A stretch of 64,000 nucleotides of DNA from Pseudofrankia saprophytica. Lineage in GTDB: Bacteria; Actinomycetota; Actinomycetes; Frankiales; Frankiaceae. The stretch lies in NCBI RefSeq assembly GCF_000235425.2, contig NZ_KI912266.1, positions 1,133,886-1,197,885 on the forward strand, in the 5' to 3' direction. The position numbers and the translations under genes were made by a program. Shown piece by piece: positions 1-64,000 of the stretch (the stretch's first letter is position 1; every line of letters starts with the position of its first letter). The notes beneath the pieces are model-generated. The model was not told the DNA's origin and made no database searches. It was given only the letters and a program-made list of their open reading frames with translations.

Positions 1-297
1 GGTGGAGTGAGCGGGCACATCAAGCTGATCGGCGGCCGGTTCTTCGACTGGATCTCGGCCGGCAAGCGGGTCTACACCGACACCAGCTGGGCGGTGGGTT
101 TCGCGCCCCGCTGGCTTGCCGCCGAGATCGAGCGCCGAGGCATCGGCCATGACCGGCTCCTGTTCGCCAGTGACGAGCCGTGGGGTGACCACCCCGGTGA
201 GCTCGCGCGACTCGCGGCGACGGTCGGCGACGGCGAGCTGGCCCGCCACGTCTTCGTGGAGAACTTCGCATCCCTGTACGGATCGGGCGCGTCCTGA
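1..297 (+). CDS. Amidohydrolase (metal-dependent, TIM-barrel), C-terminal part
   Basis: The reading frame is open at the left edge, so only about 98 C-terminal residues are visible. The pattern LLFASDEPWGDHP followed by a helix and VENFASLYG is the usual end of amidohydrolase-2 family proteins: the last metal-ligand Asp in the (F/A)SD.P motif, then the (N/E)...LY closing helix. The GTG at base 7 is probably internal. It lies about 320 bp upstream of the Nit1C genes on the same strand and could belong to the same transcription unit. Substrate cannot be judged from this fragment. Confidence 0.6.
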   Translation, partial: GGVSGHIKLIGGRFFDWISAGKRVYTDTSWAVGFAPRWLAAEIERRGIGHDRLLFASDEPWGDHPGELARLAATVGDGELARHVFVENFASLYGSGAS

Positions 298-615
298 CCG
301 GCGACTCACCGCCACCGCGCGGGCCTGGCCCGGTCGTGCCCGATGGAGCCCTGACCGGCCAGCCCGCCAGTGCCGCAGCGGAAATCTCCCAACGATCCGA
401 ACGGCGGGCCTACAGCAGGACCACAGACCAACAGTCTCCACCGGCCCACAGTGGAACCGTGCCAGCCGGACCAGACCGGCCCAGACCACCGAGAAACCCA
501 CCACGCCGCAACCACTCGTCCGGGGATCCCGCCGGATCGGCGAAGCCGTGACCTGCACCAGAAGTACCCCGAAGCCAGGCAACGCGCGGATGCGCAGAGA
601 GGAATCGCCGCCCAG
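298..615. other. Intergenic, no gene recognised
   Basis: This 318 bp lies between the amidohydrolase tail and the first Nit1C gene. Frames on both strands are open, as is normal at this GC content, but none shows a recognisable domain. An in-frame upstream extension of the next gene (from 370) is Pro/Arg-rich and does not look like family sequence. No clear promoter or terminator was seen. Confidence 0.5.
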
Positions 616-1125
616 ATGGAGCTGACCGAGCAGGAGCAGCACAGCCTGAACGAGGTCCCCCACCCATCGCTGCCGCCCGGCAGCAACCTCTACGGCTCGA
701 CGAAGATCTTCCCGGACTATCAGGCCGAGAACGGCGAGAGCTACCTGACCCTGATCCACGGCATCGCGCACGAGTCGTCGGTCAGCTTCGTGGCGATCCT
801 GCAAGCCACCCGCGCACTGCGGAAGGGCTTCGAGTCGGTCATCTACTTCTACGGCCCCGGCGCGATGAACGCGATGGCCACCCGCGGCTTCCCGCACACC
901 GGCGACTCGGCCTTCGCCGGCGAGCACAACATCAACAACCAGCTGGAGACCTTCATCAAGGAGGGCGGGAAGGTCTACGTCTGCCGGTTCGGCCTCTCGC
1001 TGCACGGTCTGCGCGAGGAGGACCTGATCGAGGGCGCGATCCCGGCGCACCCGCTGGACATCCAGGACTGCGTGATCCACTACGCGCGCAAGGGCGCGAT
1101 CATCAACTCGACCTACATGTTCTGA
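616..1125 (+). CDS. nitB: MSMEG_0572/Sll0783-family nitrogen-starvation-response protein (NitB-like)
   Basis: This 169-residue protein has the family look: GSNLYGSTKIFPDYQ near the start, a central FYGPGAMN stretch, then a conserved end with ARKGAIINSTYMF. The family is the first member of the conserved nitrilase-1 cluster (Nit1C); its biochemical role is unknown. The ATG at 616 fits the usual family length (about 165-170 aa) and has GAGAGGAA about 13 nt upstream. Longer in-frame starts would add about 80 low-complexity residues. Its TGA overlaps the ATG of the radical SAM gene (TGATG), implying translational coupling. Confidence 0.85.
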   Translation: MELTEQEQHSLNEVPHPSLPPGSNLYGSTKIFPDYQAENGESYLTLIHGIAHESSVSFVAILQATRALRKGFESVIYFYGPGAMNAMATRGFPHTGDSAFAGEHNINNQLETFIKEGGKVYVCRFGLSLHGLREEDLIEGAIPAHPLDIQDCVIHYARKGAIINSTYMF

Positions 1126-2252
1126 TGGCGCCCCCGCCCGCCCCCGCTCCGGCCGAGGGCCCGCGCCTCGACCTGAGCCAGCAGGCCGCGAGGCCCGGCG
1201 CCAGCCTGGAGACGAGGATCGGCCTGGCCGTGCACGGCGTCCGGCTCACCGCGCCGGTGCGCCGCACCGCCGGCGCCGGGCCGAGCGACGACGGCCACGT
1301 GGTGCTGGCAGGCCGGGGCGCGGCGCTGCCGATCGTCGCGACCAGCCGGTACGAGGTGAACGCCGGCCGCTTGCTCTACGACGGCACGGACCTCGGCGTG
1401 CCCGTCGAACCGGTGCGCCGCCCGCGGTTCTACGACCTGGTCACCGCGGACGGTGTCCCGTACGAGCAGATCGCCCGGCTGCACGGCGCCGACGTGCTCG
1501 CCACCACCGTGCTGCAGACCTGCGTGCGTTACCAGGAGCCGGACCGGTGCCGGTTCTGCGCCATCGAGGAGTCCCTGCGGGCCGGGGCGACGACCCGGCG
1601 CAAGACCCCGGCGCAGCTGGCCGAGGTCGCCGAGGCCGCGGTCCGGCTCGACGGGGTGCGCCAACTGGTGATGACGACGGGCAGCACCGCCGCGCCCGAC
1701 CGCGGCGCCCGGCTGCTCGCCGAGGCGACCAGGGCCGTGCTGGCGGCGGTACCCGGCCTGCCCATCCAGGTCCAGTGCGAGCCGCCGGGCGATCTCGCCG
1801 TGATCACCGAGCTGCGTTCCGCCGGAGCGAGCGCGATCGGGATCCACATCGAGTCGCTCGACGACGACGTCCGGGCCCGGTGGACGCCGGGCAAGGCGAC
1901 CGTCCCGCTGGCCGCCTACGAGGCGGCCTGGGCCGAGGCCGTCCGCGTCTTCGGGCGCAACCGGGTGTCGACGTACCTGCTCATCGGCCTCGGCGAGGAC
2001 CCGGACGAGCTGGTCGCCGGCGCCGAACGGCTGATCGGCATGGGCGTCTACCCGTTCGTCGTCCCGTTCCGCCCGCTGGGCGGAACGCTGGCCGCCCGTG
2101 ACGGCGCTCGCGCTCCGGAGGCGGGCGCCGTGGCCGAGGTGACGCGCCGGGTCGCGGCGGCGCTGCGCGCCGCCGGGATGCGCGGCGCCGACCAGGGTGC
2201 CGGCTGCGCGGCCTGCGGTGCCTGTTCGGCGCTGCCGGAGGCAGGAGGCTGA
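1125..2252 (+). CDS. nitD: MSMEG_0568-family radical SAM protein (NitD-like)
   Basis: A 375-residue radical SAM enzyme of the Nit1C cluster, expected to bind a 4Fe-4S cluster and cleave S-adenosylmethionine; its reaction is unknown. The cluster motif is C133-x8-C142-x2-C145 (QTCVRYQEPDRCRFCAIEE), with a wider first gap than the textbook Cx3Cx2C. The C-terminus carries three more cysteines, C361, C364 and C367 (GCAACGACS), which could hold a second cluster or metal. The first 25 residues are Pro/Ala-rich. The start ATG overlaps the preceding stop, and GCAGGAGG just before its stop is the ribosome site of the next gene, 3 nt further on. Confidence 0.85.
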   Translation: MAPPPAPAPAEGPRLDLSQQAARPGASLETRIGLAVHGVRLTAPVRRTAGAGPSDDGHVVLAGRGAALPIVATSRYEVNAGRLLYDGTDLGVPVEPVRRPRFYDLVTADGVPYEQIARLHGADVLATTVLQTCVRYQEPDRCRFCAIEESLRAGATTRRKTPAQLAEVAEAAVRLDGVRQLVMTTGSTAAPDRGARLLAEATRAVLAAVPGLPIQVQCEPPGDLAVITELRSAGASAIGIHIESLDDDVRARWTPGKATVPLAAYEAAWAEAVRVFGRNRVSTYLLIGLGEDPDELVAGAERLIGMGVYPFVVPFRPLGGTLAARDGARAPEAGAVAEVTRRVAAALRAAGMRGADQGAGCAACGACSALPEAGG

Positions 2253-2255
2253 TGC

Positions 2256-4061
2256 ATGGCGCATGACGCGACGATCGAGTGCGGCTGTGGCTGCGGGGCG
2301 TTCATGACCACCGTGGACGAGCGACGCGGGCCGGGGCCCGGGCCCGGGCCCCTGCTGCTGACGATTGGCCAGGCGAACGGCGCCCGCGGCCGGGCCGCGG
2401 CGCCCATGGCCTCCGGGGTCGCCGCCGCCGAGCTGTCGGTAGCCACGGGTGCCGGGCCGGGTGCCGCCGGGCCAAACAGCGTTGCCGCGCGTGTCACTGT
2501 CCCGGGCACCGCTGGGCCGGGTGGCGCTGTCCGGAGTGGCGCCGGTGCCGGGCCAGATGCTGTCCGGGGCGGTGCTGGGCCGGGCGGCGCTGGGCCGGCG
2601 CTGCTCACCGCGGACCCGTACCCGGTCCACCCGCCGCGTCCGGTGGACACGCTCGCGGTGTGGGGTGATCCAGGCACGCTGCTGCGCCGCCCCCGTTACC
2701 TGATCGAACAGGCCCGGGACGCGGCCACGATCGCCGCGTACCGGCGGCTGCGCCGGGCGGTCTTCGTCGACGAGCAGGGTCTGTTCGGCGACGGGCCGGT
2801 GGGGGACCTCGACGAGGCCGACGAGGACCCGCGCACCGTCGTGCTGGTAGCCCGCGGCCTGGACGGCCCGGGCGACGGCGAGGTGATCGGCGGGGTGCGG
2901 CTCGGCCCGACACCCGCCTGGAGCGGCGACGACATCGGCTGGTGGCAGGGCGGCCGGCTGGCCGTGGCCGCCCACGCCCGTGAGCACTACGCCGGTGTCG
3001 GCGGCGCACTGGTCCGGGCGGCGTGCGCGCATGCCGAGGCCGCCGGCGCGCTGCGCTTCGACGCGACGATCCAACCTGCCCGGGAACGGTTCTTCGGCCG
3101 GCTCGGGTGGATGACGGTCGGCCCGACCACGGTGCGCGGCACGCCGCATGTGCTGATGCGCTGGCCGATCGACCGGGTCGCCATGCTCGCCGCCACCACG
3201 AAGGCGCCACTGGGTGCGCTGCTCGGCGCCATCCGCCCCGGCGGGGCCGGCTTCGTCGGCGACGACGGCGCGCCCGTGCCCGGGACCGGCCTGGTCGCGG
3301 CCTGCGACGCGATCGTGCCGACGATGGTCGACAGGGACCCGTTCTGGGCCGGCTGGTGCGGCGTGCTGGTCAACCTCAACGACCTCGCGGCAATGGGAGC
3401 CCGACCGCTCGGCGTGCTGGACGCGGTGGCCGGACCGACGGTGTCGCGGGTGAGCCGGGTACTCGCAGGCCTGCGCGCCGCCGCCGACAGGTTCGGCGTG
3501 CCGATCCTCGGCGGCCACACCCAGCTCGGGATGCCCTCGGCGCTCGCGGTCACCGCGATAGGGCAGGCCGACGCGCCGATCCGCTCGGGCGCCGGCCTGC
3601 CCGGCCACGCCATCACCGTGACCGCCGACCTCTCCGGGCGCTGGCGGCCGGGCTACACCGGCCGGCAGTGGGACTCCACCTCGGGCCGGCGCACGGCCGA
3701 GCTGCGCGCGATGCTCTCGCTGACGGGCCGCCACCGGCCGGTGGCCGCCAAGGACGTGAGCATGGCCGGCGTCGTCGGCACGCTGGGCATGCTCGCCGAG
3801 TCCAGCGGCTGCGCGGCCGAGCTGGAGGTGGGCGCGGTACCGCGGCCGGCAGGAGTGTCGGCCGGAGACTGGCTGACCTGCTTCCCGGGCTTCGGGATGG
3901 TGACGGCGGATGTCGATGACCGTCGGATGCCCACGAGCTCGCCGGCGGTCTCGGCCCGCTGCGGCCGGCTGCTCTCCGGCAGCGGCGTCTCACTGCTGTG
4001 GCCGGACGGGCTGCGCACTCCGGTCCTCAGCGGCCACGTGACCGGTATGGGCCCGGCATGA
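2256..4061 (+). CDS. GNAT acetyltransferase fused to AIR-synthase-like domain (MSMEG_0567 type; NitE+NitF)
   Basis: This 601-residue fusion joins two functions that are separate genes in many Nit1C clusters. Residues about 145-305 are a GNAT-like N-acyltransferase (YRRLRRAVFVDEQGLF, then RLAVAAHAREHYAGVGGALVRAAC resembling the acetyl-CoA loop). Residues about 310-601 resemble PurM/AIR-synthase-type ATP-binding proteins (NLNDLAAMGARPLGVLDAV, GGHTQLG). In front of the GNAT domain is an extension with a CGCGCG cysteine cluster (residues 9-14) and about 110 residues of Gly/Pro/Ala low complexity, which is unusual. GCAGGAGG at 2241-2248 precedes the ATG. Substrates are unknown; the family is linked to nitrogen starvation by gene context. 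Confidence 0.8.
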   Translation: MAHDATIECGCGCGAFMTTVDERRGPGPGPGPLLLTIGQANGARGRAAAPMASGVAAAELSVATGAGPGAAGPNSVAARVTVPGTAGPGGAVRSGAGAGPDAVRGGAGPGGAGPALLTADPYPVHPPRPVDTLAVWGDPGTLLRRPRYLIEQARDAATIAAYRRLRRAVFVDEQGLFGDGPVGDLDEADEDPRTVVLVARGLDGPGDGEVIGGVRLGPTPAWSGDDIGWWQGGRLAVAAHAREHYAGVGGALVRAACAHAEAAGALRFDATIQPARERFFGRLGWMTVGPTTVRGTPHVLMRWPIDRVAMLAATTKAPLGALLGAIRPGGAGFVGDDGAPVPGTGLVAACDAIVPTMVDRDPFWAGWCGVLVNLNDLAAMGARPLGVLDAVAGPTVSRVSRVLAGLRAAADRFGVPILGGHTQLGMPSALAVTAIGQADAPIRSGAGLPGHAITVTADLSGRWRPGYTGRQWDSTSGRRTAELRAMLSLTGRHRPVAAKDVSMAGVVGTLGMLAESSGCAAELEVGAVPRPAGVSAGDWLTCFPGFGMVTADVDDRRMPTSSPAVSARCGRLLSGSGVSLLWPDGLRTPVLSGHVTGMGPA

Positions 4062-4086
4062 GCAAACTGAATATCGGGGGATAGTC

Positions 4087-4992
4087 ATGACCGTCACCAC
4101 CATCGCCGTCGTGTCGGACTCCTTCGGGCGGGACCTGAACGAGTGCATGGGCACGGTCGCCCGGCACATCGAGACCGCCAGGGCCCGCGGCGCCCAGCTG
4201 CTCGCGCTGCCCGAGGCGGCCCTCGGCGGCTATCTGCAGGCGCTCTCGGCGGACGACGACCCGGGGCCGGTCGGCGACGCTCCGTTACTCGACCCGGACG
4301 GGCCGCAGATCGCCCGGCTCGTCGAGCTGGCCGGCGACATGGTCGTCTGCGTCGGCTACTCCGAGCGAGCCGGCTACCGCCGCTACAACAGCGCGGTCTG
4401 CGTCGGCGGCGGCAAGGTGCTCGGCCGGCACCGCAAGGTGCACCTGCCGCTGGCCGAGGTGGAGTCCTACGACGCCGGCGACCGGTTCCGCGCCTTCGAC
4501 ACCCCGATCGGCCGGATCGGGATGCTGGTCTGCTACGACAAGGCGTTTCCCGAGTCGGCGCGCAGCCTCGCGATCGCCGGCGCGGAGATCATCGTGTGCC
4601 TGTCGGCCTGGCCGATGTCGCGCACGCACCCGTCCGACGACCTTGCCCTGGACCGCTGGCGGTACCGCTTCGACGTCTACGACGAGGTGCGCGCGCTGGA
4701 GAACCAGGTCGTCTGGGTGTCGGCGAACCAGGTCGGGCAGTTCGGATCGTTGACCTTCGTCGGAAACTCCAAGATCGTGCATGCGAACGGTACCGTGCTC
4801 GCGGCGACCGGCGACGACCCAGGGATGGCCATGGCTCACGTGGACGTCGCGGAAGCGCTGCACGTCGCCCGCCGAAGCATGAACCACCTGCGCGACCGAC
4901 GCCCCGACGCCTACGACACGCAGTGCCTGCTCGCCGGCGAACCGGTGCTGCGCCAGCCTTACGCGCGCGTCCCGCCGGCCCGCGCCGGCTGA
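4087..4992 (+). CDS. nitC: Nit6803/NitC-family nitrilase
   Basis: A 301-residue carbon-nitrogen hydrolase with the full nitrilase triad: E43 (LPEAAL), K117 (GRHRKVHLP) and C149 (LVCYDKAFPE). Enzymes of this family hydrolyse nitriles to acid plus ammonia. Nit1C nitrilases in Pseudomonas have been implicated in cyanide assimilation, probably through cyanohydrins formed from cyanide and keto acids. Length is normal and no signal peptide is seen, so it is cytoplasmic. A GGGG-containing ribosome site sits about 9 nt before the ATG, 25 nt after the upstream stop, consistent with one operon. Actual substrate in this organism is inferred. Confidence 0.88.
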   Translation: MTVTTIAVVSDSFGRDLNECMGTVARHIETARARGAQLLALPEAALGGYLQALSADDDPGPVGDAPLLDPDGPQIARLVELAGDMVVCVGYSERAGYRRYNSAVCVGGGKVLGRHRKVHLPLAEVESYDAGDRFRAFDTPIGRIGMLVCYDKAFPESARSLAIAGAEIIVCLSAWPMSRTHPSDDLALDRWRYRFDVYDEVRALENQVVWVSANQVGQFGSLTFVGNSKIVHANGTVLAATGDDPGMAMAHVDVAEALHVARRSMNHLRDRRPDAYDTQCLLAGEPVLRQPYARVPPARAG

Positions 4993-5094
4993 CCTCGCGG
5001 CGGGGCAGGCTGGCCCCGACTCACAGACAGCCCACAGCCCACAGCCCACGGCCACGGCCACGGCCGCCACGGCTACCAAGGAGCGAGGACCGCC

Positions 5095-6894
5095 ATGCCC
5101 CGAGCGGCCGCCGAGCGCGTCGTCATCGCCGGCGCCGGCGCCGCCGGTCTGCTGGCCGCCATACTCCTCGCCCGGGCCGGCCGCCCGGTGCTGATCGTCG
5201 ACCGGGACCCCGCCGCGGCCGGCTGGCCAGGCCTGTCCGCGCCGGGCGTCGGCACCGCCGAAATCCGGGCCGACCCACGGGCCGCGCTGCCCCGGGCCGG
5301 CGTGCCGCAGGCGCGGCACTCGCACGCGTTCCTCGCCCGGTTCCGCGCGCTGCTCGCGACCCGGGCTCCCGACCTGCTCGACGCGCTGCTCGCCGTCGGC
5401 GCACGCGAGATCCGGGTCGCCGAGACGGCGCCGCCGGAGATCCGCGCCGCGCTCGCCGCCGGCTGGCTCACGGGAGACCTCGACGACCTGGTCGTCCTCG
5501 GCTGCCGGCGGGCGCTGCTCGACGCGACGCTACGGGCCGCCGCGCTGGCCGAACCAGGCGTGACGATCCACGCCGGCCAGCGCGTCACCGGACTGCTGAC
5601 CTCGCCCGCCGGCCCGTCCACGCCCGGTGGCCACGGCGGTGTGCCATGGGTACGCGGAATCCGGCTCGAAGACGGCGCCACCATCGAGGCCGACCTGGTG
5701 GTCGACGCGGGCGGGCGGCTCTCACCGGTGCACGACCTGCTCACGGCCGCCGGCGCGCCCCAGCCGCCCGAGCTCGCCGTCCCCTGCGGGATCACCTACT
5801 ACTCCCGCTTCTACGCCCGCGGCGGCGACCACTCGTTCGCCACCGAGCTCAACCGGGGCCATACCGTCGGCGCCTCCTTCGACCGCTACTCCTGCCTGGT
5901 CTTCCCTGCCGACAACGACACGTTCTCGGTGACCTTCGGCGTCCTGCCCGAGGACGCCGAGATGCGGGTGCTGCGCGACGGCGCCGCCTTTGACGCCGCC
6001 GTCCGGGCGATCGACCTGGTCGCGCCTTGGCTGGATGGCAAGCCGGCCGCCGCCGGCAGCGGCAGCGGCAGCGGCAGCGGCAGCGGCGCAGGGTACTCGG
6101 GCCGCGCCGGTCGCGACCCGGACCGGGCCGCCGCGGGCACGGTGGTGCCGCTGGGACCGGTCGCCGCGATGGCGGGGCTGCGCAACCGGTTCCGGCCGTG
6201 GGTCGCCGACGGCCGGCCGGTGGCGCTCGGCGTGCTGCCCATCGGAGACGCCGCGCTGATCACGAATCCGGCGCACACCCGCGGGACGACGCTCGCCGCG
6301 CTCACCGCCTGCTGGCTGGTGGACGCCGTCACCGCGACGCGTGACCCGGGCGAGCGCGCGCTGCGGCTGGACGCCGCGCTGCGCGCGGAAGGCCTGCCCT
6401 GGTACCACGACTCCTGCGCGCAGGACGCCGCCCGGCTGGCCCGCTGGCGACCGCCCCCGCCCTCGCAGCCGCCCCTACCGCCGGCTGCTCGGTCAGCACC
6501 GCCGGTTCGGTCAGCACCGCCGGCTCGGCCGACACCGGCTGCTCGGCCGGCACCGCCGACGCAGCGGCGTCCAGACGAGTCGGACGCCGTGACGAACGGT
6601 GAGGCGTTCCTCGCCGCCGGGCGCGACCCCGTCGTCTGGCACGCGTTCACCCGCCTGCAGAACCTGCTCGCGATGCCGGCGGACCTGCTCACCGACCCGG
6701 ACTTCGTCGCCCGGGTACGCGCCGTCCAGGCCTCCGGCTGGCGCCCACCGCAGGTGACGGGACCGAGCCACGACGAGCTGGTGGCGATCGCGCGGGCGGC
6801 GCTGATCCAGCCGGGCACCGACGGCGGTAGCCAGGCCTCCCGAATCGCCGACCTCGTCGCCGATCCGGGAGAGAGCCTTGGGCCGACGCCGTGA
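5095..6894 (+). CDS. FAD-dependent oxidoreductase, halogenase/PHBH-like, with linker insertions
   Basis: A 599-residue flavoprotein. An N-terminal dinucleotide-binding fold is clear (VVIAGAGAAGLLAAILLARAG...IVDRD), and a second FAD motif appears at about residue 380 (GVLPIGDAALITNPAHTRG). It resembles aromatic hydroxylase/halogenase-type enzymes rather than the CzcO-like MSMEG_0569 flavoprotein (NitH) usual in Nit1C clusters, so it may be a replacement. Two low-complexity insertions break the fold: a Gly-Ser run from a CGGCAG repeat near 6055-6087, and a Pro/Ala/Arg run near 6470-6570. AAGGAG lies about 11 nt before the ATG. Its TGA overlaps the GTG of the next gene (GTGA). Confidence 0.75.
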   Translation: MPRAAAERVVIAGAGAAGLLAAILLARAGRPVLIVDRDPAAAGWPGLSAPGVGTAEIRADPRAALPRAGVPQARHSHAFLARFRALLATRAPDLLDALLAVGAREIRVAETAPPEIRAALAAGWLTGDLDDLVVLGCRRALLDATLRAAALAEPGVTIHAGQRVTGLLTSPAGPSTPGGHGGVPWVRGIRLEDGATIEADLVVDAGGRLSPVHDLLTAAGAPQPPELAVPCGITYYSRFYARGGDHSFATELNRGHTVGASFDRYSCLVFPADNDTFSVTFGVLPEDAEMRVLRDGAAFDAAVRAIDLVAPWLDGKPAAAGSGSGSGSGSGAGYSGRAGRDPDRAAAGTVVPLGPVAAMAGLRNRFRPWVADGRPVALGVLPIGDAALITNPAHTRGTTLAALTACWLVDAVTATRDPGERALRLDAALRAEGLPWYHDSCAQDAARLARWRPPPPSQPPLPPAARSAPPVRSAPPARPTPAARPAPPTQRRPDESDAVTNGEAFLAAGRDPVVWHAFTRLQNLLAMPADLLTDPDFVARVRAVQASGWRPPQVTGPSHDELVAIARAALIQPGTDGGSQASRIADLVADPGESLGPTP

Positions 6895-8159
6895 GTGGCG
6901 CCAGCCGGCAGCGCTCGCCGCGGATCGCGCTGTTGACGTACTCGACCAAGGCACGCGGCGGAGTGGTCGCGACGCTGTGCCTCGCGGAGGCGCTCGCCCG
7001 CGCCGGCCACCGGGTGGACGTGTGGACACTCGCCCGCGGCGGCGACGCGGGCTTCTTCCGCCCCGTCGACCCCGCAGTCCAGGTACGCGCGGTGCCGTTC
7101 CCCGATCGGGCGGCCGAGACCGTCGGGGAGCGGGTGCTGCGTTCGATCGACGTCCTCGGCGCGGCCTTCCGGGCCCACGCCCGCGGTGCCCCCGGTGCGG
7201 GTTCGGAAGGCCACGCGAGCGCCGGCGGGTACGACATCGTGCACGCACAGGACTGCATCAGCGCGAACGTCGTCCCAGACTGCGTTCGCACCGTCCATCA
7301 CCTGGACAGCTTCACCACACCCGAGCTGGTCGCCTGCCATGAGCGGGCGCTGCGCCGGCCGTACGCCCACGTCTGCGTGTCCGCGGCGGTCGCGGCGGAG
7401 CTGGCCGAGGGCTGGGGCCTCACCGCGACGGTGATCCCGAACGGTGTCGAGGCTGATCGGTTCGCGGCCGCCGCGGCGGAGAGCCCGACCGCGCGGGCGG
7501 CCCGCGCCGCGTGGCGCGACCGGCTCGGTCGTTACGTCCTCGCGGTCGGCGGGATAGAACCGCGCAAAGGCACCCTCGACCTCGTCGAGGCGATGGCGCT
7601 GCTGCGCACGGCCACCGCACCGGCTCTGGTGATCGCGGGCGGGGAGACGCTGTTCGACTACCGCGACTACCGGGCCCAGGTGCTGGCGCGGGCGGTGGAG
7701 CTGGGCGTGGAGCCAGTGCTGCTCGGCCCCGTGCCGCACGACGAGCTGCCCGCGCTGGTCGCCGCCGCCGACGTGTTCGCCTTCCCGTCCGTCAAGGAGG
7801 GCTTCGGCCTCGCGGCGATGGAGGCGCTCGCCGCCGGGGTGCCTGTCGTGACCAGGGACCTTCCGGTGCTGCGCGAGGTGTTCACCGGCGCCGTCCGCTT
7901 CGCCGCGACCCCGGCGGACCTGGCCGCCGAGCTCGCCGCCGCCCTCGCGGGGCCGGATCAGGCCCGCCGCGCCGCCGGCGAGGCGCTCGCCGCCCGGCAC
8001 AGCTGGGACCAGGCCGCCACCGCCCATGTGGATCTCTACCGCGGGCTGCTGGCCCAGGGGATCCCGCGCCGCGCCCCCGGCCAAACAGGACCGGTCCGCG
8101 CGAATGGGGCCATTGGTCACCCAGGCCCGGCCGTCCAGCCCGCGGAGCATGCGGAATAG
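6891..8159 (+). CDS. MSMEG_0565-family glycosyltransferase (GT4, GT-B fold)
   Basis: A 422-residue GT4-type glycosyltransferase. The N-terminal acceptor domain starts RIALLTYSTKARGGVV, which is characteristic of the family that accompanies Nit1C in actinobacteria. The C-terminal donor domain has VGGIEPRKG and the E-x7-E motif E303...E311 (EGFGLAAME), which binds a nucleotide-sugar donor. A GTG start overlaps the preceding stop. Coupling to a nitrilase operon suggests that a glycosylated small molecule or cell-surface sugar is the product, but this is inference. The last 40 residues are Pro/Gly-rich and poorly conserved in appearance. Confidence 0.82.
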   Translation: MSGASRQRSPRIALLTYSTKARGGVVATLCLAEALARAGHRVDVWTLARGGDAGFFRPVDPAVQVRAVPFPDRAAETVGERVLRSIDVLGAAFRAHARGAPGAGSEGHASAGGYDIVHAQDCISANVVPDCVRTVHHLDSFTTPELVACHERALRRPYAHVCVSAAVAAELAEGWGLTATVIPNGVEADRFAAAAAESPTARAARAAWRDRLGRYVLAVGGIEPRKGTLDLVEAMALLRTATAPALVIAGGETLFDYRDYRAQVLARAVELGVEPVLLGPVPHDELPALVAAADVFAFPSVKEGFGLAAMEALAAGVPVVTRDLPVLREVFTGAVRFAATPADLAAELAAALAGPDQARRAAGEALAARHSWDQAATAHVDLYRGLLAQGIPRRAPGQTGPVRANGAIGHPGPAVQPAEHAE

Positions 8160-8311
8160 AAGAGCGGCAGTCCCGATCAGCTTTTCGGCCAGGTTGACCA
8201 TGCCTTGTCGGCGTTACGCTGGCCAGGCAGGATAGGTCGGTCCGACTACACCAGGACCACGGGCCACAAGCCACGCGGGCAGCCGACGAGCCGAATGGCG
8301 GACAGCGGGAG

Positions 8312-9196
8312 ATGGACGAGGAAGCACCGTTCTGGTTCGACCATGCGCTGGACGACCGGCCGGAGTACTTCGAGGTCGAGGTCGAGGGCGCGCGGATCAG
8401 CTACCGGGGCTGGGGCGCGCCGGACCTGCCGGCGATCGTGCTCGTACACGGCGGTGCCGCGCACGCCGGCTGGTGGGACCACATCGCTCCGCTGATCCCG
8501 GACGAGTACCGCGTGGTCGCGCTGGACCTTTCCGGGCACGGCGACAGCGATCGCCGCGACGACTACACACTGTCCACCTGGGCCGCCGAGGTGGTCGGCG
8601 TGATCGACGACGCCGGCATCGCCTCGCCGCCGATCGTCATCGGGCACAGCATGGGCGGCTGGATCTCGATCACGACGGCCGCCGAGCACCCCGACCGGGT
8701 CGCCGGCATCGTGCTGATCGACTCTCCCGTCAGCGAGTACACCCCGGAGGAGCGGGCGGCCCGTGACCGGACCGCGTTCGGCCCGTTGCGGGTCTACGCG
8801 ACCGTGTCGGAGGCGCTGGCCCGGTTCCGTACCGTGCCGCAGCAGACGCACACCCTGCCGTACGTGATCGAGCACATCGCCCGGAACTCCATCGGCTCGG
8901 TCGAGGGCGGCTGGACCTGGAAGTTCGACCCGAACGTGTTCGGCAACCGGACGCCCGCGCCCGAGGTGCTGCACAAGGTGCACTGCCGGGTCGCCCTGTT
9001 CCGGGCCGAGAACGGCCTGGTCACGCACGACATCGGCGGGGAGATGTACAACCTGCTGGGCCGGGTCGCGCCGGTGATCGAGATCCCGCTCGCCGGCCAC
9101 CACGTGATGCTCGACCAGCCGCTGCTGCTGGTCACCGGCATCCGCACGATCCTCGCCGACTGGGAGCACTCCTCCCCCCAGGAGCGCACCGACTAA
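8312..9196 (+). CDS. Alpha/beta hydrolase (fold family, catalytically complete)
   Basis: A 294-residue alpha/beta hydrolase. The oxyanion-side motif LVHGGAAHAGWW, the strand DLSGHGDSD, the nucleophile elbow G111-H-S113-M-G-G and a C-terminal histidine (GHHVMLDQP, about residues 263-264) form a plausible complete active site. The family covers esterases, epoxide hydrolases, dehalogenases and C-C hydrolases, and no closer substrate can be assigned. It starts about 150 bp after the Nit1C glycosyltransferase, so it may be separately expressed. It converges on the next hydrolase gene. Confidence 0.8.
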   Translation: MDEEAPFWFDHALDDRPEYFEVEVEGARISYRGWGAPDLPAIVLVHGGAAHAGWWDHIAPLIPDEYRVVALDLSGHGDSDRRDDYTLSTWAAEVVGVIDDAGIASPPIVIGHSMGGWISITTAAEHPDRVAGIVLIDSPVSEYTPEERAARDRTAFGPLRVYATVSEALARFRTVPQQTHTLPYVIEHIARNSIGSVEGGWTWKFDPNVFGNRTPAPEVLHKVHCRVALFRAENGLVTHDIGGEMYNLLGRVAPVIEIPLAGHHVMLDQPLLLVTGIRTILADWEHSSPQERTD

Positions 9197-9209
9197 GCCC
9201 CGATTCGAG

Positions 9210-9233
9210 CCGGGCAGCCGGGCAGCCGGGCAG
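9210..9233. repeat. Three tandem CCGGGCAG octamers
   Basis: Three perfect head-to-tail copies of the 8-mer CCGGGCAG lie between two convergent hydrolase genes. The same octamer recurs seven times at 57061-57116, so it is a dispersed microsatellite-like unit in this genome. Confidence 0.85.
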
Positions 9234-9283
9234 CCGGATCCCCGTCAGCCCAGGGTTTTGCCTCGCGCCCCGGGCTCTTCCTG

Positions 9284-10180
9284 TCACCCCAGGGTTTCGG
9301 CCGCCCACTGGCGGAGGGTGGGGGCCAGCAGGGGCCAGCGGACGAAGAGGCCTCCGGCCGTCGCCATCTCGGCCTGGCGCTCGAGGTACTCGCGGTCGCC
9401 CCACGGTGGCTCGACGAGGCGCGCGCCCGGTAGCAGGTCGGCCACCGCCTCGGAGGTGGCACGCGGGTGGAACGGGTCGCTCACGCCACCGCGGAAGACC
9501 AGCGCCGGGACCTTGATCGAGCGGGCGGCGTCGTCGGGCAGGCCGGGAATCCGCTCGTCGGGCCGCGGGCAGTATGCCGACATCCAGCGCTGCAGGGTGG
9601 CGACGAACTCGTCGCGGTCCGCGTCGAGGATCCGCTGACGGTTGTCCGGGGTGGCGGCGATGGTCCCGGCCCAGTCGGGCAGGTCGGCAACGGCGGCCAT
9701 GTCCCGCGTCCAGGCGGTGGTGATGCTGGCGGTGTAGTAGACGTTGCCGAGGATCATCAGGCCCATCGGGCCGCCGCTGATCCACCAGAGCGCAAGGCCG
9801 GCGGCCACCTCCGGGTGCCGAGCCGCGGTGAGTAGCGAGACGCGGGTGCCGACCGTCGCCCCGGTGAGCACCGCCGGGCCCAGGTCGAGGTGCGTGAGCA
9901 GCGCGGCCAGGGTGTCGGCGTGCAGCTCCGGCTCGCTCGGCCCCTCGAAGCAGACGTCCGACTCGCCGCAGTTGGGCCGGTCCCAGCTGAGCACCCGGTC
10001 GCCCTGGGCCGCCAGCGCCTGGGCGAGCTCGCGCACCCCCGGGGTCTCCTTGGTGAAGCGCCCGCCGGTGGTGATCACCCATAGCCGACCCTCGCCGACG
10101 CCGACGCCGACGCCGCCACTGCCGCCGACGAGCTCGTAGGCGATCCGCAGCCCGTTGACCCGCGCGTATGCCACTGCCAC
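9284..10180 (-). CDS. Alpha/beta hydrolase homologue with degenerate catalytic site
   Basis: A 298-residue protein with the alpha/beta-hydrolase layout (VNGLRIAYELVG at the start, SWDRPNCGESD, cap region, C-terminal PALVFRGGVSDPFHP). The nucleophile elbow reads G107-A-T109-V-G111, so the usual serine is threonine, and the place where the catalytic histidine normally sits reads PPWGDREYLE. It may be a non-hydrolytic family member or use another chemistry. A Gly-Val run (residues about 21-30) is encoded by a CGACGC repeat. The GTG start is chosen by ORF length; a second in-frame GTG lies two codons later. Confidence 0.7.
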   Translation of the reverse strand: MAVAYARVNGLRIAYELVGGSGGVGVGVGEGRLWVITTGGRFTKETPGVRELAQALAAQGDRVLSWDRPNCGESDVCFEGPSEPELHADTLAALLTHLDLGPAVLTGATVGTRVSLLTAARHPEVAAGLALWWISGGPMGLMILGNVYYTASITTAWTRDMAAVADLPDWAGTIAATPDNRQRILDADRDEFVATLQRWMSAYCPRPDERIPGLPDDAARSIKVPALVFRGGVSDPFHPRATSEAVADLLPGARLVEPPWGDREYLERQAEMATAGGLFVRWPLLAPTLRQWAAETLG

Positions 10181-10252
10181 CTCTTCGAGAACGGTTCGCC
10201 GGTCCGAGGCCGTCGCCGGGCCCGAGAGCCGGGTCGGGCGACGGGAACGGCG

Positions 10253-11659
10253 TCAGATCGCTGTTCGGTCGTCCAGCCGCCGTCCGGCGGCGATGCCGCG
10301 GGCCGTGGCATCGACCGAGAACGACGCGACCAGCGCGCCGTCCTCGGTGTACACCCGGCACTCCGAGTGAGTCATGCCGTCACCGGCGAACGTCGAGTGG
10401 TGGTGGTACCGCAGCCACCGGTCCGCCCGGATGTCGGCGTGCAGCGAGAGGGAGATCGCGTTGATGCCCATGGAAAGGGTGCGATGGGCCTGGTCCTGGC
10501 CGATCCCGGCATGCGGGCGTAGCGCGGCGGCGATCGAGATGTGCCCGGTGAACTGCGCCAGCAGGCCGGCGTGCAGCGCCGGGTCTGCCGGCACGTCACG
10601 GAAGCGGAGCCAGGTGTCGATGACGGGCGGTCCGACCGGCGCGGCCGAGTCGTTGTTGTACGCCGCGTCGACCATGCGCAGGTCCCGCCCGGTGACGGAC
10701 ATGTCGTAGGGCTCGCTGTCGTACGGGCCGGCGGCGGGCGGCGGCGGCGCCTCATGCCGGACGACGTCGGGAGCGGTGACGTCGAGGAACAGGGTGCCGC
10801 TGGCCCGGCGCTTCCCGGCCTGGTTCACCTGTACGCCGAGGGTGCTGAACGTCCGTCCCGAGCTGAGCTCCTCGAGCTCGAACTCCAGCGGGAGGTTGGC
10901 ATCGGCGACCCGGTAGACGACCAGATGCGCCGACACGACGCGCCGCCCGCCGGCGTGCCGCATCGCGGCGACCACCGCCTGGCCGAGGATCTGGCTGGCC
11001 TCGACGACGGCACGCCCGGGGTTAGGCCGAATGACGCTGACATAGCGGCCTTCGCCGGCGGCCCGTAGGTCCATGATGTCGATCAGGTCGGCGGCATCAC
11101 CCCAGGTGGGGAACCGCTTGATGGTGGCGTCGCGGGGGTCCTCGCCGGCCACAGTGTCGACCAGTTCGACGCGCACCCGGTCATGGTCGAATGCCGCCAG
11201 ATCGGCCAGCCAGTCGAGGCCAGGAGCCGGCTCGGTGAAGGTCCATAGCGCGTCACGGCCGTCGACCAGGCCGTCGTCCGCGTCTTCCTCTGGAGCGTGC
11301 CATTCGGCGACGGGTGCCGCGGCCTTGCCGTCGAGGGTCCACAGCTCGCCGGAGCCCTTGACCGGGCAGGTCACTCGGCGGCCCTCGTCCTGCAACATGT
11401 CGAACCGCACATCCGCGCGCGGGAAGTACAGGGTCGGCGCCTGTCCCGGCTCGCGAACCCGCACCGCCGCCACCGATTCGGCGACCAGCCGGTCCCCCCA
11501 CCACGCCCTGGCCCGATAGGAACACGGAGAGTGTTCGACGACCGACTCCACACCTGGTTCGGCCGCGCTTGTGACTGGCTGCACGATCCGGAGCGTAATA
11601 CTCCATTGCGGTACACGCCCGTTCTCGCAAGACCGCGGAGCCACCGCACGCCCGAGCAC
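10253..11659 (-). CDS. DUF427 domain fused to acyl-CoA thioesterase-like (TesB) domain
   Basis: About 460 residues with two parts. Residues about 45-135 are DUF427-like (ARAWWGDRLVAES, TLYFPRADVRFDML, TCPVKGSGELW). Residues about 185-455 are a double-hotdog, TesB-like thioesterase (SAHLVVYRVADANLPLEFELEEL, then TWLRFRDVPADPALHAGLLAQFTGH). Acyl-CoA thioesterases release free fatty acid from CoA; the role of DUF427 is unknown. The start is uncertain: GTG at 11659 gives 468 aa, and GTG at 11614 would remove 15 unlike residues. It is monocistronic as seen, separated from the upstream lacI-type gene by about 220 bp holding an inverted-repeat element. Confidence 0.72.
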   Translation of the reverse strand: MLGRAVAPRSCENGRVPQWSITLRIVQPVTSAAEPGVESVVEHSPCSYRARAWWGDRLVAESVAAVRVREPGQAPTLYFPRADVRFDMLQDEGRRVTCPVKGSGELWTLDGKAAAPVAEWHAPEEDADDGLVDGRDALWTFTEPAPGLDWLADLAAFDHDRVRVELVDTVAGEDPRDATIKRFPTWGDAADLIDIMDLRAAGEGRYVSVIRPNPGRAVVEASQILGQAVVAAMRHAGGRRVVSAHLVVYRVADANLPLEFELEELSSGRTFSTLGVQVNQAGKRRASGTLFLDVTAPDVVRHEAPPPPAAGPYDSEPYDMSVTGRDLRMVDAAYNNDSAAPVGPPVIDTWLRFRDVPADPALHAGLLAQFTGHISIAAALRPHAGIGQDQAHRTLSMGINAISLSLHADIRADRWLRYHHHSTFAGDGMTHSECRVYTEDGALVASFSVDATARGIAAGRRLDDRTAI

Positions 11660-11761
11660 CCTCCGTAGTTATCTGCGTACGGCTGTACGGGCCGCTGAGA
11701 CCCGGAAAACACCCTCCCGATATGGAGGCAAGGGTCCGTCGCGCCAGCCGACGGGCGAACT

Positions 11762-11865
11762 GTGGCATCTAACAAAGCCAATAGACACACCCATCTGCCA
11801 CACTCCCGACCCCTGCGGCCGAAGTGTGGTGGCTCCGCGTGTCCATAGGCTTGGCCAGATGCCAC
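11762..11865. repeat. 104-bp inverted-repeat element (imperfect 27-bp arms)
   Basis: The arms at 11762-11788 and 11839-11865 are inverted copies matching at 22 of 27 positions (outer GTGGCATCT and inner GACAC/GTGTC blocks perfect). A nested CCACAC...GTGTGG pair lies inside. It sits 18 bp downstream of the LacI-type gene's stop and about 100 bp upstream of the thioesterase start, both on the minus strand. It could be a terminator for the sugar operon, a regulatory hairpin, or a MITE-like remnant. Confidence 0.55.
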
Positions 11866-11882
11866 GCATCGACGTCTGGCGG

Positions 11883-13082
11883 TCAGGCGGAGTCGCGGGT
11901 GACCAGGGCGGTGGGGAGGATGACCTCGGTCGGCTCGGCGAACGGGTCCGTGACCCGCTCCAGCAGCAGCCGGACCATCTCCTGGCCCATCAGCTCGACC
12001 GGCTGGCGGACGGTGGTCAGCGGCGGGTCGGCGTACGCGGCGAACGCGGCGTCGTCGAAGCCGACCACGGCGATGTCGTCGGGGACACGCCGGCCGGCCT
12101 CCCGCAGCGTGCGCAGCGCGCCCATGGCCATCAGGTCGGAGGCCGCGAACAGGGCGTCGATGTCCGGGTGGTCGGCGAGCAGCCGGGCGGCGGCCCGCCG
12201 CCCGCTCTCCTCGGTGAAGTCACCGACGGCGACCCGCCCAGCGGACAGCTCGTCGCCGGCCTGGCGGACCGCCTCGGTGTAGCCGCGCAGCCGGTCGATG
12301 CCCACGCTCATGTCCGACGGGCCGGCGATCGTCGCGAGCCTGCGCCGCCCGGCGCCGAGCAGGTAGCGCGCCGCGTCGCGGGCGCCGCCGACGTTGTCCG
12401 CGTCGACGTAGTCGACGGGGTTGCCGGCGAGCAGCCGGCCGGCCATCACCAGCGGTACCCCGGCCGCGGTGATGGCGTTCGGCATGATGTCGTCCGCGTG
12501 CAGGGAGATCAGCAGCACACCGTCGACGTGGCCGTTGCCGACGTAGCGCAGCGCCCGGTCGCGCTGCGCCTCGCCCTGGGCCTGCAGTAACACGAGCTGG
12601 AAGTCGGTAGGGCTGAGCGCCTGGTTGACGCCGCGCAGCACACTGGCGAAGAAGGGGTCGGCGAACACCGTGTCCGGGCGCTCGTGCACGATCAGCACAA
12701 GCGTGTCCGTCCGGCGCGTGACCAGGCTGCGGGCAGCGCGGTTGGGCACATAGCCCAGCTGGGCGATCGCCGCGGTGACGGCTGACTGCGCCTCCGCCGA
12801 CACCCGCGAGGACCCGTTCACCACCCGGGAGACGGTCGCTCGGGAGACCCCGGCCAGCTCGGCGACCTCCTCGAGGGTGGGCGCGCGCCGCGGCGCCACC
12901 ACCCCTGCCGAGTTCGCTCCCGGATCGGCGGAGTCCTGGGCTTCTCGGGAATCGGTGCCGCCGATCCGGGGGTCTGGCCGGGAGGTCTGGGCCACGGCGG
13001 TGGCTGGGGTCGTTCCCCGCTCGGCTCCGCCGATCGGGGAGGTCCGCCAGGAGGTGCCGGGTTGGGCGTCGGCAGCAGTCAC
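11883..13082 (-). CDS. LacI-family regulator (CebR-like)
   Basis: A 399-residue LacI/GalR repressor. The helix-turn-helix is at residues about 69-95 (TLEEVAELAGVSRATVSRVVNG), preceded by an unusual Ser/Pro/Gly-rich extension of about 68 residues. The rest is a periplasmic-binding-protein-like sensor domain. The GTG at 13082 overlaps the stop of the beta-glucosidase gene (GTGA). It is the last gene of the sugar operon, and a CebR-type palindrome lies over the operon promoter, so autoregulated repression relieved by cellobiose or another beta-glucoside is the likely scheme. Confidence 0.85.
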   Translation of the reverse strand: MTAADAQPGTSWRTSPIGGAERGTTPATAVAQTSRPDPRIGGTDSREAQDSADPGANSAGVVAPRRAPTLEEVAELAGVSRATVSRVVNGSSRVSAEAQSAVTAAIAQLGYVPNRAARSLVTRRTDTLVLIVHERPDTVFADPFFASVLRGVNQALSPTDFQLVLLQAQGEAQRDRALRYVGNGHVDGVLLISLHADDIMPNAITAAGVPLVMAGRLLAGNPVDYVDADNVGGARDAARYLLGAGRRRLATIAGPSDMSVGIDRLRGYTEAVRQAGDELSAGRVAVGDFTEESGRRAAARLLADHPDIDALFAASDLMAMGALRTLREAGRRVPDDIAVVGFDDAAFAAYADPPLTTVRQPVELMGQEMVRLLLERVTDPFAEPTEVILPTALVTRDSA

Positions 13083-14521
13083 AGGGTTCCGTTCGCGGCG
13101 CGGTGCTCTCGGATGAGGCGGGAGTACCAGAGCGCGCTGGTCTTCGGGGTGCGGACGAGGGTATCGAAGTCGACGTGGATGACGCCGAACCTCATCTTGT
13201 ACCCCTCGGCCCATTCGTAGTTGTCCAACAGCGACCACACGAAGTATCCCCGCATGTCAACTCCGTCCTGGATAACCTCGCGCACCACGTCGAGGTGCAG
13301 CGCGACGTACCGAAGCCGCTCCGGGTCGGGCACGCTGCCGTCGGAGGCGGGTTCGTCCAGGTAGGCGGCGCCGTTCTCGTGCATGTACCAGGGGGTGCCC
13401 GGGTAGTCCGCGGCAAGCCGGCGAAGCAGGGCGGCGAAGCTGCGCGGGCGGATCGGCCAGTCCAGTGCGGTCACGTCCTGCGTCGACTTGACCCGGGTCA
13501 GGTTGTCGGCGGCGACGAAGGGAATCGGCGTCGGATCCGGGTCGGGACCGGAGACGACGATGTGCGGGGAGTAGTAGTTGACCCCGACCCAGTCGATGGG
13601 CGCCGCGATCCGCGCCAGGTCGCCGTCCGCGATCGGCAGCTCGGCGCCCACCTTGGCGAAGTCGGCGATGACGTCGGGCGGGTACGAGCCGCGCAGCAGC
13701 GGGTCGAGCCAGAGCCGGATCGACTGGCCGTCGACGAGACGGACCGCGTCGCGCGCCGCCGGCGAGTCCTCCGGGGACTCCGCCGGGATGAGGTTGAGCG
13801 TGATCCCGACGTCGGCGACGCCGCGGGCGCGCAGCGCCTCGACCCCGAGCGCGTGCCCGAGCAGCAGGTGGTGCACGGAGCGGACGGCCGCATGGGCGCT
13901 CTGCACCCCGGGCGCGTGCCGGCCGGTGAGATGGCCCTCGAACGCCGAGCACCACGGCTCGTTGAGCGTCGACCAGTGCTTCACCCGATCGCCGAGGGCG
14001 GTGGCGACATGGTCGGCGTACTCGGCGAACCGGTAGGCCGTCTCCCTGTTGGCCCAGCCGCCCAGGTCCTGCAGCGGCTGCGGCAGGTCCCAGTGGTACA
14101 GGGTCAGCCAGGGGTCGATCCCGGCGCCGAGCAGCTCGTCGACGAGCCGGTCGTAGAAGGCGAGCCCCGCCGGGTTCACCGGGCCGGATCCGGTCGGAAC
14201 GACGCGCGGCCAGGCGACCGAGAACCGGTAGGCGCCGAGACCAAGCTCGGCCATCAGCGCCACGTCCTCGCGGTACCGGTGGTAGTGGTCGACGGCGGGA
14301 TCACCGCTCTCCCCGCCGCGGGTCTTGCCGCGGGTGCGGGCGAACGTGTCCCAGATGCAGGGGCCGCGGCCGTCCTCGCCCGTCGCGCCCTCGATCTGGT
14401 AGGACGAGGTGGCCGCGCCCCAGACGAAATCCCTGGGCAGGCCGCCGGCGATCCGCGCCGCCAGTTCGTCGGTCTCGGGCAGACCGGTCGCGCCGGTGGC
14501 CGAGGCGGTGCTGATAGTCAT
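13079..14521 (-). CDS. Beta-glucosidase, glycoside hydrolase family 1
   Basis: A 480-residue GH1 retaining beta-glucosidase. The acid/base is E188 (STLNEPW) and the nucleophile E382 (WYMHENGAAY, a variant of the common TENG motif). The N-terminal DFVWGAATSSYQIEG and C-terminal WSLLDNYEWAEGY signatures are intact, and there is no signal peptide, so it cleaves imported disaccharides in the cytoplasm. Its ATG overlaps the stop of the upstream permease (ATGA) and its stop overlaps the regulator's start, so it is tightly embedded in the operon. Confidence 0.93.
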   Translation of the reverse strand: MTISTASATGATGLPETDELAARIAGGLPRDFVWGAATSSYQIEGATGEDGRGPCIWDTFARTRGKTRGGESGDPAVDHYHRYREDVALMAELGLGAYRFSVAWPRVVPTGSGPVNPAGLAFYDRLVDELLGAGIDPWLTLYHWDLPQPLQDLGGWANRETAYRFAEYADHVATALGDRVKHWSTLNEPWCSAFEGHLTGRHAPGVQSAHAAVRSVHHLLLGHALGVEALRARGVADVGITLNLIPAESPEDSPAARDAVRLVDGQSIRLWLDPLLRGSYPPDVIADFAKVGAELPIADGDLARIAAPIDWVGVNYYSPHIVVSGPDPDPTPIPFVAADNLTRVKSTQDVTALDWPIRPRSFAALLRRLAADYPGTPWYMHENGAAYLDEPASDGSVPDPERLRYVALHLDVVREVIQDGVDMRGYFVWSLLDNYEWAEGYKMRFGVIHVDFDTLVRTPKTSALWYSRLIREHRAANGTL

Positions 14522-15447
14522 CCCTTGACCGCGCCTTCCATGATTCCACTGATGATCTGACGACCGAATACTGCGAAGATCAAAAGAACGGGCAGGGTGC
14601 CGAGCGCCGTGCCGCCCAGGACGAGGGTGTTGTCGCGGTAGTAGCCGGCGGACAGCGTGCTGAGTGCGACCTGCACGGTGGGGTTCTGCGGCGACAGGAC
14701 GATGAGCGGCCACATGAAGTCGTTCCACGCCTGCATGAAGGTCAGCAGGCCGAGCACCGCCATCGCGGGACGCAGCCCGGGCAGGACCACGTGCCAGTAC
14801 AGGCCGAACGTGGAGCAGCCGTCCATGCGGCCCGCCTCGAGCAGCTCGTCGGGGATGGCCTGCTCGGTGTACTGGCGCATGAACACGACACCGAACGCGG
14901 TCACCGCCGTCGGCGCGATCACCGCGATCAGATGGTTCGCCCAGCCGAACTTCTGCATCTCGATGTAGAGCGGGATGATCCCGAGCTGGACAGGCACCAT
15001 CATCGTGGCGATCACGATGGCGAGCAGCGCGCCCCGCCCGCGGAACCGCAGCTTGGCGAACGCGAACCCGGCGAGCGAGCAGAAGAACAGCGTGCACAGC
15101 GTGATCGAGCCGGCGACGACCAGCGAGTTGACCAGCGCCTTCTCGAACTCCACGGTGTCGAAGACCCGGCGGGCGTTCTCGATGAAATGGCCGCCGGGGA
15201 GGAACGGTGGCGGCATCTGTCCGACCACGTCGTTCGTCCGCGACGGGATCATGAAGGTCCAGTAGACCGGGAACGCCGAGAGCAGGACGACGACGATGAG
15301 GAACGGGTAGCGCCACAGCCCGCGGCGCTCGTCCTCGGCGGTGGGCGGCGGCGTCGACCGCCCCAGCCGGCGCCGACCGCCGGCGTGACCCGCCGCCTCG
15401 GCGGAGTCCGGGCCGGCGCCGCCGGCCTTGTCGATCGTGACGCTCAT
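14518..15447 (-). CDS. Sugar ABC transporter permease (MalG/CebG type)
   Basis: A 309-residue inner-membrane permease with about six transmembrane segments and the EAA-type loop contacting the ATPase (PDELLEAGRMDGCSTFGLYWHVVLPGLRP). The first 45 residues are cytoplasmic and Gly/Arg-rich. It pairs with the MalF-type permease, whose stop overlaps its ATG (ATGA). The transporter probably imports cellobiose or a related beta-glucoside, judging from the adjacent GH1 enzyme. Confidence 0.9.
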   Translation of the reverse strand: MSVTIDKAGGAGPDSAEAAGHAGGRRRLGRSTPPPTAEDERRGLWRYPFLIVVVLLSAFPVYWTFMIPSRTNDVVGQMPPPFLPGGHFIENARRVFDTVEFEKALVNSLVVAGSITLCTLFFCSLAGFAFAKLRFRGRGALLAIVIATMMVPVQLGIIPLYIEMQKFGWANHLIAVIAPTAVTAFGVVFMRQYTEQAIPDELLEAGRMDGCSTFGLYWHVVLPGLRPAMAVLGLLTFMQAWNDFMWPLIVLSPQNPTVQVALSTLSAGYYRDNTLVLGGTALGTLPVLLIFAVFGRQIISGIMEGAVKG

Positions 15448-16616
15448 CGGAGCCCTCCCGGCGTGCTGTCGTCGTCCGCCGTGGTCGGGGTCGGGGTTGG
15501 AGCCGGAGCGACCGCCGGGACCGGGGGCGAGGCCGAGGCCGAGGCCAATGTCGCGGAGGCGGCCGGCGCGGCAGCGCCAGCGGCGGGCTTGCGGGACGCG
15601 AGACGCCGTCCGCCGCCGCGCCCGGGGTGGCGAGCGGCGCCGATCCGGGCGCCCCCGCGGGTGAGGAAGTACGCGAACGCCGCGAGGATCACCGTCAGGA
15701 GGAACATCAGCCAGGCGACGGCCGAGCCGTAGCCGAAGTGCCGCAGCCGGAAGCCCTCCTCGTAGAGGAACAGCGCGAGCGTCTGGAACTGGCGGTCGGT
15801 GCCGCCGCTGACGCTTCCCGGCGAGATGTCGAACAGCAGCGGCTCGGTGAACAGTTGGATCTGCCCGATGAGTGACACGAGCGCTGTGAAGGCGATCGTC
15901 GGGCGCAGCGCCGGCAACGTCACGTGCCAGAGCTGCCGCCAGGTGCCGGCGCCGTCGATCGCCGCGGCCTCGAACTGTTCCTTCGGGATGGCCTGCATGG
16001 CGGCCAGGTAGATCAGCGCGTTGTAGCCCGTCCACCGCCAGACCACCATCATCGCGATGGCGATCTTCGAGGACCACTCGCCGGCCTGCCAGTCGACGTT
16101 GTCGACGCCGACCAGGCCAAGCAGCCAGTTGAACAGGCCGAAGTCGCGGCTGAAGAGCTGGCCGAAAACGATCGTCACCGCGACGATCGACGTGATGTTG
16201 GGCAGCAGGACGCCCATCCGGAACAGCATCCGGCCGCGCAGCCGGGCGTTGAGGATGTGCGCCATGATCAACGCGAGCGCCAGCTGCGGCACGGTGCACA
16301 GCAGCATCAGCTCGAACGTGTTCTTGACGGCGTTCCAGAAGAACTCGTCGTGCAGCAGGTCGGTGTAGTTGCGCAGCCCGATCATCTTCGCGTCGTGGGG
16401 CCGCAGCAGGTCACGGTCTGTCAGCGACACCCAGAACGTGTAGGCCATCGGGAAGAGCCCGAACACGAGAAAGATCATGAAGAACGGCGCGACGAACCCA
16501 TAGGGCGCCGTCACTCCGGTCACCCGGCGGATCGCGGACCGGGCCGCGCCCGACCGGCGCGTCGGCCGTGGCGACGGAGCGTCCACCTCGGACGCCGGGG
16601 GTGCTGTGATGGTCAC
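15444..16616 (-). CDS. Sugar ABC transporter permease (MalF/CebF type)
   Basis: A 390-residue permease with six predicted membrane segments and the EAA loop (PKEQFEAAAIDGAGTWRQLWHVTLPALRP). It ends with an unusual 60-residue Ala/Pro/Thr-rich cytoplasmic tail after the last membrane helix. The GTG start has GGGAGGAG six bases upstream. It forms the membrane channel with the next gene product, and both belong to the carbohydrate uptake family 1 (CUT1). Confidence 0.9.
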   Translation of the reverse strand: MTITAPPASEVDAPSPRPTRRSGAARSAIRRVTGVTAPYGFVAPFFMIFLVFGLFPMAYTFWVSLTDRDLLRPHDAKMIGLRNYTDLLHDEFFWNAVKNTFELMLLCTVPQLALALIMAHILNARLRGRMLFRMGVLLPNITSIVAVTIVFGQLFSRDFGLFNWLLGLVGVDNVDWQAGEWSSKIAIAMMVVWRWTGYNALIYLAAMQAIPKEQFEAAAIDGAGTWRQLWHVTLPALRPTIAFTALVSLIGQIQLFTEPLLFDISPGSVSGGTDRQFQTLALFLYEEGFRLRHFGYGSAVAWLMFLLTVILAAFAYFLTRGGARIGAARHPGRGGGRRLASRKPAAGAAAPAASATLASASASPPVPAVAPAPTPTPTTADDDSTPGGLR

Positions 16617-17058
16617 CGGGTCTCCTCCCGCCCGATCGCACGGCTGGTCGATGGCTGGTCGATGGCTAGGGCTGGTCGGTGGTCACGGGCTCACGGGCTG
16701 GGCCGGACGGCGAGCTTCGCGCGCCCGGAGCCCGAACCCGGCCAGGGTCAGGGCCAGGGCCAGGGGGACGGGATACTGGCGTGGCCCGGGCCCCACGGAG
16801 ACCCGGGCCACGCGCCGGACTTCGCCGATGGCGGCGAACTTTCCGGTCTTGAGCAGCAGCTCCGTGGGAAGCGGCTGCCCGGGGCCCGATGGACGGGAAG
16901 CCCATTCGGGGGGCCGCGGCCCCGGGCAGCCGGTCTGGGGGTCGGGCCACGCCGCCGACGGTGGCGCGGCCCGACCTTCCAGGAGATCGTCGATCATTAG
17001 CAGGGGCGGAACAGCGCCGGAGCCGGGATCGGGATCGGTGCCGGGACCGGGGCCGGGG
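16617..17058. other. 442-bp spacer with strong hairpins between binding-protein and permease genes
   Basis: No gene is seen. Two perfect inverted repeats stand out: a 12-bp stem at 16779-16790/16802-16813 with an 11-nt loop, and a 15-bp stem at 16872-16886/16918-16932 whose 30-nt loop holds the first half of a GGGGCCGCGGCCCC palindrome. Neither is followed by a T-run on the minus strand. Such hairpins after a binding-protein gene commonly stabilise its message or attenuate read-through, so that binding protein exceeds permease. Confidence 0.6.
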
Positions 17059-18360
17059 TCAGCGGGCTGCCCGTTGCGCCTCGGCCAGGGCGTCCTTCCA
17101 GGCCGTGTCCGGATCGGCCTTGCCCTGTTCGACGAGCTGGATGCCGTGTTCCTCGATCGCCTGCCGGATCGCGCCGTGCTTCGGGCCCTGGTACTGGGGA
17201 ACCAGCTTGAGGGCCGACTCGCCGAAGATCTTGCCGGTCGGCGCGTTGTTGAAGAACGGGTCGGTGAAGCCCTGCACCGTCGGGTCGTTGACGGCTCCGA
17301 TGGTGGACGGCATGTTGCCGACCGTCTTGAAGACCTTCACCTGGTTCTCGGGCTTGGTCAGGAAGTCCATCAGCTCGTAGGCGAGCTTCTGGTTCTTGCT
17401 CTGCGCCGGGATCACCAGCCAGGAGCCGCCCCAGTTGCCGCTGCCGCCGGGAACCGTGGCGACGTTCCACAGGCCCTTGGTCTCCGGCGCGTTGGTCTTG
17501 ATGTAGCCCGCCATCCAGGCCGGGCAGGTCAGGGTGGCGAACTTGCCCTGCTTCATGGCCGTCGTCCAGTCGTCCGCGAACGGGACCAGCTTGGCGGACT
17601 CGCCGTCACCGATGGCCTTCATCACGTTGTCCCAGGCCGTCTTGATGGCCGGGTTGGTGTCGACCACGAGGTCTTCCGTGCCCGGCTTGTAGTAGGCCGT
17701 GCTCTGCTGGAACATCTGCGCGTTGTAGAGGTTCTGGCCGGCGTCGAAGAAGGAGGCGCCGGTGTTGGCGTCGCGGAACTTCGTGCCGGTCGCGAAGAAC
17801 TGGTCCCAGGTCGGCCACAGCGCGCTCACCGCGGCCGGGTCGGTCGGGAGGCCGGCCTTCTGGAACAGGTCGGTGCGGTAGCACATCGCCAGGCCGCCGA
17901 CGTCCGTGCCGAGGCCGAGCTGCTTGGTGCCGTCAGGCGACAGGAAGGCGTTCCACTTGGCCTCCGGGTAGTCGGCCTTCCGGCTGGTCGCGCCCAGGTC
18001 GAGCAGGTTCGCGAACAGCTCGGGCTCGGCCTTGAACTGGGCGACGAAGCCCTCGTCGACGCCCTCGATGTCCGCCGCGCCGGAGCCCGCCGCGAGGTGG
18101 TTGACCAGGGCATTGTGGTGGTCGTTGTACTCCGAGACGGACTCGACGATCTTGACGCCTGGATGGCTGGCCTCGAAGGCCGCGTACAGGCCGGCCTCCT
18201 TGTAGCCGAAAACGCCGAACGTGTTGATGTGGAGCGTGGTCGTACCGTTGCCGCCCCCACCTCCCTTGTCGTCACTCCCACCACACGCTGCCGCCGTTAA
18301 CGCGGTGGCCAGGGCCACCGCCCCGGCCACAGCCGCGAAGCGGCCACGATGTGCCCTCAT
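17059..18360 (-). CDS. Extracellular sugar-binding lipoprotein (CebE-like)
   Basis: A 433-residue ABC solute-binding protein. It has a signal peptide with a basic start (MRAHRGR), a hydrophobic core and a plausible lipobox ending at C26 (LTAAAC), followed by a Gly/Asp-rich spacer and a family-1 sugar-binding domain. It is the first gene of the operon and should sit on the outer face of the membrane, delivering sugar to the two permeases. The start ATG lies 43 nt from the operator-like palindrome at 18403-18416. Confidence 0.9.
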   Translation of the reverse strand: MRAHRGRFAAVAGAVALATALTAAACGGSDDKGGGGGNGTTTLHINTFGVFGYKEAGLYAAFEASHPGVKIVESVSEYNDHHNALVNHLAAGSGAADIEGVDEGFVAQFKAEPELFANLLDLGATSRKADYPEAKWNAFLSPDGTKQLGLGTDVGGLAMCYRTDLFQKAGLPTDPAAVSALWPTWDQFFATGTKFRDANTGASFFDAGQNLYNAQMFQQSTAYYKPGTEDLVVDTNPAIKTAWDNVMKAIGDGESAKLVPFADDWTTAMKQGKFATLTCPAWMAGYIKTNAPETKGLWNVATVPGGSGNWGGSWLVIPAQSKNQKLAYELMDFLTKPENQVKVFKTVGNMPSTIGAVNDPTVQGFTDPFFNNAPTGKIFGESALKLVPQYQGPKHGAIRQAIEEHGIQLVEQGKADPDTAWKDALAEAQRAAR

Positions 18361-18402
18361 GAAGCCCTCCCTCTGGCTTCCACGCCCACCGCACTGATCG
18401 CG

Positions 18403-18416
18403 TGTGAGCGCTCTCA
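18403..18416 (-). promoter_or_regulatory. CebR/LacI-type operator (TGTGAGCGCTCTCA)
   Basis: This 14-bp near-palindrome centred on GAGCGCTC closely matches the known actinobacterial CebR/CelR box TGGGAGCGCTCCCA. It lies just downstream of the predicted -10 element, covering roughly +5 to +18, an ideal position for repression. The operon's own LacI-type protein is the probable binder. Confidence 0.75.
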
Positions 18417-18426
18417 TGGCTTCGAA

Positions 18427-18455
18427 ACTGTGAACGGCCGTTGCGTTGCTGTCAA
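18427..18455 (-). promoter_or_regulatory. Predicted sigma-70 promoter of the sugar operon
   Basis: On the minus strand a perfect -35 TTGACA (18450-18455) is followed after 17 bp by CACAGT (18427-18432) as the -10. Transcription would start near 18420 and run through the operator into the binding-protein gene. Confidence 0.6.
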
Positions 18456-18762
18456 GAGTCAGTTGCTCCGAGGTTTCGGAATACCCAGCGAGCATCACTC
18501 GCTACAACCGGTGATTTCCGGTGGTCAGCGAGGCGGCCGCGCACCGGAGGCCGACGGGGGCTGGACGTGACCGGGCGCACCATGCAACCCTGAATCCCGC
18601 GACGCCCCGCCATGGAAGTCCGGGGACTCCCTCCCCCGCGCGTCCCGCCGAGGCGGCCATCCATATCTGCCGACCTTCGGGCGGCTCTCCGGTAGCCCGT
18701 CGGGCCGCCGGGAGACGGCCGTGGTCCGCCACACCCGCATGGTGGAAGGGAAGAGGGAGCCC

Positions 18763-19989
18763 ATGTCCACGATCGAGCTCCGTGACGTCACGCTGACCTA
18801 CGATGTCCGCCCGGTTCTCGACCACATCAGCCTGACCGTCGAGGACGGCGAGTTTCTCGTCCTCGTCGGACCATCCGGCAGCGGAAAGACGACCGCGCTG
18901 CGCATCGTCGCCGGGCTGCTCCAGCCCACCTCGGGCCAGGTGCTCGTCGGTGGCCGAGACGTCACGAGGGTCCCGCCAGCGGACCGCGACCTGGCAATGG
19001 TCTTCCAGAGTTACGCTTTGTATCCGCACATGACGGTGCGCAACAACATGGCGTTCGGGCTCCGGCTCGCCGGCGTCCACCGCAAGGAGCGCAACGACCG
19101 GGTGGAGCGCGCGGCCGAGATCCTGGGCATCACCGAGCTGCTCGACCGGCGGCCGAAGGCCCTGTCCGGCGGCCAGCGCCAGCGGGTCGCGATGGGGCGG
19201 GCGATCGTTCGCGAGCCGCGGGCCTTCCTCATGGACGAGCCACTGTCGAATCTGGACGCGAAGCTGCGCACCCAGGTCCGCGCCCAGATCGCGCGCATCC
19301 AGCGCACGCTCGGGGTCACGACCCTCTACGTCACGCATGACCAGATCGAGGCCATGACCATGGCCGACCGCATCGCGGTCCTGCACGACGGCCGGCTCCA
19401 ACAGCTCGGCACCCCCGAGGACCTGTTCTCCCGCCCGGCCAACGTCTTCGTCGCGGCGTTCATCGGCAGCCCGCCGACGAACCTCATCCCCGGCACGCTC
19501 ACGACCGAGGACGGCGAGACCGCGCTGCGCGTCAGCGGTCAGACGCTGGTTCTGCCCGCGGGCATCGCCGCGGCCGTCACCGCGTCCAGCACTCCGGACA
19601 TCCTGGTCGGGGTACGGCCGCACGACGTCGAGATCAAGCCGCCGGACGGTCCGGCGCTCGCCCTCGAGGTAGACATCGACCTCGTCGAGCGGCTCGGTAC
19701 CGAAACCCTCGCGCACGGGGAGATGGTCACGGGCTCGGTCAGCGGCGCCGCCGCCCAGGCCGCGCACGCGATGGTCACCGCCGACGACGAGTTGCCCATC
19801 GACCCGGAGAAGCATCGGTTCACCGCGGCGCTGGACCCGCGCACCCTGGTCACCTCCGGTGGCCGGATGCCGTTCTACGTCGCGGCCGAGCGTCTGCATC
19901 TGTTCGACGCCGAGACCGGCGTGACACTGCGGGCCGCCGCCGCGCCGCTGGTCACCGCGGCCGCCACGGCCGCCGCGCCCGCGGCCTGA
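18763..19989 (+). CDS. Sugar ABC transporter ATP-binding protein (UgpC/MsiK type)
   Basis: A 408-residue ATPase with Walker A GPSGSGKTT, Q-loop VFQSYALYPHM, signature LSGGQRQR, Walker B FLMDEPLSNLDAKLR and switch histidine YVTHDQ, then a C-terminal TOBE/OB regulatory region and an Ala-rich tail. In Streptomyces one MsiK ATPase energises several CUT1 importers and is usually encoded elsewhere; here it is divergent from the cellobiose-type operon and probably serves it. ATG at 18763 is preferred over 18721 because it begins the family sequence (MSTIELRDVTLTY) and has a good ribosome site. Confidence 0.92.
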   Translation: MSTIELRDVTLTYDVRPVLDHISLTVEDGEFLVLVGPSGSGKTTALRIVAGLLQPTSGQVLVGGRDVTRVPPADRDLAMVFQSYALYPHMTVRNNMAFGLRLAGVHRKERNDRVERAAEILGITELLDRRPKALSGGQRQRVAMGRAIVREPRAFLMDEPLSNLDAKLRTQVRAQIARIQRTLGVTTLYVTHDQIEAMTMADRIAVLHDGRLQQLGTPEDLFSRPANVFVAAFIGSPPTNLIPGTLTTEDGETALRVSGQTLVLPAGIAAAVTASSTPDILVGVRPHDVEIKPPDGPALALEVDIDLVERLGTETLAHGEMVTGSVSGAAAQAAHAMVTADDELPIDPEKHRFTAALDPRTLVTSGGRMPFYVAAERLHLFDAETGVTLRAAAAPLVTAAATAAAPAA

Positions 19990-20003
19990 GGGAGCGGGCG
20001 TTC

Positions 20004-20039
20004 ACGGTTCCGCCTGCCCCGCGGCGCAGGCGGAACCGT
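20004..20039. terminator. Perfect 14-bp hairpin, bidirectional terminator candidate
   Basis: The arms at 20004-20017 and 20026-20039 are exact reverse complements with an 8-nt loop, 15 bp after the ATPase stop and between convergent genes. No T-run follows, as is common in GC-rich actinobacteria. Confidence 0.7.
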
Positions 20040-20102
20040 CGTTCCGCTCCCACGGCCCACCTGACTTGCCTGGCTATCTACGACCTGGCCGCCTACGAGA
20101 AG

Positions 20103-21176
20103 CTACGAGGGTCGTCGCGTCCGCGACTCGCTCGTCTTCCGGGAGACCGCCCTGGCGGCGGCCGCGGGCGGAAGATCTGGTCGCCAGTAACGGCGCGTGC
20201 TGTCCGCGGCGACCCGCAGCTCCGTCTCCTGACGGCCGGCGTGCCGTACCAGCCGAGCGCCGACGGCGGCCATCACGACGGACGCGCCCGCCAGGCCGAT
20301 CTCCTGGCCGTGACCGCCCGTATTGATCTTGTGGATCTTGTGGGTGGTACCGCGCCCGGCCTTGGTGCGCCGGCGCGACGCAGGCTCTCGTCCGGTTGCC
20401 GTGTCCTGCCCGCTCGGGCGGGACCGGGCCGTCGAGGCGGGTTCGCTCATGCCCGCGGGTCCAGGTTCCCCTGGCCCGGCGATCTCCCCGGTTCCGTGGG
20501 CGCCAGCCCTTGCACCTGCGGTAGCGGAACGAACCGGTCGAGATGTGGCACCGCTGGTCTCGCCGGTATGAAGCGTCCGCTCCGGCGATGCCGACGAGTA
20601 CAGCCCCTCCCCGGCATAGGCGTATGAGCTGCGTTCTGACCGTGAGCTGTGCTCTGGCTGGTCGGCCGGGTAACCGACGTGGCCGACGTGGCCGACGTCG
20701 CCGGCGGGTCCTGCCGGGTAGGGCTCGAAGTCCGGCGCTCCCGTCGTAGTCGCGGTCGTCCAACCATCGCTCGCGGCCCGACGTCGCTCGGGCTTGTCGG
20801 CGCCCTGATGGCGCCGGAAGAAACGGCCGCGGTGCTTTGCCTCGTCGGCTTCCCGATGGCGCCGGGCCTCTCGGGGCTCCCGCTTGCCGCGGCTGTCGGC
20901 GTCGGCGAGTCGGGCGCCCGCCGCGCCCGCCTCCCCGTTGCCGGTGTGGCCTTCGCCGAGGTGGCCGCTGCCGCGCAAGGTCAGCCGTTGGCGGATCCCG
21001 CCGGCACCGACGCCCGCTCTCGCCCGCATGGATGCGGCCGCGTCCCGCGCGTCGTGGACCTTGCGGCCGGCGACCCGGCCTGGGCTGTACCGGTCGGTCA
21101 GCTCGTCGATCTCGGCGCTGATCCGGTCCCGAGTCTCTTCGATCTCAGACCTTATTTCCTCAGGCCGCTCGCCCAC
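20103..21176 (-). CDS. DUF3618 protein with long disordered middle
   Basis: A 357-residue protein. Residues 1-50 are the DUF3618 helix (EEIRSEIEETRDRISAEIDELTDRYSPGRVAGRK). About 220 residues of charged, Ser/Gly-rich low complexity follow, and a short Ala/Gly-rich hydrophobic segment near residue 300 could insert in the membrane. DUF3618 proteins commonly sit beside phage-holin-family membrane proteins in actinobacterial envelope loci; function unknown. A perfect GAAGGAGG precedes the GTG start, which lies inside the last codons of the upstream holin-family gene (25-bp overlap), so the two are co-translated. Confidence 0.8.
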   Translation of the reverse strand: MGERPEEIRSEIEETRDRISAEIDELTDRYSPGRVAGRKVHDARDAAASMRARAGVGAGGIRQRLTLRGSGHLGEGHTGNGEAGAAGARLADADSRGKREPREARRHREADEAKHRGRFFRRHQGADKPERRRAASDGWTTATTTGAPDFEPYPAGPAGDVGHVGHVGYPADQPEHSSRSERSSYAYAGEGLYSSASPERTLHTGETSGATSRPVRSATAGARAGAHGTGEIAGPGEPGPAGMSEPASTARSRPSGQDTATGREPASRRRTKAGRGTTHKIHKINTGGHGQEIGLAGASVVMAAVGARLVRHAGRQETELRVAADSTRRYWRPDLPPAAAARAVSRKTSESRTRRPS

Positions 21177-22228
21177 CGCACGTCCTCCTTCAGCGTCTCA
21201 ACGGTCTGAGTCGGCGCGGGATGCACCTTCTTGACCGTTCGCTTGGCAACGAGACCGAGCACGGCCGCCGAGAGCACCAGGATGGCGGCGACGATCAGCG
21301 CCGCCCAACCGAGCGCCATCACCTCCGACAGGCCGAACATCGCCGCCAGCAGCAGGAACAGCACCGCGAAGACGGCGGCTCCGCCTGCTCCGGCGAACAT
21401 TCCGGCGCCTTTGCCCGCTCGGTTCGCCGACTGACGGACTTCCGCCTTGGCGAGTTCCACTTCCTTACGGATTAGCGTCGACATGTCGGCCGCGACGCCG
21501 GAGACAAGCTGTCCAGCCGATGGACGAGATCTCTTGCCCCCGGTTATCTGTCCGTCCGCCGCCGCTTCGGCCTCCGTCGGGATAGCAGCCGTCCGTACAG
21601 CGACCCTCGGCGCAGCCGCCGTTGAACGGGTCATCGCGGGTGAGGCAGCCGTCGCCGTGGCCGGGGTGGTCGTCGCGGCCGGAGTAACCGTCGCGACCCC
21701 GGAGCTTCTGGCCGACGCCCGGATGCTCTCCGGCATCTGGCCGACCGGCGTGATGATCGGCTCGCCGGCTGGCGGGCCGCCGGCACTGGCTCCGGTCACC
21801 GCGGACGCCTGGGAAACGGACCGGGCGGATACGTCGGACACTTCTGGATATGTGTCGGGGAACGGCGCACGGTAGGTGGTCCCGCCCCGGTGCGCGTCGC
21901 CCGCCAGATCCGAGTCCATTGGGTAGGGCTTGTCGACGAACCCCGTTCGATCCGTGGCGCGGTGGCGCGTCGTGGCCGCGTGCCCGGAGAGGTCCATCGG
22001 ACTGCGTCCTCGCGTTCGTCGCGACGAGCCGGCAGGGTCGAATTCCCCGGTCGACGCGGACCTGCCTATCTTTTCCGACGCATCCGTTCCTTCCGATACG
22101 CCCATTCTTTCCGATGCGCCCGTTCTCTCCGACGCGTCGGTCCCGATCCCCAGATCCTCGCTGTACGGGCGCTCCTCGAGATCTGGAGGCACCGTCCCAG
22201 TCGACTTCGACCGTTGCGACCTCGTCAT
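21152..22228 (-). CDS. Phage-holin-family (DUF1469) membrane protein with disordered N-terminus
   Basis: A 358-residue protein whose C-terminal 120 residues are the holin-3_6/DUF1469 type: an amphipathic helix (DMSTLIRKEVELAKAEVRQSANRAGKGAGMF) and two membrane helices. The first about 230 residues are disordered and include a Ser-Glu-Arg/Asp-Ala repeat block (residues about 31-56) encoded by degenerate tandem repeats at about 22060-22140. Despite the name, these are housekeeping envelope proteins and do not indicate a prophage. AGGGAGG precedes the ATG. It overlaps the DUF3618 gene downstream. Confidence 0.8.
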   Translation of the reverse strand: MTRSQRSKSTGTVPPDLEERPYSEDLGIGTDASERTGASERMGVSEGTDASEKIGRSASTGEFDPAGSSRRTRGRSPMDLSGHAATTRHRATDRTGFVDKPYPMDSDLAGDAHRGGTTYRAPFPDTYPEVSDVSARSVSQASAVTGASAGGPPAGEPIITPVGQMPESIRASARSSGVATVTPAATTTPATATAASPAMTRSTAAAPRVAVRTAAIPTEAEAAADGQITGGKRSRPSAGQLVSGVAADMSTLIRKEVELAKAEVRQSANRAGKGAGMFAGAGGAAVFAVLFLLLAAMFGLSEVMALGWAALIVAAILVLSAAVLGLVAKRTVKKVHPAPTQTVETLKEDVRWASGLRK

Positions 22229-22294
22229 GCTGCCTCCCTGCGTCTGAATAGCTCGAGGGGACGGGCGCGTGGTCGATGCCCGGCAGACGAGGAG

Positions 22295-24007
22295 TTAAGC
22301 CTCCTTCGAGTCGCGCCTTCCCCGTGACGCGGGAACCCCGGTCTGGGTCGGCGGCGGCGGGACGGTGGCGGGGAGCCGGTGCGCTCGGCGCAGGTCGTCG
22401 GCCTGGCGGTCGTGTCCGAGCCGCCGCTCCTCACGCAGAAGCGAGGCCTCGGCCGTGTCCGTGTCCATCGACGTGGCCAACCGCAGTTCCTCCCGAGCGA
22501 GCGCATACTCCTCGTAACGGGCGGCCATGTGCTCGGCCACCTCGTCAGCCCGGCCGCGACGGGCCTTCGCATTGCGGTTCAGCTGGAAGGCGTCGACGAA
22601 CTCGTTGGTCTCGCCTTCCCAGAGAGCGGCGCGTTCCGCCCGGGAATACGAAGTCCGGTCGAGGCTGCGCTTGAACAACAGCGGGGCAAGGTCAATGCCG
22701 AGAATCAGCAGACTGAGCAGCACACGCCAGGCTTTGACCGAATTGTCGTCGGCCGTCAGCCGCCAGAAGCCCTTCTCCCGCATGAGCAGGTCGTTCGAGC
22801 CTCGGATCTGCGCCCACTGGGTGTCGGCGTACTGGGCACGGCGCTGGTCGCGGCTCGTCCGAAAGGAGTCCAGCCTGGCCTGGGCGGCGTCACGCTCCGC
22901 ACGAAGCTTCGGCACCTGGGCCGTCGCTGCCTGGAGCTCGCCAAGCTTCACCTGATAGACCGGCCCACGCCCACCGAGGCACCCGTCGCCACCGGTGAGC
23001 TGGCAGTTCACCTCGCCGGTCTTGGTCGTCACCAGGTTCTCCGCCGCGGTCAGCTGCGCGCGCCGGTCGGCCAGATCCGTGGCGAGTCTCGCCTCGGTCG
23101 TGTGCTGGCTCCCGTCCCAGGCGGCGAGCACTCCGGACAGCTCCTCCTGACGCAGCTCGGCCACCCGAGGCTGGATCGACGAGTCGAAGAACCGCAGCAA
23201 CAACGACTCACCGACCAGGATCGCGCCGCAGACCGCGATGAATATGCGTATGGCCCCGGTCGGCAGCCAACGGCGCGGCCGGATTTCCTCCTTCTTCCCC
23301 TTTCCCTTGACCCGCAGCGGCCGGACGGTGAGCAGCACCGAACGGTCGATGAAGAAGATGAACGCCGCGTAGAACAGCCCGTACGGCAGCGCCGCCAGCG
23401 TCGAGGTGCCAAACCCGAACGCGGCGACGGAGGCGCCCGCGTAGGCGGCCAGCGCCGCGGTCAGCAGCATCAACGCGCCGGCGCTGGTGAACCGGGACCG
23501 GTCTCGCTCAGCGACCGCCCGGTGGTCGGCACCGGTACAGCCGATCAGCAGGTTCGCGGCCACCCGCCGGGCGCTCGCCCGCGGGCGCCGCGGCACACCC
23601 CGGCCAAGGGCCGGACCGGCCGCTGGACCAGCGGCTGGACCAGCCGCCGCATCGGCCGCCACATCAGCCGCCGCATCGAGCGCTTCATGGCGCTCGTCAG
23701 TCTCGTAACGGTCGGTTGCGAAGGAATCAGCTTCGTCGTAGTAATTCCCGTAAGGCCTGGTATCACCGCCAGATCCACCCGGCTCATACGTCTCATACGT
23801 CTCATACGTCCCACGCGCATCGTCACCATCGTCCGGGTACGCCTGATCCGCGTGGTCCTGATCTGCCTGGGCGGGGTTGGCCTCGCCGTCGCGGCCCGAC
23901 GGTAGGCGCGAACCGGAGGAGCCATCGACGAGCTCACCACCGCGCAGCCGTTCGCCGCCGGAGTCCATGCCGGCACCATAGCCGCCACCATCACTCTCCG
24001 CATTCAA
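22295..24007 (-). CDS. DUF4407-like membrane protein with coiled-coil region
   Basis: Up to 570 residues. The first about 150 are disordered with short repeats (TYETYETYE; AAGPAAGPAAGP). The core has two membrane segments (LMLLTAALAAYAGASVAAF and LFYAAFIFFIDRSVLL), a third (IRIFIAVCGAILVGESLLL), an extracytoplasmic helical region (residues about 285-405) with two cysteines, and a fourth membrane segment (LLSLLILGIDLAPLLF). This is the DUF4407 layout; function unknown. The start is uncertain: TTG at 24007 or ATG at 23968. It lies 66 bp upstream of the holin-family gene on the same strand and may be co-transcribed. Confidence 0.75.
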   Translation of the reverse strand: MNAESDGGGYGAGMDSGGERLRGGELVDGSSGSRLPSGRDGEANPAQADQDHADQAYPDDGDDARGTYETYETYEPGGSGGDTRPYGNYYDEADSFATDRYETDERHEALDAAADVAADAAAGPAAGPAAGPALGRGVPRRPRASARRVAANLLIGCTGADHRAVAERDRSRFTSAGALMLLTAALAAYAGASVAAFGFGTSTLAALPYGLFYAAFIFFIDRSVLLTVRPLRVKGKGKKEEIRPRRWLPTGAIRIFIAVCGAILVGESLLLRFFDSSIQPRVAELRQEELSGVLAAWDGSQHTTEARLATDLADRRAQLTAAENLVTTKTGEVNCQLTGGDGCLGGRGPVYQVKLGELQAATAQVPKLRAERDAAQARLDSFRTSRDQRRAQYADTQWAQIRGSNDLLMREKGFWRLTADDNSVKAWRVLLSLLILGIDLAPLLFKRSLDRTSYSRAERAALWEGETNEFVDAFQLNRNAKARRGRADEVAEHMAARYEEYALAREELRLATSMDTDTAEASLLREERRLGHDRQADDLRRAHRLPATVPPPPTQTGVPASRGRRDSKEA

Positions 24008-24178
24008 TCATTGACACTGTGGTAGCGGTTGGGGCCGGGGGTGCCTGCCGGCCGCGCGGCGCCCCGAGCGGCTCGTTAACGTCTGCGAGAGGAGCGGGGT
24101 CCGCCGCGGTGCGCACCCACGGCCAGCGGCATCGGGACCCCGCGCCATCCAGCGCCGGGCTGAACGGAGGACGGGTCG

Positions 24179-24613
24179 ATGGGGCAGATCAACGTCGTGG
24201 CGGAGCGTTCTCTCGACGCCGCGCCCGACCGGGTGCTCGAGCTGGTGTCCGACTACGAGGGGACACGCCCCCAGCTGTGGCCGGCGAACATCACCGATTA
24301 TCAGGTGCTTGCCGGCGGCAAGGGACCGGGCACCCGGATCTCGTACCGGCTGCACGCGACCAAGAAGCGGATCCGCGACGTCACCGCCGAGGTGACGGCG
24401 CCGGACGAGCAGACGTTGGTCGAGTCTGATCAGAATTCCACCCTGCGGACGGTCTGGCGGGTACTCCCTCAGGGCACCGGCAGCACCGTTACCGTGACGA
24501 CGACCTGGACGGGCGCGGGCGGCGTCGGCGGGTTCTTCGAGCGGATCTTCGCGCCGATCGGCGTACGCAAGCTGTGGACCGCCGTCCTGGACAACCTCAC
24601 CTCCCGCGTCTGA
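24179..24613 (+). CDS. SRPBCC (START-like) small-molecule-binding protein
   Basis: A 144-residue SRPBCC-fold protein beginning INVVAERSLDAAPDRVLELVSDYEGTRP and ending with a long C-terminal helix (GVRKLWTAVLDNLTSRV), the typical lid of the hydrophobic pocket. Members bind lipids, polyketides or hormones, and the ligand here cannot be told. ACGGAGG nine bases before the ATG supports the start. It is divergent from the DUF4407 gene and convergent with the lysozyme-like gene. Confidence 0.78.
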   Translation: MGQINVVAERSLDAAPDRVLELVSDYEGTRPQLWPANITDYQVLAGGKGPGTRISYRLHATKKRIRDVTAEVTAPDEQTLVESDQNSTLRTVWRVLPQGTGSTVTVTTTWTGAGGVGGFFERIFAPIGVRKLWTAVLDNLTSRV

Positions 24614-24621
24614 CGCCCGGC

Positions 24622-25398
24622 CTACCAGACTCGGGCGAGGACGTTGGTGACGTAGCCGGTCATCCGGTCAAGCTTGGGCTTGTCATCGGGGTTGCTCGCC
24701 GACAGCTTGCCCTGGGCCCAGTCAGCCGCCCAGGTCGGCACATTGTGCGCGGCGATCACGTAGATCCAGTTCTTGACCCACCGGTCCGAGTCGATTCGGT
24801 CGCGCATCGCGTGCGCCGTGGAGTCGAGCGCCCAGTAGGGGTCCAGCGCGTTGTCCTTGGTGATGCCGGGCAGAGTGGTGTTCCACTGGCACAGGCCGAA
24901 GTCGGAGTTCGTGTAGTAGCCGATAGCGCCCGGGTCCCAGTTGCTCTCGATCGTCGTGATCCCGCGCAGCAACCCGCGAGGAACGGTGTACTTCAGCGCG
25001 TAGCGGTCCGCGATCGGCATGAACAGGGCGTACGACGTCTCCTTGTGGACCAGCCCGAGCGGGCTGCGCTCGCTGGCCGGGAGGTACATGTCCCGGTTGA
25101 TGGTGGGCTGCTTCTGCTGCTGAAAAGCGATCAGCGCGTTACGGGTCGTCTGGGTGAACTTCCCGTCGGTGGGGATCGCCGTCTTGGTCGCCTGGTGCCA
25201 GTTCAACGCGCGCTGGATCGCCTTCACGCCCGCCTGGACCGCAGCGATGTCATCGGCGGTGCTGCCTTCTGGAGCCCGCTCGCCGGCGCCGATCCCGTAG
25301 TAGGACCCAAACCCGTCGCCCGCGGCGTTGATCGTTCCGCCCCGACCGTCTGATGGCCAGCCTCCCCGACCGACACGCACTTTCTCAGGTGTCGTCAC
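24622..25398 (-). CDS. Lysozyme-like protein with peptidoglycan-binding-like N-terminal region
   Basis: A 258-residue protein. Residues about 50-100 resemble a peptidoglycan-binding repeat (VKAIQRALNWHQ...TDGKFTQTTRNALIAFQQQ). Residues about 140-200 resemble a lytic-transglycosylase fold, with the likely catalytic glutamate in GITTIESNWDPGAIG and an aromatic stretch (SDFGLCQWN). There is no clear signal peptide, so export would need another route or the protein acts on internal substrate. The GTG start has an AGGGG ribosome site. Assignment is moderate. Confidence 0.6.
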   Translation of the reverse strand: MTTPEKVRVGRGGWPSDGRGGTINAAGDGFGSYYGIGAGERAPEGSTADDIAAVQAGVKAIQRALNWHQATKTAIPTDGKFTQTTRNALIAFQQQKQPTINRDMYLPASERSPLGLVHKETSYALFMPIADRYALKYTVPRGLLRGITTIESNWDPGAIGYYTNSDFGLCQWNTTLPGITKDNALDPYWALDSTAHAMRDRIDSDRWVKNWIYVIAAHNVPTWAADWAQGKLSASNPDDKPKLDRMTGYVTNVLARVW

Positions 25399-25525
25399 GC
25401 TCGCCCCTAGTCTCTAATCCCTGGTCCCTCGTCCGCACCACCCGGCCAGTAGCCAGGGTTCCGCGGCAAGGTTAGGGGTGGTCCGGACCCTTCGTGCCCG
25501 AATCGCACGAACCAGCCAGACAACC

Positions 25526-25554
25526 GCGGCCGTCGATCATCGATCGACGGCCGC
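25526..25554. terminator. Perfect 13-bp hairpin
   Basis: The arms at 25526-25538 and 25542-25554 (GCGGCCGTCGATC and its complement) flank a 3-nt loop. It is the second of two tandem hairpins downstream of the minus-strand membrane-protein gene, and a terminator role is likely. Confidence 0.55.
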
Positions 25555-25574
25555 TGGGGCTCGACAGATAGGTT

Positions 25575-25615
25575 CGGTCCCTGTCGGAGCGGCTTCGCCG
25601 CTCCGACAGGGACCG
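25575..25615. terminator. Perfect 19-bp hairpin
   Basis: The arms at 25575-25593 and 25597-25615 are exact reverse complements around a 3-nt TTC apex. It is one of the strongest stem-loops in the window and lies between the membrane-protein gene (ending at 25748) and the lysozyme-like gene, fitting a transcription terminator. Confidence 0.65.
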
Positions 25616-25747
25616 CTGGGAACCATGGTCACTGCCTCTAGTGACCGATGGCGTCTGAACCGGCCTGGCCGCGGCGCTCGGCTGACTCAGGCGCTGGGCC
25701 GACTCAGGCGCTGGGCCGACTCAGCTGCCCCGCCCGGCCCTCGACCG

Positions 25748-26707
25748 TCAGTCCTGGTGCCGACCACCGATACCGTGCCGGGCGAGGGTCCGGCCGATCT
25801 TCCCGCCGAATCCCTCGTGCGGCGCCTCATGACGACCACTCGCGGCGTCGCCGGCCTGAGCGGTGTCGCTCGGGTAGACCTCGTGCCCGGTGGTCGCCGA
25901 GTCCGCGCCCCGCTTCCCGCCTTCGACCCGCTCCGTCCGGACGTTCTCGGCCCGGTCGGACGAAGTGGTGCGGGTGGCTTCGCTCGGGTACACGTCCCGA
26001 TCGGCGGTCTGGTCCGCCCGCTCGGCTCGCCGGCTACGGTCGAAACGCCCGGTCGAGGCCGAGGTCGAAGCCGGGGCCGCGCTGACCCGCTCGTCGCGGT
26101 CGGCACGCCCCGCCCCCACCGGCTCCGGCTCGGCCTGCCGCGCCCGGCGGCCGCCGAAGAGGCCGCCATGACCCTCACGCGCCAGCGCCTTGCGGTGCGC
26201 ACGCATCTGGGCGTGCTCGATGTCGCGAAGGCTGCGGACGCTGAGCCGGCCCTGCGCGGTCGACGCCAGGTAGAGGATCACGGCGCCAAGCCCGTAGAAG
26301 AACATCAGCCAGGTCGTCGCCTGCCGCGCGGTGCTGCCCATCGGGGTGCCCAGGTCACCCAGGTGCCACGGCGTGGCCAGGGTCGGGCCGATGATGAACC
26401 AGGCGCCGGCCGCGATCGCCAGCCATGCGCCCAGCATCGTCGTTCCGCGGTTCGCGCTCGCCGTCAGCATCAGTCCACCGACGAAGGCGGCGATGCCTGG
26501 CAGAACCTCAAGCCAGAACCGCGCCGCGGTCCAGTCCCAGGTCTGCGTCCCGCCGAACCCGAAGTCGAAGGCGGGGCCAATGAAGGGTACGAGGGCGCCC
26601 CACGCGCCGAGGACCATCAGCAGCAGACCTGCGACGGCGCCGCGGCTTCGTGGGATCCGCCAGCTACCTCTGGCACGGTTGAATCCGGTATCTCCGGTGA
26701 GGCTCAT
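25748..26707 (-). CDS. Four-helix membrane protein with charged C-terminal tail
   Basis: A 319-residue protein with four predicted membrane helices in the first about 170 residues (AVAGLLLMVLGAWGALVPFIG, FWLEVLPGIAAFVGGLMLTAS, TMLGAWLAIAAGAWFIIGPTL, TTWLMFFYGLGAVILYLAS), then about 150 residues of charged low-complexity sequence containing VYPSE/VYPSD repeats. No function is recognised. ATG at 26707 is chosen for its GGAGGGAG ribosome site. The disordered tail resembles that of the neighbouring envelope proteins. Confidence 0.7.
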   Translation of the reverse strand: MSLTGDTGFNRARGSWRIPRSRGAVAGLLLMVLGAWGALVPFIGPAFDFGFGGTQTWDWTAARFWLEVLPGIAAFVGGLMLTASANRGTTMLGAWLAIAAGAWFIIGPTLATPWHLGDLGTPMGSTARQATTWLMFFYGLGAVILYLASTAQGRLSVRSLRDIEHAQMRAHRKALAREGHGGLFGGRRARQAEPEPVGAGRADRDERVSAAPASTSASTGRFDRSRRAERADQTADRDVYPSEATRTTSSDRAENVRTERVEGGKRGADSATTGHEVYPSDTAQAGDAASGRHEAPHEGFGGKIGRTLARHGIGGRHQD

Positions 26708-27114
26708 CGGTCGGCTCCCTCCACAGCAGTTCAGCCGGTCGGTGCCCAAAATCCCGACTACTAACCGGATCCGCCCGAACAGATGACCCAACATGCACTC
26801 AGAGTGCCAAGATTGCTACAGAAGGTGCCTGGTGTCGCGTCTCCTGCGCGCAGCCCTGATCGGGAAGGCCCGCCCGACAGCGCCGGCGACCACATCAGCG
26901 CCCCAGAGCACCGCATCCTCGCGTGCCCGTCGACCACTCGGCGTGAACGGGGCGGACCAGCCAGCACGCCCGAGCGCACCCCAGCCCGACAGAGGCCGAC
27001 GGCGATGGGGGGCGCTCCGGCCGCCCGGTCGCTCAGCCTCCGCGAAGGCTGAGCGCAGCCTGAGCGCACACGAAGCCACCAGCACCCCGGCCTGCCCGGG
27101 TACGATCAGCCGAC
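26708..27114. other. Intergenic upstream of tRNA-Lys
   Basis: This is a 407-bp region with no convincing gene. A TACGAT hexamer at 27101-27106, eight bases before the tRNA, is a good -10 element. The opposite end should hold the promoter of the minus-strand membrane-protein gene, but none was distinct. Confidence 0.5.
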
Positions 27115-27187
27115 GGGCCGTTAGCTCAATTGGCAGAGCAGCCGGCTTTTAACCGGCGAGTTCAGGGTTCGAGTCCCTGACGGCCCA
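27115..27187 (+). tRNA. tRNA-Lys (anticodon TTT)
   Basis: A complete 73-nt cloverleaf: acceptor GGGCCGT pairs with ACGGCCC, the D-arm contains AGCTCAATTGGCAGAGC, the anticodon stem GCCGG/CCGGC encloses loop CTTTTAA (anticodon TTT at 27148-27150), and the T-arm has GGTTCGAGTCC. The discriminator is A and the 3' CCA is not encoded. Confidence 0.97.
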
Positions 27188-27254
27188 CCCTCGCCCAGGT
27201 CTGTGACCTGCATGTTCGTGCCGCTCTCGACGCCCTCCGATGGAGTCGAAGGGC

Positions 27255-27339
27255 TGGGCATGCCGCGCCCGAGCGGGCTGTAGGGCACGACGCCGATCCC
27301 CAGCTCGCGGCAGGCAGGGAAGACGTCCTGCTCCGCCAC
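27255..27339 (-). pseudogene. Aldo/keto reductase fragment
   Basis: About 27 codons read [26 protein letters not shown], matching the well-conserved aldo/keto-reductase motif (C.ELGIG.V.YSPLGRG). No upstream or downstream reductase sequence continues in this frame and the frame then runs through the tRNA gene. It is best read as a gene remnant left beside the tRNA, perhaps by an integration or deletion event. Confidence 0.55.
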
Positions 27340-27703
27340 GGGCCCGCGCCGCCCTACCGGTCGCCATCTGTTCGGGCGTCCTGCTCAGCCGGCTGCTGCT
27401 GGGCCAGACGGCGTCCAACAGCCCCGACGCGAAGGACCTCACATCCCATAGCTGCATGCCGCCCTCGATGCCGTGGCGATGGCACCGAATTCCGCACCAG
27501 AACCGACGCCAGCGAAGGACCCGGCCGAGGCCGACCTGACCCGCGCCGCTCCGTCGACGCGCTGTCCGTCAGCCAGCCCGACCCTGTCTGACATGAACCC
27601 GACGCCTTCCGTGTCCGCGTCGGGGCCACGGTGCCCACCACAACCGGCGAGGATGGCCGTTGACGCCCCGCGTCGACTGCCCGGCACCGGAAGGAGCACC
27701 GCC

Positions 27704-27853
27704 TTGGCCCGCTACGTGTGTCCCGACTGCAAGACCAAATCCCAAAAGGTGCCAACCCGGGCTGAGGCCGCCGCGTTGTTGGAGACCCATCGCCGCTACT
27801 TCTGTACGGCACGGCCGGTCGCCCGCGGCTGGCGGAGAGTTATCAGCCGCTGA
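27704..27853 (+). CDS. Small putative zinc-binding protein (49 aa)
   Basis: A short ORF starting at TTG with a strong GGAAGGAG site nine bases upstream. It begins MARYVCPDCKTKSQKVPTR and continues LETHRRYFC, giving a CxxC pair and an H-x4-C pair that could coordinate one zinc ion. A longer in-frame ORF from 27473 exists, but its first 77 codons look non-coding. No family is recognised; the call rests on the ribosome site and cysteine spacing. Confidence 0.45.
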   Translation: MARYVCPDCKTKSQKVPTRAEAAALLETHRRYFCTARPVARGWRRVISR

Positions 27854-28002
27854 CTGGGTGCCCTCGGGAGCGGCCGTTCGGCGCGGCGCGGCATCACTTG
27901 GTGGGAGGCCCTTCTACCGTCCCCCACCGCCCCACCGCCCCACCGCCCCACCGACCCACCGGCGCGGCCGCCTCGATGATCCGCGAGGTGGGTTCTCGGC
28001 TG

Positions 28003-29136
28003 TCAGAGGGTGAGCGCGCGGATGGTGAGGTCGGTGGGCCTGATCGGTGACGCGTCGGAATAGGCGCGGATGTGCCGGGCCAGGGCTGGAGTCGGCCAGC
28101 GGGTCGTCTCCGGCCAGTCCGGGGACTCCGACCAGGAGACGCCGTCGAGTCGTGCCCCGGTCAGGTCGGCGCCGGTGAGGTCCGCGCCGACGAGATCGGC
28201 CCGGTGGAGGTCCGCGCGGGTGAGGATCGCGCCGACGAGGCGGGCCTCGCTCAGATGGGCACCGGTCAGGACGGCGTCGTCGAGCCGAGCGCCGGTCAGG
28301 TTGGCGTTGGCGAGGTCCGCGCCGTCGAGGTTGGCCCGGGACAGGCGGGTCCCGGCGAGGTCGGTCGCGGTGAGCTTCGTCTTGGCGAGTACCGCGCCAG
28401 TGAGGTCGGCGCCGGTGAGGCGGGCCGCCACGAAGGTGGCGAACGTCAGGTCCCGGCCGGCGAGGCGTGCGCCGACGAGTTGGGCCCCGGGGTAGTGGGC
28501 GATGGTCCAGTCGATGATCTTCTCGACGCGTTGCGGTACCAGTTCCGTGGGCTCGTCGCTGGCGGGCGGCGGCGCCCAGCCGGCGCGGCATTCCGGGTAG
28601 AAAGCGGGCAGCGGACCGCCTGGGGCTGGCCGCGGCCCGCGGGCGATCTCGTCGTCGCCACGGTGGACGACCTCGGGCGCGGGCGGCGCCGGCCAGATGC
28701 TCACCGCGTGTTCCTCCAGCGGCGGGTCGGCGTCGAAGCAGGCAGTACCGGCGGCCCGCGCGGCGTCGCGTCCTCTCGCCCGCACGCGGACCCGGTACCA
28801 GCCAGGCCCGCCGGGCGTCAGGTTCCACAGCTCGGGCGGCCCGCCGCTGTCCAGGTCGCCGAGCCAGGTCCGGCCCGCGTTGCTGTGATGACTGATGTCC
28901 ACGACCATGGGCCAGCCATCGAAGGCAGCGGGGGGCTCGTCGTCGCGGACGTCGACGGTGATCCGGATCCATCCGGTGTGGGTCCCGCAGACCACAGCCA
29001 GGTGCCCACCACCCGCCCCGACGAGCGAGTTCCCCTGATGGGCCTGGCTCAGGCCCACACCCTCGGGGATCACGTTGTAATCGCACAGGTAGTACTGGCT
29101 GTAGCCGACACGGAAGTCATCGGTCGCCCACCTCAC
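28003..29136 (-). CDS. Pentapeptide-repeat protein with N-terminal unknown domain
   Basis: A 377-residue protein. Residues about 1-160 form an unrecognised beta-rich domain (VVDISHHSNAGRTWLGDL, GPGWYRVRVRARGRD). Residues about 205-335 are some 25 A(D/N)LxG-type pentapeptide repeats, which fold into a right-handed quadrilateral beta helix. Some such proteins mimic DNA and protect gyrase, but most have no known role. The GTG start is the longest. The coding DNA of the repeats is itself highly repetitive on both strands. Confidence 0.82.
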   Translation of the reverse strand: MRWATDDFRVGYSQYYLCDYNVIPEGVGLSQAHQGNSLVGAGGGHLAVVCGTHTGWIRITVDVRDDEPPAAFDGWPMVVDISHHSNAGRTWLGDLDSGGPPELWNLTPGGPGWYRVRVRARGRDAARAAGTACFDADPPLEEHAVSIWPAPPAPEVVHRGDDEIARGPRPAPGGPLPAFYPECRAGWAPPPASDEPTELVPQRVEKIIDWTIAHYPGAQLVGARLAGRDLTFATFVAARLTGADLTGAVLAKTKLTATDLAGTRLSRANLDGADLANANLTGARLDDAVLTGAHLSEARLVGAILTRADLHRADLVGADLTGADLTGARLDGVSWSESPDWPETTRWPTPALARHIRAYSDASPIRPTDLTIRALTL

Positions 29137-29218
29137 CGACTGATCATCGCAGCCGCGATCGAAGGCGGTTCCATTAGCGTCTGGGTTTGGGCGTGGTGTG
29201 GGCGTGAACGCCCCGTCA

Positions 29219-30073
29219 CTAGCCGGTGGGAGTCTCGGCTTGGTCAGCCGGACCGGCGGCGAGTGCGGCTTTGGCGACGGGGGCGAACAGCCGGAGCGTG
29301 TCGGCGAAGTAGCGGTTGGGGAATACCCCGAACAGGCGCAGGGCGGCGCGGTGATTGATCGCGAGCACCGCCGCGGACACGGCGAGCAGGGCCCACCACG
29401 CGGCGGCGATCAGGGCGCGCGTCGGCCCGGGCAGGCCGGCGAGGTCCAGGCGCAGACGGCGGACGTGGAAGGGAACGTGCTCCTGCTCGTCGGTGAGGAT
29501 GCGCGCCGCGACCTCGCGGGTCAGCTGGTCGCCGGCGCCGTCACGGACCATCTGGAAGTAGCGCAGCACGCACACCTCGGCGACGGTCAGGACCAGCACC
29601 TCGCGCGGCAGGCGGGCCCGCCAGCGCAGCGAGCGGAAAATGGTGTCGCTCCAATGCGCCGCGATCGTCGGCCGCCCAGCGGCGATGAGCAGCCGGGCGA
29701 GCAGCCGCGAGTGGTCCTGCTCCTCGGCGATGAACAGCCGCGTGGCTTCGAGGTAGCCGGGGTGGCCCGCCCGCGCGGCCGCCCGCATCATCCCCGCGCC
29801 GTCACTGGCCTCGCCGACCTGGATTCTGGCGAGGCTGATGGCCAGCGCCCTGGGAATCTCGGCGCCCGCTCTCCAGTCCGGGTCGGGCCGAAACCTGTTC
29901 GCCTCGAATCTATGTCGCCATGAGTCAAAGGCTTCTGACGCATCCTCGGGCACGAGCCATGGTTGCACAGCGTTGGAAAAGACACCCAGATTGTCATTTT
30001 TCGCGACGGTTGACCAACGCGGCCGGGCCAGGCCCACGCCCGCACCGGAACCCAGACCCGAGCGGGCGTGCAA
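29219..30073 (-). CDS. Ferritin-like diiron protein with C-terminal membrane helix
   Basis: Up to 284 residues. A complete set of four-helix-bundle diiron ligands is visible: E88, E118-x2-H121 (EEQDH), E166 and E196-x2-H199 (DEQEH). A hydrophobic segment (ALIAAAWWALLAVSAAVLAI) follows, so the domain is probably membrane-anchored. Rubrerythrin-like or membrane-bound di-iron oxidase functions are possible; no named family is claimed. The start is uncertain: TTG at 30073 is the longest, and the first about 35 residues look unlike a fold. It is downstream of the broken hydrolase on the same strand. Confidence 0.68.
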   Translation of the reverse strand: MHARSGLGSGAGVGLARPRWSTVAKNDNLGVFSNAVQPWLVPEDASEAFDSWRHRFEANRFRPDPDWRAGAEIPRALAISLARIQVGEASDGAGMMRAAARAGHPGYLEATRLFIAEEQDHSRLLARLLIAAGRPTIAAHWSDTIFRSLRWRARLPREVLVLTVAEVCVLRYFQMVRDGAGDQLTREVAARILTDEQEHVPFHVRRLRLDLAGLPGPTRALIAAAWWALLAVSAAVLAINHRAALRLFGVFPNRYFADTLRLFAPVAKAALAAGPADQAETPTG

Positions 30074-30130
30074 GCTTTCGCGACCAGGATCGCGGCCGGA
30101 GAGAACCCCGGCGTGCTGGTTGGGAGCTGG

Positions 30131-30594
30131 TCAGAAGTTGGTCGCGAGCCAGGTGGTGGAGATGGCATCGACGGTCGGTCCGGACTCGAGGAGTGAGTGG
30201 CCAAGGCCGTCGATCGTGGTCAGCCGACCAGCGCGATCGGGCCCGGCGCGATGTCGAAGCGGGTGCGCAGCTCGTCGAGGACCGCCGGGAACTCGGCCGT
30301 CGCCTGGCGGACGAGCGGATCGACGTAGCGCAGCAGCGGATCGGCCTGCGCCGCCTCGAACGCGCCCTCGACGGGCCGGCGGCCGACGAACGGCATGCCG
30401 AGGTGGATTCGCCAGGCCGGGACCCCGGTCAGGGGCAGCAGTGCGGCGAACCCCTCGTCGGAGCGTGGCGGATCCATCATGTGCCAGGTGACCACCAGCG
30501 GCACCGAAGCCTCGCGGCCGGCCGACGGCGGTAGCGCGGTGAACGGCACGTCGGCCGCCCAGCCGACGATCGGCTCGATTCCGTCGTCAGTCAT
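30131..30594 (-). pseudogene. Alpha/beta hydrolase gene with internal deletion
   Basis: The reading frame starts well (ATG at 30594, AAGGGG upstream) and runs 124 codons to GPIALVG, exactly where the nucleophile elbow (GGSAGG) should follow, then stops at 30220-30222. In the next frame, directly overlapping, the sequence reads LTTIDGLGHSLLESG and ends WLATNF-stop at 30131-30133, which looks like the C-terminal end of the same fold with the catalytic His in GLGHSL. About 130 central residues, including the nucleophile serine, are missing. The gene is inactive as a hydrolase. Confidence 0.65.
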
Positions 30595-30685
30595 AGCGGC
30601 CCCTTCAGCCGGCTCTCTGAACCTATGGCTCCCTGAACCTAGCGAGGGGCATACACAGTCGCGCGCTCAGCGGCGGGGGCTGGGG

Positions 30686-31942
30686 TCAGACGGCGGCGTG
30701 CTGTTGCCGGTAGAGCTCAGCCCATTCCGCCCGGGGGCGGATCGTGATGTCGACGTCCGCGGCGAGGGCGCGTAGTGCGCCGACCGTGGCCCGCTCCTTC
30801 GGCAGCGTGGCGAAGGGGTCCCAGTTGTAGAAGCGCGCCGCGTTCTGCCAGGTCATCTTGTTGATCTCGTCGTCGGTGCAGCCGGCGGTGGTGAACTCCT
30901 TCTCCAGCCATTCGGGCGCGTCCGGCCAGATGGCGTCGGAGTGCGGGTAGTCGCATTCCCAGGCGATGATGTCCATGCCGACCTCGTGGCGGGCGGCGAC
31001 CGCGTGCGGGTCGGTGACGAAGCACGCGAGGGACTGCTCCAGGAAGACCTGGCTGGGCAGTTTGCCGCCGAAGTCGCGGCGCAGCCACTTCTGGTTCGTG
31101 TAGTGGCGGTCGCACCGGTCGAGGTAGAACGGCACCCAGCCGATGCCGCCCTCGGCGTAGGAGAACCTCAGGTCGGGGTAGTTGCGATAGGCCGGTCCCC
31201 AGAGCAGGTCCTGGGCGGCGAGCGCGGAGATCTGGCAGGCGAGGATCATGGTGTGGTCGCGCGGTGCGCCGGGCGCCAACGTGAGTGAGCGCAGGCCCAT
31301 GCCGATGTGCAGGACCATGGCCAGGCCGGTCTCGGCCATGGCCGTCCAGATCGGCCTCCAGTAGTCCTCGTCGTGGTAGCTCGGGAGGTTGTCGATGTGC
31401 GGCATCTCGGGCATGGCGATGCCGCGGGCGCCCTTCGCGGCGACCCGGCGGACCTCCTTGGCGGCCGCGGCCGGGTCGTAGATCGGGGCGATCGCGAGCG
31501 GGATGAACCGGCCGGGGTAGGTGGCGCACCACTCGTCGATGTGCCAGTCGTTGTAGGCCTGGATCACGGCGGTGGTCGTCTCGTCGCGGAACTGGCTGAG
31601 GTGGCCTCCGCTGAAGCCGGCGAACGTCGGGAAGCACATCGAGGCCAGTACGCCGTTGCGGTCCATGTCGCGCACGCGGGCGTGGATGTCGTAAGCGCCC
31701 GGCCGCATCTCGGCGAACCCCGACGGCTCGCTGTTCCACTCCAGCGGCGGCCACCCGACCACCGCGTTCAGCCCGACGAGCCCGGCCGGCTTGCCCCGGT
31801 AGATCCACTGGTTGGCGGTGCCCTGGGTGACGACCCGCGGCGCCGCGTCGGCCCACTTCTTCGGCAGGTAGCGCTCGAACATGTCCGGTGGCTCGATCAC
31901 GTGGTCGTCCACGCTGACCAGGATCATCTCGTCCTTGTCCAC
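30686..31942 (-). CDS. Amidohydrolase family 2 (metal-dependent hydrolase/decarboxylase)
   Basis: About 418 residues in the ACMSD/amidohydrolase-2 superfamily. The N-terminal metal motif is ILVSVDDHVIEP (DDH in place of HxH, as in many actinobacterial members). Other ligands are in VLHIGMG and the C-terminal WECDYPHSD. Relatives act on ring-cleavage acids or other carboxylates, and the substrate is unknown. GTG at 31942 is favoured because GGAGGAGG lies just upstream; the ORF is open to 31978 and ATG at 31927 is another option. Confidence 0.82.
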   Translation of the reverse strand: MDKDEMILVSVDDHVIEPPDMFERYLPKKWADAAPRVVTQGTANQWIYRGKPAGLVGLNAVVGWPPLEWNSEPSGFAEMRPGAYDIHARVRDMDRNGVLASMCFPTFAGFSGGHLSQFRDETTTAVIQAYNDWHIDEWCATYPGRFIPLAIAPIYDPAAAAKEVRRVAAKGARGIAMPEMPHIDNLPSYHDEDYWRPIWTAMAETGLAMVLHIGMGLRSLTLAPGAPRDHTMILACQISALAAQDLLWGPAYRNYPDLRFSYAEGGIGWVPFYLDRCDRHYTNQKWLRRDFGGKLPSQVFLEQSLACFVTDPHAVAARHEVGMDIIAWECDYPHSDAIWPDAPEWLEKEFTTAGCTDDEINKMTWQNAARFYNWDPFATLPKERATVGALRALAADVDITIRPRAEWAELYRQQHAAV

Positions 31943-32041
31943 GACGCCCTCCTCCACCAGAATTTTGACTAGGACCAAATCCTAGCTCTGTTGGCGGTGG
32001 TCACGGGCGGTTTGCGGACCTTGGGGCGTCCGCGAGACGCG

Positions 32042-32791
32042 TCAGGGCGCGTGGATGACCGGCACGTCCAGGGCCCGCACCGTCGGGTTGTCCGCGCTCG
32101 CGTCCGTGACGACCCCGGCGACCTCCGCCAACGGCAGGACGGTGAACCGGGAGGCCGTGCCGATCTTCTCCGAACTCGCCAGCACGTAGGTGTCGGCGGC
32201 CTGGTGCGCCAGGGCGCGCTTCATCGCGGCCTCGTCCGCGTCGCCGGTGGTCAGCCCCGCCTCGGGGTGCACGCCGGTCACGCCCAGCAGGAACAGGTCG
32301 GCGTGCAGCCCGCGCGCGGCCTCCACGGCGGCGGCGCCGCACGCGACCATCGAGTGCTTGAACAGCCGACCGCCGATCAGATAGACCTCCACGTCCTGGT
32401 GGTCGACCAGCGCGCTCGCCACGGTCGGGCTGTGGGTCACGACGGTGGCCCGCAGGTCGACGGGCAGCGCGCGCGCCACGGCCAACGCGGTCGTGCCGCC
32501 GTCGAGGATCGCGGTGCTGCCCGGTTCGATCAGCGCGGCCGCGGCGAGGGCCACCCGCTGCTTGCCGGACACCTCGACGTCCTGGCGGGCGACGTAGTCG
32601 GCGATCGCCGGAGAGACGGGCAACGCGCCGCCGTAGACACGTTGGCACAGGCCCGCCGCCGCGAGGTCGCGCAGGTCGCGGCGGATGCTGTCCTCGGACA
32701 GGCCGAGCTCGGCGGCGAGGACCTTGGCGACGATCCGGCCGTCAGCGCGCAGGCGCTCGAGGAGAAGGTCGCGACGTTGAGCGGCGAGCAT
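32042..32791 (-). CDS. DeoR-family transcriptional regulator
   Basis: A 249-residue regulator. The N-terminal winged helix contains AAELGLSEDSIRRDLRDLAAAGLCQRVYGGA, and the C-terminal sugar-phosphate-sensing domain has LDGGTTALAVARALP and YLIGGRLF. Family members usually sense sugar phosphates and repress the adjacent operon. ATG at 32791 has a clear AAGGAG site. It is divergent, with a 49-bp gap, from the DUF4406-like gene, its likely target; TGCACG occurs twice in that gap. Confidence 0.88.
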   Translation of the reverse strand: MLAAQRRDLLLERLRADGRIVAKVLAAELGLSEDSIRRDLRDLAAAGLCQRVYGGALPVSPAIADYVARQDVEVSGKQRVALAAAALIEPGSTAILDGGTTALAVARALPVDLRATVVTHSPTVASALVDHQDVEVYLIGGRLFKHSMVACGAAAVEAARGLHADLFLLGVTGVHPEAGLTTGDADEAAMKRALAHQAADTYVLASSEKIGTASRFTVLPLAEVAGVVTDASADNPTVRALDVPVIHAP

Positions 32792-32840
32792 GCACGTTTC
32801 TCCTTGTTTTTGCCGACTCTTGCACGATACAGTCGGCGCC

Positions 32841-33203
32841 ATGCTGATTCTTATCGCGGGGCCCTACCGCTCGGGCACCGGCGACGATCCCGATCTGATG
32901 GCGCAGAACCTGGCCCGCCTGGAGGAGGCCGCCTGGCCGGTCTTCCGCAGCGGTCACGTCCCGATGATCGGAGAGTGGGTCGCGCTGCCCGTCCTGCGCG
33001 GCGCGGGCGGCACCGGCCCGACCGACCCGGTCGCCGAACAGATCATGTATCCCACCGCGGAACGCCTGCTCCAGCATTGCGACGCGGTGCTCCGGCTGCC
33101 CGGCACGTCCACCGGCGCCGACCAGGACGTCCAGATCGCCCAGGAGCGGGGCCTGCCGGTCTACCGCCGCGTCGAGGACATCCCCGGCTACCGAGCCGCC
33201 TAG
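32841..33203 (+). CDS. DUF4406 / nucleoside-deoxyribosyltransferase-like protein
   Basis: A 120-residue Rossmann-like protein beginning LILIAGPYRSGTGDDPDLMAQNL and ending with DAVLRLPGTSTGADQDVQIAQERGLPVY. The GPYR/GPYS start and the LPG.S.GAD stretch are shared with DUF4406 and nucleoside 2-deoxyribosyltransferases, which bind nucleosides or nucleotide sugars. Pairing with a DeoR regulator fits nucleoside or pentose metabolism. The enzymatic activity is not established. Confidence 0.72.
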   Translation: MLILIAGPYRSGTGDDPDLMAQNLARLEEAAWPVFRSGHVPMIGEWVALPVLRGAGGTGPTDPVAEQIMYPTAERLLQHCDAVLRLPGTSTGADQDVQIAQERGLPVYRRVEDIPGYRAA

Positions 33204-33279
33204 ACGTAACCAGTGCGGACCCGTCAGCCGCGTGGCAGGTACGGGACCGCCCCGGCGCATGGCGGCGGCGCTCGGGTGT

Positions 33280-33864
33280 TCAGCTCGAGTCGGCGCCGCA
33301 CACGAGCGGGAGGAAGATCGTGTCGACGATCTCCTCCAGGGTCTGGTCGGGCACAGCGGTGAGGGTCATGAGGAACTCGTAGCGCAGAAGGTCGAAGGGC
33401 AGTGCCTTCAGGCGGCGAGTGAGGTGTTCTGGCTTGATCTCGCCGCGTGCCGCGGCCCGGGTGAACAGGATGTCGATGGAGTTCTCCCGGCCGGCGGCGA
33501 CGAGTTCACGCAGGTCGGCGGGGCTGGTGCCCGTCTCCTGGTAGTAGCCGGCCAGGTGGACGCTGAGGACCGTGGCGAGCTGAACGCGGGTGGCGTTGAT
33601 CTCCCGCATGAGGGCGAGGACGTCGCCGCGCAGGCTTCCGGTGTCGGGCATGTCGAGGTGGGCGCGGGTAAGCGCGCGGGTGACCGCTGCCCGGACGAGC
33701 TCGTGGCGGTCGGACCAGCGGCGGTAGAGCACGGGGCGGCTGGTACCGGCGCGCTGGACGACGGCGTCCATGGTGAAACTGGCGTAACCGTTCTCCGCCA
33801 GCTCGTCCCAGGCCGCCTCCAGCAGCGCCTCCTCCAGCACCGCGCCGCGGCGCCGTTCTGGCAT
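33280..33864 (-). CDS. TetR-family repressor, divergent from MFS pump
   Basis: A 194-residue TetR regulator: the N-terminal helix-turn-helix reads FTMDAVVQRAGTSRPVLYRRWSDRHEL, and the C-terminal half is a helical ligand-binding domain. ATG at 33864 has GGGAG upstream; GTG four codons earlier is possible. It is divergent from the MFS transporter gene at 33965 with about 100 bp between, the standard layout for drug-responsive efflux control. Confidence 0.88.
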   Translation of the reverse strand: MPERRRGAVLEEALLEAAWDELAENGYASFTMDAVVQRAGTSRPVLYRRWSDRHELVRAAVTRALTRAHLDMPDTGSLRGDVLALMREINATRVQLATVLSVHLAGYYQETGTSPADLRELVAAGRENSIDILFTRAAARGEIKPEHLTRRLKALPFDLLRYEFLMTLTAVPDQTLEEIVDTIFLPLVCGADSS

Positions 33865-33887
33865 GGTCTCCCTCACTCCACCTTAGA

Positions 33888-33908
33888 AACACTTGTGTGT
33901 CTTGTGTT
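33888..33908. promoter_or_regulatory. Candidate TetR operator (AACAC-N11-GTGTT)
   Basis: In the divergent gap, AACAC at 33888-33892 and GTGTT at 33904-33908 form an inverted repeat, and ACACTTGTGT lies within it as a smaller one. The position suits control of both genes; short arms make this tentative. Confidence 0.3.
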
Positions 33909-33964
33909 GGCCCAGCTAGTGTCGGCGCCATTAAGACACAGTCGCGTATCCTAGGTGGCCGCGT

Positions 33965-35455
33965 GTGAGCACTTCCAGCCAGACCGCCTCCCCGCCCACC
34001 TGGACGGATGTGGATGCGGACTGGGTCGATCCCGCCGTGTGGCGGACGGCGTTCACCATCATCGTGGGCACGCTGGCCGTCGTCTTCGACACCACCATCG
34101 TCAGCGTCGCGATCAACGACCTCGCCGGCGAGCTTCACGCCTCGCTGTCCACCATCCAGTGGGTCAGCACCGGCTACCTGCTGGCGATGTTCGTCACGAT
34201 CCCCATCGCCGGCTGGGCCCAGTCGGCGCTCGGCGGCAAGCGGCTGTGGATCCTGGCTCTCGGCGTGTTCTTCGTGGGGTCGATGCTGTGCGCGGCCGCG
34301 TGGAACGCGCCCAGCCTGATCGCCTTCCGTGTCCTGCAGGGCATCGGCGGCGGCGTCATGATGCCGCTCATGATCACAATGATCATGCAGGCCGCCGGCG
34401 GCCACAACGTCGGCAAGGTGATGGCGACCATCTCGTTGCCCGCCTCGCTCGGCCCCATCCTCGGCCCGGTGCTGGGCGGGATCATCCTGCACCTGGGCGA
34501 CTGGCGCTGGCTGTTCCTGGTCAACGTCCCCTTCTGCGTCGTCGGCGGCTGGCTCGCGCTGCGAAACCTGCCCGACGACCGCCCGGCGCCCGGCAGCCGC
34601 ACCCGCCTCGACGTCGTCGGCCTGCTCCTGCTCTCCCCCGGCGCCGCCGCCATCATCTATGGCCTGTCCCAGGTCGAGGGCAGCGCCGGCTTCGCCAGCG
34701 TCGAGGTCCTGCTGCCGCTGCTCGCCGGCCTAGCGCTCGTCGGCGGCTTCGTCGCCTGGGCCCTACCTCGCGCCGGGGAGGCCCTGGTCAATCTGCGGTT
34801 GTTCCGTCACCGCGCCCTGGCGTCCTCGGCCACCGTCGGCTTCCTGCTCGGCGCCACCCTCTACGGCGCGCTGTTCCTGCTGCCCCTGTACTGGCAGCAG
34901 GTCCGCGGCGAGGACGCCCTGGGCGCCGGCCTCCTGCTCATCCCGCAGGGCATCGGCGCGCTGTTCTCCCGCAGGCTGGCTGGCAAGTACACCGACCGCT
35001 ATGGGCCTCGCTGGGTCGGCCTGGCCGGATTCGCCGCCGTCGCCATCGGCACCGTGCCCTTCGCCTTCGTCACCGCCGACACCAGCACGGTGCTGCTGCT
35101 GGCGGCGCTGCTCGTGCGCGGCGCCGGAGTCGGCGTCGCCACCATCCCCCTCACCGGCGCCGCCTACGTCGGCCTGGGCCACGCCGAGATCCCGCACGCC
35201 AGCATCGTCATCCGCGTCACCCAGCAGCTCGGCGGCTCCATGGGCGTCGCCGTCCTCGCCGTCGTCCTCCAGCACGCCACCGCCGGCGCCCACACCCAGT
35301 CCGCCCTCGCCGGCGCCTTTGGCGACGCCTTCTGGTGGTCCGTCGCCTTCACCGCGGCCGCGGTCCCGGTCTGTCTCCTTCTTCCCGGCCGCGCCCAGGC
35401 GCCCGCCATCCCCAACCCGGCAGAGGCAGAGGCCGAGCCCGCCGTCCTGGTCTAG
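33965..35455 (+). CDS. MFS multidrug transporter, DHA2 (14-TM) family
   Basis: A 496-residue proton-driven efflux pump. Typical signatures: membrane helix 1 with VVFDTTIVSVAINDLAGEL, the helix 2-3 loop GWAQSALGGKRLW, and motif C-like SLGPILGPVLGGIIL in helix 5. DHA2 members export drugs, dyes or metabolites. The GTG start overlaps TGA-like sequence and lacks a strong ribosome site. It is regulated most likely by the divergent TetR gene. The substrate is unknown. Confidence 0.9.
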   Translation: MSTSSQTASPPTWTDVDADWVDPAVWRTAFTIIVGTLAVVFDTTIVSVAINDLAGELHASLSTIQWVSTGYLLAMFVTIPIAGWAQSALGGKRLWILALGVFFVGSMLCAAAWNAPSLIAFRVLQGIGGGVMMPLMITMIMQAAGGHNVGKVMATISLPASLGPILGPVLGGIILHLGDWRWLFLVNVPFCVVGGWLALRNLPDDRPAPGSRTRLDVVGLLLLSPGAAAIIYGLSQVEGSAGFASVEVLLPLLAGLALVGGFVAWALPRAGEALVNLRLFRHRALASSATVGFLLGATLYGALFLLPLYWQQVRGEDALGAGLLLIPQGIGALFSRRLAGKYTDRYGPRWVGLAGFAAVAIGTVPFAFVTADTSTVLLLAALLVRGAGVGVATIPLTGAAYVGLGHAEIPHASIVIRVTQQLGGSMGVAVLAVVLQHATAGAHTQSALAGAFGDAFWWSVAFTAAAVPVCLLLPGRAQAPAIPNPAEAEAEPAVLV

Positions 35456-35556
35456 ACACACAGCCCCACGGCCACGGTCAGCTCCCGGCGTAGGGCCAGC
35501 TGCTGGTCCGGTGGACGCCGGCGGACAGGCTGAGCGGGTCACACAACGGCGAACGG

Positions 35557-35615
35557 GCGGCTCGGCGGCTCGGCGGCTCGGCGGCTCGGCGGCTCGGCGG
35601 CTCGGCGGCTCGGCG
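35557..35615. repeat. Tandem CGGCGGCT octamer array (about 7 copies)
   Basis: Six full perfect copies of an 8-mer and partial ends lie between the MFS gene and a convergent TetR gene. It is a microsatellite prone to length change; no coding or regulatory role is visible. Confidence 0.9.
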
Positions 35616-35642
35616 AGGATGATCGAACGCTGACCGTCTGGC

Positions 35643-36242
35643 TCAGTCGCGCAGGTCGAGCAGGCGGCACGCGTAGTGGTAGACCCGCTCACGCAGGATC
35701 TCCGGGTCGAGTGCCGCGAGCGCGGGCTGGCCGACGGCGGTGATGGCGGCGGCGAGCATCGCGGCGGGAATGCTCCAGTCGTTCTCGCTGTCGTCGTCGA
35801 CGAGCAGGGCGAACATGCGCCGGGTGAGGCCGCTGAACGGCTCGTGCCTCGCGAGGACCCGCATCATCGCGGGGTCGCCCTGCCAGGCCCGGACCTGGGC
35901 ACGGTTGCGCACGGAGAAGTCGACCAGCTGATGCAGCAGGGCCCGGCGCGCCTCGACGCGGCCCGGCGCCGCTTCGGCGTCCTCGACGGCCGCTTCGAGG
36001 GTGACCAGCTCGTGGTCGGCGGTCGCGATGACGATCTCGTCCTTGGTCTTGAACTGGTGATAGACCGCCGCCTTGGTGACGCCCATCGCGTCGGCGATCA
36101 TCTGCAGCGAAGTTCCGGCCACGCCGTATTCAGCGAAGAGCCCGAGCGCGGCGGTGATCACGCGCACCTGGGCCGGGGTGTGCCGGATCTCGGCCAGGCG
36201 GGTACCCAGGCGGGACTGCGTCGTCAAAGCCACGGACGACAT
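35643..36242 (-). CDS. TetR-family repressor of the orphan oxidase operon
   Basis: A 199-residue TetR protein with helix-turn-helix TSLQMIADAMGVTKAAVYHQFKTKDE. It is divergent from the membrane-protein/cox operon starting at 36295, and two identical 14-bp palindromes fill the gap. ATG at 36242 sits inside a TATCAT -10-like hexamer, so the true start may be the GTG at 36233, three codons later, on a leaderless message. Longer in-frame starts (to 36323) would cross the operators and are unlikely. Confidence 0.87.
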   Translation of the reverse strand: MSSVALTTQSRLGTRLAEIRHTPAQVRVITAALGLFAEYGVAGTSLQMIADAMGVTKAAVYHQFKTKDEIVIATADHELVTLEAAVEDAEAAPGRVEARRALLHQLVDFSVRNRAQVRAWQGDPAMMRVLARHEPFSGLTRRMFALLVDDDSENDWSIPAAMLAAAITAVGQPALAALDPEILRERVYHYACRLLDLRD

Positions 36243-36244
36243 GA

Positions 36245-36282
36245 TAGCCGATCGGCTAGACACTCGACTAGCCGATCGGCTA
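36245..36282. promoter_or_regulatory. Paired TetR operators, two copies of TAGCCGATCGGCTA
   Basis: Perfect 14-bp palindromes occupy 36245-36258 and 36269-36282, centres 24 bp apart, between the divergent TetR and membrane-protein genes. A candidate plus-strand promoter (TAGACA at 36257-36262, TATCCT at 36281-36286, 18-bp spacer) overlaps both copies, so binding would block transcription. Confidence 0.82.
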
Positions 36283-36294
36283 TCCTCGCCGCTC

Positions 36295-37011
36295 ATGCGA
36301 CGAACAGCCGGCGAGACGATCATCTTCTGGACATTACCCGCGGTGGCGATTATCTGGATCGCCGCATTCTTCCTCTTCCCCGGCTTCCTACCGCCGATGT
36401 CTCCGCGAGCCTCGGCCTCGGAGGTGGCGGCCTTCTACCATGACCACACCGCCCGCGTCCGCTACAGCATGATCCTTCTCAATTGGTTCTGCGTGGCACT
36501 GATTCCGATGCTGATGCTGATCGTGGAGCGGATGCGCGGTATGGCTCACCGCACCCCGGTCCTGCGCTACTGCATGATCGGCTGCGCGGGGGCCGCCCCC
36601 ATAACGTTCCTGACCGCGACCGTCTTCTGGCTGTTGGCGGCGTTCCGGCCGGATCGCTCGCCCGACCTGACGATGCTTTTCAACGACCTCGGATGGGTCA
36701 CCTTCACGTGCGGTGTTCCCTTTCTCGTCGCGCAGAGCATTTTCCTGGCACTCGCGATCTGTCTCGATGAGCAGGACGAGCCGGTGTTCCCGCGGTGGGT
36801 CGCGTACTTCAACGTCCTCATCGCGGTCGCGATCGTGCCGGCCGGGTTCGCGGGGCTCGCGCGCAGCGGGGTGATTGCCTGGGACGGGTTCCTGTCATTC
36901 TGGGTCAAGAACGTCGCGATCGCGCTCTGGATCGTCGTGATGTCCGCCGTTCTGGGACAGTCGCTGCGGCACGACCGCGCCGCCGCCCCGGCTGCTCCGG
37001 CCGCCACATGA
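36295..37011 (+). CDS. Six-helix membrane protein, unknown (paralogue of next gene)
   Basis: A 238-residue integral membrane protein with about six hydrophobic helices and no recognised domain. Its last third (VFPRWVAYFNVLIA... then a WDGFLSFW block) parallels the next gene's VLPRWFGYLNLCNA... and SWNGTIAWW, so the two are paralogues. ATG at 36295 lies about 9 nt from the predicted -10 box, suggesting a leaderless message. Its stop overlaps the next ATG (ATGA). Context with oxidase subunits III and IV suggests a membrane redox role. Confidence 0.7.
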   Translation: MRRTAGETIIFWTLPAVAIIWIAAFFLFPGFLPPMSPRASASEVAAFYHDHTARVRYSMILLNWFCVALIPMLMLIVERMRGMAHRTPVLRYCMIGCAGAAPITFLTATVFWLLAAFRPDRSPDLTMLFNDLGWVTFTCGVPFLVAQSIFLALAICLDEQDEPVFPRWVAYFNVLIAVAIVPAGFAGLARSGVIAWDGFLSFWVKNVAIALWIVVMSAVLGQSLRHDRAAAPAAPAAT

Positions 37012-37781
37012 AGCGGCCCGCCTGGCGCGGCGACCCGAAGCGCGAGCTCTGGCTCATGTGGTACGCGACCCTCATCTTCTACAACCTGTACACGGTCGTC
37101 TTCTTCGTGCTCACCCGCACCCAGCCCCCGGCGCCGCCGTGGTCGGACGACCACCAGGTGACCAACTGGTTCGCGCACCGCCATGAGGGTCTGCTCGTCG
37201 GGTTCTCCCTGGTGTTCGTCCTGGGCGGCCTCTCGGCGACGTCCATCGCGCTGATCACGTACTCGATCCGTCGGATGTCCGTCAGCCGCGCCTTCGCGTA
37301 CTCCTATCTGATCCTGTACGGGGTCAGCGCGGTCCCCGGCTTCCTGTTCATCTGCGTGGCGATGACGGTCGGCGCCATGCGGCCCGACCGGGATCCGGCG
37401 ATACAGCACTGGCTCTACGACTTCGGATTCCTGTCGTTCTCCGGCACCATGGGCGTCTTCCTCGTCGGCTCGCTGATCTGGATGGCGGCGATCCTCCTCG
37501 ACAAGAACCGCGTCCTGCCGAGGTGGTTCGGCTACCTGAACCTGTGCAACGCCCTCACCGAGGTCGTCGTCGCGCCGTCCTGGATATTCTCCCGCGGCGC
37601 CTTGTCCTGGAACGGCACCATCGCCTGGTGGATCAACGTGGCCGTCTTCGGCATGTACACCGGCGCCTTCATCACCTTGCTGCGCAATATGATCATCCGC
37701 GAGGACTTCGGTACCGGGCCATTACCCGACCTCCCACCGAGGAAACGGCGCACGCAGGCCGTCGCGGAGGTGACGTCGTGA
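37008..37781 (+). CDS. Six-helix membrane protein, unknown (paralogue of previous gene)
   Basis: A 257-residue membrane protein with about six helices, starting with a cytoplasmic KRPAWRGDPKRELW segment. It shares the PRW..Y.N and W.G....W pattern with the preceding gene. Several conserved-looking histidines and tryptophans lie near membrane ends (SDDHQVTNWFAHRHEG), but heme binding cannot be concluded. The stop overlaps the GTG of the cox III-like gene (GTGA), so all four genes form one translationally coupled operon. Confidence 0.7.
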   Translation: MKRPAWRGDPKRELWLMWYATLIFYNLYTVVFFVLTRTQPPAPPWSDDHQVTNWFAHRHEGLLVGFSLVFVLGGLSATSIALITYSIRRMSVSRAFAYSYLILYGVSAVPGFLFICVAMTVGAMRPDRDPAIQHWLYDFGFLSFSGTMGVFLVGSLIWMAAILLDKNRVLPRWFGYLNLCNALTEVVVAPSWIFSRGALSWNGTIAWWINVAVFGMYTGAFITLLRNMIIREDFGTGPLPDLPPRKRRTQAVAEVTS

Positions 37782-38368
37782 CGAGCACGCAGGCAGTGGC
37801 CGCACCGGAGACGCAGCCATCGGGACGAGTTCCCGGTGAACCGGGCATGTGGTTCTTCGTGCTGTTCGAGTCCCTCGTCTTCACTTCGTACTTCGGGGTC
37901 TATCTCTACCACCGCGCGCAGCACGAGGTCGCATTTCTGCAGGCCCAGTCGCACCTCGACCTCTGGCTCGGAGTCCTCGGCACCATTGCCCTGCTGACGA
38001 GCTCGTGGTCGGTGGCTCGCTGCGTCCAGACGGCGCGCGCCGGGCGCTACCGGCTCGCGCTGCGGGACGCGGTCCTCACCGCGGGCTTCGGCGTCGCCTT
38101 CCTAACCCTGAAGATCGTCGAATGGTTCCATCAGGTCGACCTGGGAAACACGTTCACCAGCGGCGACTTCTTCGAGTACTACTTCTTCCTCACTGCGATC
38201 CACTGCGTCCACCTACTGATCGGCTTTGTCGCCCTCGGCGTCATCGTCTATCAGCTCTCAAGCCCGAGACGACGCTCCCAGGAGATCGTCGAGACCTGCG
38301 CCACGTACTGGCACACCGTCGACTTTCTCTGGGTTCTGATCTTCGCCCTGCTCTACGTCGCGAGGTGA
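37778..38368 (+). CDS. Cytochrome c oxidase subunit III-like protein
   Basis: A 196-residue heme-copper oxidase subunit III family protein with about five membrane helices (GMWFFVLFESLVFTSYFGVY; FLTLKIVEWFHQVD; FFLTAIHCVHLLIGFVALG; TYWHTVDFLWVLIFALLYV). The E..H and H-x2-H-type residues of the subunit III fold are present. Similar proteins include NorE-like subunits of nitric-oxide reductases. No subunit I or II gene lies nearby, so its partner is elsewhere or absent. Confidence 0.8.
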   Translation: MTSTQAVAAPETQPSGRVPGEPGMWFFVLFESLVFTSYFGVYLYHRAQHEVAFLQAQSHLDLWLGVLGTIALLTSSWSVARCVQTARAGRYRLALRDAVLTAGFGVAFLTLKIVEWFHQVDLGNTFTSGDFFEYYFFLTAIHCVHLLIGFVALGVIVYQLSSPRRRSQEIVETCATYWHTVDFLWVLIFALLYVAR

Positions 38369-38371
38369 TCC

Positions 38372-38665
38372 GTGGGAACCGCATTCAACAAAAGACTTTT
38401 CGCCGTCTGGCTCGTCCTGTCAGCCATCACGGTGATCTATCTCTGGATCGACCACTCGGCCGACGACCACGGCACACCGACCGCGAGCACCGTCGTCACC
38501 GTCAGCGCGATCGCCCTCGCACTGGCCAAGGTCAGGATCATCATGCGGGAGTTCATGGAGGTACGGCACGCGCCTGGGCTGCTCCGCCGCCTCACCGATC
38601 TCTGGGTCGTGCTCATGGCCGCCGCCCTGCTCGGCATGTACTTCGTGGGGAAAGCGGCCACCTAG
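38372..38665 (+). CDS. Prokaryotic cytochrome c oxidase subunit IV-like protein
   Basis: A 97-residue protein with three membrane helices (LFAVWLVLSAITVIYLWI, VVTVSAIALALAKVRIIMREFMEV, LWVVLMAAALLGMYFVG). The central ALAKVRIIMREFMEVRHAP is the signature of small subunit IV/NorF-type proteins. It follows the subunit III gene by 3 bp with a GTG start. It probably stabilises an oxidase or reductase complex. Confidence 0.75.
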   Translation: MGTAFNKRLFAVWLVLSAITVIYLWIDHSADDHGTPTASTVVTVSAIALALAKVRIIMREFMEVRHAPGLLRRLTDLWVVLMAAALLGMYFVGKAAT

Positions 38666-38715
38666 CATCGCGGCAGCGCGTGACGGCAGGCCATATCAGC
38701 CGCCGGACCGGTGGG

Positions 38716-39306
38716 TCACTGTGGTCGGCGTAGACCCGCGACGAGGATCTTGACCAGTCGGCGGGCGTCGTAGCGGGGGTTGGCGCCGGCGCCTATGCAG
38801 ATACCGCCGACGCCGCGCATGAGCTCGTAGGCGTCCTGGTCGGAGCGGATCTCGCCGGAGTTGGCCGCGGCGTCGAGCAGTTGGGTGCACACGGGCACGA
38901 GCCGGTCGAGGAAGTAGGAGTGCAGGGGGTCGAAACAGGGGTCGTCGGACTGCAGCACGGAGGCGAGTCCTTGTTTGGTGACCACGAAGTCGACGAAGAG
39001 ATCGATCCAGCGCCCGAGCGCTGCGTACGGAGTCGCGCTGGTCGCCAGCAGGGCGGGGCCGGCCTCGGCGAGGGCCTCGACCTGGTGCCGGTAGACGGCG
39101 ACGATGAGATCCGCCCGCGTCGGGAAGTGGCGGTAGATCGTCGCCGTCCCGACCCCGGCCCTGGCCGCGATGTCACGTATCGGCGCTTCCACCCCCGCCG
39201 CGACGAAGATCGCGGCGGCCGCGTCGAGCAGGGTCTCCTTGTTACGTCGTGCGTCCGCCCGTTTGGGTCGGACCGCGGGTCCCATGTCTCGATCGCTGTC
39301 GCTCAC
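38716..39306 (-). CDS. TetR-family repressor, divergent from hydrolase
   Basis: A 196-residue regulator with helix-turn-helix APIRDIAARAGVGTATIYRHFPTRADL and a C-terminal domain typical of AcrR-like TetR proteins. GTG at 39306 has GGAGG at good spacing; the ORF extends to 39372 through a direct repeat and is less likely. It is divergent from the alpha/beta hydrolase at 39586, with two GGGACnnCGTCCC sites between. Confidence 0.87.
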   Translation of the reverse strand: MSDSDRDMGPAVRPKRADARRNKETLLDAAAAIFVAAGVEAPIRDIAARAGVGTATIYRHFPTRADLIVAVYRHQVEALAEAGPALLATSATPYAALGRWIDLFVDFVVTKQGLASVLQSDDPCFDPLHSYFLDRLVPVCTQLLDAAANSGEIRSDQDAYELMRGVGGICIGAGANPRYDARRLVKILVAGLRRPQ

Positions 39307-39365
39307 CGCGCACCTCCCTCCGGTCGCCGCCGAGCTTCCTCCGGTCGCCGCCGAGCTTGCTAAAC

Positions 39366-39403
39366 GGGACAACGTCCCATATCGTCAAGCGGGACGGCGT
39401 CCC
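39366..39403. promoter_or_regulatory. Paired TetR operators, GGGACAACGTCCC and GGGACGGCGTCCC
   Basis: Two 13-bp palindromes sharing GGGAC-N3-GTCCC arms lie at 39366-39378 and 39391-39403, centres 25 bp apart, in the gap between the TetR gene and the hydrolase. The adjacent TetR protein is the likely binder. Confidence 0.72.
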
Positions 39404-39585
39404 ACTTCTCCATGGTGCCAGATCAGCAACCCGACGACCAGGCAGGCATGGTCACCACGCGGCGCCGCCGATCGACCGGACGGCGGCGCGAACGTGCCGG
39501 GCCGCTCTGGGGAGACCGCGCGAGCCGACGCGTCGCACCAATGCCGCGACGCCAGCCGCGAATCAGCCGAAAGGAAGGCCCCTCC

Positions 39586-40530
39586 ATGACCGAATCTGCC
39601 CTGGCGACCACCGACATGGCCACCGGTGGATCCACTCCAGTCGTCTCGGTGAAGCCGGTGGTGCTGTCAGCGCCGGGCCGCGGCGCGGACCTGCGTGTGC
39701 GGGTCTCCGCGCCCGTGACCGGGCGCGAGCTGCCTGTCGTCGTCTTCTCCCATGGCTTTGGCTCGTCGTTGGACGGCTACGGCCCGCTGGCCGACTTCTG
39801 GGCCGCCAACGGTTTCGTGGTCATTCAGCCAACCCATCTCGACTCCAGAACGCTGGATGTTCCTCCCGACGATCCCCGGACGCCACGGATCTGGCGTTTC
39901 CGAGTCGAGGACGTGAAACGCGTGCTCGATCATCTGGATCTCCTGGAAGCGGCCGTTCCCGGCCTCGGCGGCCGCGTCGACCGAAGCCGCGTCGCCGCGG
40001 CCGGGCACTCCTTCGGCGGCCAGACCGCGGCCAACCTGCTGGGCCTGCGAGTCCTCGACCCGGAGAGCGGGAAGGGCGAGGACCTGTCCGACTCACGGAT
40101 CAAGGCGGGCGTGCTGTTCGCGACCGCGGGACAGGGCGGAGCCGACCTGACGCCGTTCGCGGTCGAGAACTTCCCGTTCCTGAACCCGAGCTTCACGGAC
40201 ATGATCACGCCCGCCCTCGTGGTCGCGGGAGACCAGGACCACTCGCCGCTGACGCTTCGGGGGCCGGACTGGATGACCGACCCGTACTTCCTCAGCCCCG
40301 GCGACAAGAGCCTGCTCACCCTCTTCGGGGCGGAACACTCGCTTGGCGGCATCCCCGGCTACGAGGCCAAGGAGACGACGGACGAGAGCCCCGAACGAGT
40401 CGCCCTGATCCAGCGGATCACCTGGGCCTATCTCCGTCATGCCCTCGACATCGAGGAATCCAGCTGGCTGGCGGCGCAGAAGGCCCTGTCGGAGAACGAC
40501 CATCCACTAGGCCGCCTCGAATCCAAATGA
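39586..40530 (+). CDS. Chlorophyllase/PAF-acetylhydrolase-like alpha/beta hydrolase
   Basis: A 314-residue hydrolase. The sequence VVVFSHGFGSSLDGYGPLADFWAANGFVVIQP, the nucleophile elbow AAAGHSFGGQTA, an acid-bearing VVAGDQDHSPL and the catalytic-His segment LFGAEHSLGGIPG give a complete triad in the dienelactone/chlorophyllase-like group. AAAGGAAGG precedes the ATG; longer in-frame starts add Arg-rich sequence. There is no signal peptide, so it is cytoplasmic. Its control by the divergent TetR suggests detoxification of an ester or lactone. Confidence 0.8.
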   Translation: MTESALATTDMATGGSTPVVSVKPVVLSAPGRGADLRVRVSAPVTGRELPVVVFSHGFGSSLDGYGPLADFWAANGFVVIQPTHLDSRTLDVPPDDPRTPRIWRFRVEDVKRVLDHLDLLEAAVPGLGGRVDRSRVAAAGHSFGGQTAANLLGLRVLDPESGKGEDLSDSRIKAGVLFATAGQGGADLTPFAVENFPFLNPSFTDMITPALVVAGDQDHSPLTLRGPDWMTDPYFLSPGDKSLLTLFGAEHSLGGIPGYEAKETTDESPERVALIQRITWAYLRHALDIEESSWLAAQKALSENDHPLGRLESK

Positions 40531-40602
40531 AAACCAGAGAAGCGTGGTCGGTCTCTGATTGACCCGGCGGTCATGGACAGCCTCCGATGGACCTGCTCGG
40601 CG

Positions 40603-41142
40603 TCAGTGGAGGAGCACTCGCAGCAGGATCAGGGCGACGCCGAACACCCCGGCGACGAGCCCGTACGCCAGGGACGCCCAGGTACCGCGTCCGCTGTGCC
40701 GGCCGGCGATCTCCCCCCACAGCACCAGCGCGGCCACGCCGGTCCACATCCCGGCGAGCGCCGCCGTCTGGACGGACGCCCCAGCCGCCGCGGCCAGCAG
40801 CACCGCGACCAGCGGGAAGAACGACGCCGTCACCAGAGACCATTCATGGACCATCGTCTCGGCCAGGCGATGCAGGCCGGCCCGGCGGCTCACGCTCGGC
40901 GGTGAGCCGAGGAAGTCGGCATACACGTGGGCGAGCCAGTACACGAGCACGCTGACCAGCTCGGCGTAGATCAGATCACGCAGCTCCGTCTGGCGCTCGG
41001 ACTCCACCGCCAGCACCGAGTCGGCGAGAACCGTTCCGTAGATCGAACCGACCGGGTTGCGGGCGAGCGCGAGCATGCCCGCCCGCCAGCCACGGCGGGA
41101 CACGACCGGATGGTCGAGGCGGTCGTAGACGTCCACGCCCAT
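40603..41142 (-). CDS. Membrane protein, unknown function
   Basis: A 179-residue protein with four likely membrane segments (AELVSVLVYWLAHVYADFLG, VTASFFPLVAVLLAAAAGA, TAALAGMWTGVAALVLWGE, YGLVAGVFGVALILLRVLL). No family is recognised. ATG at 41142 begins a sensible MGVDVYDRLDHPVV; the frame is open to 41334 but the extra sequence is Pro/Gly-rich. It follows the DUF998 gene on the same strand and may be in an operon with it. Confidence 0.65.
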   Translation of the reverse strand: MGVDVYDRLDHPVVSRRGWRAGMLALARNPVGSIYGTVLADSVLAVESERQTELRDLIYAELVSVLVYWLAHVYADFLGSPPSVSRRAGLHRLAETMVHEWSLVTASFFPLVAVLLAAAAGASVQTAALAGMWTGVAALVLWGEIAGRHSGRGTWASLAYGLVAGVFGVALILLRVLLH

Positions 41143-41339
41143 GAGGTCTACCCGATGGGTACCCGCGCGGCTCGCCGCGCAGGGCCGATCCGCGACCTGG
41201 AGCCCGACCGGCGACCTCGGGCCGGGTGTGTCCGAACGTCCGAACCCGGCGGCCGGGAAGGCCGCCGGGTGGGAGACGTGGCCTCCTGTACCGGCTACCG
41301 GTACGGAGGGCGGTTCGTCGGGCAACGTCGGCACCGGCC

Positions 41340-42149
41340 TCAGGCGGTGTGGCCGGCGTGCGACGCCGCCGCGACGTGCGCGACCTCCACCGCGGGGACG
41401 CTGTCCGCCGTTTCGGAGACCGACCGGCGCGACGCCGAGACGGCCACGACCACGGGCCAGCCGAACACCAGCAGCGTGAACACCCGCTGGAACAGGCCGT
41501 AGTAGGCGTTGCCGATCTCACCGATGAACACCGCCGCGACGGTCAGCAGGCAGTAGATCGCGACGAACCGGGTCGGGACCGCCAGGTGCGCCCGGCCCGA
41601 GTCCCGGCGCAGCGCGCGGGCCAACAGGAACAGCGCCACGATCAGCCCGAGGAACAGCGCCATCGAGACGTACTGGTGCACCCAGAAGTGGGTGGACGCC
41701 AACGGCGCGTCGTCGTAGTCGATGCAGCTCGACAGCCGCTCCGAGCAGTCCTGCCGGGCCAGGCCCGCAACGGCCATGCCGGCGCCGGTGAGCGTCACCA
41801 GCACCGCGGCGGCGCGGCCGGCCTTGCCGCGGCCGACCCGCCGCCAGAGCAGGACCCCGGTGCAGACCAGGCCGACGGCCTGGGCCAGGAATCCGGCGAT
41901 CATCAGCCAGGCATAGTCGGCATTGGTCGCCGCGAGCGCGCTGACGCCCTCACGGACCGGGTTGTAGCCGGGGTTCAGCAGGCCGACGACGATCGCGTCG
42001 ACGACGAAGGTCCCGACAGCCAACGCGCCGATCCGGGCGAGCAGCGGCCACCGGTGGGCGTCGGCCGGGGCAGCCGCGCCGCCTCGGCCGGCGGTCGGGG
42101 CGGTGGTCCCGTCGGTGGTCCGGGTGGTGGCCCCGTGGGAATGCGACAT
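41340..42149 (-). CDS. DUF998 membrane protein
   Basis: A 269-residue integral membrane protein with about six helices. The arrangement (NPGYNPVREGVSALAATNADYAWLMIAGF, then DCSER...STHFWVHQYVSMALF, then NAYYGLFQRVFTLLVFGW) is typical of DUF998, a family of unknown role found across Actinobacteria. AAAGGAAGAG precedes the ATG. It lies downstream of the response-regulator gene, separated by a strong hairpin. Confidence 0.82.
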   Translation of the reverse strand: MSHSHGATTRTTDGTTAPTAGRGGAAAPADAHRWPLLARIGALAVGTFVVDAIVVGLLNPGYNPVREGVSALAATNADYAWLMIAGFLAQAVGLVCTGVLLWRRVGRGKAGRAAAVLVTLTGAGMAVAGLARQDCSERLSSCIDYDDAPLASTHFWVHQYVSMALFLGLIVALFLLARALRRDSGRAHLAVPTRFVAIYCLLTVAAVFIGEIGNAYYGLFQRVFTLLVFGWPVVVAVSASRRSVSETADSVPAVEVAHVAAASHAGHTA

Positions 42150-42314
42150 CGTCTCTTCCTTTCTGGATGATTCCGGAGAACCGTGGTTGCGAAGAACCAG
42201 ACGGTTCCGGCGAACACCTAGAAAGACTCGCGTTTGGCGGGCTCGAAGCCGACCGTGCGCACACCCGACTTTCCGGCCGGCCGCACGCCCGCCGAGTGGG
42301 ATGCCAACACGCCG

Positions 42315-42344
42315 GGCGGCGGGGGTGTGAACACCCCCGCCGCC
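42315..42344. terminator. Perfect 14-bp hairpin plus GC repeat downstream of response regulator
   Basis: The arms 42315-42328 and 42331-42344 are exact complements (GGCGGCGGGGGTGT). Immediately to the right, a GCGACCCGCCGG-like unit is repeated about three times to 42390. On the minus strand this follows the response regulator's stop at 42397, fitting a terminator. Confidence 0.65.
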
Positions 42345-42396
42345 GGCGACCCGCCGGCGCGACCCGCCGGCGCGACCCGCCGGCGCGGCCCGCGGC

Positions 42397-43110
42397 TCAG
42401 CCGCCCTGATAGGCCGCCAGGTAGAGCAGCACGGCCTTGACCCGGCGGTGCACCTCGAACTCCTCGGCCAGCCCGAGTTTGCTGAAGATGCCGTTGATGT
42501 GCTTCTCCACCGCCCGGACGGTCAGCACGAGCGCGGCGGCGATCGCCGTGTTGTCCTTGCCGGTCGCCATCTCGGCGAGCACCTCCCGTTCGCGCGGGGT
42601 GAGCCCGGCGAGCGGGGACCGCGAGCTGTGCCCGCGCACCAACGCGTCGACGATCTTCGGGTCCATCACGGAGCCGCCGACGGCGACGTCCCGGATCGCG
42701 CCGAGCAGCTGGTCGCGATGCGACATCCGCTCCTTGAGCAGGTAGGCGCGCCCGCGCGACCCCTCGTCGAGCAGCGCCAACGCCAGCTCCGGGTCGTCGT
42801 ACTGGCTCAGCACCACCACGCCGACCCGTGGGTGCGCGCGGCGCAGCCAGGCCGCCGCCCGGATCCCCTCGTCGGTGCCGGTCGGCGGCATCCGGATGTC
42901 GGTCAGCACCACGTCCGGCTGATGCACGTCCACCGCGGCGAGAAGCTCGTCGTAGGACGCGCAGACGGCCACCAGCTCGATCTCCGGCGCCGACCCGAGC
43001 AGGCCGCGCAACCCCTCGCGGGCGAGCAGGTTGTCCTCGGCGAGGATCAGCCGCGTCGGCGCCCGGCCACCCGGCACCGCGGCGTCGGCTGTCACCGGAC
43101 TACTCGTCAC
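42397..43110 (-). CDS. NarL/LuxR-family response regulator
   Basis: A response regulator of about 237 residues. The receiver domain has the acidic pair AEDN, the phospho-Asp in VVLTDIRMPP and the Thr/Ser-Lys segment ending YLLKERM. The LuxR helix-turn-helix (LTPREREVLAEMATGKDNTAIAAALVLTVRAVEKHI) is C-terminal. GTG at 43110 has GGAGG eight bases upstream; GTG at 43125 is an alternative. It is divergent from, and presumably phosphorylated by, the adjacent histidine kinase. Confidence 0.9.
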   Translation of the reverse strand: MTSSPVTADAAVPGGRAPTRLILAEDNLLAREGLRGLLGSAPEIELVAVCASYDELLAAVDVHQPDVVLTDIRMPPTGTDEGIRAAAWLRRAHPRVGVVVLSQYDDPELALALLDEGSRGRAYLLKERMSHRDQLLGAIRDVAVGGSVMDPKIVDALVRGHSSRSPLAGLTPREREVLAEMATGKDNTAIAAALVLTVRAVEKHINGIFSKLGLAEEFEVHRRVKAVLLYLAAYQGG

Positions 43111-43208
43111 CGGACCACCCTCCACCCGATCGCCCGCCGCCAGACCGTGGTCGTCACGCGACCACGGTAGGGAGACCGACGGCGCTGATCCCCCGGGGTG
43201 TACGCACC

Positions 43209-45638
43209 ATGCCGATCGTGGTGCCGGTACCGCTGATCACGTCCGTCATGGTAGGTGACAATCCGACGCATGCGGACCAATGCGCACCGGCCATGCTGAC
43301 GCCTGCCTCGGCGGCCGCCTCGGCGCGCGGCCCGAGCCGCGCCCGGCCGGCTGTGGCCACCGGCCTCGCCGCCATCGTGACCGCGACGGCTGCCGCAGCG
43401 GCCGCGGCGGTCGTCCCACATCGCGTCGACCCGGGCGTGAACGAGGGGTTCATCGTCGTCTCGCTGCTGCTCGGGATGGCGCTGGGGCTGGTCGGCGCCC
43501 TGCTGGTGGGGGTGCGGCCGGCGAACCGGCTCGGCCCGCTGCTCTACGTCGTCGGCGCCGCGGTGGTGTTCGAGTTCGCGCTGCGTGAGTACGCCTACCG
43601 CGGGCTGCGCGTCGACCCCGGCTCGCTACCGCTGGCGGACGTCGCCGGCTGGGCTGGTCTCGCCCTCGATCCGCTGTTCTTCCCAGGGCCGCTGGCCGTC
43701 GTGCTGGTGCTGTTCCCGGACGGCCGCCCGATGTCGTGCCGGTGGGGTGCGGCGGCGCTCGGCGGGCTCGCCGCCGGCGGTGCCGGGGTCGCGCTGTGCC
43801 TGCTGCGCCCTGGGCCGCTGGCTGACGAGTCCTTCGGTTACGAGATCCCGTGGCGCGGCGCGCTGCCGGCCGGCGCCGGCGACCCGGTGCGGGCTGCGCT
43901 CGGGGCGCTCACCCAGGTATGCCTGCTGCTGCTGACCGCGGCGGTGGTCGGGCTGCTCGTCCGGCACGCCCGGGCCGGTCGGGACGACCGCGCCCGGCTG
44001 CGCCCACTGGCCATCGCCGCCACCCTCGCCGCCGTCTGCCTCGTCGCGCAGCTCGTCCCGGGGATGCGCGTCGTCGGGACGTTCGGGCTGGTCGCGGCGG
44101 TGGCGGTCGGGTTCCCGCTGGCGCTGGCCGTCGGGGTGCTGCGCTACCGGCTGTGGGACCTCGACCGGGTCCTGGTCGCGGCGATCGTCTACGGCGCGCT
44201 GACCGTCGTCATCACCACGCTGTACGTCGGGGTGGTGGTCGGGTTCGCGGCGGCCGCCGGGTCGGGGACGGACGATCTTCCCCTGCCGTCGCTGGTGGTC
44301 GCGACCGTGCTCGTCGCCGTGGTGTTCGCGCCGGCGAAGGACTGGGTCGGCCGGGCGGCGCAGCGGCTGGTCTACGGCGTGCGCGCCACCCCGTACGAGG
44401 CGCTGGCGGCACTGCCCCGCCAGCTCGCCGAGGCCCCGGCGGTCGACGACGTGCTGCCTCGCACCGCCCGGGCGCTCACCCTGGGCCTGGGAGTGCCGTC
44501 CGCGCGGGCTCGCGCCTTCGTCACCGACCACGCCGACCAGGCCGACCAGGCCGGGACGGGCGGGACTGACTGGGCGGACGCGAAGGACGATGGCGGGCGT
44601 GAGGCGGCGGCGACGCGGACCGCGTGGTTCCCGGAGCGGCCAGGCGGCGGGGCGCCACCTGGGCCGGGGGCACCCGACGGCTCGGATTCGGCGGACGGCC
44701 CGGAGCCCGACCTCGTCGTGATCCCGGTCCGCCACCTCGGCACCGTCGTCGGGGACGTCGCCGTCCAGTCCTGGCCGGACCGCCCGCTTGGGCGGGCCAA
44801 CCGGCGGCTGCTCGCCGACCTCGCGGCCCAGGCCGGCCCGGCGCTGCGGGCCGTCGCTCTCACAGCCGAGCTGCGCGCCCGCCTCGACCAGATCACCGCG
44901 CAGTCCGCCGAGCTACGGGCCAGCCGGGCGCGGCTAGCGGCGGCGCAGGCCGACGAGCGGCGCAGGCTCGAGCGCGACATCCACGACGGCGCCCAGCAGC
45001 AGCTCGTCGCGATGACCGTGACGATCCGTCAGGCCGAGGAGCAGCTCGCCGCGCTGGCTGGCACGACGGGTGACGCCAGCGCGGACGAGGCCGGCGGGGG
45101 CGGCACCGCCACGGAGCTTGCCCGGGCGGCGCTACGGCGCTGCCAGGACGACGTCGACCGCTGCATCGACGACCTGCGCGAACTCGCCCGCGGCATCTAC
45201 CCGCCGGTACTCGCGGCTCGTGGCCTGCCGACGGCACTGCGCGCCCGAGCCCGCCGGGCTCCGCTGGACGTCCGGGTGGAAAGCGCGCCGGAGCTCGACG
45301 GGCGGCGGTTCGCCACGCCGGTCGAAATCGCCGCGTACTTCGCCTGCCTGGAGGCGCTACAGAACGCCGCCAAACACGCCAGAGGCGCGAGCGTGTTCGT
45401 CCGGCTCGCCCTCGACGGCGACAGCCTGTGTTTCACGGTCACCGACGACGGGCCTGGATTCGACCCGGCCGATGCCCGCTCCCGGGCCGGCACCGGCCTG
45501 CTCGGCATGGCCGACCGGGTGGGCGCCGCCGGCGGCACGCTCACCGTCGAGACGGCGCCCGGCCGAGGCACCACCGTGCGCGGCCGGCTTCCGGCGCAGC
45601 CGGCGGAGGCTGTGCAGCCGGCGGAGGCGGCCGCCTAG
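43209..45638 (+). CDS. Sensor histidine kinase (HisKA_3, NarL-type partner)
   Basis: About 809 residues. The N-terminal half has about eight membrane helices (43330-44360), then a GAF-like region, then a HisKA_3 dimerisation helix with the phospho-acceptor H592 (LERDIHDGAQQQL), and a HATPase domain (EALQNAAKHA, DDGPGFDP, GTGLLGMADRVGAAGG). A membrane signal should set phosphorylation of the divergent regulator. The start is uncertain: 43209 and 43293 are both possible. Several Gly/Asp-rich insertions sit in the linker (about 44540-44700). Confidence 0.88.
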   Translation: MPIVVPVPLITSVMVGDNPTHADQCAPAMLTPASAAASARGPSRARPAVATGLAAIVTATAAAAAAAVVPHRVDPGVNEGFIVVSLLLGMALGLVGALLVGVRPANRLGPLLYVVGAAVVFEFALREYAYRGLRVDPGSLPLADVAGWAGLALDPLFFPGPLAVVLVLFPDGRPMSCRWGAAALGGLAAGGAGVALCLLRPGPLADESFGYEIPWRGALPAGAGDPVRAALGALTQVCLLLLTAAVVGLLVRHARAGRDDRARLRPLAIAATLAAVCLVAQLVPGMRVVGTFGLVAAVAVGFPLALAVGVLRYRLWDLDRVLVAAIVYGALTVVITTLYVGVVVGFAAAAGSGTDDLPLPSLVVATVLVAVVFAPAKDWVGRAAQRLVYGVRATPYEALAALPRQLAEAPAVDDVLPRTARALTLGLGVPSARARAFVTDHADQADQAGTGGTDWADAKDDGGREAAATRTAWFPERPGGGAPPGPGAPDGSDSADGPEPDLVVIPVRHLGTVVGDVAVQSWPDRPLGRANRRLLADLAAQAGPALRAVALTAELRARLDQITAQSAELRASRARLAAAQADERRRLERDIHDGAQQQLVAMTVTIRQAEEQLAALAGTTGDASADEAGGGGTATELARAALRRCQDDVDRCIDDLRELARGIYPPVLAARGLPTALRARARRAPLDVRVESAPELDGRRFATPVEIAAYFACLEALQNAAKHARGASVFVRLALDGDSLCFTVTDDGPGFDPADARSRAGTGLLGMADRVGAAGGTLTVETAPGRGTTVRGRLPAQPAEAVQPAEAAA

Positions 45639-45659
45639 TACAGGCTCCCGCGGGACGGC

Positions 45660-45908
45660 TCAGGGGACGGGGAACTCGGTGACCGGCACGGCTTCGGTCC
45701 GGCTCGCGACGTACCGAGGCACCAGCGCGAGCGCGGCCTGGGCGTCCACCGCCTCGACCGTCCAGAACATCTGGTGCTCGTCGCGGCCCAGGCCGCAGGA
45801 GGCGAGCGCGTGGCCGTGCCGCAGAGGGCTGTCGAAACCGTGCCAGGACGCGAACGCGAACCGGCATTCGGCCGGACCGTGCCGGTGGCACAGGACGAAC
45901 ATCGCCAT
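45660..45908 (-). CDS. Small protein, unknown (82 aa)
   Basis: An 82-residue protein, [25 protein letters not shown], ending [19 protein letters not shown]. The alternating strand/helix/strand pattern and terminal strand suggest a small ferredoxin-like alpha-beta barrel, as in DUF3303-type proteins, but this is a guess. It converges on the histidine-kinase gene with a 21-bp gap. Confidence 0.5.
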
Positions 45909-46135
45909 GTCTAGCAGCGTCACCCGGCGACGGCACACCTATATATCGGGGAGATCCCCAAAACCGGCCGACGATGTCACCCAAGCGACCCGCACGCAGG
46001 GCAGCCGATGTCACTCAAACGACCCGGCGCGCGGGACGGCCGAACGCTCCTCCACAATCCCGCCAAAGGCGATCGAACTCCCGCGTGGTCCTGCTGACCC
46101 GGACACACGCGGCGGTACGCCACGGGGGAGGGACA

Positions 46136-49100
46136 GTGAGGTATAGGGCCTCCCTGGTGGGACGGGATCGGGAGATGGCGACGATCCGCGCGGCCATCGG
46201 TCGACTGACCGTTGGCAGGTCAGCGACGGTGGCGCCGGGCGCGCGGGCGAGGAACGGATCGGCGGTCGCGGCCCACCGGCCGCGAGCCGGCTGGCTGGAA
46301 ATCAGTGGCGAGGCCGGAATCGGCAAGAGCCGGCTGATCGACGAGCTCACCTCACTGGCGGACCAACGCGGGCATTTGGTGCTCCGAGGCCACGGCAGCG
46401 AACTGGAACGCGACATCCCGTTCAATGCCATCGTCGACGCGCTGGACGACTACCTCGGCGCGGTTGATCCGGACCGGCTGTGCACGCTCGGCGCCGACCG
46501 ACTCGACGAGCTGGCTTCGGTCTTCCCGGCGCTCCGTCCGCTCGGCCGGGCCAGGACCGACACTTCCGAGCTGGACCGCTGGCAGACCTACCGCGCCGTA
46601 CGGCGACTGCTGGAGCTGCTCGCGGCCGAGCACCCGCTCGTGCTGGCGCTCGATGACCTGCACTGGGCCGACACGGCGTCGGCCGAGCTAGTCGCGCACC
46701 TCCTGCGCCGTCCGCCGGCGGCGGCGGTGCTGCTCGTGCTCTCCTATCGGCCGCGCCAGGCCCCGGCCACGCTGCTCGCCGCGCTCGAGGCGGCGTCCGG
46801 CATCTCGCCTGAGCAGGCCGCCGACGCCGTCGCCGGAGCCGACGCCGCCACAGGTGCCTCGGGGGGCTCTGGGGCCACCGGCACCCGGATCCGCCTCGGC
46901 GCGCTCTCCCGCACCGACGCCGACCTGCTGTTGAGCCTGGTTCGGGATCCAGTCGCCAAGGATCGCTGGTATCGCCAGAGCGGCGGAAACCCCTTCTACC
47001 TGGAACAGCTCGCTCGTTCCCGTTCGCTCCCACCGTCAACCACCGCGGCGAACGGCGCGGCCGTGGCCGTGGCCACGGGAGTGACGGACGACGCCCTCGA
47101 CGACCTCGAAGACAAGGTCCCACCCGCGGTGGCCGCCGCCGTAGGGGCGGAGATCGCCGCGTTACCCTTCCCGGTCCGCCTGTTCGCCCAGGGCGCCGCC
47201 GTAGCCGGCGACACGTTCGACCCCGATCTGGCCGCGGCCGCCGCCGGCGCCCCCTCGACGTCGACGGGCGGCGCCGCGAGCACGCCGACGGGAGCGCCGA
47301 CGCCCACGGCCCAGCCGACCGGCCCCCTCGTCACGGTCAAGATCAGCGTCGACATCGACGAGATCGCCGTCTCGCCGCTGGACGCCGTCGACGTCCTTAT
47401 CAGGGCCGATGTCATTCGGCCGACGGAGCTGCCCGGCCGGTTCGCCTTCCGGCACCCCATCGTGCGCCACGCGGTGTACGTCTCGGCCGGCCCGGGCTGG
47501 CGGCTGGGCGCGCATGCCCGCGCAGCCGCGGCGCTCGCCGCGCGCGGGGCGCCCGCCACCGCGAGGGCGCACCACGTCGAGCGGTCGGCGGTGCCCGGCG
47601 ACGAGGAGGCGGTGGCGCTGCTCGCCGCCGCGGCGGACGCCAGCCGGCTACGCGCGCCGGCCGCCGCCGCCCGCTGGTACGACGCGGCCCTGCGGCTGCT
47701 GCCCGCCGTGGTCGGGGAGATCCACCCGCGGCGCATCGCCCTGCTCGCCCGGCTGGCGAGCGCGCTGGACTCGAGCTACCAGCCGGAGCGGGCCCGCGAC
47801 GTCCTGGACGAGATCCTCGGCCTGATCCCGTCCTCACTCCCGGAGGAGCGTGCGCACGTGATCGCGCTGCGCTCCGCCGTCGACCACATGCTCGGCCGGC
47901 ACGGGGAGGCCAGGGCCCTGGTGCTCGACGCGCTGGCGACGGCGGACCCGGCCACCCGCGAGGGCTGCCTGCTGCGCCTGCAGCTGGTGATCGACCACTT
48001 CTACACCGGCGAGTACGACGGCATGCGCCGCTGGCAGCGGGAGGCCCATCCGCTGGCCGAACGGCTCGGCGACCGGGCCCTGCTCGCCGTCTCCACCGGG
48101 CTGCTCGCGGGCGCCGAGTACATGGCCAGCGGTGTCGCCGCGGCCGACGCCGGCGCGACGGAGGCCGCCCGCCGCTACGACCTGCTGGCCGACGACGAGG
48201 TGCTGCCCCACCTGGCGATGCTCGCCTGGCTCGGCTGGACCGAGATGTATCTGGAACGGTTCACGGCCGCCGCGCGGCACCTCGACCGCGCGGACTCGCT
48301 CGCGCGCCGACGGGGTCGCGGCGTCACCCTCGCCATGGCGGCGGTCGGCCGGGCGACGCTGGCGGGCTGGCGGGGCCAGATACCGGAGGCGGCGCGGCTC
48401 GCCGAGGAGGCCGTCGAGTCGTGCCTGCTCGCGCCGCACCTGCCGTTCCTGTCCTGGGCGCTGGCGGTGCGCTGCTGGACGGCGACGCTGGACGGCGACC
48501 TGACCGAGGCGCTACGGCTCGGCGCGCACGCCGTCCAGGTCGCCCATCCCGATACCGACGCCGTCTCGGTGCTCGCCGGCTCGCACTACGCGGAGGCACT
48601 GGTCGAGGCCGGCCAGCCGGACCGGGCGATCGACGAGCTGTTCGCCGCCGCCGGCGGCCCGGACCTGCCCCGCGTCGAGGAGGCCTACCGCCCGTACTGG
48701 TATGAGCTGCTCACCCGGGCGGAGCTCGCCAGGCGCGATCTCGATCGCGCGGGCCAGCGCCGTCCCGGGCCCGCCCCGATCCGCCCGCCGAACCTGGCGC
48801 GTCCGTCGGAGGTGGTGCGTCCGTCGTCCGGGGCCGGCGCGGCCGGTGCGCTGGCGGGCAACGGTGCTGGCGATGCCGAAACGGTCGACGGGGTGGCGGC
48901 GGCGGAGCGGTGGGCCCGGCGGGCGGAGTACGCGGCCGCGCACGCGGGCGGTGGCCTGCCCGGGCGGGCGGCGTCCGCGTTGCGCGCGCGGGCCGCCGTG
49001 GAGCTCGCGCGCGGCGACGCGGTGGCGGCGGCGAAGGCCGCGCTCGCGTCCGCGGCCGCGGCCGAGCGGGCCGGCCTGCCCATCGAGTCGGGTCGATCGC

Positions 49101-49621
49101 TGACGCTCGCGGGGCGGGCGCTGACCGCCGTCGGCGACACCACAACGGCGGTCAGCGAGCTGCGGCGCGCCGAGTCCCGGCTGCGGGCGGCCGGCGCCCG
49201 GCGACCCGGCGACGAGGCGGCCCGCCTGCTGCGGCAGCTCGGCGAGAAGGTGGCCCGCGGCGGGCGCCCGGCGGGCTCCTGGCGTCCCGCCGCCCGGCAG
49301 GTGGGCGGGCTCGGCGGCGGCGACGGGCTGGGGGTCGGCGGCGGCGCGCCTGGCGGCGGCGCGCTGGCCGGCATCGGCGCCGCGGCCGACGGCGGCGCAC
49401 AGGCGGGCGCCAGGAACAGCGAGATGTCGGGCGCGACGGCCGCGCGGCTGTCGGCGCGGGAGCGGCAGATCGCCGAGCTGGTGGCCGCCGGTCAGACGAA
49501 CAGGCAGATCGCCGCCGAGCTGTTCGTCAGCGAGAAGACGGTCGAAAGCCACGTGACGAAGGTGCTGGCCAAGCTTGGAGTGCCTTCCCGGGCCGCGGTC
49601 GGCGCCGTCCTTCGATCCTGA
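46136..49621 (+). CDS. Large LuxR-family transcriptional regulator with AAA/ATPase domain (LAL/MalT-like)
   Basis: An 1161-residue protein. The N-terminal ATPase has Walker A ([11 protein letters not shown], about residues 56-66) and Walker B ([12 protein letters not shown]), a central tetratricopeptide-like helical region, and a C-terminal LuxR helix-turn-helix ([36 protein letters not shown]). Such LAL regulators activate genes on sensing a ligand, in an ATP-dependent way. The GTG start is backed by GGGGGAGGGA. Ala/Gly-rich stretches interrupt the helical region. Target genes are not evident; the Rieske locus follows downstream. Confidence 0.9.
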
Positions 49622-49909
49622 CGCCCCGGCCGCGCCGCGCCGGATTCGCGGCAGATCCTTGACAGTCAGAGCCCCTACGACGCGATGATCCAACGGCGGA
49701 GTTCCGGCCGATGCGCGAGCCGCGCTCGGGCGCATCCGGAACCAGGGTTTCCCCCGATGTTTTGGTCGGGAATAGCAGATCAGGCTGAACCTGCTGGTGG
49801 AGGTGTCCGACGTGGCCACGCGCGTCGGGCACCCCCACCGATCGGGGAGCCGGAACGGGGGGCGTGAGCATGGACGCGCGACGCCGTTCCGGCCTGGAAC
49901 GGAGGCCAC

Positions 49910-50503
49910 ATGTCGATGCCTGAGCCCGCCACGGGACCGGCCGCGCCGGCGCGGCGCGGGTTCGCGACCGGCGGCGCCGGCCTCGCCGGCGCGCTGCTCA
50001 TCGGGGCCGTGATCGCGGTCGTTCTCGGGGTCTACGGCCGGGTACACGAGCCCGCTCGGCGCCCGCTCTACACGCTGGGCTTCTCCTCGCCGCTCCCCAT
50101 GAAGGCGTGGCTCACGACGGTGATCGTGCTGCTCGTCATCGTGCAGCTCCTCACCGCCCTGTGGATGTGGGGGCGGCTGCCGGGTGTCGGCTCAGCCGGG
50201 CCCGCCGTCGCGATCGTCCATCGGTGGAGCGGGACGGCGGCCTTCGTCATCTCGCTCCCGGTGGCGTTCCACTGCCTGTGGGCGCTCGGCTTCCAGACCG
50301 CGGAGCCACGCGTCGTCGTGCATGGCATCGCCGGCTGCGCGTTCTACGGCGCCTACGCGGCGAAGATGCTCGGTCTACGGGTAAAGAAGCTGCCTGGTTG
50401 GGCGTTGCCGGTGCTCGGCAGCCTGGTCCTGACGACGCTCATCGTGCTCTGGCTGACCGCGTCGCTCTGGTTCTTCACCCGCTCCGGCATTCCTCATGTC
50501 TGA
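49910..50503 (+). CDS. Four-helix membrane protein, cytochrome b561-like (DUF6529 type)
   Basis: A 197-residue membrane protein with four or five helices carrying histidines at consistent depths (IVHRWSG, VAFHCLWALGF, VVHGIAGCAFYG), suggesting b-type heme ligands as in b561 or ferric-reductase-like proteins. It precedes two Rieske genes and probably relays electrons to or from them. GGAGG lies five bases before the ATG. A 17-codon upstream ORF (49870-49923) overlaps the start and may be fortuitous. Confidence 0.72.
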   Translation: MSMPEPATGPAAPARRGFATGGAGLAGALLIGAVIAVVLGVYGRVHEPARRPLYTLGFSSPLPMKAWLTTVIVLLVIVQLLTALWMWGRLPGVGSAGPAVAIVHRWSGTAAFVISLPVAFHCLWALGFQTAEPRVVVHGIAGCAFYGAYAAKMLGLRVKKLPGWALPVLGSLVLTTLIVLWLTASLWFFTRSGIPHV

Positions 50504-50533
50504 TCGCTCCGGCCGTCACGAAGAAGGGCTGAG

Positions 50534-51316
50534 ATGACGCAAGACGTCTCCGCGCCGCCCCAGTCAGGGGCCCTCACCCGTCGGGCCGTCCCGGCCGTGG
50601 TCGTAGTCGCGGGTGCCGTCGCCGGCTTCGCCGTAGCGAAGGGGCACGACGAGAGCGAGACCGGCCCCGGCGCCAACGCGGCGGGCGGCGGCGGCGCGAG
50701 TGGCGGCACCCAGCTGGCCACGCTCGACCAGGTGCCGGCCGGTGGCGGCGTGGTACTCGACAAGGCCGGCATCGTGCTGACCCGGGACGACGCGGGCAAC
50801 GTGCACGGCTTCTCGGCCATCTGCACCCACCAGGGCTGCACGGTCTCCGACGTCACGGACGGCACGATCAACTGCCCGTGTCATGGCAGCAAGTTCGACG
50901 CCGCGACCGGCGCCCCCGTCGCCGGCCCGGCCGGTAGCCCGCTGCCGCCGGTCGACGTCACCGTCCGCGACAACGCCGTCTTCACCGCGCCGGCCGGCGG
51001 AGGTGGTGGCGGCGGCGGCGGCGCGAGTAGCGGCCAGCTGGCCACGCTCGACCAGGTGCCGGCCGGTGGCGGCGTGGTACTCGACAAGGCCGGCATCGTG
51101 CTGACCCGGGACGACGCGGGCAACGTGCACGGCTTCTCGGCCATCTGCACCCACCAGGGCTGCACGGTCTCCGACGTCACGGACGGCACGATCAACTGCC
51201 CGTGCCACGGCAGCAAGTTCGACGCCGCGACCGGCGCCCCCGTCGCCGGCCCGGCCAAGAAACCGCTGCCGGCGGTCGACGTCACCGTCCGCGACAACGC
51301 CGTCTTCCCTTCCTGA
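50534..51316 (+). CDS. Tandem double-Rieske (2Fe-2S) protein, Tat-exported
   Basis: A 260-residue protein with two Rieske domains. Each has the full motif CTHQGC...CPCHGSKF: copy 1 ligands C97/H99 and C114/H117, copy 2 C205/H207 and C222/H225, with C102/C116 and C210/C224 as the disulfide pairs. A twin-arginine segment (LTRRAVPAVVVV) and one hydrophobic helix suggest Tat export and membrane anchoring; there is no lipobox. The two domains are almost identical at DNA level (50711-50983 and 51035-51307, exactly 324 bp apart), joined by a Gly-rich linker. Confidence 0.9.
   Translation: MTQDVSAPPQSGALTRRAVPAVVVVAGAVAGFAVAKGHDESETGPGANAAGGGGASGGTQLATLDQVPAGGGVVLDKAGIVLTRDDAGNVHGFSAICTHQGCTVSDVTDGTINCPCHGSKFDAATGAPVAGPAGSPLPPVDVTVRDNAVFTAPAGGGGGGGGGASSGQLATLDQVPAGGGVVLDKAGIVLTRDDAGNVHGFSAICTHQGCTVSDVTDGTINCPCHGSKFDAATGAPVAGPAKKPLPAVDVTVRDNAVFPS
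50711..51307 (+). repeat. Intragenic 273-bp near-perfect direct duplication
   Basis: Bases 50711-50983 and 51035-51307 are direct repeats differing only at a few positions (mainly around 50930-50950 versus 51254-51274). The offset is 324 bp, a multiple of three, so the frame is kept. It is a recent duplication of a whole Rieske domain. Confidence 0.9.
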
Positions 51317-51437
51317 CAGTCCGCCCTCTCGGCGCACCGCGCCGGCCTTGGCCGGACCGAGACCCAGCCCGCCACCTGATCGCCGTCCGGCCCCGCGCTC
51401 GCGGGGCCGGACGTGCCCAGCACGAGAGGGGACCAGC

Positions 51438-52022
51438 GTGCCACCCGTCGCGCTGAGCGTCACGACCCCGGCCGAACAGCTCACGTTGCCCGGCGACCGC
51501 CCGGCGGTCGTCGGCCGGGCCCGCGACGCTGACATCGTCATCAGCAATCCGAAGGTCTCGCGCCGGCATGTCTCGCTCGAGCCGACGCCGGACGGCTGGG
51601 TAGCCCGAGACCTGAGCACCAACGGGATGTGGCACGACGGCGCGCAGGTCGGCTCGGTGCGGGTCGGCGGCGACGTGACCCGTCTGCGCCTCGGCGGCGC
51701 CGACGGTCCGGAGGTGGTGCTCGCCGCCCTGGTGCCGGCCGCCGCCGCCCCCCCGGCCGAGCCCACCCTCGACGAGCTCGAGACCAGGCTCGCGCCAAGT
51801 GGCGGCGCTCCGAACCCGGCCCAGCGGGCCGGCCGCGGGGCCACTCCGGCACCCGTGCCGGCCGGTGCGCACCAGTCCGCCGGCGTGCCTGCCCAGCGGA
51901 CCGCGCCCGCGCCCGTCCCGAGCGCGCGGCGCAAGCCGCCCCGTTGGCTGAGCACGGTGCCCACGCTGATCTGGCTGTTCGCCGCCGCCTTCACCATCGG
52001 CGCCCTCGTCGCCCTCTCCTGA
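51438..52022 (+). CDS. FHA-domain protein with C-terminal membrane anchor
   Basis: A 194-residue protein. Residues about 18-85 form a forkhead-associated domain with the phosphothreonine-binding residues (VVGRARDADIVISNPKVSRRHVSLE, DLSTNGMW). A Pro/Ala-rich linker leads to a single C-terminal membrane helix (TLIWLFAAAFTIGALVALS). FHA domains read Ser/Thr-kinase phosphorylation. Location between Rieske genes suggests kinase control of the redox module. The GTG start has GAGAGGGGA upstream. Confidence 0.83.
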   Translation: MPPVALSVTTPAEQLTLPGDRPAVVGRARDADIVISNPKVSRRHVSLEPTPDGWVARDLSTNGMWHDGAQVGSVRVGGDVTRLRLGGADGPEVVLAALVPAAAAPPAEPTLDELETRLAPSGGAPNPAQRAGRGATPAPVPAGAHQSAGVPAQRTAPAPVPSARRKPPRWLSTVPTLIWLFAAAFTIGALVALS

Positions 52023-52291
52023 CGATCCGCGCCGCGGCGGCGCGCCGGTGACCTCATGCGAGGAGAGAATGCGGTCGCGTGCTCTGGCTCTCACCGCCCG
52101 GGCGTGCCGCGGCCGACCCGGGCGGGACATTCCGACGACCGTTCCGCGACTCCGGACAGTCACGTTCGGCGGTGGGCGGAATGATTCTCACCAGTTCTTT
52201 AATCGCAACGGCCGGGCTTACCGCCTCTCAGCCCATCTGCCGGCCTACCGTCTGACCTGTCGGGTGGTATCGCCGTATAGGAAGGGCTGAT

Positions 52292-52825
52292 ATGACGCAG
52301 GAAGCCACAACCCAGGCCGAGCCGACCGAAACTCAGGTCAGGCCGGCCGGTCTCAGCCGGCGAGCGACGGTCCCGCTGATCGCCGCCGCCGTCGGAGCAT
52401 CCGGCTACCTGCTGGCCGCATGCTCCAGCTCTGACGACGACGACGCTTCGTACTCCCAGGCCACCGGCTCCGCGGCGGCTCCGTCGGCCGCCACCAGTGC
52501 CGCGGGCACGGCCGGCGGCTCGACCGCGAGCTCCGGCGGCACCCAGCTCGCCACCCTGGACCAGGTGCCGGCGGGCGGCGGGCTGATCCTCTCGGACAGC
52601 AAGATCGTGCTCACGCGCACCAGCGGCAACGACGTGCACGCCTTCTCCGCCGTCTGCACCCACCAGGGCTGCACCGTCGCCAAGGTGGCCAACGGCACGA
52701 TCGACTGCCCCTGCCACGGCAGCAAGTTCGACGTTTCCACCGGCGCCCCCGTCGCAGGCCCCGCCCCGAGCCCGCTCAAGTCCGTCGCCGTCACCGTGCG
52801 AGACAACGCCATCTTCCAGTCCTGA
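52292..52825 (+). CDS. Rieske (2Fe-2S) lipoprotein
   Basis: A 177-residue single-domain Rieske protein, paralogue of the tandem gene upstream (LATLDQVPAGGG, CTHQGC, CPCHGSKFD). Ligands are C122/H124 and C139/H142. The N-terminus has a twin-arginine (LSRRA) and a lipobox ending at C44 (YLLAAC), so it should be a Tat-exported lipoprotein. The start context (GAAGGGCTGA, ATGACGCA) matches that of the tandem gene, showing that both arose from one ancestor including its ribosome site. Confidence 0.92.
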   Translation: MTQEATTQAEPTETQVRPAGLSRRATVPLIAAAVGASGYLLAACSSSDDDDASYSQATGSAAAPSAATSAAGTAGGSTASSGGTQLATLDQVPAGGGLILSDSKIVLTRTSGNDVHAFSAVCTHQGCTVAKVANGTIDCPCHGSKFDVSTGAPVAGPAPSPLKSVAVTVRDNAIFQS

Positions 52826-52885
52826 GGCCGCCCCGCCCCGGCTGGCCCGCCTCGAAACACGCGGCGGACCCAGCCGGGGCGGCCT
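52824..52885. terminator. Terminator candidate after Rieske gene
   Basis: AGGCCGCCCC...GGCTGG (52824-52844) pairs with CCAGCCGGGGCGGCCT (about 52870-52885), with a 5-nt bulge and a loop of about 25 nt. It begins within the stop codon, a common terminator arrangement. No T-run follows. Confidence 0.55.
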
Positions 52886-53568
52886 GATCTCGCTCGCCCG
52901 AAACCGCCAGCGCCTCATCGGCTGAGTGGCTCACCGACGCGGTCTCCCCCACTGGCGCGGCCGCCCTCACCGCCACGTCGACCGCCGGCCGGTGATCATT
53001 CCCGCCTGGCACTCGTCCGCCACCCGGCGCCGCCGCGGGCGGCCCGACGCTCCAGCCGGATGTCCGCGGGTCCCGCGACCCGTCGCCCGGCTGTCGACGC
53101 GCGGATCCGCGGACCCGGCCGTTCCCGAGGACTGGCGGGACGGCCGGGCGGACCGCCGCGACCTGACTACCAAGAGTAGTGGTCCGGGTGCACATCATTT
53201 CCACCTCCAGGTCATCGTCGGCGGCGTTACTTCCGCGAAACGCATCGCGCGATTCAGCCGGCCGAAACCTGCGCGTCATTTTTTGCCGCTTCCGAAATAT
53301 TTGCCGACGGCCCCGTCGCCGCGGCACCGGCACTCCGAGGCTCTTCACAGGCCCACCGCAAGGTGTGACGCAGGTCACACTCACTGCACGCTTTGAAGCC
53401 TCTTGAGAACTTTGCCGTTGACGTGCGAACATTTCGGTCAACCCCCCGCCCACAGGCGCCCGCGCCGTCGCGTCGCGCCTAGGTCCGGTCTGGGCCAACC
53501 CAGTTCTCCACACGCCGACAGGCGTGCTATTCGTGCTGTTTCATCATGGGTGGATGTTGACGGGGAGC
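52886..53568. other. About 680-bp intergenic region, no gene
   Basis: Frames are open on both strands, but the products are Arg/Pro-rich and show no domain. The right part (53180-53420) is less GC-rich than its surroundings and should hold the promoter of the glycosyltransferase gene; TTGACG near 53417 is a possible -35. Nothing else stands out. Confidence 0.5.
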
Positions 53569-55197
53569 ATGAACAAGGTCGAGACAGTCGTCATTAACTG
53601 GAAACGTCCCGGCAATGTCGAACGGGTCGTGAACGCGCTTCGCGCGCAGTCCACCCCGTGCACCGTCACAGTTTGTGACACCCATCTGGATGACCAGTAC
53701 GCGCTGTCGACGTCGGTGCTGGACAACGCAGACCGCGTCTACCGCTGGGGACACAACACCGGTCCCTACTCACGGTTCGTGCCGCTGGCCGCCTACGACC
53801 ACGAGTACACGTTCTTCATCGACGACGACATGCTGCCTGGGCCCCGTTGCGTCGAGCACTTCGTCAACACCGCCGAGGCACTGCCCGGCTTCGGCTCGAT
53901 CGGACAGATGGGCCGGATCATCCCGCCCGACGGCGTCTATCGGGCGCGCAACGTCGAGCGGCTCCCCCGGCCGCGGGAGATCGACGTCCTGGTCCGCGGC
54001 TTCTTCGTCCGCACCCGCAACCTGCACCATGTGGCTCAGCTGCGCTGGCTGATGAACTACACCGAGGAGCAGGTGCCCGAGGACGACATGCTGCTCTGTG
54101 TCGCGATGCGGCTGTGCGCCGGCCTGCGCAACTACCTGACGCCTACCAGCCCCGACCCCGAGACGCTCATGAACCAGATCGAGCTGCCCGACCCGCACGC
54201 CCTGCACCGCCGGCCCGACCACATCCAGCGCCGCATCGACTTCATGCTCGCCGCCAAGGCGATCGGCTGGCTGCCCGTGGACCCGGCGCCCGCGATCCCG
54301 GCCGCCACGATCCCGAAGCAGCTCACCGGCGCCGAGCGGACGGGCCCGGTTGGCGAAGGCGACGGCCTCGTTCCGTCGCCGCTGACCGGACCCACTCTCG
54401 CGGGTCGCAACGGCCATGCAAACGGCAATGGGAAGCGGGCCCAGAACGGTCATGGCAAGGCATCGGTAAGCCAGGGAGTGCTTTATCTGGCGCTCGGCGA
54501 CATGTACACGAAGCTCGCGACCGACAGCGCCCGCACACTGCGTCTGCACGGTTACGACGGCCCGGTGCGCGTCGTCACCGACGCGCCCAGCCACGAGCTG
54601 GTCGACCTGGAATGCGAAACGCTCATCGTCGGCAGCCTTCCCGGCGGGTTCGCGTCCCGCTTCCACAAGACCCAGCTTTACCGCTGGTCGTTCCAGCGCA
54701 CGCTCTTCCTCGACGCGGACACGATCGTCATCTCCCCGATCGAGGAGATCTGGGAGCTGCTGCGCGGCCACGACATGGCGATGGCTCCGGACATGCACTC
54801 GTCCGTCGGGGACGTGATCGCGCACAGCGTCAACGACCCCACCCGGCGGGCGCCGGAGTACCAGCTGATGTCCGACCTCGGCCTGGCCGACCGCCGCTAC
54901 TACAACAGCGGCGTCATGCTCTTCGACCAGAACGGGCGCACGGGGAGAATGTTCAACCACTGGCACCAGGAGTGGAACCGCTTCGGCGGCGAGGACCAGC
55001 TCGCCCTCGTCCGGGCGATCGCCGCCACCGGCACGAGGGTGTCCCCCCTCGACTCCGCCTGGAACCGCAGGCCGAAGGCGTTCTCCTCGGTCAACGAGGC
55101 GCGCACCGCCGGCGTACGCATCCTGCACTTCCTGTCCCGGCAGCGTCCCCTGCTCAACGAGGCATATCTGGGCGTCGTCGCCGAATACCTCGGCTGA
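53569..55197 (+). CDS. Two-domain glycosyltransferase (GT-A N-terminal plus GT8-like C-terminal)
   Basis: About 542 residues joining two GT-A-type folds. The first (residues 1-240) starts VETVVINWKRPGNVERVVNAL with the acidic triplet D85-D-D87 (FIDDDMLPG). The second (about 300-542) is glycogenin/GT8-like: YLALGDMYTKLATDSARTL, D382-A-D384 (LFLDADT), YNSGVMLFDQ and a C-terminal His (ILHFLSRQ). Both sites look complete, so it may add two different sugars. The ORF is open to 53524 with several starts and weak ribosome sites. Product (glycan, lipid or protein) unknown. Confidence 0.78.
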   Translation: MNKVETVVINWKRPGNVERVVNALRAQSTPCTVTVCDTHLDDQYALSTSVLDNADRVYRWGHNTGPYSRFVPLAAYDHEYTFFIDDDMLPGPRCVEHFVNTAEALPGFGSIGQMGRIIPPDGVYRARNVERLPRPREIDVLVRGFFVRTRNLHHVAQLRWLMNYTEEQVPEDDMLLCVAMRLCAGLRNYLTPTSPDPETLMNQIELPDPHALHRRPDHIQRRIDFMLAAKAIGWLPVDPAPAIPAATIPKQLTGAERTGPVGEGDGLVPSPLTGPTLAGRNGHANGNGKRAQNGHGKASVSQGVLYLALGDMYTKLATDSARTLRLHGYDGPVRVVTDAPSHELVDLECETLIVGSLPGGFASRFHKTQLYRWSFQRTLFLDADTIVISPIEEIWELLRGHDMAMAPDMHSSVGDVIAHSVNDPTRRAPEYQLMSDLGLADRRYYNSGVMLFDQNGRTGRMFNHWHQEWNRFGGEDQLALVRAIAATGTRVSPLDSAWNRRPKAFSSVNEARTAGVRILHFLSRQRPLLNEAYLGVVAEYLG

Positions 55198-55212
55198 TCG
55201 GGACGCCCGAGA

Positions 55213-56997
55213 TCAGTCCGCCGGTGCGGCTCGGACCGCCTGCCCGGCGGCAGGCGGTCCGAGCGGGCAGTTCCTCGGGTTCGTCGCGACGGGCGTCCCG
55301 TCCAGCGCGCAGTGCAGAAAATGCGGTTGGACGGCGTTGGCCGGCGCCGGCGGCGGCACGCCGGCGGCCGGCCCTCCTCGGGCGGGCCCGGCCGCCGGAG
55401 CCGGGACTGGCACCCGCGTCGGCACCCGGAATGCCGGGCGTGGCGGGTTGCGAATGCCGAGGGCCGCCAGCAGGCCGCCGGCGGCGCAGAGTGCGGCGGC
55501 CAGCCACATCGCGATACGGAAGCCGTGGTTGAAGGCGCCCGAGTCCAGATAGGCCCCGCCGCTCAGCCCTGCGGCCGCGGGCAGCACGGCGACGGCGAGG
55601 AGACCGGCGGTGCGGGCCACGTCGTTGTTCACCGCGGAGGCGACGCCGGCCTTGTCGGCGGGCGCCGCGCCGAGCGCCGTCGACGTCAGCGGCGCGACCG
55701 TCGTCGCCAGACCCAGGCCGAGTACGGCGACGGCCGGCAGCACGTCACGCAGGTAGCCGTCGCCATGGCCTGCCCGGGACAGCAGCGCGAGCCCCGCGGC
55801 GGCGAGCAGCGGCCCGGCACTCATCTGCAGCCGGGGACCGATCCGATCCGCCAGCGCGCCAGAGCGAGCTGACAGAGCCAGCATGATGATCGTGATGGGT
55901 AGCAGAGCGGTTCCCGCCTCGATCGGCGAGTACCCGCCGGCCTGCTGCAGCTCGATCGGCAGCAGGAACAACGCACCGCCGAGCGCCGCGTACATCACGA
56001 AGGTGACCAGGTTCGCCGCCGTGAACTGCCGGGAGGCGAACAGCGTTGGCGGGAGCATCGGCTCGCGCTCCCGCTGCTCGGCGACGATGAACGCACCCAG
56101 CAGCGCCACGCCAGCCGCCAGTGACCCGGTCACGACCGGCGAGGTCCAGCCACGGCCCGGCCCTTCGATCAGCCCGTAGGACAGCCCGACCAGGCCGAGC
56201 GTCACCAGCGCCGCGCCGGTCACGTCGATCCGGCGCGGCGCGGCCGGGTCGGTCGACTCCGGTACGTGCCGCGCCGCGACCGCCAGCACCGCCACGGCGA
56301 GCGGCAGGTTGATGAAGAAGATCAGCCGCCAGGAAACCGCGCCAACCAGCCAGCCGCCGAGAAACGGCCCGACGGCCGTCGTCACCCCCGACAGGCCAGA
56401 CCAGGCACCGATCGCCCGCGAGCGATCGTCCGCGGCGAAGGACGCCTGCAGGATCGCGAGGCTGCCCGGCGTCAGCAGCGCCCCACCGACCCCCTGCAGC
56501 GCCCGCGCGCCGACCAGCACGGAGGAGTTCGGCGCGAGCCCGCAGAGCAGGGACGCGAGCGCGAACCACCCGACGCCGAGCATGAACACCCGACGCCGGC
56601 CATACCGGTCACCGAGCGAACCGCCGAGCAGCAGCAGCCCGGCCAACGCGAGCGTGTACGCGGTGACGACCCACTGCAGCGAGGCAAGGCCGGTTCCGAA
56701 GTCGCGCCCGATGGACGGCAGCGCGACTCCGACCGCGGTCGCGTCGATCGACGCCAGGCCCGAGCCGAGGACGGTCGCGAGCAGCACCCATCGCCCACGC
56801 GCGGACCCCACCACCAGGTCGCCCGCCCGCCAGGCCTCGGCCTGCGGCTCCACGAGGGCCGGCCCGTCGGCCGGGTCCGGACCGTCGGCCGGGTCCGGAC
56901 CGTCGGCCGGGTCCGGACCGTCGGCCGGGTCCGGACCGTCGGCCGGGTCCGGACCGCCCCGCCCGGCAGGGGGCCACGGCGGTACACCGGTCGGCAT
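55213..56997 (-). CDS. MFS transporter, DHA2 family, with repeat N-terminus and hairpin-encoded C-terminus
   Basis: A 594-residue, 14-helix efflux pump (SIDATAVGVALPSIGRDFG, GGSLGDRYGRRRVF, SGVTTAVGPFLGGWLVG). Ahead of it are five perfect GPDPAD-type hexapeptide repeats encoded by 18-bp units at 56864-56953; a start after them is possible. The C-terminal about 60 residues are Pro/Ala-rich with a CALDG...NCPLG cysteine pair and are encoded over a perfect 16-bp hairpin. It converges on the glycosyltransferase gene. The substrate is unknown. Confidence 0.85.
   Translation of the reverse strand: MPTGVPPWPPAGRGGPDPADGPDPADGPDPADGPDPADGPDPADGPALVEPQAEAWRAGDLVVGSARGRWVLLATVLGSGLASIDATAVGVALPSIGRDFGTGLASLQWVVTAYTLALAGLLLLGGSLGDRYGRRRVFMLGVGWFALASLLCGLAPNSSVLVGARALQGVGGALLTPGSLAILQASFAADDRSRAIGAWSGLSGVTTAVGPFLGGWLVGAVSWRLIFFINLPLAVAVLAVAARHVPESTDPAAPRRIDVTGAALVTLGLVGLSYGLIEGPGRGWTSPVVTGSLAAGVALLGAFIVAEQREREPMLPPTLFASRQFTAANLVTFVMYAALGGALFLLPIELQQAGGYSPIEAGTALLPITIIMLALSARSGALADRIGPRLQMSAGPLLAAAGLALLSRAGHGDGYLRDVLPAVAVLGLGLATTVAPLTSTALGAAPADKAGVASAVNNDVARTAGLLAVAVLPAAAGLSGGAYLDSGAFNHGFRIAMWLAAALCAAGGLLAALGIRNPPRPAFRVPTRVPVPAPAAGPARGGPAAGVPPPAPANAVQPHFLHCALDGTPVATNPRNCPLGPPAAGQAVRAAPAD
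55229..55264. terminator. Perfect 16-bp hairpin inside MFS coding end, bidirectional terminator
   Basis: The arms 55229-55244 and 55249-55264 are exact complements with a 4-nt CGGC loop. It sits 32 bp beyond the glycosyltransferase stop and inside the last codons of the convergent MFS gene, so one hairpin can end both messages. Confidence 0.7.
56864..56953. repeat. Five 18-bp tandem repeats in MFS N-terminus
   Basis: Five head-to-tail perfect copies of CCGTCGGCCGGGTCCGGA encode repeated Gly-Pro-Asp-Pro-Ala-Asp on the minus strand. The copy number is likely variable. Confidence 0.92.
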
Positions 56998-57060
56998 AGC
57001 CGGACCCTACGCCGCCGGCCGGCCCGGTCACCCGGACCAGGCCGCCGGGCAGCCAGACCG

Positions 57061-57116
57061 CCGGGCAGCCGGGCAGCCGGGCAGCCGGGCAGCCGGGCAG
57101 CCGGGCAGCCGGGCAG
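57061..57116. repeat. Seven tandem CCGGGCAG octamers
   Basis: Seven perfect copies lie in the gap between the MFS start and the small membrane-protein gene. The same unit occurs three times at 9210-9233. Confidence 0.92.
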
Positions 57117-57119
57117 TAC

Positions 57120-57296
57120 CTACCGCAGCGCCTCGCGGTCGTCGTCCTGGTCCTGGAAGGCGCGGACCGACCAGCTGACACGGGTGTCGGCCACGTCGCG
57201 GCGTTCTTCCAGCACTCGCAGCAGAACCAGGAGGAAGAGGGTGCCCAGCGCCAGTAGCAGCGCCAGGATGAGTGTCACTAGATAGAAGTTCGTCAC
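57120..57296 (-). CDS. Small single-helix membrane protein (58 aa)
   Basis: A GTG-started 58-residue protein with GGAGG nine bases upstream. One long hydrophobic helix (FYLVTLILALLLALGTLFLLVLLRVL) is followed by a charged cytoplasmic tail (EERRDVADTRVSWSVRAFQDQDDDREALR). No family is recognised. It lies 91 bp downstream of the adenylosuccinate-synthetase-like gene on the same strand and may be the last member of that operon. Confidence 0.6.
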   Translation of the reverse strand: MTNFYLVTLILALLLALGTLFLLVLLRVLEERRDVADTRVSWSVRAFQDQDDDREALR

Positions 57297-57387
57297 GGCC
57301 GGTACCTCCGGGTTCTTGCATTCGTTTTCCTGCGCTGTCGCCGCGGCTGGCAGCTGGCCGACGCCAACCGCTGTGGCGGGTGGTGAA

Positions 57388-58803
57388 CTAGTGCTTGTCG
57401 CCGCTGCGCGGCCCATAGGAGCGGACGGATACCGGTGCGCCACAAACCTCGGCGACCAGGTCCGGCCACTCGTCCGGGCCCGGCGACGCCTCGTCGAGGA
57501 CCGGCAGGGCCCGCAGCAACTGGCGGGTGAGCGCGGCCGACCGCTCCAGGTCACCGGCCGGCCCCGGCGTCAGCCGGTCGATCCGCCGCACCGCCGCGTC
57601 CGGGCGCGGCCCGCTCGGCGCGTCCCGCGTCCGGGCGCCCGCCGGGCTGTCGACAAGGTCCATGTCATCAGGCTGCTGGACCGGCCCCGCCGTGATGTCG
57701 CCGCAGTCGGAGAAGCCGCCGCTCCCAGGTGTCGCGTCCGCGACGTCGTAGGCCCGGCACACCCCGAGCGGGTGGGCGGCGGGGGCGTCGAGGTGGGTGA
57801 GCGCGACCGCGTCCACCCCGCCCGCGACCTCGACGGCATACCGATGGGCGACCGCGTCGAAGTGCCCGACCCGGAAGGCCCCCTGCCAGCGGCCGACGCC
57901 GTTGTGCCGGTCGGGCAGTGCCGCGGTCAGCGCGGCGTCCTCGCTCACCAGCGGGCCGGCGCCGTGCCGGGTGGTGAAGGTCCGCAGCACCCCGAGGCGG
58001 GTGACGTCGCCGCCGTCCACCCCGGCGTCCCGCAACAGCTTCTCCGCGTTCGCGAACGTCGTCGTCGACCAGGTCGTGTACGGGTGGAAGCCGTGCCACT
58101 CATCGAGCAGCACGCCCTGCGCCCCCTCGAAGACGACCGGGCCGGCGCGCAGCAGCTCGACGACGTGCCGGTCATCGACGAACCGGACCGTCCGGGCGAA
58201 CTCGCCGAACACCTCGACGCAGTCCTCGACCGGCGGCGCCGGCAGCGGCCCGAGCTCCGACTCCAGCAGCGCCCGCAGCTCGCCGAGCAGCCGGCGCAGC
58301 CGGGCGGGGTGCGCGCAGTCGCCCACCCGCGGCGCGTCGTCGGGGTAGGCGAGGGCGTAGGCGGCCGTCTCCCCGATCCCCATTCCACACGAACCGTGCC
58401 GCCCGGTGCCGCGGGCGAGCTCCCTGGCCCGGTTCGCGGCCGCGTGGTACGGCGTGGTCAGCAGCGCGTCCCGGTGAACGGTGAGCGCCCCGAACGGGTC
58501 GGGCACGCCGAGGGCGGCGAGATGGTCCGCCTCCGCCGCCAGCGCCAGCGGGTCGACGAGCATGTACCGCGACAGGTGGGTCGGCACGCCGGCGAGCGTG
58601 CCGGCGCCGAACTGCGCGAAGGTGTGCTGGCGGTCGTCGTCGGTGACGACGTTGTGCGCCGCCTGCGCGCCGCCGTTGAAACGGACCACGGCGCTGGCCG
58701 GCCGGCCGGCAGCCGCGGCGGCCCGGCAGAGGTGGTCGACGACCGTCCCCTTGCCGGCGTCGCCGAAGCCGAGATCGACGACGATCACATGGTCGGGCCG
58801 CAT
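57388..58803 (-). CDS. Adenylosuccinate synthetase-like protein, divergent paralogue
   Basis: A 471-residue member of the adenylosuccinate synthetase (PurA) fold, about 40 residues longer than usual. The P-loop reads VDLGFGDAGKGT (D15 kept, the usual Glu replaced by Ala16), the active-site His is H50 (GGAQAAHN), and VFEGAQGVLLDEWHG and TTRHGAGP are well kept. The basic GRRRRTGWLD loop that binds IMP/GTP is replaced by GRWQGAFRVGHFD, and GTTGRGIGP by GSCGMGIGE. It should join an acidic group to a nucleotide, but perhaps with another substrate. GGAAGGAAGGAG precedes the ATG. Its operon contains VWA, kinase-like and Nudix genes, not purine genes. Confidence 0.82.
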   Translation of the reverse strand: MRPDHVIVVDLGFGDAGKGTVVDHLCRAAAAAGRPASAVVRFNGGAQAAHNVVTDDDRQHTFAQFGAGTLAGVPTHLSRYMLVDPLALAAEADHLAALGVPDPFGALTVHRDALLTTPYHAAANRARELARGTGRHGSCGMGIGETAAYALAYPDDAPRVGDCAHPARLRRLLGELRALLESELGPLPAPPVEDCVEVFGEFARTVRFVDDRHVVELLRAGPVVFEGAQGVLLDEWHGFHPYTTWSTTTFANAEKLLRDAGVDGGDVTRLGVLRTFTTRHGAGPLVSEDAALTAALPDRHNGVGRWQGAFRVGHFDAVAHRYAVEVAGGVDAVALTHLDAPAAHPLGVCRAYDVADATPGSGGFSDCGDITAGPVQQPDDMDLVDSPAGARTRDAPSGPRPDAAVRRIDRLTPGPAGDLERSAALTRQLLRALPVLDEASPGPDEWPDLVAEVCGAPVSVRSYGPRSGDKH

Positions 58804-58855
58804 CTCGGCTCCTTCCTTCCTTGACTCGGCGAAAAGACGGAAGACGGAAAGACGG

Positions 58856-59818
58856 TCAGAGACGGGCGATGCCGCCGTCAGGGTTGGCCAGGGGCCGGGC
58901 GCCGCCGGGCCGGATCCGGGACAGCGCCTTGCCGACAGGGGCGACGGCGGCGTCCGCGCCCAGGTCACGCAGGTCGTCGAGGCCCTCGTCGAGGTCGATC
59001 GAGTCCTCGAGGATGCCGATCGTGAGCGCGATCGTCTCGCAGGCCAGGCCAAGGTCGTCCAGCTCGATCACCCTCTCGCCGAGCAGCGCCCGCCAGGTGT
59101 CGAGCACCGCGCTCTCCCGCGCGTGCGCGGCGCCGGCCGGGATGATGAAGAAGACGTGGTACATCCGCTGGAGCTCCGTGAGGATCTCCGTGGTGGGGAT
59201 GCGCCCGCCCAGCCGGTCGCCGATCACGTCGCGGACCTGGCCGGCGTCGACCGCCTTGTAAGGGTTCTCGTCGCCGATGATGAACAGGTAGCCCTTGCGG
59301 CCGCGCTTCTCGAAGCAGTCGATCGCGGTGTGCCGGGCCATGAAGTACATGGCGAGCTCGTACGACTCCTTGACCTGGCCGCCACCGCCGCCCTCCAGGA
59401 TGATGTTGCCGAGGTGCGCGTCCATCCTGTTGTCCGACTCGAACTGGCCGACCTGCAGCGGCACCCGGTCACAGGTGGCGTCGCCGATGGCGCCGAACAT
59501 GATCTGCGGGTGCTCGACGTAGCCCTTGCGCAGCAGCAGGCCGAACAGCGCCGGCAGCTTGCTCTGCAGCTCACGCGGCACCGAGCCCATCGAGCCGGTG
59601 ACGTCGAACAGCACCGAGATGGCGACCGAGGTCGGGTGCTCGTCCGAGTCGCGGCTCTCCCGCGCCGTCACGCCGCGCGGGTCGAGGTCCGCGTGGACCT
59701 TCATCGCCCGGCCGGCGTGGCGCATCCGGTCGCTGTAGTCGAAGGCGCTCCGGCCGCTGCTGCGCCGGAAGCTCGCGGCCGCGTCGTAGACGTTTGTCGA
59801 CCAGCTACCGCTACCCAT
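58856..59818 (-). CDS. VWA-domain protein
   Basis: A 320-residue cytoplasmic protein with a von Willebrand A domain. The metal-site motif is D72-V-T74-G-S76 (ISVLFDVTGSMG), the further Asp/Thr region is IGDATCD, and IIGDENPYKAVDAGQV follows. VWA proteins often act as metal-dependent scaffolds with partner ATPases or kinases. GGAGG lies six bases before the ATG. It is between the J-domain kinase-like gene (84-bp gap) and the PurA-like gene (52-bp gap), suggesting a complex or pathway with both. Confidence 0.85.
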   Translation of the reverse strand: MGSGSWSTNVYDAAASFRRSSGRSAFDYSDRMRHAGRAMKVHADLDPRGVTARESRDSDEHPTSVAISVLFDVTGSMGSVPRELQSKLPALFGLLLRKGYVEHPQIMFGAIGDATCDRVPLQVGQFESDNRMDAHLGNIILEGGGGGQVKESYELAMYFMARHTAIDCFEKRGRKGYLFIIGDENPYKAVDAGQVRDVIGDRLGGRIPTTEILTELQRMYHVFFIIPAGAAHARESAVLDTWRALLGERVIELDDLGLACETIALTIGILEDSIDLDEGLDDLRDLGADAAVAPVGKALSRIRPGGARPLANPDGGIARL

Positions 59819-59902
59819 GGTGATCCTCCAGGAGGAGAAGAAGGGATGATGACGTTGGTCGGGGCCGGACCTGGCCCCTGGGAGGGCGCCGCCGGCGCGC
59901 GG

Positions 59903-61348
59903 TCAGCGCGCCGGGCGCGGCATCGTGAACGGGCGGAACCGACGGGGGCCGTACAGGCGGCCCAGCAGGTCGTCGAGCTCGCCGAGCAGTTGCCAGGCGT
60001 CGTCCGGCCGCATGGACGGTGCTGGTAGCAGGCAGCCGCCGAGGAACCGGCGGATCGGCGCGGGCACACCGGCGCCGAGCCCGGCCGGGTCAGGGCTGCC
60101 CAGGAGGTAGGACACGCAGCGGGTGGCGAGGGCGAGGTCGGTCGCCGCCCCCGGCGGCTCGCGGCGCGCCACCTCCGGCGGGTACCAGTCGGCGTACGCC
60201 GCCACCAGCGCGGGGATCCGCCGACTCGGGTCGCCGCCACCGTCGCCGTCGTCGAGCCCGGACGCCCCGCGCCCCGGCGTCCGGGGCCATGACGCCCCGC
60301 GCCCCGGGCCACCGGTGAGCCCGGCGCCGCGGTACGGGCCGACGATCGCGTCCGGCGCCGGGTCCGGGACCGCGCTGTAGCACCAGTCGACGAGGACCAG
60401 GCCGTGCTGCTCCGGGTGGATCAGGACGTGGTCGGGAAGCACCGCCCCGTGCGCGACCCCGGCGCGGTGCGCGTAGCCGATCACGACGAGCAGCCGGCGC
60501 CACATCCAGACGGCGTCGCGCGGGTCCAACCCGCCCGGGTACGCGGCGCGCACCTGGGCCAGCGTCACGAAGCCGTCGAGCCTGCCCAGCACGTTCGCCC
60601 GGCGGCCCGCGCCGCCGGCCGCCGGATCGGCGAACCGGCCGGTGTCCACCAGCCGCGGCACGTAGGGAGCGAACTTCGGGTCACCCAGCCTGGCGATCCG
60701 GCGCAGCGCCGCCGCCTCCCGGGCGAGAAGATCGTCGTCGGCCACCGCGCGGGCGATCTTCACGACGTAGGGCGGATCGGCACCGTCGGCCGGTCCACCG
60801 GCGTCGTCGCCGTCGGCTGGCGTGGCCCGGGCCACCCGGTACAGGGTGGTGATGTCACCGTCCGCGTACCGCTCGCCGACGGTGTACGCGAGCCGGGAGC
60901 CGGCCGCGCCGGTGGCGCCGGCTGAGCGGGCCGAGCCGGTGCGAGCCTTCGCCGCCGGCGCGCGGCCGCGGCCGAAGACGACCGTGCCGGACCGGTCGCC
61001 CCGCCGCGCGCCCGACGTGCCGCCCGCGGCCAGCTGATGGGCCTCCCACAGCTCGGTGAGCCGGGTGAACGCCCTGGCCGCCTCGGTGCGACGGGCCATC
61101 GGAGCGACGTCCGGATGCGCGAGCCGGGCCATGGCCCGGTAGACGCGGCGGGCCGCGCGCAGCGCCGCCTCCGGCGAGCGGCCGGCGGTCGGCTCGGCGG
61201 GCCCGAACAGCTCCCGTTCCCCGAGGCCCTGGCGCAGCACGAGGTCGATCACCTCGTCGAGCGAGGCGGGCTGACGCGGACCGTCCTCGCCAGCGCCGCC
61301 GCGACTCGTCGCCGTCGGCGGGATGGTGGCCGAACCGGTGTGGGTCAT
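59903..61348 (-). CDS. J-domain and protein-kinase-like fusion (probable pseudokinase)
   Basis: A 481-residue protein. Residues about 55-105 resemble a DnaJ J-domain including its HPD motif (H78-P-D80, LAHPDVAP). Residues about 150-470 resemble a Ser/Thr kinase: lysine K197 (YVVKIAR), a possible helix-C glutamate E211, but the catalytic HRD is H300-G-A (AHGAVLPDHVLI) and DFG is D321-W-C. Loss of the catalytic Asp points to a pseudokinase. The ATG overlaps the Nudix stop (ATGA). A Gly/Arg-rich insert lies near 60230-60300. It may bind nucleotide and scaffold the VWA protein. Confidence 0.78.
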   Translation of the reverse strand: MTHTGSATIPPTATSRGGAGEDGPRQPASLDEVIDLVLRQGLGERELFGPAEPTAGRSPEAALRAARRVYRAMARLAHPDVAPMARRTEAARAFTRLTELWEAHQLAAGGTSGARRGDRSGTVVFGRGRAPAAKARTGSARSAGATGAAGSRLAYTVGERYADGDITTLYRVARATPADGDDAGGPADGADPPYVVKIARAVADDDLLAREAAALRRIARLGDPKFAPYVPRLVDTGRFADPAAGGAGRRANVLGRLDGFVTLAQVRAAYPGGLDPRDAVWMWRRLLVVIGYAHRAGVAHGAVLPDHVLIHPEQHGLVLVDWCYSAVPDPAPDAIVGPYRGAGLTGGPGRGASWPRTPGRGASGLDDGDGGGDPSRRIPALVAAYADWYPPEVARREPPGAATDLALATRCVSYLLGSPDPAGLGAGVPAPIRRFLGGCLLPAPSMRPDDAWQLLGELDDLLGRLYGPRRFRPFTMPRPAR

Positions 61349-62331
61349 CGTGGCTCCTCCTGCCCTGGACGCAGCAGCGCGGGGTGCAGCAGCCGGGCCG
61401 GGCCGGCGCGGTAGAGCCGTGCGCGCCGGCCGCCACGGGCGCCGCCACGCGCGGTGGTGGCACCGGTGTCCTCGACGAAGCCCGGCGCGGAGAGCACCTT
61501 GCGGTGGAAGTTGGGCGCGTGCAGCGGCTGCCCCCACACCGCCTCGTAGACCTCTCGCAGCTCGGTGATGGTGAACTCGGGCGCGACGAACGTGGTCGCC
61601 AGCGGCGTGTACTCGAGCTTGGAGCTGGCCCGGTCGAGCGCGTCGTCGAGGATCCGCGCGTGGTCGAACGCCATGTGGTCGCGGTCGACGCGGACAACCG
61701 GAACCCAGGCGGCCGTCTCGGCGTCGCCACCGGCGGTCGGGTTCGGCAGATCGGGAGCGAAGGCCAGGTAGGCGACCGAGATGACCCGCATCCTGGGATC
61801 CCGACCCGGTGCTCCATAGGTCGCCAGCTGTTCCAGGTACACCCGGGCGAGGCGACGGTCGACCGCTCGCTGGTCCGTGGACGCCGCGAGCCCGGTCTCC
61901 TCGGCGAGCTCGCGGACCGCGGCCTCCGACAGATCCTCGTCGCGCCGGGTACCGTCCGGCCCGATCGCCGGGCGGACGAACCCACCCGGCAGGGCCCACC
62001 GTCCCAGGTACGGCGGCTGGCCGCGACGGACCAGCAGCACGTGCAGCGTGGGCACCGCCTCGACGACCCGGATGGTCAGCGCGATGACGTCGACCGTGAC
62101 GGCGATCGGCTCGTAGCTCCGCGGGTCGTAGGAGGAGAGGAACGCCGCCTCCGCCGCGTCGTCGTCCGCGGCGAGGACGACCGCCTCGTCGCGGGCGTCT
62201 TCGACGAAAGGATCTTCGTCGAAGACGCCCGCGACGACCGACGGCACCGGCCCCCCCGACGGCACCGGTGCCGTCGGCGCCGGCGAAACGGCCGGCCGCG
62301 ATGGCCGCCTCCGCTCCGACCCAGGGCCCAC
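61345..62331 (-). CDS. Nudix-fold regulator (NrtR-like), first gene of the operon
   Basis: A 328-residue protein. After about 65 disordered residues comes a Nudix domain (VIALTIRVVE...LLVRRGQPPYLGRWALPGGFV) with the catalytic helix R140-E-L-A-E-E-T-G-L intact after a roughly 10-residue insertion. A C-terminal winged-helix-like region follows (FTITELREVYEAVWGQPLHAPNFHRKVL), as in NrtR regulators of NAD metabolism, which bind ADP-ribose through the Nudix domain. It could be an active pyrophosphatase, a regulator, or both. The GTG start has AGGAG upstream. Palindromes lie just upstream. Confidence 0.82.
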   Translation of the reverse strand: MGPGSERRRPSRPAVSPAPTAPVPSGGPVPSVVAGVFDEDPFVEDARDEAVVLAADDDAAEAAFLSSYDPRSYEPIAVTVDVIALTIRVVEAVPTLHVLLVRRGQPPYLGRWALPGGFVRPAIGPDGTRRDEDLSEAAVRELAEETGLAASTDQRAVDRRLARVYLEQLATYGAPGRDPRMRVISVAYLAFAPDLPNPTAGGDAETAAWVPVVRVDRDHMAFDHARILDDALDRASSKLEYTPLATTFVAPEFTITELREVYEAVWGQPLHAPNFHRKVLSAPGFVEDTGATTARGGARGGRRARLYRAGPARLLHPALLRPGQEEPR

Positions 62332-62362
62332 GATGGCTCTCCTAAGGATTGGACGGCGAGTT

Positions 62363-62379
62363 CTACTCGGACCGAGTAG
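62363..62379. promoter_or_regulatory. Palindrome CTACTCG-GAC-CGAGTAG upstream of the Nudix gene
   Basis: Perfect 7-bp arms around 3 bp, 31 bp upstream of the GTG start. Together with the next repeat it is a strong candidate operator for the Nudix/NrtR-like protein (autoregulation). Confidence 0.6.
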
Positions 62380-62394
62380 CTCTCAACAGGAGTA

Positions 62395-62426
62395 GTTCTC
62401 AACCCAAGAATTTCTGAGGTTGAGAA
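62395..62426. promoter_or_regulatory. Inverted repeat TTCTCAACC-N13-GGTTGAGAA
   Basis: Perfect 9-bp arms (62396-62404, 62418-62426) around 13 bp. A further CTCAAC occurs at 62382-62387. The location and symmetry suit a dimeric regulator and probably overlap the operon promoter. Confidence 0.6.
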
Positions 62427-62787
62427 GAACCTAACTCACAAGTCCCCAGCCGCCAAGGGATTTTGTCGCCCACGCGACATCTTGCCCACGCGGCGCGCCC
62501 GCCGGAGACGGGAGGGCGCGGGACCGCGGGGCGCTCAGGTCGAGAAGGACGCGGAGCAGGTGGTCAGTGGGCCGGTCCAGGCTGCCCCGGACCACGGGAC
62601 CCCCGGGATCCATGCACGGCCGCGGTCGAGATGGCTCGCGGCCACCGAGCTCGTCGAGAGTCCTGCGACCCGCGACTACCGCTCGGTGGCCGCTTCATGT
62701 CCGCGACGGCGACACCGGGCCGCGTCGGCCAGCAATCCGCCGCGCGGACATTCGCCTCACTGGCTGGTCACGAACAGCGCCGCCGTC

Positions 62788-64000
62788 CTAGACGACGGAC
62801 GCAGCCGACAGGCCGGCCCGCTCCATCGCGGACCGGAGGGTTCCCAACAGCAGTTGCACCTCGGTCATGACCTGTGCGCCGGGAGCGGCCACCCTGGGGA
62901 TCTGAGCGGGCGCCATCGCCAGCCCGAGGGCCTGGGTGGCATCGGGCAGTCCGGCGCCGGCCCGACCTGGCCCGAACTCGGGCAATGGCCGACAGCAGGC
63001 CATCAGAACGTCGAACAGCCGCTGCACCCGTTCCGCCGGGTTCACGAACGGTCGTCGGAAGTCCGCCCGATGTGCCAGGATCAGCCCGGCGAGCCCGGTG
63101 ACATGCGGCGCGGCCATTGAGGTGCCGTCCAGCGCCGCGTAGCCCCCGCCAGGGACCGACGATACGATCGCCACTCCTGGGGCGACCGCGTCGATCTCCG
63201 GGCCCACGCAGCTGAACCTCGCCGGGAAGTAACCATCCAGGGTCGGCTGGCCGATCACCGCCTCCGCATGGTTGCTGTCCGCTGGGAAGGTGTCGGCCTT
63301 GCCCAGGGCCGCCACCGTGAACACCGTCGGCAGCGAACCTGGGAACCGGACCGGCTGATCCGCGACGTTGCCAGCGGCCACGATGCACGCCACCCCGGCC
63401 TGCCGGGCTTCCTCGATCTTCCTGGAGACAAAGATCGATCCGGCGTCGGCACCGAGGCTGAGGTTCACGATGTCGATCTTCTGCTGAATGCAGTAGTCGA
63501 GCGCCTCGATGAGGTCGCTGAACCGCCCACCCGGGAAGATCTTGCAGACGTGGATCTCCGCACCCGGCACGATGCCGATGATGCCGCGCCCGTTGTCGGC
63601 TCCGGTGACGGTGCCCGCGCAGTGCGTGCCATGCCCGACCTCGTCGGTGTCCCAGTGCCTGCCAGCCCGGTCAACCAGGTCGAACCCAGCGGTGATCCGG
63701 CCTTTCAGGTCAGGGTGGTTGACGTCGACGCCCGAGTCGATGAGGGCGATCTTGACGCCGTCACCGCGGTAGGTCGGCGGGATACGGTCGATCCCCATGG
63801 CCCGCTGGCCCCAGGTGAACTGCTGCCTGCTCGGGAAGTCCGGCATCAGCTGGCTCAGCGGCTCCAGCGCGATGACGTTGTCCTCGCTGGCCGACAGGCG
63901 TGGGCGGTCGATCGAGCGCTCCCAGTAGTCCGACGCCGGTCGGACGTAGACGTTCTGGATGGTGCCCGGGGTGTCGGCGATCAGCGTCACCGAGACCCGA
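62788..64000 (-). CDS. Subtilisin-like serine peptidase (S8), N-terminus outside window
   Basis: At least 400 residues; the frame is open to the right edge, though a GTG at 63990 exists. Counting from it, the triad is D85 (ALIDSGVD), H120 (VGHGTHCAG) and S291 (DGTSMAAPH), with oxyanion N208 (AAGN). An N-terminal segment of about 65 residues (YVRPASDYWERSIDRPRLSASEDN...) precedes the catalytic domain and may be a propeptide; no signal peptide is visible within the window. The last 80 residues are Ala-rich helical. Its role and whether it is linked to the Nudix operon are unknown. Confidence 0.85.
   Translation of the reverse strand, partial: RVSVTLIADTPGTIQNVYVRPASDYWERSIDRPRLSASEDNVIALEPLSQLMPDFPSRQQFTWGQRAMGIDRIPPTYRGDGVKIALIDSGVDVNHPDLKGRITAGFDLVDRAGRHWDTDEVGHGTHCAGTVTGADNGRGIIGIVPGAEIHVCKIFPGGRFSDLIEALDYCIQQKIDIVNLSLGADAGSIFVSRKIEEARQAGVACIVAAGNVADQPVRFPGSLPTVFTVAALGKADTFPADSNHAEAVIGQPTLDGYFPARFSCVGPEIDAVAPGVAIVSSVPGGGYAALDGTSMAAPHVTGLAGLILAHRADFRRPFVNPAERVQRLFDVLMACCRPLPEFGPGRAGAGLPDATQALGLAMAPAQIPRVAAPGAQVMTEVQLLLGTLRSAMERAGLSAASVV

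Follow-up and report, generated by a model that had tools for sequence, protein, structure and literature searches.

The window, a 64,000-nucleotide stretch of the Pseudofrankia saprophytica genome, carries a compact putative operon of four genes encoding an NrtR-type Nudix regulator, a J-domain pseudokinase, a VWA protein, and a PurA-like ligase (Table 1). The Nudix and pseudokinase genes share a 4-nt ATGA overlap, while gaps of 84 and 52 bp separate the pseudokinase from the VWA gene and the VWA gene from the PurA-like gene, respectively. This arrangement on a single strand, first described in an initial annotation made from the sequence alone, was confirmed, as were the palindromes reported there; purine runs resembling ribosome sites were seen by eye before the starts of the last three genes. 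The palindrome ahead of the Nudix gene lies within a longer set of repeats, whose additional half-sites show 8-bp phasing when read by eye. Inspection of the operon for sigma-70-like promoter and terminator consensus sequences gave no match. A candidate fifth gene begins 91 bp past the PurA-like stop; among the 80 bacterial loci described below, tblastn matched it in only three (L010, L011, and L012), and it was seen only in the Frankia/Pseudofrankia lineage.

Table 1. Features of the operon and its upstream region, in window coordinates.
Feature	Coordinates	Strand	Basis or remark
NrtR-type Nudix regulator gene	61345..62331	-	ORF call; Pfam
J-domain pseudokinase gene	59903..61348	-	ORF call; PHROG, fold profile, motif counts
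VWA protein gene	58856..59818	-	ORF call; PHROG, structural model
PurA-like ligase gene	57388..58803	-	ORF call; Pfam, model, residue counts, tree
Palindromic operator TTCTCAnnnTGAGAnnnTCTCAnnnTGAGAA	62396..62426	.	3 mismatches in window copy
Extra operator half-sites, running toward Nudix start	62358..62395	.	Direct and inverted repeats
Candidate fifth gene, 58-aa membrane-type protein	57120..57296	-	tblastn matches

Conservation and spread of the gene set

To sample the gene set, we took the best-scoring 80 of at least 570 bacterial candidates from a one-genome-per-species collection and the best-scoring 80 of 322 viral candidates. Searching from the VWA gene, we found a PurA-like gene downstream on the same strand in all 80 bacterial loci, always within 300 bp, and in all 80 viral loci, where the gap was at most 300 bp in 56, larger in 24, above 1 kb in 12, and at most 2.7 kb. 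Because the PurA-like gene follows the VWA gene on the same strand in 160 of 160 loci, the pairing exceeds chance. The reciprocal search from the PurA-like gene recovered the VWA gene in 77 of 80 viral contigs, the remaining three hits lying near contig ends. At one viral contig end (L251), the PurA-like gene is immediately preceded by a kinase-like ORF rather than a VWA gene, and a Rhodovulum plasmid (L305) carries the Nudix, kinase, and VWA genes without a PurA-like gene within the stretch fetched.

In the search from the VWA gene, the pseudokinase was present in 74/80 bacterial and 62/80 viral loci; some of the loci that lack it (6 and 18, respectively) are truncated by contig ends. The Nudix regulator was found in 74/80 bacterial versus 2/80 viral loci; in phages, the working genes mostly occur with no repressor gene beside them. 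These data support the gene set as a real conserved unit. The proposal that the four genes are conserved together thus withstood the neighborhood analysis, which had been set beforehand as its refuting test.

The gene set occurs at more than 500 loci of the one-genome-per-species collection (at least 570 candidate stretches, 80 of them examined) and in about 200 sequenced phage records. Its carriers include phages of Mycobacterium (among them phages of M. smegmatis), Rhizobium, and Vibrio, as well as plasmids. The spread is patchy: 14 of 58 relatives carry the operon, as do 2 of 396 Actinomycetota in a phylum sample, a figure that may be low, with five candidates scored per genome. Further neighbors were not widely shared: in the stretches fetched, any one of them occurred in at most 13/80 bacterial and at most 16/80 viral loci. 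The 746 genes called around the viral loci formed 617 clusters, and Pfam searches with 95 cluster representatives revealed no common theme among the families listed. The largest viral cluster (16 genes) was represented by an ATP-grasp R2K protein; a search of the R2K paper (PMC4431377) for "adenylosuccinate" gave no match.

The initial annotation named no characterized system of this kind, and a search limited to openly licensed PMC papers likewise yielded no description of the gene set or its parts. A partially accessible paper from this literature deals with other systems that combine Nudix regulators and VWA proteins and are centered on ADP-ribosylglycohydrolases; "adenylosuccinate" is absent from its accessible text (PMC9503650).

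The regulator, the pseudokinase, and the VWA protein

The regulator contains the two domains of the NrtR family, NUDIX (1.3e-16) and NrtR_WHD (1.5e-13), both over the Pfam cut-off, and it misses the NCBIfam equivalog cut-off for the NrtR of NAD metabolism (NF050029; 123 versus 400). In the window protein, the RE..EE.G helix is intact and the winged helix is C-terminal. The Nudix box is damaged in 15 of 74 bacterial relatives and in loci L002, L003, L004, and L009; therefore, hydrolysis is not essential. We found the operator ahead of all 74 Nudix genes tested, and genome-wide searches allowing up to two mismatches placed it at a single site, this operon, in each of the 15 genomes searched, with its position upstream of the Nudix gene confirmed in the 14 loci other than the window. 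This placement indicates that the regulator is local rather than a general NAD regulator, and the NAD control envisaged at first is not supported. A NAD regulon was also considered and was ruled out by the operator searches at the mismatch limits used, which placed no operator before NAD genes. Like the NrtR-family repressors NrtR and AraR, the protein combines a Nudix domain with an NrtR winged helix and a palindromic operator; unlike them, it has a Nudix box that is intact in 59/74 relatives and an operator restricted to its own operon in the 15 genomes. Nucleotide sensing is plausible; a member of the NrtR family is described as sensing arabinose in the accessible part of PMC4666351. Across the loci, the comparison shows that in the actinobacterial operon, the predicted Nudix-winged-helix protein has a dedicated operator ahead of the operon.

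The second protein matches PHROG 3043 (3.2e-42) and has a kinase fold by profile, with StkP as the best PDB match (E 2.7e-10). Its DnaJ match is weak (E 0.026, 15.1 versus the Pfam cut-off of 27.8 bits), and an HPD motif is found at residues 78-80; among relatives, most of which share this J-domain motif, His is present in 134, Pro in 133, and Asp in 134 of 143. The HRD Asp is replaced by Ala302 in the window protein and is present in just 1 of 143 relatives, in agreement with the original assignment as a pseudokinase. A Variovorax relative (L008) has CxxC pairs where the J-domain would sit.

The VWA protein matches PHROG 2971 (2e-80) and has no Pfam match, and sequence searches of the PDB gave chance-level matches only (best E 0.16). 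Its structural model (pLDDT 90.5) resembles integrin I-like domains over 194 residues (Z 16.0, 3.1 A). The MIDAS residues D72, T74, and S76 of the window protein are almost invariant across the family (D 169/169, T 168/169, S 168/169). A Met-Gly start is nearly universal, 167/169 members having Gly in the second alignment position; three starts as called lack it (L068, L115, and L124). The N-terminal tail is a coil in the model. Taken across loci, these comparisons establish that the PurA-like gene travels with a predicted MIDAS-bearing VWA gene and usually with a putative J-domain pseudokinase.

The PurA-like ligase

The last protein, annotated in sequence records as adenylosuccinate synthetase, matches Adenylsucc_synt (Pfam, E 4.4e-55), and its model (pLDDT 89.8) has the PurA fold, aligning with PurA 1iwe_A over 393 residues (Z 43.0, 2.2 A). 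We compared 168 PurA-like rows, which include the window gene, the same gene again (L005), and some viral near-copies, with 30 ordinary PurAs, consisting of the window genome's own and the best-scoring among 59 matching genomes. In one genome (G108), the search for ordinary PurAs also produced a match that was divergent and split. Like E. coli-type PurA, the family has the whole-chain fold, the P-loop, and the residues Asp13, Lys16, and His41 (each 167/168), Gln224 (168/168), and Asp333 (166/168). In contrast to PurA, it is linked to a VWA gene and its aspartate loop is changed: T301 is replaced by Gln in 167 rows and Ala in one, all 168 rows have a gap at 303, although the exact gap site is alignment dependent, and none has Arg at 305. 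V273 has become His in 168/168 and N38 Gln in 164/168. All five of these positions (N38, V273, T301, R303, and R305) are invariant in the 30 ordinary PurAs. T129 and K331 are altered in all or nearly all PurA-like rows and R143 is kept in 11/168, while one loop arginine, R306, is kept in 166/168. Of the 80 PurA-like viral loci, 25 escaped a strict pattern of TRHG plus the new QG loop, the residues flanking QG being variable.

According to the accessible text of PMC8342488, R303 of PurA makes contact with both aspartate and the ribose of IMP. The PDB title of the E. coli R303L structure (1cg4) lists 6-phosphoryl-IMP but mentions no aspartate analogue, while hadacidin appears in the titles of 1cg3 and 1cg1. 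Together, the fold match and the residue counts show that the PurA-like protein retains the fold of PurA along with the residues predicted to activate a 6-oxopurine nucleotide by O6-phosphorylation, whereas the residues for aspartate recognition, and some that are thought to grip the phosphate of IMP, are missing. In a tree, the PurA-like proteins form one clade (support 100/100), and the window protein misses both NCBIfam PurA equivalog cut-offs (144.6 versus 402 and 100.6 versus 395.55 bits). The divergence from PurA noted at the outset was thereby confirmed, whereas the ordinary amino acid conjugate suggested as a product is not supported, because the aspartate-binding residues are gone. 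Since T301, R303, and R305 are lost in every PurA-like row and kept in every PurA, the family members are probably not adenylosuccinate synthetases. With the amino acid pocket rewritten and a metal-binding partner encoded next door, the ligase probably has a product different from the usual precursor of AMP.

Possible functions of the module

We favor, with a probability of about 45%, the reading that the operon is a self-contained, patchily spread unit for a GTP-driven purine-nucleotide ligase using an amine other than free aspartate. The PurA-like protein would activate a purine nucleotide with GTP and join it to this amine. The VWA partner could present the amine, or the carrier of the amine, by means of its metal site or the tail at its N terminus. 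The J-domain pseudokinase may use Hsp70 for assembly or recycling of the complex, and the Nudix repressor would sense the nucleotide signal or product, hydrolyzing it as well in copies with an intact box.

The TerY-P triad consists of a VWA protein, a PP2C, and a kinase with a zinc ribbon. The module resembles it in joining a VWA and a kinase-fold protein in a mobile unit, and the CxxC pairs that replace the J-domain in the Variovorax relative add to the likeness. By this logic, the operon could encode a system of anti-phage or inter-phage conflict in which purine nucleotides are depleted or altered, a reading that we regard as unlikely. The patchy distribution, the copies on plasmids and phages, the defensive action of TerY-P-like modules (PMC11090510, accessible part), and the weak similarity of the kinase to PD-T4-6 and MkoA are consistent with such a role. 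However, the kinase is J-domain bearing and, judged by its motif, inactive, and a PurA-like ligase stands in place of the phosphatase; Pfam searches of the four operon genes in the window, of the small ORF, and of two genes flanking them detected no PP2C. PADLOC models matched none of the Nudix, VWA, and PurA-like proteins, and among 137 flanking genes, the set left from 152 (called with a rule based on codon-position GC) once genes above 700 aa and those beyond the size limit were dropped, they matched four families with one member each (E up to 1e-15). The flanking genes belong mostly to ordinary metabolic and transport families, among the Pfam families listed. A defense role for the module, copies of which phages carry too, is unsupported.

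Somewhat less likely still, the PurA-like protein could make no ligase product and act instead for a VWA/J-domain chaperone machine, as its GTP-dependent switch or scaffold client. The conserved HPD (133-134/143) and MIDAS D72 would suit a chaperone-like module, and the IMP-site and aspartate residues are altered. On the other hand, the near invariance of D13, H41, K16, and Q224 suggests that chemistry is kept, and the invariant His273 and the QG loop, both new, point to a novel substrate site and not to decay.

It is improbable that the protein is an adenylosuccinate synthetase, ordinary or back-up, expressed under special conditions and accompanied by accessory chaperones. The whole-chain fold match, the kept catalytic pair, and the database label would fit this, but the loss of the aspartate-binding residues, the low equivalog scores, and a canonical purA elsewhere in the same genome argue against it.

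We see only a slim chance that the acceptor is a protein amine, with the N-terminal glycine of the VWA protein as prime candidate; this would constitute a new protein modification, whose nucleotide the Nudix protein would remove or sense. The idea draws on the Met-Gly coil tail and on the ligase's loss of its residues for gripping a free amino acid. The internal position of the aligned Gly in L115 counts against an N-terminal amine.

PurZ and PurZ0 serve 2-aminoadenine synthesis in phages and, like the present family, are phage-carried PurA-fold ligases. Least likely of all is a PurZ-like maker of a modified base for phage DNA, with the bacterial copies as remnants: PurZ is the nearest functional variant and the many phage records containing the gene name it 2-aminooxy or PurA-like adenylosuccinate synthetase, but S-2L PurZ falls outside the family clade (as a single PurZ row on a very long branch, 6.75) and has Val at 273 and no QG loop, the NCBIfam PurZ model gives 33.8 bits against a cut-off of 300, and in bacteria the copies form intact operons headed by a conserved operator. 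In the general neighbor survey, no Z-cluster partner such as MazZ or DatZ was seen among the conserved bacterial neighbors. PurZ, as described in the accessible part of PMC8342488, keeps the aspartate-contacting loop, unlike the PurA-like family.

The favored reading, a ligase with a different amine, concerns a gene set that is common to bacteria and large phages and for which the searches of openly licensed PMC papers found no description. If the PurA-like protein is not an adenylosuccinate synthetase, existing annotations are wrong, and the PurA fold would have three functional branches: PurA, PurZ, and the present family. Direct experimental handles on it are offered by the VWA protein linked to it and by the Nudix repressor specific to the operon.

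Conservation and spread of the four-gene cassette

An ORF check recovered all four genes of the same-strand arrangement described in the initial annotation, with the same positions, overlap and gaps; the strand is minus. The superfamily membership of the Nudix-NrtR_WHD protein and of the PurA-like protein was backed by both Pfam and NCBIfam. The VWA protein found no match in Pfam; its AlphaFold2 model (pLDDT 90.5) matched integrin I-like domains (Z 16.0, 194 residues, 3.1 A), and conservation of the MIDAS is almost complete (D72 169/169, T74 168/169, S76 168/169). The kinase-like protein matched Ser/Thr kinases in a profile search (StkP, E 2.7e-10).

The initial annotation had set conservation of the four genes together as a check, and we found that they indeed share a neighborhood. 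The VWA alignment A1 was searched against genome contigs, where it found at least 570 relatives, and against viral contigs, where it found 322; the gene content around the best 80 of each was scored by profile searches over all ORFs. Among these, PurA-like was present in 80/80 bacterial and 80/80 viral loci, the kinase in 74/80 and 62/80, and Nudix in 74/80 and 2/80. VWA was followed by PurA-like on the same strand in 160/160 loci, and the one-strand order Nudix, kinase, VWA, PurA-like was kept in 70/80 bacterial loci. The VWA–PurA-like gap was at most 300 bp in all 80 bacterial loci, with an ATGA-type overlap as the median; of the viral 80, 56 also stayed within 300 bp, and 12 loci each fell at 301-1000 bp and at 1055-2749 bp. 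The distance was ~1.7-2.8 kb in viral loci L103, L155, L168, L230, L235, L236, and L246, and in L099 and L103 the kinase was located after PurA-like. In the reverse test with the PurA-like alignment A4, VWA was found in 77/80 viral loci; the VWA-less loci L247, L251, and L275 have less than 900 bp from PurA-like upstream to the contig end, and the ORF directly before PurA-like in L251 is kinase-like, not VWA.

At the family edge, a Methylorubrum locus (L304) retains VWA and PurA-like, a Rhizobium locus (L306) retains all four genes, and a Rhodovulum plasmid (L305) carries Nudix, kinase, and VWA, with PurA-like absent from the fetched stretch and an IS3 transposase upstream. No further neighbor was common to more than 13 of the best 80 of at least 570 bacterial loci; thus, the set appears to be a cassette complete in itself. 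Its distribution is patchy (14/58 relatives; 2/396 Actinomycetota, a count from five candidates scored per genome that may be low). That it represents a genuine functional unit we rate at a probability above 0.95.

All four proteins matched PHROGs, a library of phage families (VWA, 2e-80; PurA-like, 1e-67; kinase, 3.2e-42; Nudix, 3.3e-19). The phage collection held 208 VWA, 210 PurA-like (a few may be PurZ), and 191 kinase records, 190 of each from Mycobacterium or Mycolicibacterium phages. In phage Bread (Bixzunavirus), the sole mycobacteriophage record opened, kinase, VWA, and PurA-like are adjacent in that order, while in the one Vibrio and one Rhizobium phage inspected VWA adjoins PurA-like and the kinase profile has no match. 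Plasmids of Tsukamurella and Rhodococcus have the order kinase, VWA, PurA-like, with Nudix last; in Agrobacterium and Acetobacter plasmids, the Nudix gene is divergent and lies upstream of kinase, VWA, and PurA-like.

Coordinates of the operator and of additional features in the window and in comparison sequences
Feature	Location	Strand	Remarks
Operator, window copy	62396-62426		Palindromic; fit to TTCTCAnnnTGAGAnnnTCTCAnnnTGAGAA
Subtilase	62788-63990	-	Upstream; resembles T7SS mycosins (113.4 bits; cut-off, 278.75); separate from operon
Small membrane-type ORF	57120-57296	-	3' of PurA-like gene; similar stretches only in L010, L011, L012 among 80 loci
Tandem repeat	57040-57115		Short, CAGCCGGG-type; between MFS gene and operon
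EmrB/QacA-type MFS efflux gene	55213-56997	-	Downstream; N-terminal GPDPAD repeat
Putative NADAR and Ro60/TROVE proteins	Vibrio phage Va1 (L006) 4203-4859, 10354-11862		Near VWA/PurA-like; by eye
R2K ATP-grasp ligase gene	Viral contig L148 7705-8544		Recurrent near module in one set of viral contigs; 16-member neighbor-gene cluster
Kinase-like protein	Variovorax L008 4882-5871		Two N-terminal CxxC pairs (zinc-ribbon-like) replace J-domain
Divergent split PurA-family match	G108:C144:17262-18146		Another Actinomycetota genome

Operator and probable autoregulation

The palindrome noted earlier at the promoter corresponds to a conserved operator. The regions upstream of the Nudix gene in 73 loci and in the window all contained it (74/74), with a best fit to TTCTCAnnnTGAGAnnnTCTCAnnnTGAGAA of 16-22 of 22. 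When 740 stretches were drawn at random from these loci, 23 reached a score of at least 16, all overlapping the true site, and the others scored 8-14. With up to two mismatches, 15 whole genomes each contained exactly one operator place, which in 13/15 was read on both strands owing to its palindromic form, and the reversed-pattern control gave no site in these genomes. In the 14 genomes other than the window's own, the place could always be assigned by sequence to the operon locus, just upstream of the Nudix gene. Because the operator was found only at the operon in these 15 genomes, with one place per genome, the Nudix protein is probably a local autorepressor. A TAnGTT element abutting the operator appears -10-box-like by eye; a consensus promoter scan found none. 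NrtR and AraR have an impaired Nudix signature (PMC4666351); in contrast, 59/74 of the operon's Nudix proteins retain an intact RE..EE.G helix. By eye, the window's protein has an insertion in the loop preceding this helix.

Pseudokinase, VWA protein, and PurA-like enzyme

The J-domain HPD is retained in 133-134/143 kinase-like proteins, and the catalytic HRD Asp has been replaced by Ala (104 proteins), Gly (33), Ser (4), or His (1) in all but one. With this Asp kept in a single protein, the kinase is inactive, which agrees with the J-domain pseudokinase originally proposed. Because the ATP-binding Lys aligned in 106/143 and the DFG Asp in 92/143, nucleotide binding may persist in many members. 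The CxxC pairs of the Variovorax protein recall TerY-P kinases. Nearly all VWA proteins begin with Met-Gly (G2 aligned in 167/169; 166/169 by called starts), and this N terminus is coil in the model (mean pLDDT 73, residues 1-10).

Along its full length, the PurA-like model (pLDDT 89.8) matched PurA (best Z 43.0, 393 residues, 2.2 A), with Z 36.0-41.8 for E. coli PurA entries and 27.4-34.0 for PurZ and PurZ0. In 168 family rows (E. coli numbering), the kept residues, those of the activation chemistry among them, are D13, K16, and H41 (167 each), Q224 (168), and T239 and D333 (166 each). The aspartate-binding residues are lost: T301 is replaced by Q (167/168) or A (1/168), R303 is absent from all 168, and position 305 is never Arg (F in 130). 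Position 273 is H in 168/168, position 38 is Q in 164, position 129 is C or V in 164, and position 331 is H or C in 163. In 30 ordinary actinobacterial PurAs, found by Pfam family as the best-scoring of 59 genomes, N38, T129, R143, V273, T301, R303, R305, and K331 were each conserved in 30/30. The divergent PurA of the initial annotation stands, with T301, R303, and R305 lost in 168/168 as compared to 30/30 kept.

In PurA, R303 touches both free aspartate and O2' of the IMP ribose, and PurZ retains the aspartate-contacting loop (PMC8342488). By its title, PDB entry 1cg4 is the E. coli R303L mutant solved with 6-phosphoryl-IMP, no aspartate analogue being named, while R143L and K16Q titles name hadacidin. 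These titles are consistent with a protein that is still able to activate the nucleotide and unable to seat aspartate. In a 66-row tree, the PurA-like family (34 rows) formed one clade (100/100, stem 2.46) that included neither canonical PurA nor the single PurZ row. The window's genome also carries a canonical purA. We consider it likely that the PurA-like protein is not an ordinary adenylosuccinate synthetase.

Proposed activity of the module

Database annotations, in PHROGs and phage records, exist for individual pieces. The initial annotation named no characterized system with this set, and we likewise found no account of it in openly licensed PMC papers. Our overall mechanism is tentative, at slightly less than even odds. 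The PurA-like ligase would activate O6 of a purine nucleotide in a GTP-dependent manner and join to it a nucleophile other than aspartate, which the VWA protein might present. Hsp70 may be recruited, and the Nudix protein would sense or clear the reaction product.
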